Assembly (NCBI GenBank): GCA_036703985.1
Contig: DATNQN010000029.1
Coordinates: 62,001 to 126,000, forward strand
Source of the DNA: Leptolyngbyaceae cyanobacterium
GTDB taxonomy: Bacteria > Cyanobacteriota > Cyanobacteriia > Cyanobacteriales > Aerosakkonemataceae
Reading direction: 5' to 3'
Length of the DNA: 64,000 nt
The translations under genes were made by a program, and so were the position numbers. The notes under the pieces are model-generated. The model made no database searches. It was given only the letters and a program-made list of their open reading frames with translations, and had not been told where the DNA came from. Positions 1 through 64,000 of the stretch are shown here, one piece after another; positions within the stretch are counted from its first letter, which is position 1; the number at the start of each line of letters is the position of its first letter.

Positions 1-386
1 AAGCTTTCATTTTTATTGCCCCTAGCTCCAGCAACTATTTGGTCTATTCTAATATGAAGCAAAGCCAAAAAGACGATCGGACTAAACAGGAGTTCGATCT
101 TTTTCCTGTTATGCGCTGTTGACAAAAAGCATTTTCTCTAGTAAGGCTAGAATTTGGCGATAAAAACCCTTTTCGTTTCCACTCGATCGGCTTAACTTCC
201 TTGCTAGGGCAAGATTAGGGCAAGATTAGAAGCATTGCTAATCAGAAGCAGGTATTTTCCTTGCTTACGGTAATATATAAAAAATTTTTTCCTAAGCTTC
301 CCCCCTGAGATATATTACCATCCACCTTTGGGTATACTTGGCAGAACAGCCTTTTTTTCCCACCCCAAAACTAAGGCTGGTATTAA
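1..386. other. Intergenic, no gene seen
   Basis: AT-rich sequence before the first gene. I found no coding frame with a ribosome site, no tRNA and no strong hairpin. It probably holds the promoter of the hypothetical gene that follows, but I cannot pick out a convincing -35/-10 pair. Confidence 0.5.
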
Positions 387-404
387 TTGACGAAGGTAGC
401 AAGG

Positions 405-761
405 ATGAATCCATTAGAGTTGGAACAGCAGATTGCAAAAGTAACGATGGGTATAATGACCCGTAATAGGCAGATTGCTTCAGATATTATCGCAGACTTA
501 AAAACTCAGATGAGTATTGAGGAGTTGGCGGGATTGCTCCTGATTAGTCTTGAGCGTTTGATCTGGTTTGATGGAGAGTTATTTTTTTGGACGGTAGAAA
601 ATATCATACCGATCGATATTAAACAGGAAATCAGAAAAATAATGTCAGTAAATACTTATAAAAGGTTAATTGCTAAAGGTTTAGTGCCTGGTAAAGATTT
701 TAGTGTAGATGCAAACGGTAAATTACTACAAAAACATTGTCATAGCAGTTATTTAGGTTAA
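405..761 (+). CDS. Hypothetical protein (118 aa)
   Basis: I do not recognise this protein. The frame is open from a TTG at 387, but the ATG at 405 has GAAGG about 9 nt upstream, so I place the start there. The N-terminal two thirds look helical, with a hydrophobic stretch LLLISLERLIWFDGELFFW that is too interrupted by charge to be a clear membrane segment. The C-terminus is polar and basic, ending KHCHSSYLG. There is no signal peptide or metal-binding cluster. It stands alone, about 200 bp ahead of a lipid kinase on the same strand. It is probably soluble and lineage-specific; function unknown. Confidence 0.6.
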   Translation: MNPLELEQQIAKVTMGIMTRNRQIASDIIADLKTQMSIEELAGLLLISLERLIWFDGELFFWTVENIIPIDIKQEIRKIMSVNTYKRLIAKGLVPGKDFSVDANGKLLQKHCHSSYLG

Positions 762-960
762 TTTACCCCTTTGGTGGCGAAAGATGAGGAACCTAAGGAT
801 GAAAATTAATTCTCTCTTTTGCCTGCTCTTTACCCCTCTTCCTAACCTGCTCTTTTACTTGCTCAGATCGGAAAATAATATCAGACATCAAATTATATTT
901 CTGTCATGCTAATTAGCAATACCTAAAAATAGGTTAAGCTCAGCCAAACAGGATTATTTT

Positions 961-1824
961 ATGAGCAAACGAGCATTGCTGTTAGTAAATCCCCACGCTA
1001 GAAAGGGAAAAGAAACTCGAATCGAAGCGATCGAGTGCCTAAAAGGATTAGGGTTCGATTTATTGGAAGAATCTGCTGAAAATCCCCAAAAATTGCCTCA
1101 AATTATCCGCCATTACCATAAACAGATTGACCTAGTAATAATTGGTAGCGGAGATGGTACGGTTAATGCTGCGATCGAAGGATTGCTAGAAACCAAATTA
1201 CCATTAGGTATACTGCCATCGGGAACTGCCAATAATTTAGCGAGAAATTTGAATATTCCCCAGTCTCTCCCCGCAGCTTGTCAAATTATCGCTGGTGGAA
1301 AAATTCGTTTGATTGACTTGGGTTGGGTAAATGGTAATTATTTTTTTAACGTAGCTGGATTGGGGTTAAGCACTCAAATTAATCAGCGAGTAAAAAAAAC
1401 TTGGAAGCGTCGCTGGGGAGTGCTAGCTTATGCAATAGTTGCTTTGCAAGTACTTTTACAAGCTCGACCTTTAAAAGCAGAAATTCGTTGTCATAATCAG
1501 TCTATTCCGATTAAAACTTTTCAAATCACCGTATGTAACGGTCGTTATTATGGCAGTGGCTTAATCGTAGCTGAAGATGCCACCATAGATGACGAAAGGC
1601 TTGACTTATATACCTTGCAAACTCATCACTGGTGGGAATTAATTGCTCTTTTACCTGCGATGATGCGAGGTAAAGCAGGTCGTGGCGTTCTTACTCTCCA
1701 AGGTCAAGAAATGGAAATATATACTTCTAAACCTTATGCGATCGATACTGATGGAGAATTAACAACTTTTACGCCTGCTAAATTTAGAGCGATTCCAAAA
1801 GCTTTACCTGTATTTGTACCGTAG
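961..1824 (+). CDS. Diacylglycerol kinase / YegS-like lipid kinase
   Basis: This is a lipid kinase of the DAGK catalytic family (YegS/BmrU/DgkB type), which phosphorylates a lipid such as diacylglycerol at the inner membrane face using ATP. The N-terminus has the family opening LLLVNPHARKGKE. The nucleotide-binding motif GSGDGTVNAAIEGL lies at about residues 62-75, followed by LPLGILPSGTANNLARNL. The C-terminal half is the beta-rich lobe of this fold. The length of 287 aa is usual for the family. AGGA lies about 7 nt before the ATG. The lipid substrate cannot be read from sequence. It is monocistronic; the next gene is over 300 bp away. Confidence 0.9.
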   Translation: MSKRALLLVNPHARKGKETRIEAIECLKGLGFDLLEESAENPQKLPQIIRHYHKQIDLVIIGSGDGTVNAAIEGLLETKLPLGILPSGTANNLARNLNIPQSLPAACQIIAGGKIRLIDLGWVNGNYFFNVAGLGLSTQINQRVKKTWKRRWGVLAYAIVALQVLLQARPLKAEIRCHNQSIPIKTFQITVCNGRYYGSGLIVAEDATIDDERLDLYTLQTHHWWELIALLPAMMRGKAGRGVLTLQGQEMEIYTSKPYAIDTDGELTTFTPAKFRAIPKALPVFVP

Positions 1825-2139
1825 AGCAGTATTAAAAAATAGTTTTTAATTATATCACCAAATTAAGTAATTATTGGTAATCAGGATCGATTTGTGATGC
1901 GTTACACTCCACTAACCTACCTGACAAAAGCTTGGTTCTTTTAGTCTGGGTAGTTTTTGGCCTTATTCAAACCGTACCATTGGTTTTAATCAATGGTAAA
2001 TGAATAAATAGTGTAAAACATTGATACATATTTAAAATCTGTGCCTATTGATGGAGAAAAAATCACCAGAAATCAGTAGTTAAAAATTGGTTCAAATCAG
2101 GGAATAATAAATACAGGATCAGGTTAAGGAGGCCCATTC
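1825..2139. other. Intergenic with small hairpin
   Basis: No gene seen. There is an 8-bp inverted repeat at 1975-1982/1991-1998 (TACCATTG/CAATGGTA, 8-nt loop) without a T-run. The 3' end holds the AAGGAGG ribosome site of the small gene starting at 2140, and its promoter should lie in the AT-rich part around 2000-2100. Confidence 0.5.
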
Positions 2140-2277
2140 ATGACTACCTATATTTCTTTTGGCAGCGGTCTTCAGATGTTGGCAGTTGCCTATTTGGTTT
2201 CAGCAATTGTACTAATGGCAGGTTCTTACATCTGTTATGCCGTAATTGAAAGTTTTGAACATGGAGGAAAATTTTAA
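2140..2277 (+). CDS. Small single-span membrane protein (45 aa)
   Basis: A short frame with an almost ideal ribosome site: AAGGAGG at 2126-2132, 7 nt before ATG. The product is 45 residues: a short N-terminus (MTTYISFGSGLQ), one hydrophobic segment at about residues 13-36 rich in Leu, Val, Ala and Ile with the motif AGSYICYAVI, and a polar tail ending ESFEHGGKF. This is the size and shape of the small one-helix subunits found in photosynthetic and NDH complexes, but I cannot match it to any named one (it is not PsbN, PsaM, PetN or Psb30 as I know them). A strong palindrome follows the stop, so it is likely its own transcript. Confidence 0.7.
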   Translation: MTTYISFGSGLQMLAVAYLVSAIVLMAGSYICYAVIESFEHGGKF

Positions 2278-2344
2278 TCTAATTTTGTGGGTTATTAGAG
2301 CCGCTCGATGGGCGAGCAGAGGCTTACTAATCCGTCTTAATAGT

Positions 2345-2373
2345 TAATTTTTCGCCGTTTCAGCGAAAAATTA
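2345..2373 (+). terminator. Hairpin after the 45-aa gene
   Basis: A perfect 11-bp inverted repeat, TAATTTTTCGC and GCGAAAAATTA, with a 7-nt loop, 68 bp after the stop of the small gene. A smaller hairpin, GCTCG-ATGGG-CGAGC, lies just upstream at about 2302-2316. The stem is AT-rich without a clean T-run, so it may be a terminator or an RNA-stabilising end. The rest of 2278-2703 shows no gene. Confidence 0.5.
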
Positions 2374-2703
2374 GTGCCTTTAAGCTTATGCGATCGCTTA
2401 ACTGAGTTAATCAGTCGCACTATCTTTTTTTCACATAACTGATGCTAGTTTTCCGGCTGGTAACTGCTAATGTAATAGTTTTTTCCTTTAGAGTGAGAAC
2501 TAATTATTAAGGTTGTCTCACCTTCTCAGTTACCGCCACGAAAATAAAAATCATCGGGCAACCGATTTTAAGTTTTTGGTTTCCGTCCCGATCGTAAAGA
2601 TCGCAATCAATTAAAAATTTTTAAATCTCAAATTTTGAAACCTTCTCTTCTGACGTTAAAATCTCAAATTTAAAATCGATTGACCGATGATTAATCCAAA
2701 AAA

Positions 2704-4836
2704 CTAACGTAACTGACTAGAATTAGGTCGATCGCGAGATACTGATGGATGAGGAGACGCGATTCTGAGAGGTTCTCCCAGCATCACTAACGAACAATTG
2801 AGTTGCTTGATCAACTCGGTAGTTACATCGCTAATTGCTAAACCACCTGCGGTTCTCCGGCGTTTGGAGTGCCATACTACTAAATCAGAGCTTTTAGCTG
2901 CATTGAGAATCGCTCTAGCCACATTATCATCAGGCGTAATTTGAATTTCAAAGTTATTTTCCGGTATCCATTTAGAAGCCAACAGCGCTAACTGAGAACG
3001 AGTCCAAGCAATTTTACTAGCAGAAGTTCTGCGCGAGCATACGTGCAACAAAGTCACCTGCTTTTCACTATCTTCTGCCAAAATTTTGGCAAAACCCACC
3101 GGACGCACTGCATTAGGCGTTAAATTTTCGATCGGCACTAAAATACGGTGAATATCCATCGGTGAGTTGAGCAGGCGCGTTACAGCTACCGGACAGTGGG
3201 ACGCCCACAACACGCTATCGATGACGTTTCCGAACAAACGCGCCCGCAAACCAGTACGCTGACCCCATCCCATCACGATTAAATTAGCATTTTGTTCGCG
3301 GCTAGCGCGACTGATCGCTTGGGGAATATCATCATCAATTCGCAGCAAAGGTTCTGCAGGAACGCCTAATTCTAAGCTTAGTTGAGATGCCATTGCTAAA
3401 AGCATTTCTCCTCGCTGGTAAGCTGCTTCCACTTCCGGGGAATCCATATGAGCGTAGGGTGCTTGCGCGATCGCTAAAGGCACGATTTTACCCCCCTCGT
3501 GTCGAGCCAGAAAACTGGCCAATTCAATCAAATACCGCTCAGTTTGAGGATTATAAACCGGAACCACTACCTTATAAGCAGCTTTAGCTGCTTTTTCTAG
3601 TTCTACATCCTGACTATCGGTAATATTATCCTCGAAACTAGTTTCCATTAACGGTAGCCCCACCGCCACCCGACTGGTGATTAATGGGCCCAAAGTAGCC
3701 GTCACCAACATTAAAACGATCACGCTATTGAGGACATCTTCACTCAAAAGCCTTTCACCCGCCGGATTGAGCGTCCGATAACCAACTAACGTCGCTGCTA
3801 AAGTAGCAGCTACTTGAGGCAAGGAAAGCGACCACATAGTCAGCATTTCCTGCCACCGATAACGAAAAGTTAGTTTAGCAAACAAAGCTGCCAAAAATTT
3901 ACTACTAATTAAACCTCCTACTACTGCCAACGTTAACCAAATTGAAGAAAGACTCTTCACAAAGCTAGGAATATCTATGAGCAGCCCCATATCCACAAAA
4001 AAGATCGGGATGAATAAGACGCTGCCGACAAAAATTACTTTTTCTTTAACTGGCCCTTCTCCCACTACATCATTTACTGCTAAACCAGCCAGAAAAGCAC
4101 CGACAATTTTTTCTACTCCGATTAATTGCGCTCCCAAAGCTGCTAGAAATACTACCAAAAGCACGAACAAAAATTGATTTCCTTCCTCATCACCACTGCG
4201 GCGGAAAAATTCTTTACCCAACCAATCAAAACCAAATAAAACTATTAAAGAATAAATAGTCAAGGAAACCAATAAAGTAATCAATTTGGCAATGGTAAAG
4301 TTACCTTGATGAATACCAACACAAACTGCCAAAACTAGCAAAGCACCGACATCAGTGAAAATCGTAGCACCGATAGTCACGGTAACAGCTTCGTTGTTTA
4401 CTACCCCTAAACGGCTGACAATTGGATAAGCTAACAGCGTATGAGAAGCAAACAGAGAACCGATCAAAATAGAAGCATTCCAGCCAAAACCAAAAATTCG
4501 CCCTACTATTATTCCCATAATTAGAGGTACTAAAAAAGTAAAAGTACCAAAACCAATCGAGCGATGTTTGGTTTTTTTGAACTGTTCCATATCAACTTCT
4601 AGTCCTGCCACAAACATCAGATAGACTAGTCCGATGTCTGAGAGAAGCTGCATCGTCGGCATCTTGGTTTCCAGGATCTTTAAGAAGTTTGGCCCTAATA
4701 TTACGCCTGCTACCAATAACCCGACTATTCCTGGCAAACGCAACTTCTCAAATAGAGGAGGAACGAATAAAATTACTAACAATAAAACTGCAAAAGGAAC
4801 GATCGGTTCGTGTAAAGTTTCTAAAACTGATTCCAT
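2704..4836 (-). CDS. Cation/proton antiporter (CPA2) with two USP domains
   Basis: A monovalent cation:proton antiporter of the KefB/GerN-like CPA2 family in the inner membrane. Residues about 1-400 form some 12 membrane helices with the family features LRLPGIVGLLVAGVILGPN, the acidic GLEVD segment and FTDVGALLVLAV. The C-terminal 280 residues hold two universal-stress-protein domains; the first has an ATP-binding-like pattern, GWGQRTGLRARLFGNVID. I start at the ATG at 4836; the frame is open 3 codons upstream from a TTG. The tail suggests nucleotide-linked control of ion flux, by analogy with USP proteins. The ClC gene at 43670-46339 carries a tail of the same type. Ion specificity is not readable. 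Confidence 0.88.
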   Translation of the reverse strand: MESVLETLHEPIVPFAVLLLVILFVPPLFEKLRLPGIVGLLVAGVILGPNFLKILETKMPTMQLLSDIGLVYLMFVAGLEVDMEQFKKTKHRSIGFGTFTFLVPLIMGIIVGRIFGFGWNASILIGSLFASHTLLAYPIVSRLGVVNNEAVTVTIGATIFTDVGALLVLAVCVGIHQGNFTIAKLITLLVSLTIYSLIVLFGFDWLGKEFFRRSGDEEGNQFLFVLLVVFLAALGAQLIGVEKIVGAFLAGLAVNDVVGEGPVKEKVIFVGSVLFIPIFFVDMGLLIDIPSFVKSLSSIWLTLAVVGGLISSKFLAALFAKLTFRYRWQEMLTMWSLSLPQVAATLAATLVGYRTLNPAGERLLSEDVLNSVIVLMLVTATLGPLITSRVAVGLPLMETSFEDNITDSQDVELEKAAKAAYKVVVPVYNPQTERYLIELASFLARHEGGKIVPLAIAQAPYAHMDSPEVEAAYQRGEMLLAMASQLSLELGVPAEPLLRIDDDIPQAISRASREQNANLIVMGWGQRTGLRARLFGNVIDSVLWASHCPVAVTRLLNSPMDIHRILVPIENLTPNAVRPVGFAKILAEDSEKQVTLLHVCSRRTSASKIAWTRSQLALLASKWIPENNFEIQITPDDNVARAILNAAKSSDLVVWHSKRRRTAGGLAISDVTTELIKQLNCSLVMLGEPLRIASPHPSVSRDRPNSSQLR

Positions 4837-4937
4837 AAAAAGCAATATCTAAGGGACTGGAAACTAAAGATAGGCGTTATCCTAAATTAGGTTCTTCCAT
4901 CAGAGCATCGCTGGTAAAGCCCGATAAAATTGTCTAC

Positions 4938-5585
4938 CTACGGATGGATTTGACTTAAAATCATTCTTAATCGGTCGTAATCATCCTTAAGCAATATGCT
5001 TAAATTGCGTCCGGCATTAATTAACCAAGTGCGATCGTGTTTTCGGAGTTGATAAATTTCTCGGATCGCTGCCGCACATAAAGCATCGATCGGTGCGCCG
5101 TTAACTAGCAATAAAGTTCGTAAAAAATCATATTTTTCACTAAAATTTACCACTTCTTCCGGTTCGCAACTATAAACCGCTTGATGAACTTGGGGAGGGC
5201 GGGGCGGTAAGTGCTGATAAATCAGGGGAATTCCTGGCGATGGTGCTTGATATCCTACAATTGCTGCCCGAAATTCCGTTTTCAGCATCGCAAAAATTTG
5301 CGGTTGTTCCTCTCGCAATTCTGCCAGCGTCATCCCTAACGCCCGCGCTCGATGTATGGAATCAATGGGCGTAGTAGTAGCATAATAAACTACCGCATAA
5401 ATTTGATTATCCGACTCTTCATCGATCGCCCTTACCCAACTGCCAAAAGGTGGCATCGGTGGAAAACTCAAACTATCCGGTTCTAAACATTGCGCTAAAA
5501 ATTCCGTAGTGGAAGTTTCGATTACTTCGGCAATGTGATTTGGATGCCGCTGACTAGGAGTAAATTGTGGAAGAGGAATACGCAT
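4938..5585 (-). CDS. HAS-barrel domain protein
   Basis: A 215-residue soluble protein conserved in cyanobacteria. The N-terminal part (about residues 1-110) resembles the HAS-barrel found in HerA/ATP-synthase-type proteins, with the run MPPFGSWVRA followed by a beta-rich YAVVYYATTTPI segment. The C-terminal part is helical (EKYDFLRTLLLVNGAPIDAL and further). There is no ATPase domain, so this is a stand-alone barrel. It lies about 100 bp downstream of the antiporter start on the same strand, but no function is known to me. The domain assignment is from recall of the family pattern. Confidence 0.65.
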   Translation of the reverse strand: MRIPLPQFTPSQRHPNHIAEVIETSTTEFLAQCLEPDSLSFPPMPPFGSWVRAIDEESDNQIYAVVYYATTTPIDSIHRARALGMTLAELREEQPQIFAMLKTEFRAAIVGYQAPSPGIPLIYQHLPPRPPQVHQAVYSCEPEEVVNFSEKYDFLRTLLLVNGAPIDALCAAAIREIYQLRKHDRTWLINAGRNLSILLKDDYDRLRMILSQIHP

Positions 5586-5784
5586 AATCGAAGTCTAAAG
5601 TCTAAAGTAAGTAGGTAGGCGTGAAAAAACGAAGGTAGATTTGTCGGGACGAGTTTAGTTAGAGTGTTTGATATACAACTGTTTTACTTTAATCAAAACC
5701 CACCCTGCCCATGTGCGTCGATCCATACCATCCTACTGATGAAGTCTAAAGTAAAATTGAGAACTCTTTTTTGAGTATTGAATA

Positions 5785-5834
5785 AAAACTTAGTAGTCAG
5801 AATTCATAATCGTGAATTCTGACTACTAAGTTTT
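5785..5834. repeat. 22-bp perfect inverted repeat
   Basis: Arms at 5785-5806 and 5813-5834 are perfect reverse complements of 22 bp around a 6-nt loop, beginning AAAACTTAGTAGTCAG. On the minus strand it ends in a T-run after ndhS, so it can act as a bidirectional terminator between ndhS and the HAS-barrel gene. The core GAATTCTGACT also occurs at about 28390 and 49840, so this looks like a member of a dispersed repeat family. The rest of 5586-5885 shows no gene. Confidence 0.7.
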
Positions 5835-5885
5835 CTCCTCAAATAACCAACTTATCTTAAATAAGTAATGGGTATTACCTATTTT

Positions 5886-6083
5886 CTACTTAGCTTTTTT
5901 GCGGCCTGCGGTAACTTCTACTAATTCTAATTCTGATAAACGAAAAGTAATTAGTTTATCCCAGTTACCACCTTCAAAAAGGACGGCAGCTTTACCATCG
6001 CTAACTCTTTGTACTAATCCTTGAAAACGGTAATAAATATCGCCTTCATTTTTTACTCTTACCAGAGATCCGGGTAAAATCAT
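5886..6083 (-). CDS. ndhS: NDH-1 subunit NdhS
   Basis: NdhS, the small SH3-like subunit of the cyanobacterial NDH-1 complex that docks reduced ferredoxin for cyclic electron flow at the thylakoid membrane. The 65-residue protein has the diagnostic runs [21 protein letters not shown] and [17 protein letters not shown], followed by a short basic tail (GRKKAK). The length and start fit the family. It has no membrane segment. It sits alone between rodA and the HAS-barrel gene, away from other ndh genes, as is usual for ndhS. A strong inverted repeat follows it. Confidence 0.93.
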
Positions 6084-6187
6084 GGTGGTTTCCTTTGTTG
6101 ATTAATCGTGAAAATTTACAAGTGAAAAAAATTTATTGACACGAATCATCGAGCAATATTTATTAGCCAATGACCGATCGCGGAAAT

Positions 6188-7438
6188 CTAAAATCTCAAT
6201 CGCTGTCGGTAATTCGCTACGGATTCTACAATACCCAGCGAAATAAAATTTGTCAGCAAAGCCGAACGCCCGTAACTAACCCACGGTAGAGGAATCCCGG
6301 TCACTGGTGCAAGGCCGATCGTCATTCCAATATTCACGATGACTTGAAACACGATCATTGCTAAAACTCCGATCGCTAATAGGGAACCAAAATTATCCTT
6401 GGAATTCTCAGCAATGATTACTAAACGCCAGCAAATTAGCCAAAAAACTACCATTACAGCTAAACAGCCCACAAAACCTAACTCTTCCCCAATCGCTGAG
6501 AAAATAAAATCGGTATGCTGTTCTGGGATGAAGTGCAATTGAGTTTGAGTTCCTTGGTGAAGCCCCCGTCCCCATAATTGACCGGAACCGATCGCGATCC
6601 GTGATTGAATTAAGTGATATCCTCCTCCTAATGGGTCTTTTTCTGGTTCCAGAAACAAAATCAATCGATTTTTTTGATACTCTTTCAACAATCCCCAGAA
6701 AATATGCCCTAGTTCTCCACCCACTACATTAATCAAACACCCCCCAGCCGCACCCCACCAACGCCAAGGAATAGTGCGCCAACCAACTAGCATCATCAAC
6801 GCTGCCCAAGCAAAAAATGCTGGTAAATAGATATTAAAAAGTATCGCGGAAATCACCGGAGAAACCAGCAGCAGCAACCATCCAGGATTAGCATTAGCCC
6901 AATAAAGCATTCCGAGAACGATCGCACCAAATACCAAAGCAGTACCCAGGTCTGGCTGAATAAAAATTAACAGCCAAGGGACGGCTGTGATTGCCAAAGC
7001 TTTTGCTACCGATGGAATAGTAGAAGCACCTTTAGAATGTAAAACCGCAGCTAGGGTAATAATCACCGCTAATTTGGCAAATTCAGATGGTTGAAAATTA
7101 AAACCACCGACATTAATCCATCGTTGCGCTCCTTTGGCACTGTAACCCAGTATCATCACCGCTATTAGCAAAACATTAGTTGCACCGTAGAAGAGCCAAT
7201 GCAATTGAATCAGGTTTTCGTAGCGGGAGCGAGCTAGAATTAGTGCTAAAACAAGACCAATTCCGCTAATCAGCCAGTGCTGCCACCAATCTGTTACCGG
7301 CAGGTCTAGTTCTGTGCTGCGGATCATAATCCCGCCAAAGAAGCTAAGCCCCAAAATCAAAGATAACAGCCACCAATCTAATTCTTGCCAAGGTAATATC
7401 CAAGCTTTCCAGCGAATAGGGTTGAAGAAATTCAACAT
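6188..7438 (-). CDS. rodA: Rod-shape protein RodA (SEDS glycosyltransferase)
   Basis: A SEDS-family peptidoglycan polymerase that works with a class B penicillin-binding protein in lateral wall growth. About ten membrane helices fill the protein. Family signatures are QRWINVGGFNFQPSEFAKLA, FIQPDLGTALVFGAI and the C-terminal GIPLPWVSYGRSALLTNF. FIPEQHTDFIFSAIGEELGF is the usual SEDS periplasmic loop and helix. The frame opens at a TTG at 7501, but the ATG at 7438 gives the N-terminus MLNFFNPIRW and a normal length of 416 aa. It lies 91 bp downstream of mrp on the same strand; the pair may be co-transcribed. RodA is preferred over FtsW by the overall pattern. Confidence 0.9.
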   Translation of the reverse strand: MLNFFNPIRWKAWILPWQELDWWLLSLILGLSFFGGIMIRSTELDLPVTDWWQHWLISGIGLVLALILARSRYENLIQLHWLFYGATNVLLIAVMILGYSAKGAQRWINVGGFNFQPSEFAKLAVIITLAAVLHSKGASTIPSVAKALAITAVPWLLIFIQPDLGTALVFGAIVLGMLYWANANPGWLLLLVSPVISAILFNIYLPAFFAWAALMMLVGWRTIPWRWWGAAGGCLINVVGGELGHIFWGLLKEYQKNRLILFLEPEKDPLGGGYHLIQSRIAIGSGQLWGRGLHQGTQTQLHFIPEQHTDFIFSAIGEELGFVGCLAVMVVFWLICWRLVIIAENSKDNFGSLLAIGVLAMIVFQVIVNIGMTIGLAPVTGIPLPWVSYGRSALLTNFISLGIVESVANYRQRLRF

Positions 7439-7529
7439 AAATACTTTGAGGGAGAAAGGGGGAATGGGTAATCGGTAATAGTGTAGAAAAAATAGCACCA
7501 ATTACCAATTACTAACTACCAATTAACAA

Positions 7530-8600
7530 TTAAGCTAGTGCTGCTACAGAAACTTTGCCAGCAATTCGGCCAGCAATTTCTTTAAGGGCTTTGGCAGAGG
7601 CAGAGTCTGGCTGGGCAACTACGATCGGTAAACCGCAATCGCCACCTTCACGCAGGTTAATTTCCAGAGGAACGCAACCTAGTAAAGGTACTCCCAGTTC
7701 GGCAGCGGTCTTTTCACCACCCCCAGACCCAAAAATGTCATATTGGCGATCGGGCAAATCTGGAGGAATGAAATAACTCATATTTTCCACAATTCCCAAA
7801 ACAGGCACTCCCATTTGCTGGAACATCTTTAAACCCTTACGAGAATCCAACAAAGCCACATTTTGGGGCGTACTCACGATTACCGCACCAGCCATCGGTA
7901 CGGCTTGCACCAAAGTCAACTGGGCATCTCCCGTACCCGGAGGCATATCCACGATCAGATAATCCAACTCGCCCCACTCAACTTGATAGAGAAACTGGCG
8001 GATAATCCCGTTTAACATCGGGCCGCGCCAAATCACCGGCTGGTCTTTATCGATCAAAAATCCCATCGACACCAGTTTGACACCGTGATTAAAAGCTGGC
8101 TGTAGGACTTCCCCTTTTTCAGTTTGTTGCACCATGACCTTGGCATCTGCCAATCCCAACATAGTTGGTGCATTGGGGCCATAGATATCGGCATCGATCA
8201 AACCTACTTTCGCGCCCGACTGAGCCAAAGCTACCGCAATATTAACCGCTACGGTACTCTTGCCCACGCCACCTTTACCACTAGAGACTGCCAAAATATT
8301 TTTCACCCCAGCAATCCCAGTGCGATCGGGCAATCCTTTTTGCTGGGGTGTTTCTGCGGTCACGTCAACCACTACGTCCGTTACCCCAGATAACTGCCGG
8401 ACTGCTTTCTGGCAATCCTCCACAATAAATTCCCGCAAAGGACAAGCAGGAGTCGTCAGCACTAAGGTAAAGCTGACCTTGCCATCCTCAATCTTAATGT
8501 TGCGAATCATGTTTAATTCCACCAAACTCTTGCGAAGTTCGGGGTCTTGCACCGGGCGCAGTACTTCTAAAATTGAGTTGGCATTGAGAATGTCGGACAT
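7530..8600 (-). CDS. mrp: Mrp/HCF101-type Fe-S carrier P-loop ATPase
   Basis: A cytosolic ATPase that carries iron-sulfur clusters to apoproteins. Residues about 1-90 form the MIP18/DUF59 domain, including TPACPLREFI. The P-loop with deviant Walker A, SSGKGGVGKSTVAVN, lies at about 107-121, and YLIVDMPPGTGDAQL follows. Most bacterial Mrp proteins have a CxxC pair after the ENMSYF motif. Here ENMSYFIPPDLPDRQYDIFG has none, as in plant HCF101 and other cyanobacterial Mrp proteins as I recall them. The length of 356 aa is normal. rodA follows on the same strand. Confidence 0.92.
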   Translation of the reverse strand: MSDILNANSILEVLRPVQDPELRKSLVELNMIRNIKIEDGKVSFTLVLTTPACPLREFIVEDCQKAVRQLSGVTDVVVDVTAETPQQKGLPDRTGIAGVKNILAVSSGKGGVGKSTVAVNIAVALAQSGAKVGLIDADIYGPNAPTMLGLADAKVMVQQTEKGEVLQPAFNHGVKLVSMGFLIDKDQPVIWRGPMLNGIIRQFLYQVEWGELDYLIVDMPPGTGDAQLTLVQAVPMAGAVIVSTPQNVALLDSRKGLKMFQQMGVPVLGIVENMSYFIPPDLPDRQYDIFGSGGGEKTAAELGVPLLGCVPLEINLREGGDCGLPIVVAQPDSASAKALKEIAGRIAGKVSVAALA

Positions 8601-8938
8601 CGCGTTGTTTACCCTAGCTGTGACGGGAAATTTAAAAACTGATCTTATAAAATCTTAACGTCAGCTTGTCTGGCTTTCACCTGAAATTTCTGGGGGTCAG
8701 TATAGACAGTTTACTTGGGATGGAAAAGGTTTCTTTCCACCTAGCTTGAAGAGCGCTTGTGAGATTCTGATTTGTATTCGCACTCAAGCTAAAAACAGCT
8801 ATATGAAAAAAATTTTCCTTATTAAGCTAAGGAGAATTTGAGAAAAACATATTCTTAGCGTTAATGAAAAACAACCTGATTCCCCACATCTCCAGATCCG
8901 ATCGCCCGCTCAGCCTAAATATTCGTGTTTTATAAAGA
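8601..8938. other. Intergenic, no gene seen
   Basis: Sequence between the SRPBCC gene and mrp, both on the minus strand. It probably holds the mrp promoter. No RNA gene or strong hairpin was found. Confidence 0.45.
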
Positions 8939-9415
8939 CTATAAAGACTTTTGTTCTGCGGCATGAGCTAATTGGGTAGCCACTCGCGCTGCACTAGGCC
9001 GAATCAGCGACCAGATCAAAGGAGATAACCAGCCGCGCAAAGTAATCGAATAAGAAATTTCCGTACCACAAACAGTAGACTCCACTTTGTAAGTAATTCT
9101 TTCTTCCACTCCGGGGATCGTGAGAATCCTCACGCTTAACAATTGTTTAGGTTGTACTTGTTCGACAAAAATCCGAATCGGAATCGGAATCGAACGAGTC
9201 ACGGCTTGATAAATCAAACCCGGTTTAGCAACTAATCCCTTTGGAACATTGGTACTCGCTATTAAAGGATGCCAGGAAACATCCGCTAAATCCGTTACTT
9301 TTTGCCACAAAGCATCTACCGAAGCCGAACTGAGGACTTGATAAGTCCTTCCTAGAGAGCAGCGATACCAACGCCCTGGGGAACGATCGTTAAATTTGGA
9401 GGAAAATTTAGGCAT
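8939..9415 (-). CDS. SRPBCC / polyketide-cyclase-like protein
   Basis: A 158-residue protein of the START/SRPBCC helix-grip fold, which forms a hydrophobic pocket for lipids or aromatic ligands. The pattern TYQVLSSASVDALWQKVTDLADVSWHP is the typical first strand and helix of the fold, and the C-terminal helix is amphipathic (SAARVATQLAHAAEQ). The frame opens further upstream at 9445, but GGGAGGAG lies about 8 nt before the ATG at 9415 and decides that start. It is transcribed divergently from hemF. The ligand is unknown. Confidence 0.7.
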   Translation of the reverse strand: MPKFSSKFNDRSPGRWYRCSLGRTYQVLSSASVDALWQKVTDLADVSWHPLIASTNVPKGLVAKPGLIYQAVTRSIPIPIRIFVEQVQPKQLLSVRILTIPGVEERITYKVESTVCGTEISYSITLRGWLSPLIWSLIRPSAARVATQLAHAAEQKSL

Positions 9416-9633
9416 TACGGCACTCCTCCCGTGGTTACCATCCAAAGCAGCCTATAATAGGCCAGTGTGTATTGGATAACATCCACCTATAGAAGATTTT
9501 TGTCAACAACCGCCGACGATGATGTAAGTACGGCGAAAATGCTTTATCCGGGAAGACCCGATTCGAGTTAATCTAAAGACTCTCGGACAATTTAATGTTC
9601 TGTTCCACTCTAATTAAATGGCTTTTTTGAATT

Positions 9634-10680
9634 ATGACCGCTTTTTCCACTTCTGAGGCAACCCAAACCAAAATGAACCCACCTACTGATTCTAAAACTA
9701 GGGTCAGCCAATTCATGCAGCAGTTGCAAGACGAAATTTGCCAAGCTTTGGAAAAGTTGGATGGGATTAGTAATTTTAAAGAAGACTCCTGGGAACGAGA
9801 AGAAGGCGGCGGTGGTCGTTCTCGCGTCATCCGTGAAGGAGGTATTTTTGAACAAGGTGGCGTTAACTTCTCGGAAGTTTGGGGAAAACAACTGCCTCCT
9901 TCGATTTTGGCACAACGTCCCGAAGCTGCCGGACATGGTTTTTATGCTACTGGCACCTCAATGGTTTTGCATCCCCGCAATCCCTATATCCCTACAGTCC
10001 ATTTAAACTATCGCTATTTTGAAGCCGGTCCTGTTTGGTGGTTTGGCGGCGGTGTAGATTTAACCCCTTATTATCCATTTGCAGAGGATGCTGCCCATTT
10101 CCACAAAACTTTAAAACAAGCTTGTGATACTCATCATCCCCAATACTACCCGGCCTTTAAACTTTGGTGCGATGAGTATTTTTATTTGAAGCACCGTCAA
10201 GAAACGCGGGGTGTCGGCGGTATATTTTTTGATTACCAAGATGGTAGGGGAGAATTATATCGCGGGCCAGATGCGAACGGGCTAGCAGCTGTTTATAGTA
10301 AATCCATCGGTTCTCCAGAGCCACGTACTTGGGAAGATTTATTTGCCTTCGCCCAAGACTGCGGTCATGCCTTTTTACCTGCTTACTTACCGATCGTGGA
10401 ACGAAGACGGCAACTTGAATATGGCGAAAGGGAACGTAATTTCCAACTCTATCGTCGGGGTCGGTATGTAGAGTTTAACTTAGTTTACGATCGCGGAACC
10501 ATCTTTGGTCTGCAAACTAACGGTCGCACAGAATCTATTTTGATGTCTTTACCTCCCTTAGTACGCTGGGAATATGGTTACCAACCAGAACCCAATACAC
10601 CAGAAGCTCAATTATATGAGGTTTTCCTAAAGCCCCAAGATTGGGTTAACTGGACTACTCCCGCTCCAGGGCAGGTGTGA
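9634..10680 (+). CDS. hemF: Aerobic coproporphyrinogen III oxidase
   Basis: HemF uses O2 to decarboxylate two propionates of coproporphyrinogen III, giving protoporphyrinogen IX for heme, chlorophyll and bilins. The protein is soluble. Signatures are [20 protein letters not shown], then [43 protein letters not shown] and, near the C-terminus, [20 protein letters not shown]. The length of 348 aa is normal and the ATG at 9634 fits. The next feature is a hairpin region after the stop. It supplies the same tetrapyrrole pathway that feeds the bilin genes 2 kb downstream, though not as one operon. Confidence 0.97.
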
Positions 10681-10735
10681 GTTAAACTACTGGAGATGAG
10701 TAGCTAAGCTTTAAAAGGTATTAATTCTACCTTAG

Positions 10736-10789
10736 CCTGTGGACAATAGTTAAAAAAATCATTAATACTATTGCCAGCCAACCCACAGG
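10736..10789 (+). terminator. Nested hairpin after hemF
   Basis: Two nested inverted repeats: an inner CAATAGT/ACTATTG (10744-10750/10767-10773) and an outer CCTGTGG/CCACAGG (10736-10742/10783-10789). They follow the hemF stop by about 55 bp. There is no strong T-run, so termination is probable but not certain. Confidence 0.45.
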
Positions 10790-10919
10790 TGTACAAAAAT
10801 AACCAGCCTCAGTCTTAAGGTTGCTTAAATAGACATAGTAATTATGTTTGAATTATTGGCAATTAGATTGAGGCTATGTTCGGAAACTGTAGATTATTAA
10901 GATTAAAAGGGGAGGGGCA

Positions 10920-11291
10920 GTGATTCATATCGAGCAAAAAACTCATACGCTCCAAGACGGCACCACTGTCATCGTCTTGACACCGATCGGTCGCTTAGAC
11001 ATTACTACGGCATGGCAATTTAGACTGAAGTTACAGGAGTGTATTTCTAAGCTTAGTCGTCATGTAGTAGTCAATCTCGGTCAGGTTAATTTTATTGATA
11101 GCTCTGGCCTCACTTCTTTGGTAGCAGGAATGCGCGATGCTGACAAGGTAAAAGGGAGTTTTCGCATTTGTAACGTCCATCCAGAAGCCAGACTTGTATT
11201 TGAGGTAACTATGATGGACTCGGTTTTTGAAATCTTTGAAACCGAGGAAGATGCTCTAGAAGGTGTTCCCCGCAACAGCGTTGCGTCTTAA
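10920..11291 (+). CDS. STAS-domain anti-sigma factor antagonist
   Basis: A single STAS domain of 123 residues, the fold of SpoIIAA-type anti-anti-sigma factors, which bind an anti-sigma kinase and are switched by serine phosphorylation. The central motif NFIDSSGLTSLVAG at about residues 57-70 holds the usual phospho-acceptor serine. The N-terminus has the beta-strand pattern TVIVLTPIGRLDITTA. The start is a GTG at 10920 preceded by GGGGAGGGG. No cognate kinase or phosphatase lies nearby, so its partner is elsewhere. It ends in a short acidic tail. Confidence 0.88.
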   Translation: MIHIEQKTHTLQDGTTVIVLTPIGRLDITTAWQFRLKLQECISKLSRHVVVNLGQVNFIDSSGLTSLVAGMRDADKVKGSFRICNVHPEARLVFEVTMMDSVFEIFETEEDALEGVPRNSVAS

Positions 11292-11420
11292 TACAGGGTT
11301 TCATCATTCCCAAGTCAAAGACGCTTTGCTGCGATGAGGTGTAATAAGTAAACACAGACTCAGTTTTGAGCAAGTGTCTAGCGGGTTCTTGGCTAACCCT
11401 TTAAGGATTTTTATCTCTTA

Positions 11421-11450
11421 AGAATCCCCGCCGTTCTACGGCGGTGGAGT
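11421..11450 (+). mobile_element. Orphan IS200/IS605-type right-end hairpin
   Basis: The sequence GAATCCCC followed by a 7-bp hairpin (CCGCCGT-TCT-ACGGCGG at 11428-11444) and GTGGAGTG matches the arrangement at the end of the TnpB relic near 49432-49460 (GAATCCCC, hairpin, GTGGGGAGTG). In TnpB elements this is the right end, from which the omega RNA scaffold is made. No tnpB or tnpA frame accompanies it here. It lies directly beside the stop codon of the CpcT/CpeT gene. Assignment is by comparison of the two copies. Confidence 0.5.
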
Positions 11451-11451
11451 G

Positions 11452-12063
11452 TCAAATAGGCAGTTCACTAGAAAAATCTTGACGTTTCCGAAAGCGAAAT
11501 GGCCCCATCATAGCTCCCCACAGAGCTTTGCCAGTTTCCGGTTCAATTCCTTTGTCATAACTGAGGAATTCGTCGGGACTGGCTTCAAATCCCAGAGAAA
11601 CTTGATAAGTCTGACCTTCGTAACTAAAGCAGCAACGGCTATTGGCTGGAAGTAAGGCTTGAAACCGATATCCGCCCTCGGTTTTCCCAACTTGGGTAAC
11701 GGTAAGAGCACAGTCTGGTAATAGTTCTATCCGATCGGGAGTAAGAGTTTTTAATAATGCTGGCTTGCTACCTGCACCTTTGATAGATGAAATATCTTTA
11801 ATCATGTAGTACTGCACCTGGATGGAAGTTGGGAAATCGTGAGCAGGCTTTAACCGAATAATTCGAGGACGATAGGGACGATCTAGCTTGACAATATTAG
11901 CTTGTTCTGCATATAAAGTAAGGCTGTCTTCTAAAAATAAAGGTACAGGTCGCTGCCAAAGCCGAAGATGTACGTACCAAGCAGGATCGGCAATTGCTTG
12001 CGCTTGATTGTCAAATTCACCAGCCATGTAGCTAGCTAAAGCGATTAATTCTTCAGAAAACAC
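11452..12063 (-). CDS. CpcT/CpeT-family phycobiliprotein lyase
   Basis: A member of the CpcT/CpeT chromophore lyase family, which attaches phycocyanobilin or phycoerythrobilin to a beta-subunit cysteine (Cys153 of CpcB in the case of CpcT). The family pattern is clear: LASYMAGEFDNQAQAIADP, then WYVHLRLWQRPVP, YRPRIIRLKP and the C-terminal GKALWGAMMGPFRF. The fold is a lipocalin-like barrel and the protein is soluble. The start is a GTG at 12063. Its length of 203 aa is normal. It lies 1.5 kb from the cpc operon end. I cannot tell CpcT from CpeT-like by sequence alone; the absence of phycoerythrin genes in the window does not decide it. Confidence 0.85.
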   Translation of the reverse strand: MFSEELIALASYMAGEFDNQAQAIADPAWYVHLRLWQRPVPLFLEDSLTLYAEQANIVKLDRPYRPRIIRLKPAHDFPTSIQVQYYMIKDISSIKGAGSKPALLKTLTPDRIELLPDCALTVTQVGKTEGGYRFQALLPANSRCCFSYEGQTYQVSLGFEASPDEFLSYDKGIEPETGKALWGAMMGPFRFRKRQDFSSELPI

Positions 12064-12204
12064 GATCGAGTAATTGTTGATTGACCAATTATTCAGTTAT
12101 AGCCGTTTACCGGATACTATTCACTGCTCAGTTTTCCCAGTCTTGACGATCGCCTTGGCAAATGCGCCCTGAAACGAGACAATAAAATTAAATTATTCTT
12201 TAAA

Positions 12205-12951
12205 ATGCTTTCCGTGAATAACGTCCGCACTGTTTCAGATACCAAGCGAACTTTCTATAGCCTTCACACTCGTCCCATCAATACGATTTACCGACGGGTG
12301 GTAGAAGAATTGATGGTAGAAATGCACCTACTGTCGGTCAATGTTGATTTTAACTACGACCCTATTTATGCTCTGGGAGTGGTAACTTCTTTTGACCGCT
12401 TTATGCAAGGCTATCGCCCAGAAGCGGATAAAAATCCTATTTTTGACGCCCTCTGTAGGTCAGTCGAAACCGATCCCCAACGTTATCGGGATGACGCCCA
12501 ATGGTTGAACGGTTGGGCAAAAAGCCGATCGGTTAAGGATTTGATTGATAGTATCTCTCAAGAGGCAGAATTTGCTAATACGGGCGATTTACAGCCGACC
12601 TTCAAAGCGATTGCCCATAATCCAAAATTTAAGTACAGTCGCTTATTTGCGATCGGATTATTCACTCTACTAGAAACCGCTGAACCTGAATTTGTAAAAG
12701 ATACTAAGCAGGTAACGGAAGCACTTAAACAGATTAGTAGCGCCCTAAATTTACCAGCTGAAAAGGTACAAAAAGATTTAGAACTATACCGCAGCAATTT
12801 GGAAAAAATGGCTCAAGCGCTGCTAATTATGGAGGATACTCTCCAAGCAGAACGTAAAAAACGCGAACAACGAGCTACAGATAAAGGTGTAGTCGTCGCG
12901 CCTCCTAACGGACAAAAAAATACTCCTGATGCTGCTAGTTCAAGTAATTAA
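12205..12951 (+). CDS. thf1: Thylakoid formation protein Thf1 / Psb29
   Basis: Thf1 (Psb29) assists photosystem II assembly and repair and stabilises FtsH protease complexes in thylakoids. The conserved N-terminus NNVRTVSDTKRTFYSLHTRP is followed by YRRVVEELMVEMHLLSVN and the helical body. The C-terminal 50 residues are a charged coiled coil (LQAERKKREQR) with a disordered tail. The ATG at 12205 gives MLSVNNVRTV; a GTG at 12214 is also possible because many homologs begin at NNVRT. It is divergent from the CpcT/CpeT gene with about 140 bp between, so the promoters face each other. Confidence 0.94.
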   Translation: MLSVNNVRTVSDTKRTFYSLHTRPINTIYRRVVEELMVEMHLLSVNVDFNYDPIYALGVVTSFDRFMQGYRPEADKNPIFDALCRSVETDPQRYRDDAQWLNGWAKSRSVKDLIDSISQEAEFANTGDLQPTFKAIAHNPKFKYSRLFAIGLFTLLETAEPEFVKDTKQVTEALKQISSALNLPAEKVQKDLELYRSNLEKMAQALLIMEDTLQAERKKREQRATDKGVVVAPPNGQKNTPDAASSSN

Positions 12952-13570
12952 TACCAGTAGCTATTCATGGTCGTTGAGACTGGTAGTAGGTAGTAGGTGA
13001 GCAAACACAATATATTCATACGCTACCAACTACTAGTTACCGATTATCTATTTGCTTCCTATAGGATCGCTTCCCTAAAAAATAGCTTTCTTATCTGCGT
13101 AGCCTACGGCAAGGCTATTGCCTTCAATGTATTTATCTACAGTAAAAATTTTACTACTGTTTCTCTCAAACAATTTCTGGCATCATTCTTACGATTACAC
13201 AAGTAAATCAAATCCCAGAAAGAAGAAGCCCAAGCAGTGATGCTTGGAATCGCCGTTTTTCTAGAAAGGCGAAAATATCAAGATAAGGTACTTGAAAACT
13301 GGTTTCTATCCTGTACTTCACGTAACTGAAATCCTCTGTCATTTTATATTTTATAAATATAGCAACCGTCAAGGCGGTTAAAGCATTCTTAATTGTTGAA
13401 ACTCTGATTACTAGTCCCTTCTTCCCCTAGTCCCTAACCATACAATAACTGGGTCTGAATTACTTAGGTTGAAAGTAACTAATAATTAATTAGCTATTTA
13501 TCTTCCCAAGCAACAGACCCAGTTACAGGCTGAAGCCAAAAAATTAATTAAATTGTATTAGGACAGAGCT
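12952..13570. repeat. Intergenic with three inverted repeats
   Basis: No real gene; the short frames here lack ribosome sites. It holds CCAAGCA-GTGA-TGCTTGG (13230-13247), TCGCC/GGCGA (13250-13254/13268-13272) and a perfect long-range repeat TAACTGGGTCTG (13446-13457) with CAGACCCAGTTA (13514-13525). The last of these lies about 45 bp past the final cpcG stop and probably marks the 3' end of the cpc transcript. The first two could terminate thf1. Confidence 0.5.
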
Positions 13571-14326
13571 TTAGCCCCGACGAGGAACCTTGCTCATGTA
13601 ATCGATATCAAAGGCAGAAATACGCTGTGCGTAATTGCCTTTAGCACCAACTGCTGCTGCCAAACCGCTGAACTTGCGAGGATCGCCTTCTGGTAGACGC
13701 CGTTCTTGGAATTTGCGCGAGTAGAATTTGTCCAAGGTAAAGCGCCAGTCGGTAGTAACGGTGCCGGCTTTTTCTTGGAAATCTTCGCCGTAGCGAGGAG
13801 TCACCAAATTGTAAGGACGACCTTCCATCCGCTTGCGTTGGTAAGGTACGGTAAAATCGCCAAATGCGGCGGTGTATTCATCGCTGTCAACGAGTGCATC
13901 CACAAAGCCATTGAAACCTTTGGTTGCAATAACAATTGACCAAGCGATTTCTTCCTCTTTATTGTAAGGTGCGCGACCTAAGAAGCGCTTGAGACAAATT
14001 TCAACCAAGCGATAGTTGTTGTTAACAGAAACAACTAAACGATAAAAAGCCTCAGATTTTGCCAATTCCCGAATTAAATCGCGCACCGTGATCGAACGAT
14101 TTGCAAACCGGGTTTCTACAGTAATTTGGCGGTTGAATTTGAGGATTTCGTGTTCGCTGAAAACTTGGCGATAAGCTGCCCAAACTAGTTCTTTAACTTC
14201 AAATGGAGAAGCCGCATCTTCCAAGCGATAGATATAAGGCGTATCTTCATTGAGATCCGCTACCCCAAAACTTTTTACGCGCTGATTTTGGGATGAGGGT
14301 TTGTAATTAAGCAACGGCAATGCCAT
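13571..14326 (-). CDS. cpcG: Phycobilisome rod-core linker CpcG (distal copy)
   Basis: CpcG joins phycocyanin rods to the allophycocyanin core. The N-terminal half is a linker domain (about residues 10-190) with [37 protein letters not shown] and [20 protein letters not shown]. The start [17 protein letters not shown] is typical. The 251-aa length is normal. It is the last gene of the operon cpcBACDEFGGG. Its C-terminal 60 residues differ from the other two copies and end SKVPRRG, which should direct a different core contact. Confidence 0.95.
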
Positions 14327-14426
14327 GCAAAAAGCTCCTAATATGGTTAAAGAACAACTAAGCGAACGGAAAAAGGTATCGGTATGGGAAAAATAGGTTA
14401 CTAGTTTTCCTTTCCATTACCTTCAA

Positions 14427-15176
14427 CTATTTGCGAGCGGGAAAAGTTGCCACAGTGTTGATGGAAACCAAAGTCCCTTCAGGCTTATTATCTCTTGTTG
14501 TGTTAGGAATTTTGATGTTAGCGGTGCTAACATTTACTTTTTGAGCAACGGGTTTGATCTCGATCGACTTGGCCATATCCATAAAGTTGCGGATATCGCC
14601 CCACTTATAGCGTTCTTCCTCTTGCTTGTTGCGCCAGTAGTCAGCGTAGCGGGGAGTCACCAAGTTAAAGGGACGGTCTTTAAAACGACGCCGTTGGTAA
14701 GGTACCGTGTTATCGCCAAAGTTGGTTTGATATTCTTCGCTATCAACTAAGATGTCGATAAAGCCTTGGATGCCAACCGTGGCAATTTTAATTGACCAGG
14801 CAATTTCTTCATCCTTGTTATAAGGCGAACGACCTAAAATGCGTTTTAGGCAAAGTTCGACCACGCGATAGTTAGAATTGGTTTCCACTACCAAGCGATA
14901 AAAACCTTCTGATTTCGCTAAACCGCGAATGAAATCCCGCACGGTAATCGCCCGATTTTTAACTTGGGATTCTAATGCGACTTGACGAAAAGATTGGAGG
15001 ATTTCGTGTTCGCTGAAGATTTGGCGATAGGCAGCCCAAATTAATTCTTGGATGTCGCCATCGTCGATGCAATCTTCAATGCGATAAATTCTGGGGGTGT
15101 CTTCGTTAGCTACTTCATACCCCGCTACTCGTTGGTTTTGGGAAGAAGGTTTGTACGAAAGTAAAGGTATGGACAT
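14427..15176 (-). CDS. cpcG: Phycobilisome rod-core linker CpcG (middle copy)
   Basis: Second of three tandem rod-core linkers. It begins [17 protein letters not shown] and has the linker signature [32 protein letters not shown] and [20 protein letters not shown]. The C-terminal tail (from about residue 185) is unrelated to the other two copies, including [20 protein letters not shown]. It lies 100 bp from each neighbour copy; the upstream spacer holds degenerate heptamer repeats. The divergent tails fit a set of rods attached at different core positions, as in other cyanobacteria with several CpcG proteins. Confidence 0.95.
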
Positions 15177-15278
15177 GAGCTTTGTGGTTAATTGTTAGTT
15201 GTCGTTTGTCATAGATCATTGGTCATTTGTTATGTTGTTTTAGGATAACTAATGACTAATGACTAATGAACAATATCA

Positions 15279-16118
15279 CTATGCTTTTGGATCGGAAGGA
15301 ACATAGCGATAGGGAAGGGCTACTTCGGTACGACTCACGGCGGGTTTAACAGCTGTTCCTTTGCGAGTCATATCGGGAATGCTAGCACTGTTGGCTAGAT
15401 TAATTGCCCGGTCTTTGTAACGTTGAAAATCAATTTGGGGCGTGATGATGCTGCGTGCCATTGCCAGGAAGTTATCGGGAATGGCGGAGCGAACTGCTTG
15501 TTTTTCTGGTGTCCCCGTGCCGTAAGTCCGCACTTGATAATAGCTGCGTCCTTCTAACTGAATTTGGCGAGTACGCCAGTAATCACCGTAACGGGGATTA
15601 ACTAAATTAAAAGGACGTTCGTTGAATCGGCGGCGTTGATAGGGTACGAGGTCATCGCCAAAGTTTTGCAGATATTCTTCGCTATCTACAATGGCATCGA
15701 TAAAGCCATGTAATCCTTTGGTGGCGATGATAATCGACCAAGCAATTTGTTCGTCTTTGTTATAGGTGGCACGTCCTAAAAACCGCTTGAAGCTGATATC
15801 AACTAAGCGATAGTTAGAGTTAGTGTTCCATAATAAGTCGCGATAAACTTCCGATTTGCCAAGTCCGCGCACGAATTCTCTGACGGAAATGACTCGATTC
15901 CGTAAAAGGGATTCTAAGGAAAGTTGACGATGGCTTTTGAGGATTAGCTGTTCGCTGAAGATTTGCCGATAAGCTGCCCAAATGATTTCGTTGATTTCGG
16001 CATCTGATGAAGTGTTGGTTAACCGATAAGTAATCGGATCGTCTTCATCAGGAACTTCGTAACCTTCTACGCGCTGATTTTGAGTAGTTGGCGTGATTTC
16101 CAGGAGTGGAATTGGCAT
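15279..16118 (-). CDS. cpcG: Phycobilisome rod-core linker CpcG (proximal copy)
   Basis: First of the three CpcG genes, directly after cpcF (76 bp). It begins MPIPLLEITPTTQNQRVEGY and keeps the linker pattern [17 protein letters not shown] and SFKRFLGRATYNKDEQIAWS. At 279 aa it is the longest copy; the added length is in the C-terminal region after about residue 185 (RQIQLEGRSYYQVRTYGTGT and a basic, proline-containing tail ending in RYVPSDPKA). It is co-transcribed with the cpc operon by its position and strand. Confidence 0.95.
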   Translation of the reverse strand: MPIPLLEITPTTQNQRVEGYEVPDEDDPITYRLTNTSSDAEINEIIWAAYRQIFSEQLILKSHRQLSLESLLRNRVISVREFVRGLGKSEVYRDLLWNTNSNYRLVDISFKRFLGRATYNKDEQIAWSIIIATKGLHGFIDAIVDSEEYLQNFGDDLVPYQRRRFNERPFNLVNPRYGDYWRTRQIQLEGRSYYQVRTYGTGTPEKQAVRSAIPDNFLAMARSIITPQIDFQRYKDRAINLANSASIPDMTRKGTAVKPAVSRTEVALPYRYVPSDPKA

Positions 16119-16194
16119 TGTTTAAGTTGGGTGTAATTGGTACTTGATAGTTGATAGTTGCGAGTAGAATTAAACTACTAACTAAAAATCATTA

Positions 16195-16806
16195 TTAACT
16201 ACCAACAATTGCTAATTGAACCCTAGCACGAACTGCTCGATCAGTTTCTGATTCGAGCATCTGTTGAAAGTGATTCTGAATTTGTGATTTGAAAGCAGAC
16301 TGACTAGCTAGTGAGTGTAAACCAACTACCCCGGCGTAGCGAATCGACCAGTCTGGATCTTGGCAGACTTGTTGAAGGGTCTGAAATGCTTTGGCTTGGG
16401 TTGGTTGAATTTTCTCAGTGTTTAGCTGATGCCAGTGTAAGTTTCCGACTCCTTTGGCGGCAGCACGACGAACGCTAGGGGCAAAATCGCTAATGGCAGC
16501 GGTGAGTAAGATGTCGCAAGCGCGGACATCTGCGATCGCAGCTAGGGCGCGGATGGCATAAGCTCTAGCGCCGTAGTTGTAACCGTCTAGCTTTTCCAGT
16601 AAGGGTTGTACGGCTGATGACCCCATTTGGATAAGTCCCTCTACAGCTGCTAATGCTGCTCCTGGATTGTTGTAACCCAAGGCGGCGATTAAAGTAGGAA
16701 TTCCCGCTTCTAAACGAGCGTTTGCCAAGGTACGTACTGCTGCAATTAGGCTTGCGGGGGAATCGGCCTGTTCAACAGCTTGAATCAGCGATCGGTCATT
16801 GGTCAT
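16195..16806 (-). CDS. cpcF: Phycocyanobilin lyase subunit CpcF
   Basis: CpcF forms the E/F-type heterodimeric lyase with CpcE that attaches phycocyanobilin to Cys84 of the alpha subunit. The 203-residue protein is made of HEAT-like repeats, for example VEGLIQMGSSAVQPLLEKLD and AIRALAAIADVRACDILLTA. It follows cpcE by 137 bp, a gap filled partly by a heptamer array. The ATG at 16806 lies inside that array and has no clear Shine-Dalgarno sequence. The array has five ATGs spaced 7 nt apart, so they fall in different frames; only those at 16806 and 16827 share this frame, and the latter runs into a TAA. Confidence 0.93.
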   Translation of the reverse strand: MTNDRSLIQAVEQADSPASLIAAVRTLANARLEAGIPTLIAALGYNNPGAALAAVEGLIQMGSSAVQPLLEKLDGYNYGARAYAIRALAAIADVRACDILLTAAISDFAPSVRRAAAKGVGNLHWHQLNTEKIQPTQAKAFQTLQQVCQDPDWSIRYAGVVGLHSLASQSAFKSQIQNHFQQMLESETDRAVRARVQLAIVGS

Positions 16807-16830
16807 TGGTCATTAGTCATTGGTCATTGG
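16794..16830. repeat. Heptamer array overlapping the cpcF start
   Basis: Five tandem copies of a 7-nt unit, reading AATGACC (one AATGACT) on the minus strand, give ATGs at 16799, 16806, 16813, 16820 and 16827. The remaining cpcE-cpcF spacer is AT-rich. Related heptamers occur at about 15250-15272, in other cpc spacers and beside the TldE gene at about 47790. Such short tandem repeats are common in filamentous cyanobacteria. Confidence 0.75.
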
Positions 16831-16943
16831 CTGTAGACTTGTTGCAAAAGTAGTAGTTTTTGATTTTTCACTGCAATTTTTGCAAGTTGTCTATTGATGA
16901 ATTTATCGCCAATAACTAATCACAAATCACGAATGACAAATAA

Positions 16944-17771
16944 CTACAAGAGAGTATCCATTAAGTTCATCACTCTAATGGCTCCCTCGTTTAAAGTATC
17001 CGTTTCTGAGGGTTCGAGTTGATGTTCGAGCAAGCCTTTGAGGGCAATTAGTTTAAAGCTGTTTTCTGCTGCCGACTGCGCGATCGCTTCTGCGGCGGGT
17101 AGATAACCAATGGCACCCAAGTCAGACAATGCAACTCGGCGCAGTTGAATATCTTTGCCCGACAAAGCTTGTACGAGCCTGTTTCCATAAGTTGACTCTT
17201 TTGTCAACTGGTACATAGCTCTCGTGGCGGAGTATCGCACTCGTTCTACGGAGTGTTCTAAAAAGGGTTGAATCAAAGGAACTGCTTCTTTTGCACCCAG
17301 CAATCCCAGTGCTTCGATCGCCGCTTCGTAGGGTTGTGCTAAGTGCGGCTGTCCCGGTACTTGCACGGCTGCTTCTACTCCACCGGATAGCAGCTGCATC
17401 AACACTGGAATGCAAGTTGGGTTTGCCAACATCCCCAGCGATTGAGCAGCTGCTTCTCGCACGTAATAGTCGGAGCATTCCAAACACTTGAGCAGGCTGG
17501 GTACAGCACGCCGATCTCCGATTTTTCCCAAAGCCCTGGCAGCATTGCGCCGTAGGGGATATCCTCCTAACTCGGTGCGATCGGCTTCATCTTCTAAAGC
17601 GGCGATCAGAGCATTTACTGCGGCTTGAGTTTTGACTTGGAATTTTCCCAGCCACCAAGCGGCATAGTAGCGGAGGCTTAAATCTTCGTGAGTTAAATTG
17701 GCGATCGCTTGCTCTACCGTTAGCGACGGGGAATTGGCTTCGCCATATGCCTCAGGATTGGGCTCCTGCAT
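16944..17771 (-). CDS. cpcE: Phycocyanobilin lyase subunit CpcE
   Basis: CpcE is the partner of CpcF in the alpha-phycocyanin bilin lyase. The 275 residues are built of HEAT/PBS-type repeats, such as NLTHEDLSLRYYAAWWLGKF near the N-terminus, RRNAARALGKIGDRRAVPSL, VREAAAQSLGMLANPTCIPV and VRYSATRAMYQL. Full length. It lies 24 bp after cpcD, so translation is likely coupled within the operon. The order cpcB-A-C-D-E-F is the standard one. Confidence 0.95.
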   Translation of the reverse strand: MQEPNPEAYGEANSPSLTVEQAIANLTHEDLSLRYYAAWWLGKFQVKTQAAVNALIAALEDEADRTELGGYPLRRNAARALGKIGDRRAVPSLLKCLECSDYYVREAAAQSLGMLANPTCIPVLMQLLSGGVEAAVQVPGQPHLAQPYEAAIEALGLLGAKEAVPLIQPFLEHSVERVRYSATRAMYQLTKESTYGNRLVQALSGKDIQLRRVALSDLGAIGYLPAAEAIAQSAAENSFKLIALKGLLEHQLEPSETDTLNEGAIRVMNLMDTLL

Positions 17772-17795
17772 GAATCTAGTAAAAAATCCCCTTAA

Positions 17796-18083
17796 TTATT
17801 CTGCCGATTTAGCAGCTTTAGCAGGCTTAGCAGGTGCTTGCGCTGCTTCTTCAGCTGACATCGACTGAATGTTGACGATTTTGCCACCAAGACGGGCAAT
17901 CCGCCGCATTTCTTCATTCATGCGGCTGTATGGCACGGTGATAAACACGCTGCCACTACGACGGATGGCGTAGTTATTTTTGTCGTTTTCTTCGTTTTGG
18001 CGTAAGCCAACTACTTCATAACGAAAAACACGGCTACCAGAGGGGGTATTGGCAGCGCTTCCAATGGCGGTTTGACCAAGCAT
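17796..18083 (-). CDS. cpcD: Phycobilisome small rod-capping linker CpcD
   Basis: CpcD caps the distal end of phycocyanin rods. Residues about 15-76 are the CpcD-like domain: SRVFRYEVVGLRQNEENDKN, FITVPYSRMNEEMRRIARLG and GKIVNIQSM. The last 15 or so residues are an Ala/Lys/Pro-rich extension (AQAPAKPAKAAKSAE) that is not part of the domain and makes the protein 95 aa, longer than the roughly 80 aa I expect for CpcD. It has its own ribosome site (AGGAGGT just before the start at 18083). Confidence 0.94.
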   Translation of the reverse strand: MLGQTAIGSAANTPSGSRVFRYEVVGLRQNEENDKNNYAIRRSGSVFITVPYSRMNEEMRRIARLGGKIVNIQSMSAEEAAQAPAKPAKAAKSAE

Positions 18084-18150
18084 TGTTTTTGATACCTCCT
18101 GTAATGGAAATTTCAGATTTCAAATTTCCGACTTTAGATTTTATTGGCAA

Positions 18151-18180
18151 TCTAAAATCTAAAATCTAAAATCTAAAATG
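18151..18180. repeat. CTAAAAT heptamer repeat between cpcC and cpcD
   Basis: Four head-to-tail copies of a 7-nt unit (TCTAAAA) directly after the cpcC stop. A less regular stretch of the same unit precedes it. The same motif recurs in the spacer by the TldE gene (about 47795-47850) and near 5590 as TCTAAAG. No coding frame. Confidence 0.75.
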
Positions 18181-19041
18181 CTATGCGGGGGTGACGCTGA
18201 TGATTTTGCCGCCACTGCGGAGAATTTGCTGCATCTTGTTAGATAAGTTTTCGTAAGGCACCAGGAATGCCGTGCTGCTGCGACGCACGCCGGGATATCC
18301 GGGCTGACGAATACCAGCTACTTCGATGCGGTAAACGCGACCGCTTTCTCCATAGGAACCGCCCAAGCAGTTACGAGGAGCAACGTCGTTGCTAGCGCGG
18401 TAGTAAGACCAGTTGCTAGCACCGGAAGGCTCGACTACCGTGCTGGGGAGATTGCGAGCTAAATCGCGAGCGAGGCGAGTGTTATTGCCTTCTGCTTGAG
18501 AGCGATCGCTATTTGCATAACCACGGTACAAGCGGAAGATCCGATTGAAGCCTACGCTTCTTTGGCCTGCTTGATATTCAAAACCGCGATAGTAAGGTAC
18601 GATATTGTCGCCGAAATTAGCTTGATATTCCAACGAGTCGATGTAGGAATCTATTTCAGCGTCGTAACCTTTGTTTTCGTACAAATCGAGGTGGTAAACC
18701 ACTTCCGATTCGTCATAAGGAGCGCGTCCCAGAAGATGCTTATAATTAAGTTCGATCAACCGGGTTTGGAAACTGTTGTAGAAAAACTTGGTTTTGTATA
18801 GCTCTGATTTAGCTACGGCGCGAACGAATTCTTTGACGGTCAGGTTGCCATCTCGCAACAAAGATTCGGCACTGACGAGCCGTTCGGATGCCATGATGTA
18901 GTCGTTACCGAGAACTTGGCGGTATACCGCACGAATTACGTTCTCGATTTCTTCTTTGCTGGCGTAAGGCCGTAGTTCAACTTTCGGTGATTCGCTAAAA
19001 GCCGAAGTTCCCAATCGGGAAGCTGCTGCTGTGATCGCCAC
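18181..19041 (-). CDS. cpcC: Phycobilisome rod linker CpcC
   Basis: CpcC joins phycocyanin hexamers in the rods. The N-terminal linker domain has [38 protein letters not shown] and [20 protein letters not shown], the rod-linker signature. The C-terminal part (about residues 235-286) is a CpcD-like capping domain with [20 protein letters not shown] and [10 protein letters not shown]. The 286-aa length is usual. Only one cpcC is present. A hairpin lies between cpcA and cpcC, and the operon continues into cpcD. Confidence 0.96.
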
Positions 19042-19088
19042 TTTGAAATCCTCCCAACAATGGTACGAAGCTCTTTAGATACAACAAT

Positions 19089-19148
19089 GCCCGGAGAGAT
19101 AAGCAACTGCTAGTCTTTTTGAACCAGCACCTGCATACCCTTCCGGGC
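19089..19148 (-). promoter_or_regulatory. Stem-loop in the cpcA-cpcC spacer
   Basis: GCCCGGA at 19089-19095 pairs with TCCGGGC at 19142-19148, closing a loop that itself has partial pairing (around GCAACTGC and GCACCTGC). It begins 13 bp after the cpcA stop. In other cyanobacteria a hairpin at this place limits read-through or protects cpcBA mRNA, so the linkers are made in lower amounts than the subunits. Here it is seen; that role is inferred. Confidence 0.5.
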
Positions 19149-19160
19149 GATCGCGATCGA

Positions 19161-19649
19161 TTAGCTCAGGGCGTTGATCGCGTAGTCGATGTAGGTGTTA
19201 GCTTCGTTAGCAGCTTGACCGCTCAAACCGTGGTTAGCTTTGACGTACTTGAGGGCTTCTACGTACCAGCTAGGAGACAAATCGAAAGCGCTGTTGATTT
19301 CGCTCAAACCAGCGATCAGGTATTCATCCATTGGACCTGTACCACCAGCAACTAAGCAGTAGGTAACCATCCGCAGGTAGTAACCGATGTCGCGAGCGCA
19401 CTTGGACTTGCCTTCAGAAGTGGAGGCATAGTTAGCGCCTTGCATTTGGGTGGTGTAAGGGAACTTTTGATACACAGCTTGGGCTGCGCCATCAATCAAC
19501 TTTTGAGCGTTGTTGGTGAGAGCGCGAGCAGCTTCCATGCTAGCGGTAGCACGCTCTAAACGGCCACGAACGCTTTGCAGTTCGGTGTTGCTCAGGAAAC
19601 GGCCTTGGGTATCGGCTGCGGCGATCGCTTCAGTGATAGGGGTCTTCAT
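19161..19649 (-). CDS. cpcA: Phycocyanin alpha subunit
   Basis: CpcA, the 162-residue alpha subunit of C-phycocyanin. It carries one bilin on Cys84, in the motif [16 protein letters not shown]. The start [20 protein letters not shown] and the end [10 protein letters not shown] are the expected ones. GGAGAT lies about 11 nt before the ATG. It lies 107 bp after cpcB, the usual arrangement in one transcript, and forms the alpha-beta monomer with the upstream gene product. Confidence 0.99.
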
Positions 19650-19756
19650 GTTTTCGGTATCTCCGGAATCTCTAAAGTTTGCTAACTAAATTTGGCGAAA
19701 AATCGCAGGTAGAGTAGCTTTTTAGAAACTATCCTACGGGCTACTAAAGGCAGTTA

Positions 19757-20851
<1,095 letters not shown>

Positions 20852-21676
20852 CTAACTAAAAGAATTTGCTTGGGCCACCCGCCGACGCAGTACTTCTAGA
20901 AGCGTAATGAAGTGAGATGGCAGAGGTGCGGTAGCTTTTATCATCTGTCTAGAGATAGGATGTTGCAAAGTAAGTTGCCAAGCATGGAGTGCTTGACCCG
21001 GTAAGTTGACCCCCACATCGCGTCCCGAACTGTAAACCGGGTCACCGACGATGGGATGACCCATAGACAAACTATGAACGCGAATTTGATGGGTACGTCC
21101 CGTTTCTAGCTGGAAGTGGATCAGGGTGTAGTTACCCAAGCGTTCTTTGACCTGCCAGTGAGTCACCGCAGAACGTCCCCCTTTTTCTTCCGGGACAACA
21201 GCCATTTTTTTGCGATCGACCGGATGGCGACCGATCGGTTGGTTAATTGTCCCGCTTTCTGTTTTGGGAGAACCGTAAACCACACCCAGGTATTCCCGGC
21301 GGGCGGTTTTGGCTTTTAGTTGTGCTTGTAAGTCTTGATAAGCTTGGTCAGTTTTGGCCACTACCATTGCCCCAGTGGTATCTTTGTCCAAACGGTGGAC
21401 AATTCCGGGACGTTGGACGCCACCAATTTCTGCTAGGGGACAATGGGCCAACAAAGCATTAACCAAAGTACCTGCTTCGTGTCCCGCAGCGGGGTGAACA
21501 ACTAATCCTGCAGGTTTGTTAATAATTAGCAAATGGTCATCTTCGTAAAGAATATCGAGGGGAATTTCTTCTGCTTGAAGTTGACTAACTTCTGCGTTAG
21601 GGATGGAAATGTGAATGTTTTCTCCTGCTTTAACGATGCGATTTTTGCTAGGGCAAATTTCCCCATTGATTTTCAC
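20852..21676 (-). CDS. RluA/RluD-family pseudouridine synthase
   Basis: An RNA pseudouridine synthase of the RluA/RluD family. The catalytic motif GIVHRLDKDTTGAMVVAK holds the active-site Asp; LETGRTHQIRVHSLSMGHPI is the second signature. The first ATG/GTG/TTG of the frame is the GTG at 21676, but the frame is open above it to about 21840 and encodes an S4 RNA-binding domain (DRLDRWISSKL and SRSRIQKLIEQGWVKINGE). Homologs include this domain, so the true start is probably upstream, perhaps an ATT at 21823 or 21838, or the start was lost by mutation. The coordinates here are the conservative ones. Confidence 0.85.
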   Translation of the reverse strand: MKINGEICPSKNRIVKAGENIHISIPNAEVSQLQAEEIPLDILYEDDHLLIINKPAGLVVHPAAGHEAGTLVNALLAHCPLAEIGGVQRPGIVHRLDKDTTGAMVVAKTDQAYQDLQAQLKAKTARREYLGVVYGSPKTESGTINQPIGRHPVDRKKMAVVPEEKGGRSAVTHWQVKERLGNYTLIHFQLETGRTHQIRVHSLSMGHPIVGDPVYSSGRDVGVNLPGQALHAWQLTLQHPISRQMIKATAPLPSHFITLLEVLRRRVAQANSFS

Positions 21677-21948
21677 CCATCCTTGTTCGATCAGTTTTTG
21701 AATGCGGGAACGGGAAAGCTCGGTTAGTTTGCTAGATATCCAGCGGTCTAGGCGATCGATCTGATTTTCTTTGAGGAAGTTGTTGGTTTCGTTAACTGTT
21801 AGGTTAATTTCAGCGTGAGAAATGGTAGTTGCTTGAATTCGACATTTTCTATTTTACGGTTTTTTTTACCGCAGATATCCACAGATGAACGCAGATGAAC
21901 GCAGATATATACCTGCATTTTTTGTGGATAGACGATCTTCCTTGTTTG

Positions 21949-22004
21949 TCGTGAGGACTTCAGTCCTCTCACTGTCTAAGCTAAGGACTAAAGCCCTTAC
22001 CAAA
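21949..22004. repeat. GAGGACTTCAGTCCTC palindromic repeat, copy 1
   Basis: First and most degenerate copy of a dispersed palindromic repeat: GTGAGGACTTCAGTCCTC, a short spacer, then AAGGACTAAAGCCCTTAC. Other copies are at 27317-27375, 29915-29966 and 29984-30038. It follows the RluD-type gene region and precedes a membrane-protein gene. Confidence 0.7.
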
Positions 22005-22034
22005 AACGATATTTACGCGATCGCATATCCTAAT

Positions 22035-23393
22035 TTATTCGCGATCGCGTTGTAAAATTTTCCAACTTAACCACCCGGTTAGTAAACCTAAACCGATACT
22101 AAATAAAAGAACTACGATTAAATTAGAAAGTGGTTCGGCAATTGGTAATCTTCTGTCTAATTTAATCGGGTAAAATTGGCTGAAATCTTTGATTAAAGCG
22201 GAAGATGCTGAAGCGGCAGCGGAGGCTGTTCCTACACCGATACCTGCGGCAGCAACTAAGTTTTCAATTCGGCGATCGCTTTCTGCTTGCTCGATTTCTA
22301 CCATTCCTTTAATGGTGTCGCGCAAGCTAGCTAAAATTTGCAAACCAGATTTGAAACTACTATAATCTTGGCGAATTTGCTTTTGATACTGTTGGGTAAC
22401 AACTTCATTTAATTCTTCTAAAAATTTCAGGTTGGTTTCCCCCACTTGACTGGCACGAGTAGAAATATTACTTACCCAAGTTCGGTAATTGTATAAATTC
22501 ACTTCCAGTGATTGATTGAGAGTTTCTAATTGTTCCAATTCAATGACATAATTAGAAAAACTAGCCAAGTTTTTCTTTAAAGTTGCTAAATCTAATTTAG
22601 AATGATTAAGCACTTCAATTGTCTCGTTTAACAGAGATAATTGCCTTTGCAATTTTTCGCTGTAAATCCGGCTCTGATTATAAGCCCAAAGGATCTTGTG
22701 ACGACAGGATAACAAATTAATCCAATAATCATAAAATCGGCTTGCTTCATCCATAACTTTTTGATTGGGATAGATGATGATGAGGATAGTATTTCTTTCC
22801 TCTTCATCTTCTTCGATACTCTTCCAATCAGGGGAAGACTGCCAAACCTCAAAAATATCAGCACCCAAAAACTTACCTGGATGAACTTTGGCATCTTGCC
22901 ATTCTTTCCCGGTAAAATAATAATAACTTGCCGCAGCAATTTCTTGGGGACTAGCAGATGAATCTGGTAAATAACCGGAAATCATCCAAGTTTTGCCTAA
23001 GTCACCTTTTCGGTCGGAAATTACTTCTTTAAGTTCTGGAAAGCAACGAACTCCTATCGGCTTCTGCTTTTCCTCTACACAAATATCTAGCAATAAGCCG
23101 TAAGTATCGTTTAACAAAACCGGATAATAATAACCGCCTATTTTAAATCCCTTCATTTGGGCAACTTTTAAGGGATAAGTCTTTTTACCTTGAGTGAGTT
23201 CTAATAGACGGGTAAATTCCGGGTTTTTTGTTCTTGACTCTGTTTCCAAATCAACCTTGATTTCGGCAGGCAAATTAGTCCAGAATACATGGTGATTTGC
23301 TAATATTTTTTGATTGCTTTCACCCAAACCTTCTTTTAGATGAAACAGAAATAAGTTCAGACTGGGATAGCAAAGATATTGTGCTAGTTTCAT
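22035..23393 (-). CDS. Coiled-coil membrane protein, unrecognised
   Basis: I do not recognise this 452-residue protein. The N-terminal 200 residues are a mixed globular region (LAQYLCYPSLNLFLFHLKEG opens it). Residues about 230-380 are strongly coiled-coil (KLQRQLSLLNETIEVLNHSK, LEQLETLNQSLEVNL). A small-residue-rich stretch GIGVGTASAAASASSALI follows. The C-terminus has one clear membrane segment, LIVVLLFSIGLGLLTGWLSW. It is followed in the gene order by nothing on its strand for 350 bp. Upstream lies a decayed CHAT/TPR gene; the two may once have been a unit, but I cannot assign a role. Confidence 0.7.
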   Translation of the reverse strand: MKLAQYLCYPSLNLFLFHLKEGLGESNQKILANHHVFWTNLPAEIKVDLETESRTKNPEFTRLLELTQGKKTYPLKVAQMKGFKIGGYYYPVLLNDTYGLLLDICVEEKQKPIGVRCFPELKEVISDRKGDLGKTWMISGYLPDSSASPQEIAAASYYYFTGKEWQDAKVHPGKFLGADIFEVWQSSPDWKSIEEDEEERNTILIIIYPNQKVMDEASRFYDYWINLLSCRHKILWAYNQSRIYSEKLQRQLSLLNETIEVLNHSKLDLATLKKNLASFSNYVIELEQLETLNQSLEVNLYNYRTWVSNISTRASQVGETNLKFLEELNEVVTQQYQKQIRQDYSSFKSGLQILASLRDTIKGMVEIEQAESDRRIENLVAAAGIGVGTASAAASASSALIKDFSQFYPIKLDRRLPIAEPLSNLIVVLLFSIGLGLLTGWLSWKILQRDRE

Positions 23394-23516
23394 TAGTGAT
23401 GGCCAAATAATTATTTTGCGAAAATCATATTTTTTTCTTCATCTTTCTTAATTGCTACACAGATGGGAGTTAATGCGGCAATTCGATGAAACGAGGTAGC
23501 TTATTTTGTAGAAAAA

Positions 23517-23940
23517 TTACATTTGAAAAATTTTCATCATCTTTGGGTTCCCCTGCTTTTTGGCGTTATGGCAATTAGTTAAATTGTCTTGCTTCCATTG
23601 TTTTAGCCAATCTTCAAAATTTTGCAATTGCCGATAGACAGGTATACGATTACCTGGGGTATTCTGGATTAAAATAACCTGAGAAAAGGAAGGCAACAGG
23701 TAAAGTTTGTTCATAAACGTTTTGTAGCAACCAGCGCAAACCAAGATTTTTTCGCTTTTCGGCTAATTCTAAAGCAGCAAGCCAGTTTCCGGATAAGGCT
23801 TGCGAACTTCCCATACTCCCGTAGCGGGTAAGTGTAGGCAAACTGAGTTCACTCGCTGTTGCTTCTTGTTTTTGCGAGAAGTTGCCCCAGTTTTTTCAGC
23901 CAACGCCAGATTGTTCTGAACATCTGCCGCACTCAACAGG
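23517..23940 (-). pseudogene. Frameshifted TPR/CHAT-protein remnant
   Basis: Three minus-strand pieces in different frames, read in order: ADVQNNLALAEKTG (about 23930-23890); then LSGNWLAALELAEKRKNLGL and WLLQNVYEQTL; then RIPVYRQLQNFEDWLKQWKQ. The piece order and the motifs (L-E-L-A-E-x-R-K-N-x-x-L, and F-E-D-W-x-K-x-W) resemble the junction between TPRs and the N-terminal part of the CHAT caspase-like domain of cyanobacterial proteins. The catalytic His/Cys region is absent. Family assignment rests on pattern memory only. It is a relic, not a working gene. Confidence 0.55.
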
Positions 23941-24171
23941 GAATTTTGTGATTAATTTTACCTTATTATGTCCATCATTTAGGGATTTTTAATGGTTTTT
24001 CAAGCTTAAACGATTATTTAATTTCCCTATTCTCTACTAGATAGCTGGGTGAAAATATCATCAATTATTTTTGGCAATATTTCTTTAAAATGGCAATAAT
24101 TTAAATAAAAAAGTTGCTTTGTTAACCATTTTGGCTCACCAAAATAGTAAATGTAGCAGAGAGTATCGCTA

Positions 24172-24660
24172 TTAGCCTTCGTCTTTTACTTCTACTAAGA
24201 TTACTTTGGAAGAAATGACAATATCTAATCCCATACAAATTACGCCAGATAAAACGAGAATCATTCCACTAATAAACAAGTAAATCGGTATTCCGGCAAT
24301 TAATGAATGAGATATAAAAAAATTAACTCCAATGGTGAAAGAAGTTAAGACAAAGCAAAATACGGCGACGATATGGCACATAATCGCGTTGCGAACGTAC
24401 CAAGTAGCTCGTAAAAGAGCGTTAACTTGGGTGTTAATGTGGAACAATCGATTATTTTCGGCTCTTTTGAGTTCGCCTTCTTCTCTTAATTGATAATGCA
24501 GGTGCCTTTTTTCTTCATTTAATAATCTGATTCTGGTTAAAAGCGCTATGTATCTGTTACTTAACCCCAAAAAAAATAAGGCACAGGAGGAAATCATTAC
24601 CGCCGGTGCCAAGATTGCTTGAATTGCTTGAGTGGAAGTTATCGCACTGGCATTCATCAT
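24172..24660 (-). CDS. DUF2721 membrane protein
   Basis: A 162-residue membrane protein of the DUF2721 family. The signature TQAIQAILAPAVMISSCALF opens it, followed by GLSNRYIALLTRIRLLNEEK, a charged coiled stretch and two further membrane helices (about residues 95-118 and 122-148). The function is not known for the family. It lies just downstream of the siroheme genes on the same strand (13 bp after cobA), so it could be their last co-transcribed gene. Confidence 0.78.
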   Translation of the reverse strand: MMNASAITSTQAIQAILAPAVMISSCALFFLGLSNRYIALLTRIRLLNEEKRHLHYQLREEGELKRAENNRLFHINTQVNALLRATWYVRNAIMCHIVAVFCFVLTSFTIGVNFFISHSLIAGIPIYLFISGMILVLSGVICMGLDIVISSKVILVEVKDEG

Positions 24661-24673
24661 AAATAGTTTGTTT

Positions 24674-25465
24674 CTAGGGACGGCAACCTGATAGGATACT
24701 GTGCAAGTTTACTACAGCACCAATCACGGCGATCGCAGGTGCGCCAAACTGAGCTTTTTCTACTTGCTCTACTATGGTTCCTAAATTACCGATTAATTCT
24801 TCTTGTTCCGGACGAGTACCCCAACGCACTAAACCTACTGGCGTATCGTTACTCAATCCTGCTAATTGGAACTGTTCGACAATATAAGGCAAGTTGTGAA
24901 CGCCCATATAAATTACAATAGTTTCCGAACCGTGGGCGATCGCATTCCAATTCACCGCAGGTCGATACTTACCCGCCGATTCGTGACCAGTGACAAAAGT
25001 TACCGAGGAACTGTAATTGCGGTGAGTTAAGGGAATTCCCGCATAAGCAGGTGCAGCAATCCCCGAAGTCACCCCCGGTACTACTTCCACCGACACCCCT
25101 GCATTCACCAAATCTTCCATTTCCTCGCCACCGCGACCGAACACGAAGGGGTCACCGCCTTTCAAACGAACTACGATAGCTGCTGTTTGCGCTTTTTCAA
25201 TTAACAGCTTAGTCGTTTCATCTTGTACCAAAGAGTGACGACCCCGACGTTTACCCGCATCAATCTTTTCTGCTATCGGATTGATCATGTTCAGAATTTG
25301 CGGACTTACCAGTGCATCGTAAATCACCACATCCGCACATTCCAACAGAGTCTTCCCTTTAAGGGTCATCAATCCGGGATCTCCCGGCCCTGCACCAACC
25401 AAGTATACCTTACCCAAACTTTTCTTCCTCTCTTCCTGCGCGTCCTTGGTGTCTTCGCGGTTCAT
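24674..25465 (-). CDS. cobA: Uroporphyrinogen-III C-methyltransferase
   Basis: A SUMT enzyme: it transfers two methyls from S-adenosylmethionine to uroporphyrinogen III, giving precorrin-2, the branch point to siroheme and cobalamin. Signatures are KVYLVGAGPGDPGLMTLKG at about residues 19-37, VVRLKGGDPFVFGRGGEEME and VPGVTSGIAAPAYAGIPLTH. The protein is 263 aa, lacking the CysG dehydrogenase/chelatase part. Its start overlaps the end of the chelatase gene upstream by 4 nt (ATGA), so the two are co-translated. The pair would provide precorrin-2 and metal insertion. Confidence 0.93.
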   Translation of the reverse strand: MNREDTKDAQEERKKSLGKVYLVGAGPGDPGLMTLKGKTLLECADVVIYDALVSPQILNMINPIAEKIDAGKRRGRHSLVQDETTKLLIEKAQTAAIVVRLKGGDPFVFGRGGEEMEDLVNAGVSVEVVPGVTSGIAAPAYAGIPLTHRNYSSSVTFVTGHESAGKYRPAVNWNAIAHGSETIVIYMGVHNLPYIVEQFQLAGLSNDTPVGLVRWGTRPEQEELIGNLGTIVEQVEKAQFGAPAIAVIGAVVNLHSILSGCRP

Positions 25466-26259
25466 TTAGCCAAATCCAAAATTAAATCAGTTAACTCAAC
25501 ACTTGCTCCCAACGGTTTTGCCAGATAGAAATTAACAGCAGGGAACTCCTGACTAATTTCCGTTACCGATCGCGCGATCGCATCCGTAATTCCACCACCA
25601 AACAAAAAATAAGGTAGAATACCGATCTGGCGATAACCTGCCATTAGCAACGCCTTCACTTGAAACTCCAACTTGGGATGTACCGACCAAAACGCGGGAA
25701 ACGCACCCAAATGTGCTGCTAACGCTTCCACCGGTTGATTTCCACCTTCTCGGCGGCTACCGTGAGATAACAAAATCCAAGCATCCCCATCAAAATCAGC
25801 CATCTGCTTGGCGAACAACTCCCTCATTCCAGGGTGAGTACCTAAATGAGGACGTATCTCAATCGTCAACTCTTCCCCAAAAGTTTGTTGTGCGATTGCC
25901 ACTTCTCCAGGGATATCCTCCATAACGTGAACCCCCGGTAAAAGGAACAATGGCAGCACTTTTAGGCGATTTAACCCAGCAGCTAGCGCTTTTTTGCCAA
26001 AATTTTCGATTTGGCGGTGCAATGGCTCTGGAGCCAATTCTAAGCAGGCTGTGGCTACTAGGGGTTGGTAAGCGGTAGCAATTGCGATCGCGCCTGGGTG
26101 GGCCACTGGTAAAGTACCCACTTTGGTTACTCCCAATAACTGAGATTGATAATTCTCCAGCTTTTGGCAGAGTAATTGAGCCAATTGATCGACCTCTTGT
26201 TGAGGACGAGGGTCGCGGCTACCATGAGATACAAGTAAATAAGCAGAAGTCAATTTCAA
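25462..26259 (-). CDS. Sirohydrochlorin chelatase-like protein (CbiX/SirB type)
   Basis: A class II chelatase of the CbiX/SirB group, which inserts iron (siroheme) or cobalt into sirohydrochlorin. The first half starts TSAYLLVSHGSRDPRPQQEV with the metal-binding His; the second has AWILLSHGSRREGGNQPVE, so the 265-residue protein carries two similar domains, as in the two-domain CbiX. LKVLPLFLLPGVHVMEDIP and IGILPYFLFGGGITDAI are the loops with the second His region (the second copy lacks the HxxD-type His). It overlaps cobA by 4 nt. The metal cannot be read from sequence; siroheme is more likely given cobA alone. Confidence 0.85.
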   Translation of the reverse strand: MKLTSAYLLVSHGSRDPRPQQEVDQLAQLLCQKLENYQSQLLGVTKVGTLPVAHPGAIAIATAYQPLVATACLELAPEPLHRQIENFGKKALAAGLNRLKVLPLFLLPGVHVMEDIPGEVAIAQQTFGEELTIEIRPHLGTHPGMRELFAKQMADFDGDAWILLSHGSRREGGNQPVEALAAHLGAFPAFWSVHPKLEFQVKALLMAGYRQIGILPYFLFGGGITDAIARSVTEISQEFPAVNFYLAKPLGASVELTDLILDLAK

Positions 26260-26371
26260 CAGAGTGTTTGAATATATGAGCTTGCAATAGCTTTATAACA
26301 AGATATCGTTTAAAAAGAAATATTTTTGTATCAAGTGTTTCTAACTTGGGATCTTCTATCTCTATTTTAAT

Positions 26372-26402
26372 AAAAAAAAGAGCCTTTATCAAATAAAAGC
26401 TC
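26372..26402 (-). terminator. Rho-independent terminator after Mn-catalase
   Basis: On the minus strand GAGCTTTTAT pairs with ATAAAGGCTC around a 3-nt loop, followed by a run of eight T. It is 45 bp past the Mn-catalase stop and before the chelatase start. Confidence 0.8.
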
Positions 26403-26446
26403 CTGGGTTATGACTATAGCTATCTTGTTGTTGGAAAATCCAAAGA

Positions 26447-27130
26447 TTAATGCTTTACAGATGGATCGGCAATATACTTAAAAGTCGGTTCTGAATTCCA
26501 AGGGCCGCGATCGTCTTTACCATTTTGTGACAAGTTGAAATAAAGATCGACTGTTTCGTCTGGTTGGATATTACCAAAGAAAGGATCGGTGAGTTTATCC
26601 AAAGACTCAAGTGCCTTCATAAACATCTGAGTATGGGAAATTTCGCGAGTTAATAAGAATACTAAAGCATCTTTAGTACCTGCATCTGGTGCTAACTTAA
26701 TTAACTCTTCGTAAGTTTGACGAGCCCCTGCTTCTGCGGCGATATCTGCCCGCAAGTCACGCACTACATCACCGCCTTCATTGATATATTTAGCCGACCA
26801 AGCAGCGCCTTGACTATCTAAAAAATGAGGCCCTACACCACGGATGGCAAACAAAGTACTCTTATAGGCTTCCGTTTGGTCAACATTTTTAGTATGTTGT
26901 TCGATCATGCGACCAACTACTTCTAAATGACTGAATTCTTCGATCGCAATATCTTGCAGCATATCGCGAATGCCAGCGTGTTCGCAGTGAAATGATTGCA
27001 CCCAGTATTGAAGAGCGGCAGTTAGTTCACCTGTAGCGCCACCAAACTGTTCTAATAATAATTGAGCAAACCGAGGATTTGGCTCGGTTATGTTTACTGA
27101 GCGCATCGTTTCTTTTTTATGGAAAAACAT
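26447..27130 (-). CDS. Manganese catalase
   Basis: A non-heme dimanganese catalase that disproportionates hydrogen peroxide in the cytosol. The ferritin-like four-helix core carries the metal ligands in ELTAALQYWVQSFHCEHAG, DIAIEEFSHLEVVGRMIEQH, ADIAAEAGARQTYEELIKL and REISHTQMFMKALESL: the expected Glu and Glu-x-x-His pairs are all there. At 227 aa it is a compact member. AGGAG lies about 9 nt before the ATG. A rho-independent terminator follows. dps lies 305 bp upstream on the same strand with its own terminator between, so each is probably its own unit. Confidence 0.92.
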   Translation of the reverse strand: MFFHKKETMRSVNITEPNPRFAQLLLEQFGGATGELTAALQYWVQSFHCEHAGIRDMLQDIAIEEFSHLEVVGRMIEQHTKNVDQTEAYKSTLFAIRGVGPHFLDSQGAAWSAKYINEGGDVVRDLRADIAAEAGARQTYEELIKLAPDAGTKDALVFLLTREISHTQMFMKALESLDKLTDPFFGNIQPDETVDLYFNLSQNGKDDRGPWNSEPTFKYIADPSVKH

Positions 27131-27316
27131 TATGTGATACTCCTACTTGATTTCTGAATCAAAAAAGCCCTGCGAACAGTCATTTACAGGACTGAAAATT
27201 TATTGATTTGTTTTTCTATTTAAAAGCTTATAATCATAGCTAATGACTATCCTGCCTCTGGAGGCATAATCGAGATAGCACCATATTTCTACCCTGAGTA
27301 TGGGGAATTAAAAATG

Positions 27317-27375
27317 GTTCGTAGTGAGGACTTTAGTCCTCATTGTCTAAAAGGACTGAAGTCCTCACTACGAAC
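27317..27375. repeat. GAGGACTTCAGTCCTC palindromic repeat, copy 2
   Basis: The most symmetric copy: arms GTTCGTAGTGAGGACTT (27317-27333) and AAGTCCTCACTACGAAC (27359-27375) are perfect reverse complements of 17 bp. Within each arm side there is a smaller GGACT/AGTCC palindrome, so it can fold as one long stem or two small ones. It lies between dps and the Mn-catalase. Confidence 0.8.
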
Positions 27376-27382
27376 ATAAAAA

Positions 27383-27407
27383 TTAGGGTGAGTATTACTC
27401 ACCCTAA
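27383..27407 (-). terminator. Rho-independent terminator after dps
   Basis: TTAGGGTGAGT and ACTCACCCTAA, 11 bp, with a 3-nt loop; on the minus strand it runs into TTTTT. It begins about 30 bp past the dps stop. Confidence 0.8.
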
Positions 27408-27435
27408 AGGACATTTGCACTAATGAATTGAGAAA

Positions 27436-27987
27436 TTAATTGTTAGCTTGAACAAAGCCAAGAGTTAAGCTATCGTGAGCTAAGAAGTGAGCGAGGTGAA
27501 ATGCTCTATCTTCAGTTTCTAACAAGATTTTTTCGTAGAGGTAACGAGTAGCGCGATCGCCTAAGCTTTCTGCTTGGGATGCTTGAGAGCGAATCAGCTT
27601 GATTATAGCTTGTTCTGCTTCCAAATCATGTTGTACCATTTGTCTGCAACTAAACACTCCGTCCGGTTCGGGAGTGAAGCAGCACAATTCGGCTAACTTA
27701 GTAAAACTAGCTACCGGAACGCCTCCTAGTCCATTCAAGCGTTCGCCAATTTCATGCACGTATCCCTGTACTTTTTCGTAGCTATCGGCAAAAAATTCGT
27801 GCAGTGAGTAAAATTCGGCACCTTCAACTACAAAATGATGTTTTTGATATTGCAGGTATAGCGCCTGAAAACTAGCAAGCGCAATGTTAAAGCCTTCGCA
27901 GACAGGTGTGGTAACAGATGTATCTAACAATATTGGATTGTCGTACACCCGATCCGCAGTGCGTAATAAACCTTGAGCTTGGGTCAT
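27436..27987 (-). CDS. Dps-family DNA-protection ferritin
   Basis: A Dps-like mini-ferritin that oxidises and stores iron with peroxide and shields DNA. The ferroxidase ligands of Dps are in [20 protein letters not shown], with the H-x(10-11)-H-E-x-x-x-D pattern. The helical body continues with [19 protein letters not shown] and the C-terminal [16 protein letters not shown], whose extra His and Glu are unusual for plain Dps and are seen in DpsA-like cyanobacterial members as I recall. The 183-aa length is within range. AGAGGAAA lies just before the start. A strong terminator follows. Confidence 0.86.
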
Positions 27988-28398
27988 GATTTTCCTCTCT
28001 TTCTTTTAGGAGAATCGCTTGCTGTTACTGTAAATTTATTCACTATTAGCTTTTCAGTCAACCTACCATTTTCAGCCTAATAATATTAATTCTCAATAAC
28101 TTGGATGAAGCAGACTAAATGAGTTACCGAAGTATGACAATTTTAGATATGGGATCGCACATTTTAAATTGGAACAGCTTACTAAGGGATGCTTTCAGCA
28201 GATTAATACTACTTTCGAGAGAAAAAATAAATTAACTATAAATGACTAGGATTTTCAACTGTTGCTTATAATACGTAACTAAATTAAATTAACATTAAGA
28301 AACAACGTACATCTTTAGGCTATCCTTTTCAAACTGGGGCATTTTGGTTCAGGCAAAATTGAGGAGAGAAAAAGATTCTGGATTCTGAATTCTGACTC
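27988..28398. other. Intergenic, no gene seen
   Basis: An AT-rich gap upstream of dps and after the kinase gene. It contains a copy of the GATTCTGAATTCTGACTCCT-type repeat at about 28376-28400. No ribosome-site-led frame or RNA gene found. Confidence 0.45.
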
Positions 28399-29889
28399 CT
28401 AAATTTGACATTTATCTAATTTGGATGCCATCAAAGCAGTGTGACGCCACCACTGATACCCCCCTACCCAATTTCGAGAGGGGAGATGCCCTATCGGTGC
28501 AGATAATTTAAACTTTAAATAGGGGGTGCGAGCTTCTTGAGATGGCCAACCAACTTGCAAGCAAAACTGACCGTAGTCTTGTTCCACACTCTCAAAAATC
28601 TGCTTCTGCACGCTGAAACCAAACCGACCTTTGCTATATTTAACCCATAGTTGATCGATTATCTCTAAATCTTCACAAGGTAATCTATCGATATCACCAG
28701 TTTGGATAAAACTATTAGGTGCTTTGTTGCATAGTTCACAAATTACAGACCTAGTTTCGTTGTCTGCTTGTTCCAACTTACCAGATGCAAGTAAGTGATC
28801 CAAATAAGTATAATCCATTCCCATCTCAGAGACTATTTTTCCACTGGGTAATTTAATAGTTTGAGGCTTAAACAATTTGGTGAAAAAGTTAATTGGGGAA
28901 TTATCGAGAGTGGGTTGATTTGGTTGAGGTTGGAGACGGGGAGGTAAAGCAGGTTGGTTAATTGCGTGCAGAACTTCACCAGCAGATTGGTAGCGCTGAC
29001 TGACGCTAGTTTTGAGTAGTTTATCTAAAATTCGCGCTAGGCGATCGCTAACTTGTTTATCATTAGTTATAAAATCTCGCCAAGCCCAACGATTGTTCAT
29101 CGCATCGTACATTTGTAAAGGAGGAACCCCCGTTAGCAATTCCACGCAGGTAACCCCTAAGCTGTAGAGGTCGCTAGCAGGTAAAGCCTTTCCCTTCGTT
29201 TGTTCCGGTGGCATATATTCGGGACTACCCACCGCCGTACCAGTTTTAAATAAAGCACTATCGGTCAGTTGTTTGGCAACGCCGAAATCGATTAAAACTA
29301 AGTTAGCCGTTTCCCCTACTAATATGGATTTTTGCTTTTCTGGTAACTGTGGCGGCGCAGCGGCGGGAGTACGGCGGCGCATGATGTTGGCAGGTTTGAT
29401 ATCTCTGTGTAATACTTTGCGATCGTGAACAAATTTCAGTACAGGTAGTAAATCTCGCAACACTTGCCAAATCTCATCCTCGTTATAAGATATTTTTTGT
29501 TTTAACTCCTGGCTTAAAGTTTGCCCGTTAATAAATTGCTGTACCAGATAAAGCCGTTTTTGTTGTTCAAAATGAGCAAATAAACTAGGAATTTGGGGAT
29601 GATTGCCTAATTCCTTCAGTCGAATAGCTTCTTGATTAAATAACTCCGTAGCTTTTTTAACTATTAAGGTGTTATTACTATCCAGGTAAAGTTGCTTCAC
29701 CACGCAACGAATTTTCTTGGGTGCACCTTCATCGACAGCTAAAAACGCCCTGCCAAATCCACCCTTACCAATTGGTTGTAGCGGTCGATACCTATCTTTT
29801 AGTAATAAGAGAGAACCGCAACTGAAACAAAATTTACTATTATCTGGATTTTGCGGTTGAAAGCATCCGGGAGTTACGCAGTATGACAT
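28399..29889 (-). CDS. Serine/threonine kinase with C-terminal GUN4 domain
   Basis: A eukaryotic-type protein kinase fused to a GUN4 domain. The N-terminus has a zinc-ribbon-like Cys set (CVTPGCFQPQ then FCFSCGSLL). The kinase core has the glycine loop IGKGGFGRAFLAVD, the HRD motif VLHRDIKPANIM and DFG in LVLIDFGVAKQL, with APE-like GSPEYMPPEQ, so it looks active. Residues about 350-496 match GUN4, the porphyrin-binding regulator of Mg-chelatase (DYTYLDHLLASGKLEQADNE and RNWVGGYQWW). This kind of fusion is known in cyanobacteria. The C-terminus would sense tetrapyrrole; that is inferred. It is full length and monocistronic. Confidence 0.92.
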   Translation of the reverse strand: MSYCVTPGCFQPQNPDNSKFCFSCGSLLLLKDRYRPLQPIGKGGFGRAFLAVDEGAPKKIRCVVKQLYLDSNNTLIVKKATELFNQEAIRLKELGNHPQIPSLFAHFEQQKRLYLVQQFINGQTLSQELKQKISYNEDEIWQVLRDLLPVLKFVHDRKVLHRDIKPANIMRRRTPAAAPPQLPEKQKSILVGETANLVLIDFGVAKQLTDSALFKTGTAVGSPEYMPPEQTKGKALPASDLYSLGVTCVELLTGVPPLQMYDAMNNRWAWRDFITNDKQVSDRLARILDKLLKTSVSQRYQSAGEVLHAINQPALPPRLQPQPNQPTLDNSPINFFTKLFKPQTIKLPSGKIVSEMGMDYTYLDHLLASGKLEQADNETRSVICELCNKAPNSFIQTGDIDRLPCEDLEIIDQLWVKYSKGRFGFSVQKQIFESVEQDYGQFCLQVGWPSQEARTPYLKFKLSAPIGHLPSRNWVGGYQWWRHTALMASKLDKCQI

Positions 29890-29914
29890 ATCAATTTAAT
29901 TAGATAAAGCTGTT

Positions 29915-30038
29915 TTGTAGTGAGGACTTCAGTCCTCTGATTAAGGACTAAAGTCCTTACTACAAACTTAAGATAATCAAACTGGTTCGTAGTGAGGACT
30001 TCAGTCCTCCGATAAGGACTAAAGTCCTTACTACAAAC
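29915..30038. repeat. Two tandem GAGGACTTCAGTCCTC repeats (copies 3 and 4)
   Basis: Two near-identical copies about 70 bp apart, at 29915-29966 and 29984-30038. Each reads GTAGTGAGGACTTCAGTCCTC, a 5-7 nt spacer, then AAGGACTAAAGTCCTTACTA; both are followed by CAAACTTAAG. They lie between the kinase-GUN4 gene and a DUF4359 gene. Confidence 0.8.
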
Positions 30039-30052
30039 TTAAGCACATCATA

Positions 30053-30433
30053 TTATTGTTTCTCTGCTTGATATATGTAGAAATTTTGAAAAGCGCCCAC
30101 CGTTTCAAAGTGGTAACTAGGTACAAGCGGGTTAATAGTGAGATCTGTCTTATAAATACTAAAGAAGATAAAATTTTGTTGGTAAGTATTATCGGCAATG
30201 ATGCGCTTCAAGCGGGGACGCCCGGTATCCACCAGAATCGTACATTGGCGGAGGGCGAACTTACCGAGGCTTTTGCTGACATCCTTACAAACGTTATTCT
30301 TTAAATAATCGGTCAGTTGTGCTAGGGCATACTCTTCATATTCCGATTGACTGGGATTACTCGCCATCATCGATATCCCTAGTCCCGCTAAGGCTACGAT
30401 AGCCACGGTTTTGAGAATGTTCAAGCTTTTCAT
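30053..30433 (-). CDS. DUF4359 protein with N-terminal anchor
   Basis: A 126-residue protein of the cyanobacterial DUF4359 family. It starts with a signal-like helix (MKSLNILKTVAIVALAGLGI at about 1-20) followed by ASNPSQSEYEEYALAQLTDY, the family pattern, and a beta-rich part including QNFIFFSIYKTDL. Two Cys (in NNVCKDVSKSLGKF and LRQCTILVD) may form a disulfide outside the membrane. The frame opens at a TTG at 30448; I choose the ATG at 30433. Function unknown. Confidence 0.7.
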   Translation of the reverse strand: MKSLNILKTVAIVALAGLGISMMASNPSQSEYEEYALAQLTDYLKNNVCKDVSKSLGKFALRQCTILVDTGRPRLKRIIADNTYQQNFIFFSIYKTDLTINPLVPSYHFETVGAFQNFYIYQAEKQ

Positions 30434-30564
30434 AGTTGCTGGTGTCAAAACTTCAGGTTAACTGAGAAAGGGGAGATAGCGGGATGGGGAGAAAGTTTTT
30501 GGGAAATTGAATCAAAATAGTAGATCCATTGCTGGGATACGTGCTATATTAATTAATCGGAAAC

Positions 30565-30638
30565 GGCGAGCGTAGCCAAGTGGTTAAGGCAGTGGATTGT
30601 GGTTCCACCACTCGGGGGTTCAAGTCCCCTCGTTCGCC
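30565..30638 (+). tRNA. tRNA-His (GTG)
   Basis: A complete tRNA: the acceptor stem pairs positions 30566-30572 with 30631-30637, with the extra G-1 (30565) paired to C73 (30638) that marks tRNA-His. The D-arm is GCC-AAGTGGTTAA-GGC, the anticodon stem is GTGGA/TCCAC around TTGTGGT (anticodon GTG at 30599-30601) and the T-arm has GGTTCAAGT. The CCA end is not encoded. Confidence 0.96.
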
Positions 30639-30667
30639 CTCTTATATATTGTAGGGATATATTGTAG

Positions 30668-30739
30668 GGTGCGTTAGGCTTTCGTTAACGCACCATTGCT
30701 GTATTTGACAGAGATACCCGACTCCTTGGAGGAGTCGGG
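30668..30739. repeat. Two palindromes after tRNA-His
   Basis: GGTGCGTTA/TAACGCACC (30668-30676/30686-30694) is a motif seen in many cyanobacterial genomes. It is followed by CCCGACTCC/GGAGTCGGG (30717-30725/30731-30739). One or both may end the tRNA transcript. Confidence 0.55.
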
Positions 30740-30781
30740 GATATTTCCACACACCCTATGTTTCCAAGGGTGCATAACATA

Positions 30782-31225
30782 TCAAGGTAAATAGTCAGGA
30801 TCTAATATATCCGCTAACTCAAAAGGACAATCAACCGGGAACACCTCTTCAGACAATCCCGTTTCCTTCGCCGCATCTCGTCTCGCAATTTGATAATATT
30901 CTTTGCAACTTTCCTCTAACAAATTCTTTAGACTGGGACTATCTTTAATTAATAATTGTAAATCGCTTCGTTGCGTGACAATAGTACTCACCCAACTGTT
31001 ACCATAAAAAGGGCGCATTTGTGGCTGATACTGCCATTTTAATAAGTGAGTTAGAATCAGCTTCAATCGACTTTTGAGTTCACGTTTTTCGCTACGTCCC
31101 ATGCTCTCAATTTCTTCAACTAAGTTGTTTAAATCTAATTCTTCAAAGCGCTTTTCTTTTAGCAGTTTTGCTGTTTTTTCTAGCCATAAATAAAAATCTT
31201 GTTCGTAGAGAATGCTATCACTCAT
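30782..31225 (-). CDS. DUF29 family protein
   Basis: A DUF29 protein, a small soluble helical family that is expanded in cyanobacteria and has no proven role. The diagnostic pattern is QDFYLWLEKTAKLLKEKRFE, then NLVEEIESMGRSEKRELKSR, HLLKWQYQPQMRP and the SW motif in YGNSWVSTI. It is 147 aa, the usual length. It stands at the edge of an accessory patch holding a STAND-like NTPase and a Uma2 nuclease. Confidence 0.87.
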   Translation of the reverse strand: MSDSILYEQDFYLWLEKTAKLLKEKRFEELDLNNLVEEIESMGRSEKRELKSRLKLILTHLLKWQYQPQMRPFYGNSWVSTIVTQRSDLQLLIKDSPSLKNLLEESCKEYYQIARRDAAKETGLSEEVFPVDCPFELADILDPDYLP

Positions 31226-31402
31226 TTTTAGCCGCCTCTAGCATATACTTACAGGTTAGCAATTTTGTTCTTATGATAACTTAGACTAGTGTAATTTTTA
31301 GGTACATTGTTGAGCTTCAGCGCCAAATCTAGGGCTTTAGCCCAACAACATACCTGCTGGGAAAATATGACAAAATAAGCTAAGTACCTCAAGCGTAGCA
31401 GC

Positions 31403-33736
31403 ATGAGTATTGATGATGAGGATTTAGGCGACGAGTCGGTAACGGAAAATCGCCAGTTGGAATGGTTTACCGATAGGTATGAATTTACACGACTATTCGC
31501 CAGCTACTTAAACGATGACCCACCGCGCCAAAATATTTTGTATTTTTACGGGGATGGGGGAAACGGCAAATCGTTGTTGCTGAAATACTTGCGAACTTTT
31601 GCTTGCAAGCGATTTTCGCGGCAGGTTTGGCAGCAACTAATGGCGATGTCGGATAGGCAGGTAGCGGAATATATCCGTAATGCAGAAGTGGGTGATAATT
31701 ACACCACAATACCAGCAGTTTCGCACGATTTTGGATTGCCGCCAATTAAAGAAGACCAACCGCAACATCCATTTTTGGGTTTGTTGATGTTGCGGCGAAA
31801 TATTGCGGCGGCGTCACCGAAATTTAAGTTTAAATTTCCTTTGTTTGATTTTGCTTGCTTTTGGTATTTGTTGAATAAGGGAGAATCGCCGGAAACGCTG
31901 CAAAAGTTATTTCCAGATGATATTGTAAATTTGTTGACTCCCGCGATTGAGTCAGCGGCGGAATTTCCGATAATAGCGCAGGGAGTTGCTATTCTCAAAC
32001 TAATCGATAAAATTGGCGGTAAGGAACGACTGGTTAAGTTAGTTCGCGAAAGATTGGGTATTAGTAAAGAACAAGCAGAAGAAATTTGTCGGAAAGATAT
32101 TGATATCGAATTAATCGATTACTTGCCGAAATTGCTGGCGGAAGATTTGAAAGCAGCAATGACGCGAAATGATAAGCACAAACCGGAACGATTGGTGCTG
32201 TTTTTCGATACCCATGAAAGGTTTTGGGATGGGAGACGCGAGTCTCAGGGAGAAAAGTTTTTCTATTTGGATGAGTGGGTGCGGCGGTTGCTGAGAGCGT
32301 TGCCGCTAGAATTGGGTATCGTGGTGGTAATGGCGGGAAGAGATTGTCCCATCGAGCAATTGCGGTGGTGTGATGCGGGTAAATTTCCGATTCCTCAGCA
32401 ATATCTGGATACTCAATTAGTTTGGCATCTGTCGAAAAGCGATGCCAAAGATTACCTGCAAAAAGCGGATATTACCGAAGCGAATTTGGTGGAAGCTTTA
32501 ATTAAATATGCCAGCGTTAACCCGCAGGAAACTGATTTACAGGTACATCCTTTTTATATAGGTTTGTGTGCGGATGTGGTGTTGCTGGAAAGAAAGCGGG
32601 GAAACACTTTACAGGCGGCGGATTTTGCTAATATTCCCAAGTTGGAAGATAAGACGGCGGAATTGATAAATCGGTTGTTGCGCTATGTGGATAGAGAAGT
32701 GCGATATGCGGTTCACTCTTTGAGTGCTTGTCGCACTTTTAATGATGAATTGTATTTTAAGTTGGGGAATGAATGTCACTTTCTAGCAACTGCTGCCAAT
32801 TTCGATATCCTGAAAAGTTTTTCCTTTGTTTGGCAAGATAAGCGGCGGGGTAATAATTGGTATCGCATCCACGATTTGCTGCGGCGTTTGGATGATGAAT
32901 CGGAAAACGCGACAACTTGGAAAGCGCATGAAGTGCTGGAAACGCACTACCGAGAAGTGGGAAATTTGCCAGAGGCGATTTATCATGCTAACCGTTTGGA
33001 TTGGGAATGGGGTGTGGATGAATGGGTAAGAGAATTCGATGCGGCGTTGGAAAAAAGTAACTATCAGCTATGTTCGAGTTTGTTGGAAGTGCGGGGTGAG
33101 TTGCGAATTGCTAGTGATTTTCAGGTTGGTAGAATTTCTCAATCTGAGGGAAATTACTTTTCTACGTTGGCACGACACACAGATGCCAAACAGGAATATT
33201 TGGAAGCAGTGGCAGCTTACAATCGTGAACTTAGTTTGACACCCGATGATATCTCTGCTCTCAACAATAAAGGATTGGCACTGCAAAATCTGGGGGATTT
33301 ACAAGCACAACTAACCGAATTTGATGCTGCCAAACAATCTTACACCAATGCGATCGCTAGCTTCAATTCTGCTTTAATTCTCGCACCAAATGATATCTCT
33401 GTTCTCAACAACAAAGGTGGTGCGCTGCAAAGTCTGGGAGATTTACAAGCACAATTAAACGAGTTTGCACCTGCCAAACAATCTTACACCGATGCGATCG
33501 CTAGCTTCAATTCTGCTTTAATTCTCGCACCGGATTATATCTATGCTCTCATCAACAAAGGTAGTGCGCTGGCAAACCTGGGGAATTTACAAGCCAAATT
33601 ATCCCAGCAACAAGAAGCGGTGGAGAGTTGGCAAGCGGCGCTGGTGGCGTTCGAGCGTTCTTTGACTCTAGCTCCTAATAATAATTCTATTCGAGATAGG
33701 CGCGATAAACTGCAAGAATTTTTAGATAATTTGTAA
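31403..33736 (+). CDS. STAND-like NTPase with C-terminal TPRs
   Basis: A 777-residue P-loop NTPase. The Walker A motif YGDGGNGKSLLLKYL lies at about residues 49-63, and LVLFFDTHERFWDG at about 268-281 is a likely Walker B. The middle region is helical (winged-helix-like with LNNKG not yet reached). From residue 616 come three TPR-like units of 48 residues; the first two are almost identical in protein and DNA. This layout (NTPase, then sensor repeats) is that of STAND proteins, many of which act in defence or signalling in bacteria. No effector domain is recognised at the N-terminus. It is followed by a Uma2 nuclease gene 17 bp on. Confidence 0.75.
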   Translation: MSIDDEDLGDESVTENRQLEWFTDRYEFTRLFASYLNDDPPRQNILYFYGDGGNGKSLLLKYLRTFACKRFSRQVWQQLMAMSDRQVAEYIRNAEVGDNYTTIPAVSHDFGLPPIKEDQPQHPFLGLLMLRRNIAAASPKFKFKFPLFDFACFWYLLNKGESPETLQKLFPDDIVNLLTPAIESAAEFPIIAQGVAILKLIDKIGGKERLVKLVRERLGISKEQAEEICRKDIDIELIDYLPKLLAEDLKAAMTRNDKHKPERLVLFFDTHERFWDGRRESQGEKFFYLDEWVRRLLRALPLELGIVVVMAGRDCPIEQLRWCDAGKFPIPQQYLDTQLVWHLSKSDAKDYLQKADITEANLVEALIKYASVNPQETDLQVHPFYIGLCADVVLLERKRGNTLQAADFANIPKLEDKTAELINRLLRYVDREVRYAVHSLSACRTFNDELYFKLGNECHFLATAANFDILKSFSFVWQDKRRGNNWYRIHDLLRRLDDESENATTWKAHEVLETHYREVGNLPEAIYHANRLDWEWGVDEWVREFDAALEKSNYQLCSSLLEVRGELRIASDFQVGRISQSEGNYFSTLARHTDAKQEYLEAVAAYNRELSLTPDDISALNNKGLALQNLGDLQAQLTEFDAAKQSYTNAIASFNSALILAPNDISVLNNKGGALQSLGDLQAQLNEFAPAKQSYTDAIASFNSALILAPDYIYALINKGSALANLGNLQAKLSQQQEAVESWQAALVAFERSLTLAPNNNSIRDRRDKLQEFLDNL
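33248..33535 (+). repeat. 144-bp intragenic tandem repeat
   Basis: Two direct copies of a 144-bp unit (33248-33391 and 33392-33535) inside the STAND/TPR gene, with long identical stretches such as CAAACAATCTTACACC. A third, more diverged unit follows at 33536-33679. Each encodes one 48-residue TPR-like unit (LNNKG, LGDLQAQL, AIASFNSALILAP). Confidence 0.85.
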
Positions 33737-33753
33737 ATAAAAGGTGATATTTT

Positions 33754-34407
33754 ATGACTACAACAACCTTACCACTAGCGGAACAGCGCACGATTTTAAA
33801 AAATGTGAGTTGGCAAACTTTCCTGCAATTACTGGCAGATTTAGGAGAGGACAGAGCAACTCGTTTAGCTTATGATGATGGAGTGCTGGAAATTATGACG
33901 CCGTTAGGCGGACATGAAAGCAATAACCGTTTTATTGATGATTTGTTGCGGGTAATTGCAGATGAGTTAAATCTCAATCTCAAAAACTTTGGCTCTTTGA
34001 CTTTGAAGCGAGATTTAAAGCAGCTATGTGCTGAACCTGACTCTTGTTATTATATCCAAAATGAGCCACTGGTGAGAAGCAAGCAAAATATCGATTTGGA
34101 AACTGACCCGCCGCCGGATTTAGTCTTGGAAATAGATATTACGAGTAGTTCTTTGGATAAAAAACGAATTTATGCTTCTCTGGGAGTCCCGGAATTTTGG
34201 CGCTACAACGGACGGAAATTGGAAGTTTTCGTGTTGGAAGAAGGAAGTAATGTTTATACGCAAGTGGAAGCAAGCCCGATTTTTTCTTGGTTGGCTTTGG
34301 ATGCAATTCCTCGGTTTGTTAACCAAAGTTTAATAGATGGGGAAACTGCTACTTTACGTGCTTTTCGGGTGTGGGTGAGGGAACAGCAAATTTTAGATAA
34401 TTTGTAA
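33754..34407 (+). CDS. Uma2-family (DUF820) endonuclease-like protein
   Basis: A Uma2/DUF820 protein, a PD-(D/E)XK-type nuclease fold greatly expanded in cyanobacteria. Family features: LLADLGEDRATRLAYDDGVL, the LEIMTPLGGHE motif, PDLVLEIDITSSSLDKKRIYA (the catalytic-like D...E-x-K pattern) and YASLGVPEFWRYNGRKLEVF. The 217-aa length is normal. It lies 17 bp after the STAND-like gene and may be co-transcribed with it. The function of this family is unproven. Confidence 0.85.
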   Translation: MTTTTLPLAEQRTILKNVSWQTFLQLLADLGEDRATRLAYDDGVLEIMTPLGGHESNNRFIDDLLRVIADELNLNLKNFGSLTLKRDLKQLCAEPDSCYYIQNEPLVRSKQNIDLETDPPPDLVLEIDITSSSLDKKRIYASLGVPEFWRYNGRKLEVFVLEEGSNVYTQVEASPIFSWLALDAIPRFVNQSLIDGETATLRAFRVWVREQQILDNL

Positions 34408-34467
34408 AAAAGGGAAAGACAAATTAAATCACGAAATTTACTCGAAATCGAACGTTCTATTCGCGCT

Positions 34468-34665
34468 TTGCCGCTAGAAGAACAACTGTGGTTGCTGGAA
34501 AGGATAGCACGGCAGGTAAGAGAACGGACAATTATAAAAAATAAACTTATCAATGCTAAATATATGGAAGAACAACTAACAGAAATGGCAAACGATGCCA
34601 ATATTCAAGCTGAGATTGCGGCAATAAATGAGGAATTTGCCGTTACTGAAATGGATGGATTATAA
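34468..34665 (+). CDS. Small Uma2-linked protein, antitoxin-like
   Basis: A short helical protein in the same frame as the Uma2 gene, after its stop. The only ATG/GTG/TTG-type start is the TTG at 34468, giving 65 aa that begin PLEEQLWLLERIARQVRE. The conserved-looking run NLLEIERSIRALPLEEQLWL begins above it, and homologs of this kind start about there, so an ATT at 34423 with AGGGA just upstream is a possible start. Small proteins of this kind (LLEIE..I..LP.EEQL.LLE.I) are common beside accessory genes in cyanobacteria. Function is not known. Confidence 0.5.
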   Translation: MPLEEQLWLLERIARQVRERTIIKNKLINAKYMEEQLTEMANDANIQAEIAAINEEFAVTEMDGL

Positions 34666-34728
34666 TTTTGGTTATAAACCTCTCTCTAGTAGCCCGCCAA
34701 ATTGATTTTGATTGGTTATCGGAGAGCC

Positions 34729-34761
34729 AGAAACCCGGTTTTTTAGAAAAACCGGGTTTCT
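34729..34761. repeat. AGAAACCCGG palindromic repeat, copy 1
   Basis: Arms AGAAACCCGGTTTTT (34729-34743) and AAAAACCGGGTTTCT (34747-34761) form a perfect 15-bp stem with a 3-nt loop. A second copy is at 62811-62843. It lies between the small protein and fraE, convergently placed, and could end both transcripts. Confidence 0.75.
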
Positions 34762-34796
34762 TTAACCCCTCACTCAGAATTGAATCTGAGGCGTGG

Positions 34797-35615
34797 CTAA
34801 AACTGTCGCCGGGAAAACACAATGATGGCAATTGCCAACAACAAAACGATATAAACTAATCCATAAATCAAACTCAAAAATAAGCTACCAGGATCGGGCA
34901 ATAACTGTATCCCATAAACTGCCTGATTCTTAAAATCTAACCGGGATAAATCTGGCAATATCAAATATATTCCCTGCGTTAAACGCTCAATTGCTGGATT
35001 TTTGGATATTTGTCCTAACTTTACAATATCCGGACTGAGATGCCCCATTAAGTAAATGGCTAAAGTGAGGAAAGTTGCTAGCAAAGAACTGGTAAATACG
35101 CCAAATAATATGGCGGCTGCTGTCAGTAAAGATAACTCAACAAACAGGTAAAAAACGGAAATAATAATACTGAAAAAAGGAAACGGAATGCGAAAAATAA
35201 ATAAAATTACGAAATAAATTAATGTCATTAAGGCTAGCAGAACTGCTAATACTGCTGATAATCCTAAATGTTTACCAACAATAAATTCGGCTTTACTCAC
35301 AGGTTTGGCCATTAATACCAACACCGTGCGTTTTTCGATTTCTTTATTAACTAGTCCGGTGCCGACAAATAAAACAACTACTAAGCCAAATAAGCCAATT
35401 CCTGCTAATCCGAGATCGAGGGTAATTTTGTTTTCGGTGGTGGCTGCTACTTCGGGAAGTAATCCGGCGGCGGCAAACAGCAAAATGGCGTATAATCCTA
35501 CTAAGTAGAGAACGCGATCGCGAATTATTTCCCGAAATACATGAGTACCAATTACGAACAGCCTGCGGGGACTTAAACCGATGGTATCTTTGATTTTTTT
35601 ACTGTTGGTTAACAT
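34797..35615 (-). CDS. fraE: ABC-2 type permease, FraE-like
   Basis: An integral-membrane permease of the ABC-2 family with six membrane segments. The start is followed by LFVIGTHVFREIIRDRVLYL, and the loop FVGTGLVNKEIEKRTVLVLM is typical of this group. It has no ATPase partner here. It is third in an operon after genes resembling fraC and fraD; in Anabaena the fraC-fraD-fraE operon supports filament integrity and septal junctions. It lies 41 bp after fraD. The name rests on the three-gene arrangement plus family type. Confidence 0.75.
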   Translation of the reverse strand: MLTNSKKIKDTIGLSPRRLFVIGTHVFREIIRDRVLYLVGLYAILLFAAAGLLPEVAATTENKITLDLGLAGIGLFGLVVVLFVGTGLVNKEIEKRTVLVLMAKPVSKAEFIVGKHLGLSAVLAVLLALMTLIYFVILFIFRIPFPFFSIIISVFYLFVELSLLTAAAILFGVFTSSLLATFLTLAIYLMGHLSPDIVKLGQISKNPAIERLTQGIYLILPDLSRLDFKNQAVYGIQLLPDPGSLFLSLIYGLVYIVLLLAIAIIVFSRRQF

Positions 35616-35656
35616 AGTTTTCTTTTGTAGCAGTCGCGATTAAAATGTGGGATAAT

Positions 35657-36619
35657 TTATCTGGTTACGGAATCGCATTGAATCTGACTGACCACTGTAG
35701 CTGTTAAAGTCGCGCGATCGCGATTAGCAGAATCGGAACGGCTGACAGGTCTTTGAATGATGGGGATAATCTGACAAGACTTTTTCAGGTCGTAGCCACT
35801 TGGCAGGGAACCCAAACCTCGCCATTTTGCGATCGTTTGTAGATTATACCCTTTTTGAGTGGGTAAAAACTTCGCTTCAAAGCTCCACATATTATTTTCT
35901 CTGACTTTCGGAGGTTGTTCTAACCCTTGTTTAGCTAATTTGCTGATATTTTGCTCGGTGTTTAATAACCATCTTTCTACTTGTGGCCAAGATTTATTTT
36001 CAATTTGCTTTCTCATTTCTATTTCGATGTAATCTAAAATAGCTTCTCCTCTAGAAGTTGCTTGGTAAGATAAATCAATTTTTACCACAAAAGCACTTTG
36101 GCTAAAATTATCCGCTACCAAACTTGGATACTGTTGTAACCAAGTTTGAATGAAAAAAGTGAACTGTAACCAGCAACTAAGTAGTAAGTAACTCAAAAAT
36201 AAAATAACCAATTTTTGACGAACTTCTATAGCAGGAACTACAAAACTTTTATCCGGTTTGATAAAATACAGTAAAATATTAATTGTGCCTGCTATTACTG
36301 GCCAAGCTACAAAGACTATATGAGTAATACTATTACCAAAATGGCTGAATAAAAAAATACATATTAATGCTCCGGTAACCCAAGCACTAATCGAATACCA
36401 TGCCAAGTAGAGCGGGTTTTCTACCGCGAACCAAACTGCACCAATAATTAAAAATAACCAGCTTAAATAAACCAATCCATCTTGAGTATTTCCTTTAGCG
36501 AAAGAGGCGATTAACCAAATAAAAATACTAATTAAAACGAAGGTTTCCCAAGAAATTATCTTGGGTGGCTGTAAACGATTGGCAAAATCTTTTAATAGTT
36601 GCAATAAAAAATGGTTCAT
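35657..36619 (-). CDS. fraD: FraD-like septal-junction protein (DUF5357)
   Basis: A 320-residue protein with about five N-terminal membrane segments (to about residue 155) and a C-terminal domain of about 160 residues that should face the periplasm. In Anabaena FraD is a septal protein of this shape (five spans and a coiled periplasmic part). The sequence has SWETFVLISIFIWLIASFAK and WPVIAGTINILLYFI segments. It overlaps the upstream fraC-like gene by 4 nt. Identification comes from the operon and topology; sequence identity cannot be checked here. Confidence 0.72.
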   Translation of the reverse strand: MNHFLLQLLKDFANRLQPPKIISWETFVLISIFIWLIASFAKGNTQDGLVYLSWLFLIIGAVWFAVENPLYLAWYSISAWVTGALICIFLFSHFGNSITHIVFVAWPVIAGTINILLYFIKPDKSFVVPAIEVRQKLVILFLSYLLLSCWLQFTFFIQTWLQQYPSLVADNFSQSAFVVKIDLSYQATSRGEAILDYIEIEMRKQIENKSWPQVERWLLNTEQNISKLAKQGLEQPPKVRENNMWSFEAKFLPTQKGYNLQTIAKWRGLGSLPSGYDLKKSCQIIPIIQRPVSRSDSANRDRATLTATVVSQIQCDSVTR

Positions 36620-37176
36620 TTAGGATTAAGGTAGGAAAATCGCTGAATTAAAAATAAGATAAGTAATATGAAAGTTTGACTATAAACGTTGGCTGTTAAA
36701 ATACTGTTTGACTTATTACTATCAAGCACGGTTTTTGGTGAATGTTTTGCACGATAATTTTCTGTTTCTCTTTGATTTTCTATGGTCGATCGCAAGCTGA
36801 ATTTGTTTAAATTGATTAAAAATTCCAGTGCAAATACTTCTAAGCAAATAATTAAAATAAAGGTTAGTAAAGCGAATAATACTAAATCAAGATATACTCT
36901 TAATAAAGAAAAACCTAAGTGAGTAGCGAAATTATTAAATAGAATAAAATTTATTAATTGTGCTTGTAGTTTGAAGGGAAGAAATGGTAGAAAAAAAAAG
37001 AAAGCTATCCAACCAATAATAGTGGAAAATAAATTTATAGATGTAGCATATTCGATGCTGGTTCTACCGCTGAGGTGCAGCTTTTTCTTAAAAATGAACG
37101 ATTCCACTGCGATCGCAACCAGTAAAAATAAAATTTGGAACATTACCGCTCGGAGAGGCAACACCGCTATCGGCAT
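36616..37176 (-). CDS. fraC: FraC-like filament integrity protein
   Basis: A 186-residue membrane protein with about four hydrophobic segments, opening MPIAVLPLRAVMFQILFLLV and continuing with ESFIFKKKLHLSGRTSIEYA. FraC in Anabaena is about 180 aa, begins with a similar PLRAV motif as I recall it, and precedes fraD and fraE. The ATGA overlap with the fraD-like gene shows translational coupling. Residues about 125-160 are polar and may be a loop. It is first in its operon. A divergent cobalamin adenosyltransferase gene lies 95 bp away. Confidence 0.75.
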   Translation of the reverse strand: MPIAVLPLRAVMFQILFLLVAIAVESFIFKKKLHLSGRTSIEYATSINLFSTIIGWIAFFFFLPFLPFKLQAQLINFILFNNFATHLGFSLLRVYLDLVLFALLTFILIICLEVFALEFLINLNKFSLRSTIENQRETENYRAKHSPKTVLDSNKSNSILTANVYSQTFILLILFLIQRFSYLNPK

Positions 37177-37271
37177 AGATTTTATTTCCAGATGACGAAA
37201 GACATCATTAGCTATATATTAATCATCTGCTACAGCTATATATTAAATATCTGCTTACCCTATCGACTACA

Positions 37272-38405
37272 ATGACAAGAACAGGTATCGGAATTCGCAC
37301 GGCTCAATTGCGTCCGGAACGCATCGTAGGCCAAATTCACGTTTATGATGGAGCGGGAAAGGGAAAATCAAGAGCCGCTCTGGGTGTGGTTTTGCGCTCC
37401 ATTGGATTAGGTATTCATGCAGAAACTAATAATAGAGTATTGTTGCTGCGCTTTTTGAAAGGGCCGGGACGCACTTATGATGAAGATGGAGCGATCGCAG
37501 CTTTGCAACAAGGCTTTCCCCATTTGATCGATCAAGTTCGCACTGGGAGAGCGGAATTTTTTGGCCCAGATGAAATTACCCGTTTCGATCGCCAGGAAGC
37601 ACAACGGGGATGGGACGTGGCAAAAGGCGCGATCGCATCTGGATTATACTCGGTGATCGTTCTCGACGAACTCAACCCCTTATTAGATTTAGGCTTATTA
37701 CCAGTAGAAGAAGTTATTCACACCCTCAAACACAAACCGGAACATTTAGAAATAATTGCCACCGGGAGAGCAGCACCCCAAGCATTATTAGATATTGCGG
37801 ATCTTCACTCGGAAATGCGTCCCCACTATCATCCGATGGCGGTAGAACAAGGTATTGAAGGTATCGAAATTTATACTGGTGCGGGTAAAGGTAAATCTAC
37901 CAGTGCTTTGGGTAAAGCATTGCAAGCAATTGGTAGGGGGATCAGTCAAGATAAATCCCATCGAGTCCTAATTTTACAATGGCTCAAAGGCGGTAGCGGT
38001 TATACGGAAGATGCGGCGATCGCGGCTTTGCAAGAAAGTTATCCTAATTTAGTAGATCATCAACGATGTGGGGGAGATGCGATCGTCTGGCGCGGACAAC
38101 AACGAGAAATCGATTACGTAGAAGCAGAACGAGGATGGGAAATTGCCAGAACAGCCATTGCTTCCGGCTTATATAAAACGATCGTTCTCGACGAACTAAA
38201 TCCCACCGTCGATTTGGAATTACTACCCCAAGAACCGATCGTCCAAGCACTACTCCGCAAACCTCGCGATACCGAAATCATTATTACAGGTCGCTGTCTC
38301 AATCCCCCCGCTTATTTCGATCTCGCTACCGTACACTCGGAAATGATTTGTCACAAACATTATGCCGATCGAGGTGTCGAACTAAAAAGGGGAGTCGATT
38401 TCTGA
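37272..38405 (+). CDS. Duplicated CobO/BtuR-type cob(I)yrinic adenosyltransferase
   Basis: Two homologous P-loop halves in one 377-residue chain. Each has its own Walker A: HVYDGAGKGKSRAALGVVLR near residue 25 and EIYTGAGKGKSTSALGKALQ near residue 200; each also has VIVLDELNPLLDLGLLP-type and ATGRAAP/ITGRCLN motifs. The family (CobO/BtuR/CobA) adenosylates corrinoids with ATP. Single-domain enzymes are about 190 aa, so this is a tandem duplication and fusion. A strong terminator follows at 38448. It is divergent from the fraC-like gene. Confidence 0.87.
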   Translation: MTRTGIGIRTAQLRPERIVGQIHVYDGAGKGKSRAALGVVLRSIGLGIHAETNNRVLLLRFLKGPGRTYDEDGAIAALQQGFPHLIDQVRTGRAEFFGPDEITRFDRQEAQRGWDVAKGAIASGLYSVIVLDELNPLLDLGLLPVEEVIHTLKHKPEHLEIIATGRAAPQALLDIADLHSEMRPHYHPMAVEQGIEGIEIYTGAGKGKSTSALGKALQAIGRGISQDKSHRVLILQWLKGGSGYTEDAAIAALQESYPNLVDHQRCGGDAIVWRGQQREIDYVEAERGWEIARTAIASGLYKTIVLDELNPTVDLELLPQEPIVQALLRKPRDTEIIITGRCLNPPAYFDLATVHSEMICHKHYADRGVELKRGVDF

Positions 38406-38447
38406 TCTCATAACCGCAAATATTTTTGTTGGAATGGAACAGGAATT

Positions 38448-38486
38448 AAGTCACCCCATCTTCAAAGAAAAGGGGTGACTTTTTTT
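38448..38486 (+). terminator. Rho-independent terminator
   Basis: AAGTCACCCC (38448-38457) pairs with GGGGTGACTT (38472-38481), 14-nt loop, then a T-run. It lies about 45 bp after the stop of the adenosyltransferase gene. Confidence 0.88.
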
Positions 38487-38656
38487 GTCAAATGTCAAGT
38501 TACACCGTTATCGGAAAATTAATTAAATTTGGCACTTTCATGCTGATGGCGATCGTTCAAACTTAATAATCAAAAGAAATCCTTGCCGATTTTGCATTTG
38601 CGATCGCCAATATCAAAAAAGTTACGTTTTTCCCCGTCATGGGATAGCCAAACGAA

Positions 38657-39466
38657 CTATTGTAGCTGAGAGTTTTTTTGCCTTTGATGTTTGCGTGTCA
38701 AACCAATTCCGCACAAACTAAATGCTAACAAACTACCTAACGTACTGGGTTCTGGTACTGGTCGCACCGACTCGACCAGTACTACTAGATCGTTAAAATC
38801 ACTATCAGAATTACCATTTACTCGCAAAAGGTCTTCAAAAGCAACGATAATTTCATTATCAGTAAATAAGCCCGGTTGTCTTCCTGGAATTTTAAGGGTT
38901 GTTCGATCCTTACCTTGATAAATTACTGCTTGTTGAGATTTGTTCTGATTGCGATGGTTTTGCGTATAGAAGACAGTGCCATCTTCTCTTTGCAAGTAAA
39001 AACCAAAAACGTTGCCAAAGTCTTTATATTCCGCGTAACTGGGAGGTGTCGGATTGGTATTTCCAGGAGAGTAGCCTTTAGTTGTAACTGCTATATCACC
39101 ATTACCTAAAAAGTCAATTTTCGCACCATCCGACACATCATTGTATCCATCAAACAAAAGAGCTTTATCGCCTTTGGAGTTGTAAATTCCGAACTTATTA
39201 CTCGGTGCATATTTAGCAATTTCAAACATGAAAGTCGCTACAGAACCGCTGCTAGCGGTATTTGTAAAGGTTTGATAATTGGTTTGTTCGTTGATCGTGT
39301 CAATATTTGGCCCGCTGACAGTGAGAGAATTAAACTTATCTTGCAGAGAATTTCCTAGCCCATCAAAAGAAGTTCCGAAAGTTACCGCTTCTGCTGGTAA
39401 AGCGGAAAAAATCATAGTTCCCGCAGCGATCGATCCGACTGCTGCAATAGTAATTAAATGTCTCAT
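38657..39466 (-). CDS. PEP-CTERM protein with DUF4114 domain
   Basis: A secreted, sorted protein. Residues 1-27 form a signal peptide (MRHLITIAAVGSIAAGTMIF, then SALPAEA). The C-terminus has the PEP-CTERM sorting signal: VPEPSTLGSLLAFSLCGIGL, followed by basic residues. The part before it, VAFEDLLRVNGNSDSDFNDL, is the DUF4114 pattern, a likely Ca-binding or adhesion module. The protein would be processed by an exosortase and exported; ligand and role are unknown. Monocistronic. Confidence 0.85.
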   Translation of the reverse strand: MRHLITIAAVGSIAAGTMIFSALPAEAVTFGTSFDGLGNSLQDKFNSLTVSGPNIDTINEQTNYQTFTNTASSGSVATFMFEIAKYAPSNKFGIYNSKGDKALLFDGYNDVSDGAKIDFLGNGDIAVTTKGYSPGNTNPTPPSYAEYKDFGNVFGFYLQREDGTVFYTQNHRNQNKSQQAVIYQGKDRTTLKIPGRQPGLFTDNEIIVAFEDLLRVNGNSDSDFNDLVVLVESVRPVPEPSTLGSLLAFSLCGIGLTRKHQRQKNSQLQ

Positions 39467-39881
39467 ATATTCCTCTGCGGATTACCGCTATTCGTTAAAA
39501 ATCCGACCTAAAAATTTTTATTTTTTGGGCAATATAGAAACTACAAAATATTCAACATCAGTAAAATTAAGTAAATAGATTAACGTTCGGCTTAATAGCT
39601 GAATTGTTCGGAATTTTTGTGCGAGTCAATACTTAATTTTTCCCGAGATTTTATATTTATTAGCTAAAGTTATATCCGTAATTTCCACTTCCCTCTATCA
39701 ACCAAATTAGCCCAATCGTATAAAGAATCGCCTTAATTATAGAAAAACTTTACAAATTCTTTAATTAAAAGACCTGTTTTGGTGACTTTTTTAAAGTTTG
39801 AGTGAAGTAATGAAGATATTTACTTACGAGAAAATACTTAGAACGCAAAAAGTTGTTACGTAATTTATTAGGGTAATAAAT
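39467..39881. other. Intergenic, no gene seen
   Basis: AT-rich upstream region of the PEP-CTERM gene and 3' region of the cyclase gene. No hairpin, RNA gene or frame stood out. Confidence 0.45.
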
Positions 39882-42800
39882 TTAGCTTAATTGACTTAAT
39901 AAAAAGCGATCGCGTCCTTGGGTTTTTGCTTGGTAAAGTGCGTTATCTGCGATCGCGATTAACTGTTCTGGAGAAAATTCCCATCCTGGAACAGTCGTAG
40001 CTACTCCCAAGCTCAAAGTAACGTATTCCTTCACCCAAGAAGCCGCATGAGTTAAGCGTAATGAACGGATTTTTTCTAAAATTGCTTTAGCGATTAGTGC
40101 CGCACCCACATCGGTCGTATTAGGTAGAATGACGGCAAATTCTTCCCCGCCATAACGAGCTACTAAATCCACCGGACGCCTCACCACATCGCGGATTGCA
40201 CTTGCCACCTGTTGCAAGCACAAATCCCCCGCTACGTGACCGTAAGTATCGTTGTAAAGTTTGAAACAATCAACATCGCACAAAATTAGAGATAGAGGCG
40301 CTCGATCTGGCAAAAGTCGCTCCCACTCTTGAGCCAAATATTCATCAAAACGACGGCGGTTAGCTAGCTGAGTTAAGCCATCCAGAGAAGCCAATCGTTG
40401 TAACTCCTGATTGGCTTTCTCTAATTTTTGATAAAGTTCGGCTTGCTGAATTGCGATCGCTACTTGGGTAGCTAACTGCTTGAGCAAATCGATTTCTAAA
40501 TCTTGCCATTTCCTAGCATCTCTACAATGATGAGCAATTAACAATCCCCATAACTGCTCTCCCTGCAAAATCGGTACAACTAAATTTGCTCTCACCTGAA
40601 ACTGAGTCAGCAAATTAAAGTAGCATTCTTTAATATTAGCATTAAAAATATCTTCAATTCCATTAATTCGACCTTCTTGATAAGGCTGGATCATACTTGC
40701 TCCAAAGCAAGGGTCTACTATACTCGTTCCTAATATTGGCGTCCAATCTCCCTCTACTGATTCCACTACTACTACTCCGCTCCAGTCAGGATGAAAACGG
40801 TATATAAGCACTCGATCGGTTGCTAAAAATTGCCGCACTTCTGCTACTGTAGTATTGAGAATTTCCATCAAATTTAAAGAGCGGCGAATCCGTTCTGCCA
40901 TTCTCCCTAAAAGCCGCTCTCTTTCTGCTTGTTGGCGAAGCGATTCCTCTGCTCGCTTTTGTTCGGTAATATCTCGAAAACTCCACACTCTACCAACGAT
41001 TTTGTCACCGATTTTTTGAGGTTGAGTGTATTGCTCGAAGATCTTGCCGTTTTTCAATTCCAAAATATCGTAGCCTTTGGTTTCCGGTTCGTTTTTACAT
41101 TCTTTGATTCGGTTGATTAAAATTTGGGGATTTATTACTCGATCGAACACGAATTTCAATTTTCGTTTGTTACTTCCCGAATCAATAATGTCATTTCTAA
41201 TTTGCCACATTTCGATAATTTTTTGATTAAAAATAATAATTTTTTTATCGGCGCTAAAAGCTATTATTCCATCATCCGTACATTCCAGAGTCGCTCTTAA
41301 CAAGGAAAAAGATTTTTCCAATTCTACGGATGAATTTTTAGTCTCGGTAATGTCGGTATAAGCGATCGCCACACCATAACCAGGCAAAGGAATAGGGACT
41401 GCATTCACATTTAGCCAGATAATTTTATCGGGTAGTGTTAAAATCCCCATTTCTACATTTTTAACAAGCTTTTTTTCTCGGAGCGCGATCGTAGAAGCAA
41501 ATTCGCTGGATGGCATTTTAGTACCATCTTTTCTAACTATTTGCCAGCTATCTTCATCACATTTCTTGGTCAGATGATTCTCTGCATTTATATTTAAAAT
41601 TTTTTCCGATTCTTGATTTACCTCTATTATATTTCCCGCTTCGTCTGTAATAGAAATACCTATGGGAAATATTTCAAACAAAGCTTTGTACTTGGCTTGA
41701 CTTTCCTTTAAAGCTGTTTCTGCTTTGACGCGATCGGTGATATCTTTACCTGTGGAAACAAAGTGAGTAATTTGACCTTGATGATTTTTAATAGGAGTAA
41801 TAGTTTTTTCTTCATAAAATAATTCACCATTTTTTTTTCGATTGATAAATTCTGCTCTGAAAACCTTGCCAGACAAAATATTCAACCAAAGTTCTTGATA
41901 AAAAATCGATGGGTGTTCCCCAGATCTAAGAATAGCCGGAGTTTTACCGATCGCTTCCGTTTTGGTATATCCCGTTAACTTTTCAAAAGCTGAATTGACA
42001 TACTTGATAATGCCAAATTTATCTGTAATAATGGCGTTATCCGCAGTTTGTTCGACAGCACTAGACAGTATATTCAGCGCTTCTTCTGCTGTTTTGCGCT
42101 CTTGAATATCTCGTCCCACTGATTGAAACTCAAGCAAGTGACCCTGCTGATTAAAAATTGCCCGATCGTTTCTTTGCTGCCAGCGCGTTTCCCCGTTAGG
42201 TAGTACTACTCGATATTCCAGCGTACCAGTCGGATTATTGATATTAAGAGAAGCTATATACTGCTCTACTATTTGTCGATCTTCTAAAGCAATAAAAGAT
42301 AAAAAATTATGGCCGATTAAATCTTTATTACTAAGACCAAAATAGCGACAAAAAGCCAGATTTACAAAAGAAAGATTACCATTTGGAAAAAATCGGCATA
42401 TTAGTTCTGTTTGGCTTTCCACAATAGCACGGTAGCGAAGCTGATTTTTATGTAAAGCTGCTTCTGTTTCTTGGCGATGTACTATTTCTTGTTGGAGTTG
42501 ATAATTGATTTCGCTCAATTCTTTATTTTGCTTTTCTACCAATTTTTCCCAATCAGAGTATTTGTTTCGTAATTTCTCATCTAATTGTTTGGTTTTCGTA
42601 ATATCTTGACAAATATAAAGCAATGCTTTTTCCGGGAAATCAATCAATTTTATTTGAATTTGCAAACAGCGTTTAATTCCCGATTTATCGATAATCTCTT
42701 TCTCTATAATGTGGATTTCATTTTCTTTTTCTAATTCCCTTAAATCCTCGATTCTTTCTCCTATTAACTGCTCTATATTACCCATTTGTTGCACTTCTCG

Positions 42801-43322
42801 CCAAGAGTATCCAAAAACCATCTCTACGTTAGGGCAAATAAAAGTCAACCTTCCATTTAGGTCGGTTAGGAAAACTATTTCAGAAATATTACTGAAAATA
42901 GTTTCATACAATCGATCGAGTTTTTCTTCTTTTAGTTCTGTATCAACATCTTCGCAAACTATTGAAATACAACTGTTTGCATAGTTTTCTGAAACAAATT
43001 TAGCATTTACTTCAACTAATATAGTGCTTCTGTCTTTGCAGATCAATCTGCATTTACAACAGGTAACTTGGCATAATGAATTAGAGCGATCGAATTGATT
43101 ACGTAAATTTACTAATATATTTTGGATGTCACTGAAATCGTTGGGATGAACCAATTGCGAAAAAGGTTTTTTTTCTAATTCTTCAATAGAATAGCCAAGT
43201 CTATAGGCTCCAAATAAATTGATGTCTGTGATAACTGTCGTCAAATCTAAAGTGAAGCAAATCAACGGGAGATGATCGTATAAATGGCGATACCAATTTG
43301 CCCCTGTTTCAATTTTCTGCAT
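39882..43322 (-). CDS. Multi-PAS/GAF diguanylate cyclase
   Basis: A 1146-residue signalling protein that should make cyclic di-GMP. It has about six PAS domains (roughly 10-125, 140-245, 290-410, 415-535, 540-660, 665-800), one GAF at about 815-965 and a GGDEF domain at about 985-1146. The active-site motif is RYGGEEFAVILP and the inhibitory I-site RxxD is kept (RPVDLVARYGGEEF). The GAF resembles bilin-binding cyanobacteriochrome GAFs: it has VDPCF and a Cys in IKECYFNLLTQFQVRANLVV, but with Tyr where such domains usually have His after the Cys. There is no EAL or HD-GYP domain. It lies alone with long gaps on both sides. Confidence 0.92.
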   Translation of the reverse strand: MQKIETGANWYRHLYDHLPLICFTLDLTTVITDINLFGAYRLGYSIEELEKKPFSQLVHPNDFSDIQNILVNLRNQFDRSNSLCQVTCCKCRLICKDRSTILVEVNAKFVSENYANSCISIVCEDVDTELKEEKLDRLYETIFSNISEIVFLTDLNGRLTFICPNVEMVFGYSWREVQQMGNIEQLIGERIEDLRELEKENEIHIIEKEIIDKSGIKRCLQIQIKLIDFPEKALLYICQDITKTKQLDEKLRNKYSDWEKLVEKQNKELSEINYQLQQEIVHRQETEAALHKNQLRYRAIVESQTELICRFFPNGNLSFVNLAFCRYFGLSNKDLIGHNFLSFIALEDRQIVEQYIASLNINNPTGTLEYRVVLPNGETRWQQRNDRAIFNQQGHLLEFQSVGRDIQERKTAEEALNILSSAVEQTADNAIITDKFGIIKYVNSAFEKLTGYTKTEAIGKTPAILRSGEHPSIFYQELWLNILSGKVFRAEFINRKKNGELFYEEKTITPIKNHQGQITHFVSTGKDITDRVKAETALKESQAKYKALFEIFPIGISITDEAGNIIEVNQESEKILNINAENHLTKKCDEDSWQIVRKDGTKMPSSEFASTIALREKKLVKNVEMGILTLPDKIIWLNVNAVPIPLPGYGVAIAYTDITETKNSSVELEKSFSLLRATLECTDDGIIAFSADKKIIIFNQKIIEMWQIRNDIIDSGSNKRKLKFVFDRVINPQILINRIKECKNEPETKGYDILELKNGKIFEQYTQPQKIGDKIVGRVWSFRDITEQKRAEESLRQQAERERLLGRMAERIRRSLNLMEILNTTVAEVRQFLATDRVLIYRFHPDWSGVVVVESVEGDWTPILGTSIVDPCFGASMIQPYQEGRINGIEDIFNANIKECYFNLLTQFQVRANLVVPILQGEQLWGLLIAHHCRDARKWQDLEIDLLKQLATQVAIAIQQAELYQKLEKANQELQRLASLDGLTQLANRRRFDEYLAQEWERLLPDRAPLSLILCDVDCFKLYNDTYGHVAGDLCLQQVASAIRDVVRRPVDLVARYGGEEFAVILPNTTDVGAALIAKAILEKIRSLRLTHAASWVKEYVTLSLGVATTVPGWEFSPEQLIAIADNALYQAKTQGRDRFLLSQLS

Positions 43323-43669
43323 AGTGTTGTCTGGGTGACGACGTTTCGTGAATATGTAATCTAGTTAAACTCGTTTGGATTATTTAAAATAAAACCAAGC
43401 AAGTTTTGGCCGAATCTTTAAAAAAAGTTCGGTTATTTACTACCAGTTTATAAAAATTTTTCACCCATTCTGGGAGGAAAAAACCCAATATTTTAATTAT
43501 TGATAGCTTAAGTAATAATTTCTATGTTTGGGTTTATTTTTTATCATTACATATCTCAATGAAAAGTAACTTACAAACTCCTGATTTGTAAAGGAAAATT
43601 AAAATAATTAAATATTAATTAATTTAAAAACCGCAAATTGGTTTTTGCTAGCAAAGTATTCAACTACGA
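43323..43669. other. Intergenic, no gene seen
   Basis: AT-rich sequence between the cyclase start and the ClC stop. Nothing recognised. Confidence 0.4.
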
Positions 43670-46339
43670 TCATGCGCTAGCACCGCGTACTAAAATCACG
43701 GTACAATCGCAGCCACGAGCGATTGCCTCTGGAATATTTCCTTTAATTGCCTGCTGTAACATTCCCTCCCGACTAGCGCCTAAAACTATCACATCACATC
43801 CATCCTTCTCGGCGATATCGATGACTGCTTCTGGTACGGAACTACTGCAAACTGGTTTGGCAATTACCGGGCAACTTATTTTACGATTGAGAAACTGAGC
43901 GGCTTTTTCTAAACTTTTAGTATTAGGTAAATTTTTGGATGGTAGAAAAACTTGCGTTAAATGAATTTCGCCTCGCTCGCTCAAAGTCACCAAAGCAGGT
44001 AATAGTTCCACTGCTTGTCGAGCATTCGGTCCACCAGCCATCGGTAGCAACCAACGATTCCATTTTCCTTTGCCATTTGGGGAAACTCGATCGTTATCAG
44101 GTAACGGCAAACGATCGCGATCGAATGGAGGATTACCTAATTTTACCAACACCACTTCACAAGCGGCTTGGCGAATTACCGTATCTACTACGTTACCAAA
44201 AATGCGGCCAGGGGTAGATGGCGAACCATTCCAACCCATAACGATTAAATCTATGCGATCCTGTTTGATCGTTTCTAAAATAGCCTGCGCTACATCATGG
44301 GCTACTCGCACTTGAGTGTGAACTGGTAATCCCATTTGGCGTCCTAAAATTTCTGCTTGACGCAGTAAGCGGCGACTTTTGGCAGTTCGCACCGGTGCTT
44401 CCGATGGCGAAACGTGGCGCGATACTAACATAATTTGCAGGCAGTCTAATTCGTAATCTCGATCGCGAGCAATCGCGCCTGCTAGTTGTAACAAAGATGA
44501 TGCCGTTTGAGGATTTGCTAAAGTCACCAGCAAACGCCCTTTTCCCACCGATGGCGATCGAGTTTGATAAACTACATAAGATTGTTCCGGTTGAGAACCA
44601 ACACCTCTGCCATCTAGTTGGTCTGCTTCTGCCCGAATAATATCTCCGCGAGTAATAATCCCGATTAATTTTTTCCCTTCCATTACGGGTAAACGACTGA
44701 GTTGATAGCGATTTAATAGATACAAAACATCTGCCAAAGAAGCAAAAGAATTAACCGTTAGTGGTTGGGGAGTCATGATTTTTGATAGCGGGGCATCCCC
44801 AGACAAGTTAAGTTGACTTATTTTTGCCAAATCGGTTTGGGTAACGATACCAACTAACTTAGCTTGCTCTACTACTGGAAAACCGCGATGATGGGAACGA
44901 GAAAAAGCTTGGATCGCTTCATCTAGGGTCATTTGGCTGGTGAGAGTTTCTACCCGTTGTTGCATTACGTCTTGGGCTTTTAGCCGTACTAAAATCCCTT
45001 CCTTTGGCTGTTCTTTTTCTAAATAAATGCCATTCCATTCTAATAGGCGATCGTAAAGCGATCGGGGTGCTACCAATTCGGCAACTAAGTAAGAAGTAAC
45101 CGAACCGATCATCAAAGGCAGTACCAAATTAAAATCGGTAGTCATTTCAAACACGATCACGATCGCCGTGATCGGTACTTTGGAAACGGCGCTGAAAAAT
45201 GCCCCCATTCCTGCTAAAGCGTAAGTAATTGGCGTACCCAATCCAAAAACATTACTAGCAAATAATCCTACCAAGTAACCCAAAGCCGAGCCCAAAATTA
45301 AGGAGGGTGCAAACAATCCTCCCGGTGCGCCCGAACCAAAAGCAATAATCGTTAAAATAAACTGAGCTAAAAACGCGATCGTCGCTACTTGCCAACTAGC
45401 ATCACCGTTGAGCAAAAACTCTCGCAATCCCGTATTATCTCGAAAGTAATTTGGCAGAATAGCAATTGCCGTTCCAGAAATCAAACCAGCTAATCCTACC
45501 CGAAATGGCAAACTCAAACGAAGAGTTTTTCGATAAAAGTTCAAACTAACAAAAATACCTTGACAGAAAATTGCACCCAATAATCCAGCTAATACTCCCA
45601 GTAACATATAGTAGGGAATTTCCGGCATCGAAAAGCTAATTTTGAAAGTAGCGGACTTCAGATCGGGGCCAAAAACTTGATAAGAATTGAGATCGAAACT
45701 GCCACCACCCAAAATTCGGGAAACCACCGCACCGATGAAGGAAGCCAAAATAGCCGTGCCAAGGGTAAAGCCAGAAACATCGTGTAACAGTTCTTCCGCG
45801 ACAAATAAAACTCCTGCGATTGGCGCATTAAAAGCAGCCGCTAACCCAGCACCAGCACCAGCTGCAATCATCTGGCGACGGTGTTCCGGAGAAGTGGGAA
45901 ACCACTTACTGAGTTGGGACGCCAAAGCTGCCCCGATCTGTACCGTTGGCCCCTGTCGCCCCACGGTTAGTCCAGAACCGATCGCGATCGTACTGCTAAT
46001 CAACTTGATCGCTGCCACCCGCCAGGAAAGTTCGATCGGCACTCCCGCCAGCGCTGCTTTCAGATTTGGAATACCCGAACCTGTCGCCTCTGGTGCAAAA
46101 CGTTCTACTAACCAACCAGCAATAAAACCAAACCCAAATCCGATCGCCGGTAGTATCCAGATCGGTGAATAGTAATTGGAAAAATATACTCGCCAACCAC
46201 CAACCCATCCCACTCCCACTTTCAGACATACGGATGCTAAAGCTGCGACTAAACCGATCAAACAAGCTTCTGCAATTGCTAGACGGCGAGTAGGTCGCCA
46301 AATTTGTCGTACCTTACTCGGTATAAAAGTTTGCCACAT
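43670..46339 (-). CDS. ClC chloride channel/transporter with CBS pair and two USP domains
   Basis: A ClC-family anion protein. The membrane part (about residues 1-435) has the filter motifs GSGIPNLKAAL, GRQGPTVQIGAAL and GLFAPSLILG. The gating Glu of the GREGP-type motif is replaced by Gln (codon CAG). The two Glu of FVAEELL, at the site of the internal proton Glu of E. coli ClC, are kept. Two CBS domains follow (about 450-570), then two USP domains (about 600-735 and 755-889); the first USP has IVMGWNGSPSTPGRIFGNVV. The 889-aa length reflects the fusions. The antiporter at 2704-4836 ends in a similar USP pair. Confidence 0.93.
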   Translation of the reverse strand: MWQTFIPSKVRQIWRPTRRLAIAEACLIGLVAALASVCLKVGVGWVGGWRVYFSNYYSPIWILPAIGFGFGFIAGWLVERFAPEATGSGIPNLKAALAGVPIELSWRVAAIKLISSTIAIGSGLTVGRQGPTVQIGAALASQLSKWFPTSPEHRRQMIAAGAGAGLAAAFNAPIAGVLFVAEELLHDVSGFTLGTAILASFIGAVVSRILGGGSFDLNSYQVFGPDLKSATFKISFSMPEIPYYMLLGVLAGLLGAIFCQGIFVSLNFYRKTLRLSLPFRVGLAGLISGTAIAILPNYFRDNTGLREFLLNGDASWQVATIAFLAQFILTIIAFGSGAPGGLFAPSLILGSALGYLVGLFASNVFGLGTPITYALAGMGAFFSAVSKVPITAIVIVFEMTTDFNLVLPLMIGSVTSYLVAELVAPRSLYDRLLEWNGIYLEKEQPKEGILVRLKAQDVMQQRVETLTSQMTLDEAIQAFSRSHHRGFPVVEQAKLVGIVTQTDLAKISQLNLSGDAPLSKIMTPQPLTVNSFASLADVLYLLNRYQLSRLPVMEGKKLIGIITRGDIIRAEADQLDGRGVGSQPEQSYVVYQTRSPSVGKGRLLVTLANPQTASSLLQLAGAIARDRDYELDCLQIMLVSRHVSPSEAPVRTAKSRRLLRQAEILGRQMGLPVHTQVRVAHDVAQAILETIKQDRIDLIVMGWNGSPSTPGRIFGNVVDTVIRQAACEVVLVKLGNPPFDRDRLPLPDNDRVSPNGKGKWNRWLLPMAGGPNARQAVELLPALVTLSERGEIHLTQVFLPSKNLPNTKSLEKAAQFLNRKISCPVIAKPVCSSSVPEAVIDIAEKDGCDVIVLGASREGMLQQAIKGNIPEAIARGCDCTVILVRGASA

Positions 46340-46469
46340 ATTGGGTAGCGGCTAGTGGAAAAACGTACCTAATACATAAATAAGGAAGCATTGCCGGAGA
46401 AAAAGTTGCCTTTTCCTGGAACTGCATTAAACTAAGCCTGCAATGCTTCGTTTATGGTAATTGAAAATT

Positions 46470-47783
46470 TCAATGACTTTTACCAGTGACTGATAACCCT
46501 TCCACAATTAGAGAAGGAGTATAGCAATTGCCGTTCCAGTCTGCATCTCCTCCCAAGGCAACCACTTGCTTGAGAGCAGTGTAAACGTTACCAGCTACCA
46601 TCGTATCTTTGACTCGCCCGACGATTTGGCCGTTTAATACTCGATAACCCAAATCCACGTTAATGGAAAATTCCCCAGAAATGCCGGCACTTCCCCCCAG
46701 CATTTGATCGACTACTAATCCATTCTCCATCTGAGCGATCAGATCGAGCATCGATCCAGAACCGGGCTGAACTAGTAAATTAAATAAACCAGGAGTGGGA
46801 TAGCTACCGAGTCCGGGGCGAAATCCATTGCCAGTAGTACCGCTGCCCAAACGCCTACCAGTGGTGGTGTCTGTATAAAAAAGTTGCAACACGCCGTTTT
46901 TAATAAATGTGAGAGGACGAGTTTGGGTACCTTCATCATCGAAGGGGCAACTAAATGGCCCTTGGTCTGGTTGCTGTTCGAGGGTTAGTTCTGCGGCGAT
47001 CACTTTCGTACCCAAGCGATCGCTCCACGGCGAAGAACCTTCCAAAACTAGCTTTCCATTTAAGGCGACTTGCAGCGTCCCCCACAACATATCAGCAGCT
47101 TTGGCAGTAAATAAAATCGGTACGCGACCGATCGGAGGAGAAAAGTTATCCTTCGCCCAATCCAACCGTTGTATAATTTGGTCTGCTAATGCTACCGGAT
47201 CGAGTCTGTCTCGTTCCGTTAAACCATCCGACACGCTTAAAAAATCATCGCCTCTTACCCATTCCGCTCCTACGTAGCAGCTAAGAGTAGTGTCAGTATG
47301 GCTACAATCTAATCCTCTAGAATTGATTAAGCGAGTACTCTCGATTTCGCATTCCCACTCAGCACTGACCAAAACTTCCGGATAGGCGTTGCGAATCAAC
47401 CCGATCGCTTGTTTTCCCCAAATTACCAACTGTTCTACTGGTACTGCTTTTCCCACATCTGGATAAGAAGTCGTAGAAGCACTCACCAGTTCTACTGGTT
47501 CGGGTTCGTTGAGGTGCGAAAGCGCGATCGCCCGCTCTACCAAAGCTAATGGTTCCACCGAGCCGTAGGCGACTGCTAATCCCGGACGACCGTTTTTCCA
47601 CAGGCGCAATGCCGTCCCCACCGCTTGGGCGCTTTCGAGTTGTTTGAGGCGATTTGCCTCAAAAAACACGGGTTTGGACAGCGATCGCGACTGGTAAACT
47701 TCAGCTGCTTCTGCACCGCTTCTGGCGGCTACCTCTAGCAGATGTTCTGCTAGAATTTCTGGTTGTAAATCCTCTGAACCCAT
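46470..47783 (-). CDS. TldE/PmbA-type metallopeptidase subunit
   Basis: A member of the TldD/PmbA family. TldD and TldE (PmbA) act together as a protease that cleaves small peptides such as antitoxins or peptide precursors. This 437-residue protein has no HExxH metal motif, so it is the PmbA/TldE-like non-catalytic subunit type. Family features: GAEAAEVYQSRSLSKPVFFE, and a C-terminal LGGSAGISGEFSINVDLGYR with the usual glycine-rich loop. The TldD partner is not in the window. It lies about 77 bp after tab2 on the same strand. Confidence 0.87.
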   Translation of the reverse strand: MGSEDLQPEILAEHLLEVAARSGAEAAEVYQSRSLSKPVFFEANRLKQLESAQAVGTALRLWKNGRPGLAVAYGSVEPLALVERAIALSHLNEPEPVELVSASTTSYPDVGKAVPVEQLVIWGKQAIGLIRNAYPEVLVSAEWECEIESTRLINSRGLDCSHTDTTLSCYVGAEWVRGDDFLSVSDGLTERDRLDPVALADQIIQRLDWAKDNFSPPIGRVPILFTAKAADMLWGTLQVALNGKLVLEGSSPWSDRLGTKVIAAELTLEQQPDQGPFSCPFDDEGTQTRPLTFIKNGVLQLFYTDTTTGRRLGSGTTGNGFRPGLGSYPTPGLFNLLVQPGSGSMLDLIAQMENGLVVDQMLGGSAGISGEFSINVDLGYRVLNGQIVGRVKDTMVAGNVYTALKQVVALGGDADWNGNCYTPSLIVEGLSVTGKSH

Positions 47784-47860
47784 AACGCGATTTTAGATTT
47801 GGAGATTTTAGATTTTAGATGACATCCAAAATCTGAAATCTAAAATTACTTTACGCCACT

Positions 47861-48727
47861 TTAGGACACATCTAAATCTTCTAAAAGCCAAAAACCTGCA
47901 AAGGATTCTGCTTGGGGATCGGACTGAACTGCTAAAAAATGTACTTGTTGGGCTTTCTGCTTGGCTTGTTCAAATCCTTTAGCTTCGGCTAACGTAGCTG
48001 CATCTTTGATATTAGCCAGAATCCAACTTTCGCTTACCCCGGTTTCTAGCACTAATTTTGCTTGTGGGCCACTTTCAAATCGCAAGCAGGCTAATTCCAA
48101 ACCGGATATCCAGGCCGCTAAAGGCAGCGCTCTGTCAGAAAATATTATCGTACCGGGAATGCGATCGTCCGGCTTCACTCCCCGCGCCTGCAACGGAAAA
48201 GCTTCCTTAAACCCGATTTCCCATTCCCCCATTTCCTCGAACGCCGCCGCTTCCAAAGTCACGAACATCCACTTGTTTCCCCGCAAAGCATCCGGTAAAG
48301 CTTGAGGTTCTTGACCTGGCATGAATACTGATGGATTTGGGCCAGCCGGAGTAAAGCCAGGATAAGTTGGATATACTTCCTCCATCCGTTGTTTCAACCA
48401 CTGCTGAAGGTTAAACGTGCGACGGCTGGGTGCGGCTGGAATACCCAAATTTTCGCAAGCTTTAGTAATCATATTGTTCATCTGGGTACGGAAAAAGCGA
48501 ATCTTCTGTGGAGTTTGCCCAGATTGCGCGATCGCTTCCTCAATTGCCTTTTGTAACCAAACCGAATTTACTTGATTATTCGGACAAAACTGCGAATACC
48601 GAAAGATCGAGTCTGAAGAGTCCCCTACATCTAACGAACTCTCGCACAACAATACTTCCCATTGTTTTTTCTTGTTCTCATCAAATATCGGACGAGAGTA
48701 AAAATCAAGTTCCCAGATAGTACCCAT
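47861..48727 (-). CDS. Tab2/Atab2-like RNA-binding protein (DUF1092)
   Basis: The cyanobacterial form of Tab2, which in chloroplasts binds the psaB mRNA and supports photosystem I translation. The opening MGTIWELDFYSRPIFDENKK is the family signature, and WMFVTLEAAAFEEMGEWEIG plus the C-terminal FAGFWLLEDLDVS fit. I place the start at the ATG at 48727, two codons inside a TTG-opened frame. The 288-aa length is normal. Its cyanobacterial role is inferred from the plant and algal homologs. Confidence 0.9.
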   Translation of the reverse strand: MGTIWELDFYSRPIFDENKKKQWEVLLCESSLDVGDSSDSIFRYSQFCPNNQVNSVWLQKAIEEAIAQSGQTPQKIRFFRTQMNNMITKACENLGIPAAPSRRTFNLQQWLKQRMEEVYPTYPGFTPAGPNPSVFMPGQEPQALPDALRGNKWMFVTLEAAAFEEMGEWEIGFKEAFPLQARGVKPDDRIPGTIIFSDRALPLAAWISGLELACLRFESGPQAKLVLETGVSESWILANIKDAATLAEAKGFEQAKQKAQQVHFLAVQSDPQAESFAGFWLLEDLDVS

Positions 48728-48920
48728 GTTCAACAGTTAGAAATTTCCCCATCCTTCATCATAGGAGGGAAAATCATCCTGTTTTGCCGATCGCAAATAC
48801 AACTTGACAGCGCTTAGCAGTCCTTATGCTGTACACTCCAAACCCAGCAATAATTTACTGAAAAAACGAGCAAAGCCCCTGATTTTTAATCATGGGGATG
48901 TAGCGATGTTCTGGGCGATT

Positions 48921-49127
48921 TTAATCGCCTTCTCTCAACCTGTAGATAGTAACCCGTTCAGCCCCCACAGCATCAAGAATCTTCTTTCCTGGTTCTCTGC
49001 GACTTCGCAAAACATCATTAACATACGCCGCAGAGAGTCCATTGTCCTGAGCAAATGCAGATTGCAAGCCTGCATACCTTGAATCAATCACAGATTGAAT
49101 GTGGGCGATTAGTTCCTCTTTGTTCAT
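48921..49127 (-). CDS. Small HTH-like protein beside TnpB relic
   Basis: A 68-residue protein. The long frame continues 61 codons further, but the ATG at 49127 gives a sensible small protein: MNKEELIAHIQSVIDSRYAG, then LSAAYVNDVLRSRREPGKKI and ERVTIYRLREGD. Residues about 30-62 fit a helix-turn-helix of the XRE/phage-repressor type. A perfect 28-bp palindrome lies 8 bp upstream of the start and could be its operator. The longer N-terminal part overlaps the tnpB start on the other strand and is not coding. Confidence 0.55.
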   Translation of the reverse strand: MNKEELIAHIQSVIDSRYAGLQSAFAQDNGLSAAYVNDVLRSRREPGKKILDAVGAERVTIYRLREGD

Positions 49128-49134
49128 CGATGAA

Positions 49135-49162
49135 ATACCATCAATAAGCTTATTGATGGTAT
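49135..49162. promoter_or_regulatory. Perfect 28-bp palindrome, likely operator
   Basis: Two 14-nt arms, ATACCATCAATAAG and CTTATTGATGGTAT, with no spacer. It sits between the HTH gene (minus) and the tnpB relic (plus). On the plus strand its end merges with a TGGTATAAT extended -10 box, 9 bp before the tnpB ATG. A protein bound here would cover that promoter. Confidence 0.7.
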
Positions 49163-49172
49163 AATAGCACCT

Positions 49173-49426
49173 ATGAAAACCTTGAAGTTTAAGCTCTACA
49201 GTCACAAGCGGAATAAATACCTCAAGCGGATAATTAATGCTGCCGGGGTGATTTATAACCACTGTATTGCACTCCATCAACGGGGTACTACCGGATGTGG
49301 CGCTGTCCATCCTGTCAAGCCGTGAATGACCGAGATGAGAATGCTGCTGTAAATATCAAAATGGTTGGGATCTCAACCATAGGATTAGGGGATGTAAGAC
49401 AGCCTCAGACTGCTATCCCTGCTTGA
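49173..49426 (+). pseudogene. Internally deleted, frameshifted TnpB
   Basis: The N-terminus of an IS200/IS605 TnpB/IS1341-type nuclease, MKTLKFKLYSHKRNKYLKRI then NAAGVIYNHCIALHQ, is followed directly by the C-terminus in another frame: RCPSCQAVNDRDENAAVNIK (second zinc-ribbon CxxC and the RuvC-III Asp region), ending AIPA at the TGA. About 300 residues of the middle, with the rest of the nuclease, are missing. It cannot be functional. The right-end hairpin follows the stop. Confidence 0.85.
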
Positions 49427-49491
49427 GTCCTGAATCCCCGGCTTATAGCCGTGGGGAGTGGATCAATTCTACTATTAACCAGTTTCATTGC

Positions 49492-49704
49492 CTAATCTTG
49501 GACAACTTCCACTAATTCTTCAATCATTACATCAAAGGTGCGGGCTAACTTTTGGATTGCCGTAAAATCAACAGTTGCCAAACCAGGAGAACGGGCATAA
49601 GTTCTTAGAGTACTATACACAACACCGGAACGCTCAGAGACTTCTTTGAGCGTCCAGCCTTTTTCAGTAGCAAATTCTCTAATCCGCAGCCTAATCAATC
49701 CCAT
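49492..49704 (-). CDS. XRE-type helix-turn-helix regulator (70 aa)
   Basis: A small DNA-binding protein of the XRE/Cro type: LRIREFATEKGWTLKEVSER is helix 1-2 and SGVVYSTLRTYARSPGLATV the recognition part, followed by LARTFDVMIEELVEVVQD. Full length. It is not in an obvious operon; it lies just right of the decayed transposon on the minus strand, so it may be a former antitoxin or repressor. The target is unknown. Confidence 0.8.
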   Translation of the reverse strand: MGLIRLRIREFATEKGWTLKEVSERSGVVYSTLRTYARSPGLATVDFTAIQKLARTFDVMIEELVEVVQD

Positions 49705-49861
49705 AGAGTGATTGACAAATGACTTATATTAGTCGTTTAATAGTAATTAACTTAAAATCGATCGCCCTTCACTGTAGCACGTCGCAGGGCGATCGAAAAC
49801 TTTTAGGCAGAAACAATTCAAAATTATTCTGAATTCTGAATTCTGACTACTGCATTCTTTT

Positions 49862-52135
49862 CTAAGGCACATCAATGGGAATCAAAGCATTTTCCGGCAA
49901 ATAGCTAGAAAAGCGATCGTTCTCCGATAGCACCAAAATCATCCGAATTGGATAATCCGGTTCAATTTGCAGATCTGCCCAAGGTACGGCCAATTCCAAA
50001 CAGCGATCGATCGCCACTTGAGCGCGACTGGGGCGAGAATGCCATTGCCAATGTTCACCAGCTTCTTGGAACCTAACAGAATTAGTCTGTAAATTAATTC
50101 CCAAATGGTGGTGAAACAGATAATTCAAAGGCGCGACATCTGGTGTATTTGCCAGCGGAACCGGACTATTAAACATTTGCCGATCTGGATAAAACCACAG
50201 CAAATTCAATTCCGGAGGACAACCTTTCCCCAGTTGAATCCCATTCAAGAAATCTAACCGCAGATAAAAGTTAAGGTGATCCACACCGTACCAAAGGCGT
50301 TGGATTACACTGCTGCGGTGCATCGTACCGCTAGCCCCACCAATTTCAATCCGCCCAGCCCGATCCCAATCTTGCTCATCGGGAACACCATCGATGATTG
50401 GGTGAATAAAGCCTTCCGGTCGGTGGTCGCCTCGCGCCTCGTGAACTTCCACAGGGCGGATGACATTATTCGGAACGGGTAAATTCAGCGCTTGATAAAT
50501 AGCCGCAACGTGTTCTCTAAACAGCTGATCGAAAATCGCATCTTGGTTAGAAGAATGACCTTCCCCAAACCACCAGAACCAATCGGAACCTTCTGCCGCA
50601 TATAAGGCTTCCCAAACTTCTGGATTATTTTCTTCCGTTGCTTCTGGATGTTGTGCCAAAACTTGTCGCGCCTCTGTCAGCAGATCCCAAGCGCGATTTT
50701 TAGCCGAGTCGCCGATCCAAGTCGTCAGGCTACCATCTACCCAAGAACCCGTGTGTAATTTCTCAACAGGCAAAGTTTCCTTAGCGGGGAAGCAATCGAG
50801 AAATTCCGCAACCGTGACTAATTTTAAATCTGGATGATTGCTGAAGGTTTGATAAAGAGATTCCAAGAAAGTTTTGCCATCTAGCTGATAATTTTCCCAG
50901 CAATTTTCTCCGTCCAAGGCAATAGTAACTAACCAAGGTTGTTGCAACGCCGTACCGCCACCTGGTTGACGATATTTGAGGGAACGCGCGATCGCTTCCA
51001 AGTGTCCCACCAAGTCAGCCGCTGCCTTTTTCGGTTCCATCGAACTATAAGTAAAACCGATCAAATCAGACAAGCGGTGATCGCGAAATACGATCGTCAA
51101 ATCACCAGCTGGCGTTTCTAACCGATAAGGACGATAAAGTAACTCCGGTTCCGTCACGTTACCAGAAGCATCCCGATGGAAAAAGTGGTTGATGGTGTTG
51201 CCCAAAACCGCTTCATCCGAACAAAGCCACTGAAAGCCTTGCCGAGCGACATAAGGCAAAATTTGCGGCCCGACCGCCTGTTCGCTCGGCCATAAGCCAC
51301 GGGGCGTGCATCCAAAGCGTTCTTCATAACAATCCCAGGCTTTTTGTAAATGCCTGGGAATATCTTCTGCCCACTGAAAGCGATGTTCGGGCAAGTTCAT
51401 GTGAGGAATCGCCACTCGTCCCGCATTCGTATCTGCCAGCAAAGGTAAAATCGGGTGAGTGTAGGGAGAAATAGTTACTTCCAATTGTCCGTTTTCCTGC
51501 ATCTTCCGATGTTGCGGAACGATGCGGCTCATAATTTCTTGTTGCTTGGCATAAATGCGTTGGCGATCGCTTAAACTAAAATTCTTCCCCCGCTTCAACC
51601 ATGCAGCAATTTCCGGGTCATCCCAAAACAGAGGATCGAACCAAGCCAAATTATGCCAAGCCAACAAATCGCTGTAATCTTGCAGGCCCCAATTCTCTTT
51701 ACACCAAGACCTACCCTTCTCCTGCCGTCGATCGTATAACTCAGCATATCGAGGATTGGGGTCAATTAAAGTGCGGTGATTGGCATCAAAAAAATGTTCG
51801 ATAATAAATTCTTTTTGCTCGGGCGTCAGCTTTTCCGTAGGAGTCAGCGCCACCGCCAAATAAGGGTCTATCGCCTTCCCAGCAATGTAGTCCTCTAATT
51901 GCAAAATCAAAGAAGGAACTAAATTAACGGTTTGGTGCAATTTTGGATACCGCTCTAACAACAGCACCATATCCAAATAATCTTTAATTCCATGCAGCCT
52001 TACCCAAGGTAAAAGATAATTACCTTGGTAAAAGAACGTAGATGCGCTGGGAGCCGGAAGATGATTATTGCTCCGACTTTTATACAACGGTTGGTGCTGA
52101 TGCCAGATGAAGGCGATGTATAGAGGATGGGACAT
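49862..52135 (-). CDS. Glycoside hydrolase family 57 protein
   Basis: A GH57 enzyme acting on alpha-glucans (amylase, amylopullulanase or glucanotransferase type). The N-terminal motif AFIWHQHQPLYKSR is the first conserved region. The catalytic nucleophile Glu fits GLWPSEQAVGPQIL (conserved region 3) and the acid Asp fits TIALDGENCWENYQLDG (region 4). The C-terminal part (about residues 580-757) is a beta-rich extra domain. I start at the ATG at 52135 (MSHPLYIAFIWHQHQ), nine codons inside the open frame; 757 aa. Exact substrate cannot be told; storage glycogen is likely. Confidence 0.9.
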   Translation of the reverse strand: MSHPLYIAFIWHQHQPLYKSRSNNHLPAPSASTFFYQGNYLLPWVRLHGIKDYLDMVLLLERYPKLHQTVNLVPSLILQLEDYIAGKAIDPYLAVALTPTEKLTPEQKEFIIEHFFDANHRTLIDPNPRYAELYDRRQEKGRSWCKENWGLQDYSDLLAWHNLAWFDPLFWDDPEIAAWLKRGKNFSLSDRQRIYAKQQEIMSRIVPQHRKMQENGQLEVTISPYTHPILPLLADTNAGRVAIPHMNLPEHRFQWAEDIPRHLQKAWDCYEERFGCTPRGLWPSEQAVGPQILPYVARQGFQWLCSDEAVLGNTINHFFHRDASGNVTEPELLYRPYRLETPAGDLTIVFRDHRLSDLIGFTYSSMEPKKAAADLVGHLEAIARSLKYRQPGGGTALQQPWLVTIALDGENCWENYQLDGKTFLESLYQTFSNHPDLKLVTVAEFLDCFPAKETLPVEKLHTGSWVDGSLTTWIGDSAKNRAWDLLTEARQVLAQHPEATEENNPEVWEALYAAEGSDWFWWFGEGHSSNQDAIFDQLFREHVAAIYQALNLPVPNNVIRPVEVHEARGDHRPEGFIHPIIDGVPDEQDWDRAGRIEIGGASGTMHRSSVIQRLWYGVDHLNFYLRLDFLNGIQLGKGCPPELNLLWFYPDRQMFNSPVPLANTPDVAPLNYLFHHHLGINLQTNSVRFQEAGEHWQWHSRPSRAQVAIDRCLELAVPWADLQIEPDYPIRMILVLSENDRFSSYLPENALIPIDVP

Positions 52136-52210
52136 AACTATGGGGGATGGGGCATAGGGCATGGGTCATAGAGCATGGTTAAGGGTTAACCATACCCTAT
52201 GGCCAAATTT

Positions 52211-52441
52211 TTAAATTACTTGCTCTACTTCGGCAATTTCTGGAATTTGTTCCCGCAAACGGCGCTCGATTCCCATTCTGAGGGTCATAGTTGAGCTAGG
52301 ACAAGAACCGCAAGCACCTTGTAGCCGTAGTTTGACGACAGGGCCATCTAAGTCCACTAGTTCTACATTACCGCCATCGGACATTAAGTAAGGGCGCAAT
52401 TCATCCAACACTTTTTCTACATTTTCCGTTGTCAGTTCCAT
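52211..52441 (-). CDS. NifU C-terminal-domain (Nfu) Fe-S scaffold
   Basis: A 76-residue Nfu-type scaffold that assembles and passes on Fe-S clusters, notably to photosystem I in cyanobacteria and plastids. The cluster-binding Cys pair is in [18 protein letters not shown]. The N-terminal part [20 protein letters not shown] is the family signature. Full length with no fused domain. It lies 76 bp upstream of the GH57 gene in transcription order (same strand). Confidence 0.94.
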
Positions 52442-52668
52442 TACCTGATACCTCGCTTGCTCGCAAAATATTTCGTTTTATGACCGCTATCGTTGATTCT
52501 AGTTCACTTAGCCATCAAGAGGGAAAGCAAAAGGTGAAGTATGAAGGATAAAAAATGAAGTAAAAAGAAGGAGGTAAGAGGTTAAAAGAACTTAATACTT
52601 GACTTTTTACCGATCCTTTTCCCATATCCCTCATCTGCTTACCCTTTCTTTTTTCCTCTCCATTTCCC

Positions 52669-53319
52669 TTAAACAACAGCAGGTTCTAAAAGCTTGACAT
52701 TAGAAAAGTTAAATTCAGTGATTATTTGTTCTCCTTTTTCTTGAGAGCGAACAACCTGACGAGTCATGATGTAGTAATTACCGAACTTCTCGTAAGTGTC
52801 CTCAAATTGCAGTTGTCTGGTAACTTCATCAGTTTGTGCATTGCGGAATACGGCATCATAACGGCTAGCAACGTATCCTTCACCTGTATCTAAACTTTCA
52901 TGGGTATCGATAGTAAAAGCCATTTTTCCCATTACTCGGCTGACTTGGCAAATTTCCGTACCTCGAATTTTATAATTCGAGCCCATTGCATCCCCTTTGA
53001 CCAAAATTTCTAACGCGCCAGTCGAGTCTTCTTCACCCAAACTAAACTGGTTTTTACCGTGCGATTTTTCAAAGGAAGACCTTTTGCGGTGAGTAACGAC
53101 ATCTCGCATTTGGGTGTAAATACTTTCTTTTACCTGTTCGTCTTCTAAATCGAAGACTTCTACAGTTAAATCTTGGTTAATGCGAATTTTACCTTGATAA
53201 ACTTCATCACCTTGTTTGATTTCTACATCGGCGGTGTAACCGGGAAAATTGGCGTCCCAGGTGTAACGATTTTCGTAAGCGGATCGAAATAATTCGCTAG
53301 CACTAGTTTGCACTGTCAC
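52669..53319 (-). CDS. DUF3386 protein
   Basis: A 216-residue protein of the cyanobacterial/plant DUF3386 family. The opening pattern ELFRSAYENRYTWDANFPGY is diagnostic. It is beta-rich with no membrane segment or signal peptide, and continues with FEDTYEKFGNYYIMTRQVVR near the end. The role is not established. It is monocistronic, with the histidine kinase gene 114 bp downstream. Confidence 0.88.
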   Translation of the reverse strand: MTVQTSASELFRSAYENRYTWDANFPGYTADVEIKQGDEVYQGKIRINQDLTVEVFDLEDEQVKESIYTQMRDVVTHRKRSSFEKSHGKNQFSLGEEDSTGALEILVKGDAMGSNYKIRGTEICQVSRVMGKMAFTIDTHESLDTGEGYVASRYDAVFRNAQTDEVTRQLQFEDTYEKFGNYYIMTRQVVRSQEKGEQIITEFNFSNVKLLEPAVV

Positions 53320-53433
53320 AGTACTCTCCTTGCATCAATACCATGTACCAGTTTAGACGTCTTGGGAAAGACCGATCGCGTTTTTCTTAAACTCAGATGG
53401 AATCTTCCGATCGAATTTTATAAAATATAAAAA

Positions 53434-54729
53434 TTAATTATTTTTAGGAATTCCTATACATTCATTAGAACCTATAAGGTTATCTTGATAAAGCGGAACG
53501 GTGAAGGTAACGGTCGAACCTAAATTCTCTCCCATACTAAAAAATTCAACAGCCCCGCCCATCGCTTCTACTAACTCTTGGGAAATTGCTAATCCCAAAC
53601 CGGTGCCACCTACTGGGGTAGTAGTAGAACCATCCGCTTTATTAAAAATCCCGAAAATTTTATCTAATTTATCTAGAGGTACTCCAATACCCGTATCATC
53701 TACGCGAATTTTTACCATACCGGGAAGTTCTTGATTTTGAAATAATACCTTAGTTTTCAAAACTTCTGCCGTAATTGTTATACCACCTTCGTTAGTAAAT
53801 TTTATGGCATTTCCGACCAAATTTAGCATTACTTGTAACAATCTACTGTAATTGCCATAAACAACTATTTTATCATTATTTTTAGGTAATCTTATCTGAA
53901 AACTAAGATTCTTTTTATCAATTTGTGGTTTCGTAATTTTTTCTACTTCACTCAACATTTCCTCTAAATTAACAGCGCCTAATGCCAGCTTAATCTGCTT
54001 TGCTTCAATCTTAGCAATGTCTAAAATGTCGTTAATTATATTTAATAGATGAAGGGAAGAACGATAAGCTTCTTCGGTAAATTCGCGTTGTTCGTCTGGT
54101 TCATCTACCAGGTCATCTAATATCAGTTTTAAAAATCCGATCGTTCCATTTAAAGGAGTTCTGAGTTCGTGAGAAATAGTCGTGAGAAACTCTTGTTTCA
54201 AACGAGTAGCTTCTTGTGCTTGTTTGCGAGTTTCTTCTAATTCTTCTTGTAAATTAAGATAAGCTACGCAAGCACCAACTTGATCTGCTACTTCTTCAAC
54301 TACTTCTATTTCTGCATCAGTCCAATGACGATATTCTTCACCATATAAAATCAAAATACCTTTCGGAATATTTTGATAACTAATAGCTACTATTAATTGA
54401 TTTTTCCCTTTTGATTGACCGTTTTCGGCTGGTTGTTCGACAATGACTGGTTGCAAGCTGGTTAAAGCTTTTTCTAAGCCAGGTTCATCAGCCAGCCACA
54501 ATAAATTGCCCAGTAGTGGCTTAACTGGTTTTTGCCGATACTCGGCTACTACATGGAGTTTTTTGCTACCCTTTTTATAAGAGCAAATAATGCAATGGCT
54601 AACATTTAAATCTAAGCCTAAAGTATCGACTGTCTGCTGCCAAATAGTATCGACATCTAAAGTGCGCCGAATTTTTTTACCTATTTTGGTGAGCAGTTTT
54701 TGGTATTTTTCTAAGTCTTGCTCAGTCAC
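53434..54729 (-). CDS. GAF histidine kinase (HK1 of a paralog pair)
   Basis: A soluble sensor histidine kinase. The N-terminal 160 or so residues are a GAF-like domain that starts TIWQQTVDTLGLDLNVSHC. The HisKA domain has the phospho-acceptor His in SHELRTPLNGTIGFLK. The ATPase domain has NLVGNAIKFTNEGG (N box), VDDTGIGVPLDKLDKIF (G1) and GGTGLGLAISQELVEAMGG (G2). No receiver or output domain is fused. The frame opens at 54792, but AGGAGGG precedes the GTG at 54729 by 5 nt and decides that start (431 aa). It is a close paralog of the kinase just upstream. Confidence 0.9.
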   Translation of the reverse strand: MTEQDLEKYQKLLTKIGKKIRRTLDVDTIWQQTVDTLGLDLNVSHCIICSYKKGSKKLHVVAEYRQKPVKPLLGNLLWLADEPGLEKALTSLQPVIVEQPAENGQSKGKNQLIVAISYQNIPKGILILYGEEYRHWTDAEIEVVEEVADQVGACVAYLNLQEELEETRKQAQEATRLKQEFLTTISHELRTPLNGTIGFLKLILDDLVDEPDEQREFTEEAYRSSLHLLNIINDILDIAKIEAKQIKLALGAVNLEEMLSEVEKITKPQIDKKNLSFQIRLPKNNDKIVVYGNYSRLLQVMLNLVGNAIKFTNEGGITITAEVLKTKVLFQNQELPGMVKIRVDDTGIGVPLDKLDKIFGIFNKADGSTTTPVGGTGLGLAISQELVEAMGGAVEFFSMGENLGSTVTFTVPLYQDNLIGSNECIGIPKNN

Positions 54730-55082
54730 ACAACCCTCCTGGACTGAAAATTTACCTGGGTTATGACTTACGCACCCTGTATAATTTTCCACAATTCTAC
54801 CTTTTTTACTTCCTCTTGGCTGCTGCGAATAATCTAGTTTGGCTGATTATTCTCGAACTGGAGTCGGTTAAAAAAGCTTACTAAGTCGCCCATCGGCGGT
54901 TAGCTTTTGCCGAGAGATGGAATTCTGGCTATAGCTACTTTGCTGGTAGTAATTCTACTTAAGTTGCGAACCTGTTCCCAGGATTTAGCATTTCTTAGCA
55001 TAGAGGATGAACCATCGATCGCAATAGTAACATTCGGAGAAGGCTGCTTAGTTAAATTTTCTGTATAAAATGTAACTTTTAA

Positions 55083-56918
55083 TTAAAAAGAAGTATCGGT
55101 TCCTTCATTAGTTTGATCGGAAATCATTACGGGGTCTTGGTACAGAGGAACGGTAAAAGTAACTGTTGAACCCAATCCTTCACCCATACTATAAAAGTTA
55201 ACCACCCCCTTCATGGCTTCGATTAGTTTTTGAGAAATGCAAAGTCCCAAACCCGTACCTCCATAGGGACGATTTAGCCCTCCATGTACTTGGCTAAAGG
55301 ATTGAAAAAGACGGTCTTGTTTTTCTAAAGATACCCCAATTCCCGTGTCTATCACGCGAACTTTGACCATTCCAGGCAGTTCCTGGTTTTGTACTGTCAC
55401 CTTTTTCCGAACAATCTCCGCTGCGATCAGCACGCCTCCTTCATTAGTAAACTTAATAGCATTGCCCACTAGGTTTAACATAACCTGTAACAAGCGTTGG
55501 TAATTGCCGTATAAGATAATTTTGTCTCTGGTGGGAGGTCTTTGAATGCGGAAGCTCAAATTCTTTTGCAGTGCTTGGGCTTTGGTAAAGTCTTCTACAT
55601 CTCCCAACAGTTCATCTAAGTCTACCTGACCGAGCTCTAACTCCATTTTACCAGCTTCGATCTTGGCGATATCCAAGATATCGTTGATGATGTTGAGTAA
55701 GTGAATGGCAGATCGGTAAGCTTCTTCAATAAATTCTGCTTGTTCTTCCGGATCGTCTGCCATACCTTCCAAGATTAGCTTCAAAAACCCAATAATGCCG
55801 TTAAGGGGAGTACGCAATTCGTGGGAGGTATTAGCCAGAAATTCACTTTTGAGACGAGAGGCTTCTTCTGCTTGCTGGCGGGCGGTTTCTAATTCGGTGT
55901 ATAAGGTAGCATGAGCGATCGCAGTTCCTACTTGATCGGCTACTTCTGTTAAGAGTTCTATTTGCTCTGGTGTCCAGCTGTTGCTATCTTGACGGTAAAG
56001 AACGATCAGGCTGTTCGGCTGGTCTTTATAGGCAGTTAATACTACCAACATAGACTCTTGTGCGATGTCTGTTGGCAAGGCTGGTTGAATTACCAGTGAG
56101 GCGCGAGTTGTCAGTAATTCGTCAAGATAAGATTTTTCTAGGATTAAAGATTGTCCGAGCAGGGAAGTGACTGTTTGTTGGTGATATTCCGCAATTATCT
56201 TTAATTTATCGCTGGAACCATCGTAAGGGCAAATAATGCAGCGACCGATCGCTAATCCTTGCCCTAAATCATCTACTACTTGTTGCCAAATAGTATCTAG
56301 ATCTAATATTCGACGGATGTTGCGAGAAATCTTACTGAGTAATTTTTGGTAAATTTGACAACTTACTTGTCCTTCTGTGTCATTTGGGGGCGGTGTTAAT
56401 GATATGTTGCTAGATGGTTGCTCGTCAGGAGTTTCGTTATTTAAAACGGGAGTAACTGCTGGTTCTGCATAAGTAGTGCCGTTCGATGACAAATTACTTG
56501 CTGAGTGTTGAGTTTGGCTACCCATTACCAGCAATTTAGTAGCGGTACCATCTGGCATCAAAATCGGACTGATGGTAAGGTCAAATGGAAAAATTTGTTC
56601 TTTGTAAGAAAACTGCCATTGACAGCGTTCTGGCATTTTAGTGGCCAGAATTTGCCGCAATTTTTCTATATAAGCTTCTCTATTGGCTGGGTAGAAGGTT
56701 TCGCTTGAATTATTACTACTAAGGGCGATCGTTTCTAGGTCTATTCCATAACGCTCTGCATCTTGCCAATAAAATGATAAATACTGACCAGATGCCTCTT
56801 GGACGTATACCAATTGCGCCCCTAACTGCTGCCAACCGCTAGGATGATTTTGCCAAGCGGATTCCAATTTTACTGGTGACCCAGACAACCGTTTTTGGAA
56901 ATCTATAGGCATACTCAT
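55083..56918 (-). CDS. PAS/GAF histidine kinase (HK2 of a paralog pair)
   Basis: A larger soluble histidine kinase. Residues about 15-140 look PAS-like, then a polar linker, then a GAF domain (DTIWQQVVDDLGQGLAIGRC at its start, the same pattern as HK1), HisKA with SHELRTPLNGIIGFLKLILE and an ATPase domain with NLVGNAIKFTNEGG and GGTGLGLCISQKLIEAMKGV. Its GAF-HisKA-ATPase part aligns with HK1 throughout. I use the ATG at 56918, five codons inside a TTG-opened frame. No response regulator is nearby; the pair may share one elsewhere. Confidence 0.9.
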   Translation of the reverse strand: MSMPIDFQKRLSGSPVKLESAWQNHPSGWQQLGAQLVYVQEASGQYLSFYWQDAERYGIDLETIALSSNNSSETFYPANREAYIEKLRQILATKMPERCQWQFSYKEQIFPFDLTISPILMPDGTATKLLVMGSQTQHSASNLSSNGTTYAEPAVTPVLNNETPDEQPSSNISLTPPPNDTEGQVSCQIYQKLLSKISRNIRRILDLDTIWQQVVDDLGQGLAIGRCIICPYDGSSDKLKIIAEYHQQTVTSLLGQSLILEKSYLDELLTTRASLVIQPALPTDIAQESMLVVLTAYKDQPNSLIVLYRQDSNSWTPEQIELLTEVADQVGTAIAHATLYTELETARQQAEEASRLKSEFLANTSHELRTPLNGIIGFLKLILEGMADDPEEQAEFIEEAYRSAIHLLNIINDILDIAKIEAGKMELELGQVDLDELLGDVEDFTKAQALQKNLSFRIQRPPTRDKIILYGNYQRLLQVMLNLVGNAIKFTNEGGVLIAAEIVRKKVTVQNQELPGMVKVRVIDTGIGVSLEKQDRLFQSFSQVHGGLNRPYGGTGLGLCISQKLIEAMKGVVNFYSMGEGLGSTVTFTVPLYQDPVMISDQTNEGTDTSF

Positions 56919-57093
56919 CGGAGTTGATCTCAAAACGGTAACTTTGACTAGCGATCGATCGATCGCATTTTAAACATTTTAAGCGATTCCTCTAGGGGAT
57001 CGAGAAGAGATGCTCCATTAACAATACTTCAAGTGTAAAACTCGATCGACGCCAACGCCAAATACCATCTTTGTTAGCTTTCTCGTCTCTATC

Positions 57094-57396
57094 TCAATCA
57101 TTCCACTCGCCACGCGGAGGTACTGGCATTCTCGGTATAGTACGAGTTAGTTCATCATCTCGCTGATTCCCAGATTTGAGCCACTGTCTGATCGCGCTTT
57201 CAATCACCTTACTAGGGTCATTCGTGAGGTGCTGGAGTTGATCGAACAAATCCGAGTCTAAGTGGATGGAAATTTGTACCTTATCATCTGAGGGATGGGT
57301 TTCAACAGCTTGTTCTTTCATTTGAGAAGATTTATGCGATCGATAATAGTAGAAATACCTCCTCAGGTATTCCCGGAATTTTCCCTGCCTTGCCAT
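57094..57396 (-). CDS. Ribbon-helix-helix-like small protein
   Basis: A 100-residue protein. The N-terminus is very basic and aromatic (ARQGKFREYLRRYFYYYRSH). The middle, KVQISIHLDSDLFDQLQHLT then SKVIESAIRQWLKSGNQ, fits a ribbon-helix-helix DNA-binding fold. The C-terminus is polar with a PRMPVPPRG stretch. It could be an antitoxin or a regulator; no toxin partner lies beside it. The start at 57396 has no strong ribosome site. Confidence 0.6.
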   Translation of the reverse strand: MARQGKFREYLRRYFYYYRSHKSSQMKEQAVETHPSDDKVQISIHLDSDLFDQLQHLTNDPSKVIESAIRQWLKSGNQRDDELTRTIPRMPVPPRGEWND

Positions 57397-57773
57397 TAAA
57401 ATTGCTCGGGCAGCAATTGCTATTATGCAGCTACTATCAACATTCAGAGCAATGCAAAGCTTTTATTTAACTATTTTACACCGAATAAACAACCAATAGT
57501 AAGCACGGATTTTCAATTATAGCGCATATTTGACTGCCTACCTATGGCTTTCGCGTCCGGATCGGTCTTGCGACTTTGGCCGATGAAATTTTAAAGATGG
57601 CAAAAATTTTTGTAAGTTTTGTTAGCAGTAGCACTCTTTGGGCAGTTGGAGAGTTTTGCTCGCCAGAGAAAAGTAATAATAAAACTGAACGCGCTATTTA
57701 AACATTAAAATATTTTAAGCAACATATGCTACTTTCTAGCTGCGTTCGGTGGTTGACATTATCAGAGAAGTGT
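57397..57773. other. Intergenic before lepA
   Basis: The lepA frame is open from 57726 upstream of its true start. The rest is AT-rich without a gene; nothing else recognised. Confidence 0.4.
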
Positions 57774-59585
57774 ATGACTGAAGTGCCCGTTTCTCGCATT
57801 CGTAATTTTTGCATTATTGCCCACATTGACCACGGTAAGTCAACCCTGGCGGATCGTCTCTTACAAGCTACCGGCACGGTGGAAGCACGAGAGATGAAGG
57901 CACAGTTTCTAGATAACATGGAACTGGAACGAGAACGGGGCATTACGATTAAGCTACAAGCCGCCCGAATGAATTATACGGGGCAAGACGGACAGCAATA
58001 CGTCCTTAACTTGATCGATACCCCCGGACACGTAGACTTTTCTTATGAGGTGTCTAGAAGTCTTGCCGCTTGCGAAGGGGCGCTATTGGTAGTGGATGCT
58101 TCCCAAGGGGTGGAAGCTCAAACTTTGGCGAATGTTTATTTAGCGTTAGAGAATAATCTGGAAATTATCCCGGTTTTGAATAAAATTGATTTACCCGGAG
58201 CGGAACCGGAAAGGGTAAAGAAAGAAATCGAGGAAATTATCGGGCTAGATTGCAGTGGGGCGATCCTCGCTTCGGCAAAAGAAGGACTTGGGATTCCGGA
58301 AATTCTAGACTCGATCGTTCATTTAGTGCCACCCCCCCAAGATACGGTGGAACAACCGTTGCGAGCGTTGATTTTCGATAGCTATTACGACAGCTATCGG
58401 GGAGTGATCGTTTATTTCCGGGTGATGGATGGTACGCTCAAAAAAGGCGATCGCGTTCGTTTGATGGCATCTGGCAAAGAATATCAAATAGACGAATTAG
58501 GCGTTCTTTCTCCTTACCAGATTCAGGTAGAAGAACTCCACGCTGGCGAAGTAGGTTATTTAGCAGCAGCGATTAAAGCAGTAGAAGATGCGCGAGTAGG
58601 CGATACGATCACCCTAGCTTATAAGCCAGCCGCCGAACCATTACCCGGTTACGGACAAGCAAAACCGATGGTTTTCTGTGGAATGTTCCCCACCGATGCC
58701 GATCAATTTCCCGATTTGCGAGAAGCTTTAGAAAAACTCAAACTCAACGACGCTGCTTTATCTTACGAACCGGAAACTTCTAGCGCAATGGGGTTTGGTT
58801 TCCGCTGCGGTTTCTTAGGTTTGCTGCACATGGAAATCGTGCAAGAACGCCTAGAAAGAGAATACAATCTCGACTTAATTATCACGGCACCTTCAGTAGT
58901 TTACCAAGTTACCACTAATAAAGGAGAAGTGCTGCTGATCGATAATCCCAGTCATTTGCCAGACCCTCAACATCGAGAGAAAATTGAAGAACCTTACGTC
59001 CAAGTGGACATGATTACGCCAGAAGAATACGTCGGTACTTTGATGGAATTGTCACAAAACCGACGCGGCGTTTTCAAAGATATGAAATACCTCACTCAGG
59101 GAAGAACTACTCTGAGTTACGAGTTGCCTTTAGCAGAAGTAGTAACTGACTTTTTCGATCAGATGAAATCTCGTTCTCGCGGTTATGCCAGCATGGAATA
59201 TCATCTGATGGGTTATCGGGAAAATCCTTTGGTGCGTTTGGATATTTTGATCAATAACGATCCGGTAGATTCTTTGGCAATGATCGTCCACCGAGATAAA
59301 GCCTACAATGTAGGCAAAAACTTAGTGGAAAAACTCAAAGAATTGATCCCTCGTCATCAGTTTAAGATTCCTTTGCAAGCATCAATCGGTAGTCGGGTAG
59401 TGGCTAGCGAACATATTCCAGCACTCAGAAAAGATGTGTTGGCGAAATGTTACGGTGGTGATATTTCCCGTAAGAAAAAGCTGCTGCAAAAACAAGCCAA
59501 AGGTAAAAAGCGCATGAAGGCAATCGGTACTGTGGACGTTCCCCAAGAAGCTTTTATGGCTGTTTTGCGTTTAGATAAAGAATAA
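57774..59585 (+). CDS. lepA: Elongation factor 4 (LepA)
   Basis: LepA (EF4), a ribosome-binding GTPase related to EF-G. The P-loop [16 protein letters not shown] is near the N-terminus, the [14 protein letters not shown] switch II (G3) follows and [14 protein letters not shown] is G4. The C-terminus ends in the LepA-specific domain with [20 protein letters not shown]. The frame opens at 57726, but the ATG at 57774 gives [20 protein letters not shown] and 603 aa, the normal LepA length. It is a single gene with a long palindrome after its stop. Confidence 0.98.
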
Positions 59586-59590
59586 AATTC

Positions 59591-59643
59591 AGGTAGTAAA
59601 TAATAAAACTTAGATATTTATTAACTATTATTATTTACTACCT
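59591..59643. terminator. 15-bp inverted repeat after lepA
   Basis: AGGTAGTAAATAATA (59591-59605) pairs with TATTATTTACTACCT (59629-59643), 23-nt loop, starting 5 bp after the stop. The AT-rich stem makes it a weak or alternative terminator. Confidence 0.5.
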
Positions 59644-60185
59644 AAAATTTAACTAACATTGTTATTAGTTAAATTTGAATAATTAGAGCGGATATTGCAC
59701 CATTTTCATCGGATCTGAGAAATAGGCAAAAAATAAAAAATCTAATCTTTCAGGGATTAAAAAACTCTAATTTAATAGCAAGTGTCAGGATAACTTTGCG
59801 TGGCTGAAAATAGCTTGCGATGGGTGGCGTTACCTTTTAACTCCTAAAAAAAGATTTGCCTAATTGAAAGTATATTAAATTTAAATATAAACAAATATGA
59901 AGAAAATTAATTGCTCGGTTAAGACAAGAGTGAAGATTTGATGAATATTTAGGAGAACCCCTGATTTTTGAAATATTCTTTGCTAAGTTGCTAGTCGAGC
60001 GGCTAACCTTAAGTTAACAAAATACCAAATGCCAATATGGTAGAAGCCCAAAATGTTATGCAATGGCCAATTCCACAGATACTAAAGCAATGGTGAATCG
60101 ACTAACTGCGATCGATTCAACAGAGTATATTTATAACGGCGGTCTTGGCTGCTGTAAATAACCTATCGCTTGATCTAAAAAAGTT
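59644..60185. other. Intergenic, no gene seen
   Basis: A gap of over 500 bp upstream of the UXS gene. AT-rich and without coding signal; probably holds the promoter of the UDP-sugar genes. Confidence 0.45.
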
Positions 60186-61136
60186 ATGAGAATTTTGGTA
60201 ACGGGTGGTGCTGGGTTTATTGGTTCCCATCTGATCGATCGCTTAATGGCGCAGGGACACGAAGTGATTTGTTTGGATAACTTCTATACCGGTCACAAGC
60301 GTAACATCATGAAATGGTTGGAGAACCCATATTTTGAGTTAATCCGTCACGATATTACCGAACCCATCCGTTTAGAAGTAGATCAAATTTATCACTTGGC
60401 TTGTCCCGCTTCTCCCGTTCACTACCAGTACAATCCGATCAAAACCGTGAAAACCAGCGTTTTGGGAACTATGAATATGCTGGGGTTAGCAAAACGGGTG
60501 AAAGCTAGATTTTTTCTCGCTTCCACTTCGGAGGTATATGGCGACCCGGACGTACATCCCCAAACGGAAGATTATCGGGGAAATGTGAATCCAATTGGTA
60601 TACGCGCCTGTTACGACGAAGGAAAGAGGATTGCCGAAACGCTATCCTTTGATTATCATCGTGAAAACGATGTAGAAATCAGGGTAGCTCGAATTTTTAA
60701 TACTTATGGCCCTAGAATGCAGGAAAATGACGGTAGAGTTGTTAGTAATTTTATCGTGCAGGCGTTGCGGGGAATACCTTTAACCGTATATGGCAGCGGT
60801 TCGCAAACTCGGAGTTTTTGCTATGTTTCTGATTTAGTAGAAGGGTTTATCCGGTTGATGAACGGCGACCACACTGGGCCAGTAAATTTGGGAAATCCTG
60901 ATGAATATACTATTTTAGAACTGGCTCAAAAAGTTCAAGAAATGGTTAATCCAGGTGCGGAAATTAAATACGAACCGCTACCGCAGGACGATCCCAAGCA
61001 GCGAAAACCGGATATTACTAGGGCAAAAACTTGGTTGGGATGGCAGCCTACCGTTCCGCTAGAACAAGGGTTAAAACTGACTATAGATGATTTTCGCGAT
61101 CGCATCGAAAACTCTCAAGCCTCAGCAGTTAGATAA
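60186..61136 (+). CDS. UDP-glucuronate decarboxylase (UXS-type SDR)
   Basis: An extended short-chain dehydrogenase of the UXS type: UDP-glucuronate to UDP-xylose, with bound NAD. The NAD site is [19 protein letters not shown]. The catalytic Y-x-x-x-K motif is in [36 protein letters not shown] is the family-specific stretch. The 316-aa length is normal. It lies 258 bp before the UDP-glucose dehydrogenase gene on the same strand, which makes its substrate. Both feed exopolysaccharide or lipopolysaccharide. The UDP-glucuronate epimerase activity of close relatives is the main alternative. Confidence 0.88.
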
Positions 61137-61394
61137 TGCGGCAAGCAGGATTTTAGTTTCCGGTAATAGCGATCGCTTCTGAGGTAGTGGGTACTATAAA
61201 TCAGGGTCATTAATTGAGGGCTAGGGTAACAGTGAAAGAGTAATAGTTTGTTGATGTTCGCGTGCTATTTCGCCAACTCATCTGTAAATTATAAATTAGC
61301 TGATACCCTTCTCCCTTAAAAAAACTTAGCTTTCCTTATTAGCCACAAGCTAATAATTTCTTGTTTAATCATTTACATTGAGGAAGCATAAAAT

Positions 61395-62786
61395 ATGCGT
61401 GTTTGTGTTATTGGAACCGGATACGTTGGCTTAGTGACAGGAGTCTGCTTGGCACATACAGGCCATCACGTTATCTGCGTAGATAATAATGAAGAAAAAG
61501 TTAAATTAATGAAGGCTGGACAGTCCCCTATATTTGAGCCTGGGTTATCGGAACTGATGCAGTCTTCCTATCAAAATGGACTTCTGGAATTTACTACGGA
61601 TATAGGTGAGGGAGTCAAACACGGGGAGATTTTATTTATTGCAGTAGGAACGCCTCCATTACCTACGGGTGAAAGCGATACGCGCTATGTAGAAGCTGTG
61701 GCTCGTGGCATTGGCGCTCATCTTAATGACGGTTATAAAGTAATAGTAAATAAATCAACCGTACCGATCGGATCGGGTGACTGGGTACGGATGATCGTAA
61801 TGGATGGTATTAAGGAACGCCAAAAAGTTTTGGTCGGTGCGGGTGGTACGGTTAGCGATGAAGAAGTAGAAAAAATTGCGGCAGAATTCGATGTAGTAAG
61901 TAACCCGGAATTTTTGCGAGAAGGTTCGGCTATTTACGATACCTTCAACCCAGATCGCATCGTGTTGGGAAGCAACTCTCAAAAAGCGATCGATATGATG
62001 AAGCAACTCTACACTCCCATCATCGATCGCAAATACGGTGAAGATCTGTCTTTACCACCGGTACCAGTGGTAGAAACCGATATTAACTCGGCAGAAATGA
62101 TCAAGTATGCGGCTAATGCTTTCTTAGCAACTAAGATTAGCTTTATTAACGAAGTTGCCAATATTTGCGATCGCGTTGGTGCTGATGTTACCCAAGTTGC
62201 CAAAGGGATTGGTTTAGATTCTCGGATTGGCGGTAAATTCTTGCAAGCTGGGATTGGTTGGGGTGGTTCTTGCTTCCCGAAAGATGTTTTAGCACTCATC
62301 CATACTGCCAAAGATTATAACTACGAAACCGAAATTCTCAATGCTGCGGTTAGCGTTAACAAACGCCAGCGCGTGATGGCTATTGAAAAACTACAGCACG
62401 AACTGAAAATCCTCAAAGGTAAAACCGTTGGTTTGTTGGGTTTAACTTTCAAACCCGATACGGATGACATGAGAGATGCCCCAGCTTTAACTTTGATTGA
62501 AGAACTCAATCGTCTGGGTACAAAGGTAAAAGCCTACGATCCTTTGGTTTCTCAAACTGGAATGCGTCATGGTTTAACTGGCGTAATTGTCGAAACCGAT
62601 CCGGAACGTTTGGCTGATGGTTGCGATGCGTTGGTGTTAGTGACGGACTGGGCGCAATTTACCAGTTTGGACTACGCTAAAATGGCGAAATTGATGAATA
62701 GTCCAGTGATTATTGACGGACGTAATTTCCTCGATCGCAAAGCGTTGCAAGCTGCTGGTTTCCGATATGTAGGTATCGGTCGCTAA
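61395..62786 (+). CDS. UDP-glucose 6-dehydrogenase
   Basis: A UDP-glucose/GDP-mannose dehydrogenase that oxidises UDP-glucose to UDP-glucuronate with two NAD. The N-terminal NAD motif is VCVIGTGYVGLVTGVCLAHT, NPEFLREGSAIYDTFNPDRI follows, and the active-site Cys is in GIGWGGSCFPKDVLALIH. The C-terminal UDP-binding part has GLTFKPDTDDMRDAPALTLI. It is 463 aa, full length. With the UXS gene upstream it forms a UDP-glucose to UDP-xylose route. Substrate choice of UDP-glucose over GDP-mannose is by family similarity. Confidence 0.93.
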   Translation: MRVCVIGTGYVGLVTGVCLAHTGHHVICVDNNEEKVKLMKAGQSPIFEPGLSELMQSSYQNGLLEFTTDIGEGVKHGEILFIAVGTPPLPTGESDTRYVEAVARGIGAHLNDGYKVIVNKSTVPIGSGDWVRMIVMDGIKERQKVLVGAGGTVSDEEVEKIAAEFDVVSNPEFLREGSAIYDTFNPDRIVLGSNSQKAIDMMKQLYTPIIDRKYGEDLSLPPVPVVETDINSAEMIKYAANAFLATKISFINEVANICDRVGADVTQVAKGIGLDSRIGGKFLQAGIGWGGSCFPKDVLALIHTAKDYNYETEILNAAVSVNKRQRVMAIEKLQHELKILKGKTVGLLGLTFKPDTDDMRDAPALTLIEELNRLGTKVKAYDPLVSQTGMRHGLTGVIVETDPERLADGCDALVLVTDWAQFTSLDYAKMAKLMNSPVIIDGRNFLDRKALQAAGFRYVGIGR

Positions 62787-62810
62787 ATTTAATTTTAGTG
62801 GCCTAAAGAT

Positions 62811-62843
62811 AGAAACCCGGTTTCTTAAAGAAACCGGGTTTCT
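62811..62843. repeat. AGAAACCCGG palindromic repeat, copy 2
   Basis: Arms AGAAACCCGGTTTCT (62811-62825) and AGAAACCGGGTTTCT (62829-62843), a perfect 15-bp stem with a 3-nt loop. It lies between the convergent UDP-glucose dehydrogenase and DUF2993 genes, as copy 1 (34729-34761) lies between two convergent genes. Confidence 0.8.
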
Positions 62844-62875
62844 GCGTATCTTCCTATCCCTACCGTCAAATTTGC

Positions 62876-63670
62876 TCAACCGCTACCGGGAAAATGTTCG
62901 ATTTGAGCGTAACCACTGAAGAGCAATTTTTTGCCTTGCGTTTCCAAACGGTTGATCCGCATGGTTACGCCGTCGAGATCGAAGCGATCGAGGTCTACCA
63001 TATTGTCTAATATCTCTGCTAATGCTCTTCCAAGTGCCAGAGAAACTGGTTGGGAACGTTCTGGTACGGAATCGAGATGGAATTGAGGGTCTTTAAAACC
63101 GATGCGGCGACGGCGTTCTACGGCGAGGGTGAGGGTCATGCTGACCGGCACGGAACCGTAGTCGGGTAAGTTTGTTTCCGTAAATAGACGAATTCGGTTG
63201 CCGTTTTCGAGTTCGATGCGGATATCTGTAAAAGAAATCGGCAACCCGCCAGAAAATTCCTTGATGGAATCCAGAGAAAGGTTTTGCAGGCGCTTTCTCA
63301 CCAATTCTGCCTGAAAGGATTGATTGATACCTTCTTCCGAGAGCGTAACTAAAGCGATCGCTTGAGTAGGCTGCTTGAGAGTTATCTTACCTTTCAAAAT
63401 CGAGCTAAAGTCCAGGGAAACGGCATCCGTCTCAAACGACATCTCCTCGACGGGAAATTCTCGACGGATCACCAAGCCACGTCCGCTCATTTTGAAGCTG
63501 TCGATACTCCCCTGCAACAGTTTGCTGGACGGAGAGCAACGTACAGAGACCTCCACAGACTCGCTCTTACTGAACAAGTGGCGGATGGATTGGCTAGCAA
63601 CCGTGTTGAGCATTCGCTCTCCCCAATCGCCGCCTGTAGGGTTAGTAAAACCAGTCAGACCACCTAACAT
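62876..63670 (-). CDS. DUF2993 protein
   Basis: A 264-residue protein of the DUF2993 family (LmeA-like in actinobacteria), beta-rich. The opening GGDWGERMLNTVASQSIRHLF and SVEVSVRCSPSSKLLQGSID, then DSFKMSGRGLVIRREFPVEE, are typical of the cyanobacterial members. There is no clear signal peptide or membrane segment. Function unknown in cyanobacteria; in actinobacteria a relative acts in cell-envelope lipid-glycan synthesis. Confidence 0.82.
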   Translation of the reverse strand: MLGGLTGFTNPTGGDWGERMLNTVASQSIRHLFSKSESVEVSVRCSPSSKLLQGSIDSFKMSGRGLVIRREFPVEEMSFETDAVSLDFSSILKGKITLKQPTQAIALVTLSEEGINQSFQAELVRKRLQNLSLDSIKEFSGGLPISFTDIRIELENGNRIRLFTETNLPDYGSVPVSMTLTLAVERRRRIGFKDPQFHLDSVPERSQPVSLALGRALAEILDNMVDLDRFDLDGVTMRINRLETQGKKLLFSGYAQIEHFPGSG

Positions 63671-64000
63671 AAAGCCTTGCGTCTATAGAAAGTCTTCATC
63701 CTTTGTAACAAAATGTGAAAAACTCAGCAATCTCTTGCCTAATGTTCTACAAGTGTGCTTATGGTATTGCCTAATACTTTTGCTAGAAACTGCGCTTTAG
63801 GTTGGCTTGGAAAAATACCACTTCTACAACCCTTGCCAAAAAAGGAGTTCAGCAATCGTAACCAATACTATTTTGTCTAATTTTAGGAAATAGTCTCTCT
63901 AAAGGTGTAGGGAAAACCTAAGCGATTTGTAATCATAGCGATTAGTAATTTCTATCTAATTAGCCAACTTGGAAAGCCTACTAAATTTTCGAGCGATCTG
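63671..64000. other. Intergenic, no gene seen
   Basis: The last 330 bp contain the upstream region of the DUF2993 gene. No frame with a ribosome site, hairpin or RNA gene was found; a gene may begin beyond the window. Confidence 0.4.

Follow-up and report, generated by a model that had tools for sequence, protein, structure and literature searches.

An RluD-type pseudouridine synthase gene in the window (the whole 64,000-nt stretch of DNA analyzed) appears to be translated from a rare AUU start codon that recurs at the same place in relatives from several families. RluD is the 23S rRNA pseudouridine 1911/1915/1917 synthase. The gene lies at 20852..21823 on the minus strand, and its start codon, we strongly infer from the sequence, is the ATT at 21821..21823. 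Comparisons among relatives revealed a conserved codon, a conserved leader, and purifying selection on the S4 domain codons above the first canonical start. Taken as a whole, the explanation that we regard as very likely is that this rluD is started by AUU at 21823 behind a short leader, with weak and IF3-sensitive initiation and a low level of RluD. As one of two readings, the initial annotation of this DNA had proposed a rare AUU start, preferably at 21823, and the same codon and leader in 18 genomes from six families support that reading. Beyond that proposal, the trait is common to several families, and a further family has a conserved ATT of its own.

Reading frame and domains of the gene

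On the minus strand, the rluD reading frame stays open from an in-frame TAA (21856-21854) down to its own stop (20852). As previously claimed, no ATG, GTG, or TTG occurs in this frame between the upstream stop and the S4 RNA-binding domain; the earliest is a GTG at 21674..21676 (minus strand), which lies within S4. The three ATT codons listed in the initial annotation (21838, 21823, and 21808) are all in frame. When the protein is read from upstream, S4 (PF01479, E 4.6e-9) and the catalytic RNA pseudouridylate synthase domain (PF00849, PseudoU_synth_2, E 7.8e-33) both score above the Pfam cut-offs. A protein of 323 aa started at ATT 21823 keeps the S4 match (residues 24-70; 21614..21754, minus strand) ahead of the synthase domain (residues 97-251; 21071..21535, minus strand), which includes the presumably catalytic stretch HRLDKDTTG. 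In a protein started at GTG 21676, the S4 match disappears even at an E-value limit of 1, which agrees with the earlier observation of a clear S4 domain above this codon. GTG 21676 is thus likely to be a false start of the kind expected from standard gene callers.

An N-terminal S4 domain joined to PseudoU_synth_2 with an HRLD stretch is the RluD-type architecture. The protein is a member of the RluA/RluD family (TIGR00005; 335.9 bits, cut-off 192.7), and its closest solved structures are the RluD-named chains 7bl5, 1v9f, and 1qyu (E about 1e-67). Because its score against the RluD equivalog model NF008385 (283.1 bits) is under the cut-off of 351, the gene is named RluD-type and not RluD equivalog. 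The sole other match in the genome of the window is distant (34%, residues 91-307), such that one gene of this kind was found. Just 3' of rluD and on the same strand, the ORFs at 16944-20275 (minus strand) are what we take to be a phycocyanin operon-like cluster, with beta and alpha subunits, rod linkers, and a CpcE-like lyase.

Conservation of the start codon and its leader

The 5' region of rluD was compared across families f1 (the family of the window), f3, f22, and f27, each searched whole, 14 genomes read from f18, and one genome from f11. All 10 genomes searched in the window's family carry rluD. In 18 genomes, the same order of elements was found: NANAAT, 9-11 nt, GRRTTC, 11-12 nt, and an ATH codon. 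This arrangement is present in 10/10 genomes of f1, 2/2 of f22, 1/1 of f3, 1/1 of f27, three of the 14 read from f18, and the one seen from f11; the f18 (L195, L201, and L227) and f11 (L239) members lay outside the first alignment. In the window, whose gene is L001 among the leader genomes, the elements are TAAAAT (21851..21856, minus strand), a -10-like hexamer with a putative promoter role that contains the frame-bounding TAA, then GAATTC (21835..21840, minus strand), the local form of GRRTTC, and, after 11 nt, the proposed start codon. The spacer between motif and codon is one base shorter in L001, L009, L010, and L239 than in the others. The codon itself is ATT in 15 of the 18 genomes, ATC in two (L002 and L011), and ATA in one (L007).

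Half of the leader genomes (L001, L002, L008, L009, L010, L011, L013, L195, and L239) have no canonical start before S4. The remaining nine have one or more canonical codons there at scattered positions, including an upstream ATG in L003, L004, L007, L201, and L227 and, in several genomes, a GTG, TTG, or ATG further down. The leader ATG is in frame in the first four of these five, and initiation may occur at that codon in L003, L004, L007, and L201. In three other genomes, only one or two codons separate the ATH codon from a preceding in-frame stop (TAA in L002 and L005, TGA in L239). The ATH codon is the only start candidate common to all 18 leader genomes. In Phormidium sp. LEGE 05292 (L033), the peptide encoded at the 5' end matches that of L009.

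The sequence around the codon has few other initiation signals. A Shine-Dalgarno match of at least four bases at a plausible distance was found in none of the 18 leader genomes except L009 (AGGT), with L001 judged by eye. Since a simple sigma-70 consensus scan did not call the NANAAT hexamer (TAAAAT in the window) as a promoter, the promoter and the short leader are treated here as putative. Among 29 sequences, secondary structure around the start codon gave no clear signal, and accessibility around the ATH codon was slightly above that of shuffles (0.67 vs. 0.59). The idea that ACUAU next to the codon mimics the loop of helix 69 was dropped, given that the sequence is not conserved (e.g., ACCATT and AACATT). 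For a normal Ile codon at this position, the expected frequency of ATT is 0.52 in clade 1 and 0.72 in family f20; the observed counts are 15/18 and 13/13, an excess that is only suggestive because the rows are related. The leader pattern, allowing one mismatch, has 31 matches in the 10 genomes of the window's family, seven of them at rluD, against 34 for a backward control. The GRRTTC leader pattern is therefore not a common element, and the idea that it serves other genes was abandoned, there being no excess over the control in these genomes.

Several observations concern the immediate surroundings of this leader. Among the 14 genomes read from f18, three relatives of L195 (L018, L190, and L192) have a similar but altered leader with TTG near the old ATT place, and eight have other canonical starts without the leader; a shift between ATT and TTG starts inside this family is possible. 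In the Oculatella-family search, L163 and L167 have GATAATAGA and then AGGGTTGAGTAT or GGAGTTGAGTAT ahead of a TTG start. The resemblance of this element to the clade-1 leader may reflect homology. Short ATCTGCGTTC-type repeats occur at 21870-21906 of the window, upstream of the -10-like hexamer, and L006 has repeats of a similar kind (CTCTGCGTC) ahead of its rluD. Extra IF3-like genes were found in the window's genome (G000:C18:20591-21037), G002 (C6 and C5), and G006 (C252 and C209), with one match in each of the other seven of the 10 family genomes. The three genomes with the extra genes are also the three members of the family whose spacer is 11 nt long, which may be a coincidence among few genomes, two of them sisters.

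Family f20 was searched after two of its genomes proved to have no canonical start. An rluD match at 1e-80 was obtained in 25 of 27 genomes, and 13 of these 25 share ATT CAA at the place where other cyanobacteria carry GTG ACA GAA ATT or ATG; GAA ATT follows ATT CAA in nine of the 13. A canonical start ahead of S4 is missing from 12 of the 25, namely 11 genomes with ATT CAA and a Hyella (L277). One of the ATT CAA genomes without a canonical start (G054) is a single-contig genome. The sequence reads TAG ATT ATT ATT CAA in L289 and TAA ACT ATT ATT CAA in L281, leaving scant room for any other start codon. GAGG or GGAG stands just ahead of the ATT in four of 11 f20 rows.

A wider survey counted 232 distinct rluD 5' regions, after near-identical entries had been merged and weakly matching distant paralogs removed. 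S4 is preceded by no canonical start in 22 of them (nine leader genomes, 12 from f20, and L073). This fraction is not a population rate, since the sample leans towards f20, the family of the window, and its order. The other regions all have a canonical codon, in five of them only outside the range of 18-45 codons ahead of the reference point; within that range, ATG occurs in 98 regions, GTG in 75 without such an ATG, and TTG in 32 with neither. L073 belongs to Oculatella; of the 30 other genomes matched in the search of its family, 24 were surveyed and none joined the list. Relatives without S4, which would have counted against the initial annotation, did not turn up, and no surveyed locus was set aside for a missing S4.

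In a quick RluD tree, 14 leader rows group with the canonical L025 and L118 in a single 16-row branch (support 96). When f18, f11, and f20 are added, f20 stands apart, and the leader rows are spread across several branches with canonical rows interspersed. At least nine changes of the ATH state are required on this wider quick tree, also when L159 (from the same genome as L073) is left out. The ATH start may be either an old trait that was repeatedly lost or one gained more than once, and these trees are compatible with both histories.

Selection on the S4 codons and alternative starts

Selection was examined in eight genome pairs in which both partners have no canonical start before S4, with each comparison running from the S4 start to whichever partner's canonical codon comes first (26 codons or fewer). 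For these codons, pooled pN is 0.096 and pooled pS is 0.546. In the uncut stretch q29-q54, pN is 0.102 and pS is 0.566, a ratio of 0.18, compared with 0.33 in the next 36 codons; the uncut stretch passes a canonical codon in some f20 genomes, and the cut version gives the same ratio. L009 and L010 differ by five synonymous and no nonsynonymous changes in 26 S4 codons, and the window gene and L002 differ by nine synonymous and five nonsynonymous changes in the S4 codons above the first canonical start. In L009, L010, L281, and L286, the first 60 codons counted from the S4 start include no canonical codon. Purifying selection thus acts on S4 above the canonical start, and the translated product therefore includes S4.

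These results bear on the other reading offered in the initial annotation, in which the start was lost by mutation or sequencing error and the S4 domain is dead. One form of it, that the protein starts at GTG 21676 with S4 lost or dead in the genome of the window, would agree with this GTG being the earliest canonical start in frame. However, the S4 codons above it are under purifying selection in pairs of genomes without a canonical start, and Pfam recognizes no S4 in the protein that begins there, making this form extremely improbable. We give equally little credence to a sequencing error or recent frameshift that hides a true start at the out-of-frame ATG at 21843..21845 (minus strand). This ATG, which together with 10 further codons precedes a stop in a different frame, does lie just upstream. 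However, the aligned relatives do not share it, whereas the AT[T/C/A] codon and the leader recur in 18 genomes, and a frameshift from ATG 21845 was rejected. None of the relatives' 5' regions points to a corrected in-frame ATG in the window gene.

Other alternatives keep the S4 domain and move the start. Initiation further upstream, at an ATA or ATT of the leader or an ATG in some species, would make the leader coding (an ATIEIDEF-like peptide). In 11 of the 18 leader genomes (L003, L004, L006, L007, L011, L012, L013, L016, L195, L201, and L227), the gene can be read in frame back to an ATG, ATA, or ATT that precedes the motif, and upstream initiation is possible there; several of these leaders would encode similar peptides, and four genomes have ATG. 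However, the position of the codon differs among species, and both spacers vary by single bases. In the other seven (L001, which is the window gene, L002, L005, L008, L009, L010, and L239), the gene frame holds no ATN upstream of the motif, such that an upstream ATG-like start is excluded in these genomes. For the window gene, an upstream start with a coding leader is very improbable. Initiation by AUU at 21808 or 21838 instead of 21823 is unlikely, if a little less so. Both codons are in-frame ATT, and 21808 is a conserved Ile position that is ATG in L012. However, 21808 corresponds to the ordinary Ile that follows the GTG start of relatives (GTG ACA GAA ATT), and L011 has no stretch between 21823 and 21808. 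The codon at 21838 arises only where the motif reads GAATTC/GGATTC and the spacer is the shorter one. It is for 21823 that the distance to the motif is constant within one base.

Proposed mechanism and known rare starts

Under initiation at ATT 21823, the mRNA would probably begin just downstream of the -10-like TAAAAT, leaving a short leader (about 20-25 nt) that lacks a recognizable Shine-Dalgarno sequence. Initiation at AUU is expected to be weak because pairing with the initiator tRNA is imperfect, and such complexes would be rejected more often under active IF3. As a predicted outcome, RluD would be scarce, and its amount would vary with the conditions of initiation. AUU initiation in the cell, the transcription start, and IF3 sensitivity are what we infer from the conserved codon and leader. 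By analogy with infC and sigR, initiation of rluD is probably sensitive to IF3. The conservation of a rare start suggests that the cell may deliberately limit or regulate the translation of rluD.

AUU starts are known for few bacterial genes. Rare starts are described for infC, pcnB, sigR, cvfC1, and ccpN (PMC1780047; PMC5472188; PMC13009471). IF3 discriminates against AUH codons, and Escherichia coli infC has an AUU start through which IF3 regulates its own synthesis (PMC5472188; PMC1780047). Like infC, rluD would combine a rare AUH start with a role in ribosome function; the window gene has no canonical start before its first conserved domain, and its AUH codon is conserved at one place. It differs in being another gene and in having no recognizable Shine-Dalgarno sequence in clade 1, the signal expected ahead of such a codon. 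In addition, an ATG in frame precedes the IF3 match of infC in 10/10 genomes of the window's family, and hence there is no general start-codon shift in this family.

The other examples offer partial parallels. In E. coli pcnB, the AUU start reportedly keeps the protein scarce, as proposed here for RluD; pcnB encodes another enzyme in another lineage, whereas the AUU of rluD is kept over several families. Streptomyces sigR is likewise a gene other than infC with a rare start that is reported to be repressed by IF3. However, sigR has a GTC start and encodes a stress sigma factor, in contrast to the proposed ATT start and rRNA-modifying enzyme of rluD. In Staphylococcus aureus, an initiation-profiling study reports AUH starts for infC (AUA), cvfC1 (AUU), and ccpN (AUA), and reporters with the cvfC1 and ccpN starts yield less than their AUG versions (PMC13009471). 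Those S. aureus genes have an extended Shine-Dalgarno sequence that is absent in clade-1 rluD.

A connection between initiation and RluD may also be considered. The three pseudouridines in helix 69 are products of RluD, and the footprints of IF3 on the 30S subunit are located where helix 69 docks (PMC1190176). A feedback between initiation and RluD is imaginable because the helix that RluD modifies docks at this place. More speculatively, a weak start could let the supply of RluD follow ribosome status, via helix 69 near the IF3-covered bridge region. That in several families, the six with the shared leader and f20 with its conserved AUU behind a different leader, rluD is controlled through its start codon in an IF3-dependent manner, as an infC-like feedback from ribosome maturation to the ribosome's own modifying enzyme, is a tentative idea drawn from this analogy and less likely than not.

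A search of titles and abstract openings, with most subscription papers outside its range, found no report of a conserved rare start on cyanobacterial rluD. A preprint on genes that prefer non-AUG starts is cited in PMC9845219. Rare AUH starts themselves are already known, and what would be new here is a conserved one on rluD, in cyanobacteria. Gene callers restricted to ATG, GTG, and TTG miss AUU starts, and for rluD the resulting cut would fall inside S4. If the proposed start is true, the N-terminus of rluD needs correcting in at least 22 of the surveyed 5' regions. The gene would also be a case of a ribosome-modifying enzyme with a conserved AUH start, and experiments could then ask directly whether initiation stringency and rRNA modification are linked.

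Within the window's genome, a coding-like stretch of at least 30 codons above the first canonical start was found in three of 240 scored genes (464 kb), rluD included, and rluD ranks only sixth of the 240 by its modest codon score. Stretches of this kind are uncommon but not unique; what exceeds chance for rluD is its conservation in relatives. The other two cases, a split guanylate-cyclase domain and a DUF6745 fragment, look interrupted or truncated. At L302:14156-14638 (minus strand), the guanylate-cyclase Pfam match begins at profile position 28, and the apparent missing part lies upstream past an in-frame stop; this gene is probably interrupted. The DUF6745 fragment at L300:15668-16159 (minus strand) covers positions 50-201 of 206 in the profile, has 54 coding-like codons above its first canonical start, and probably belongs to a truncated gene.
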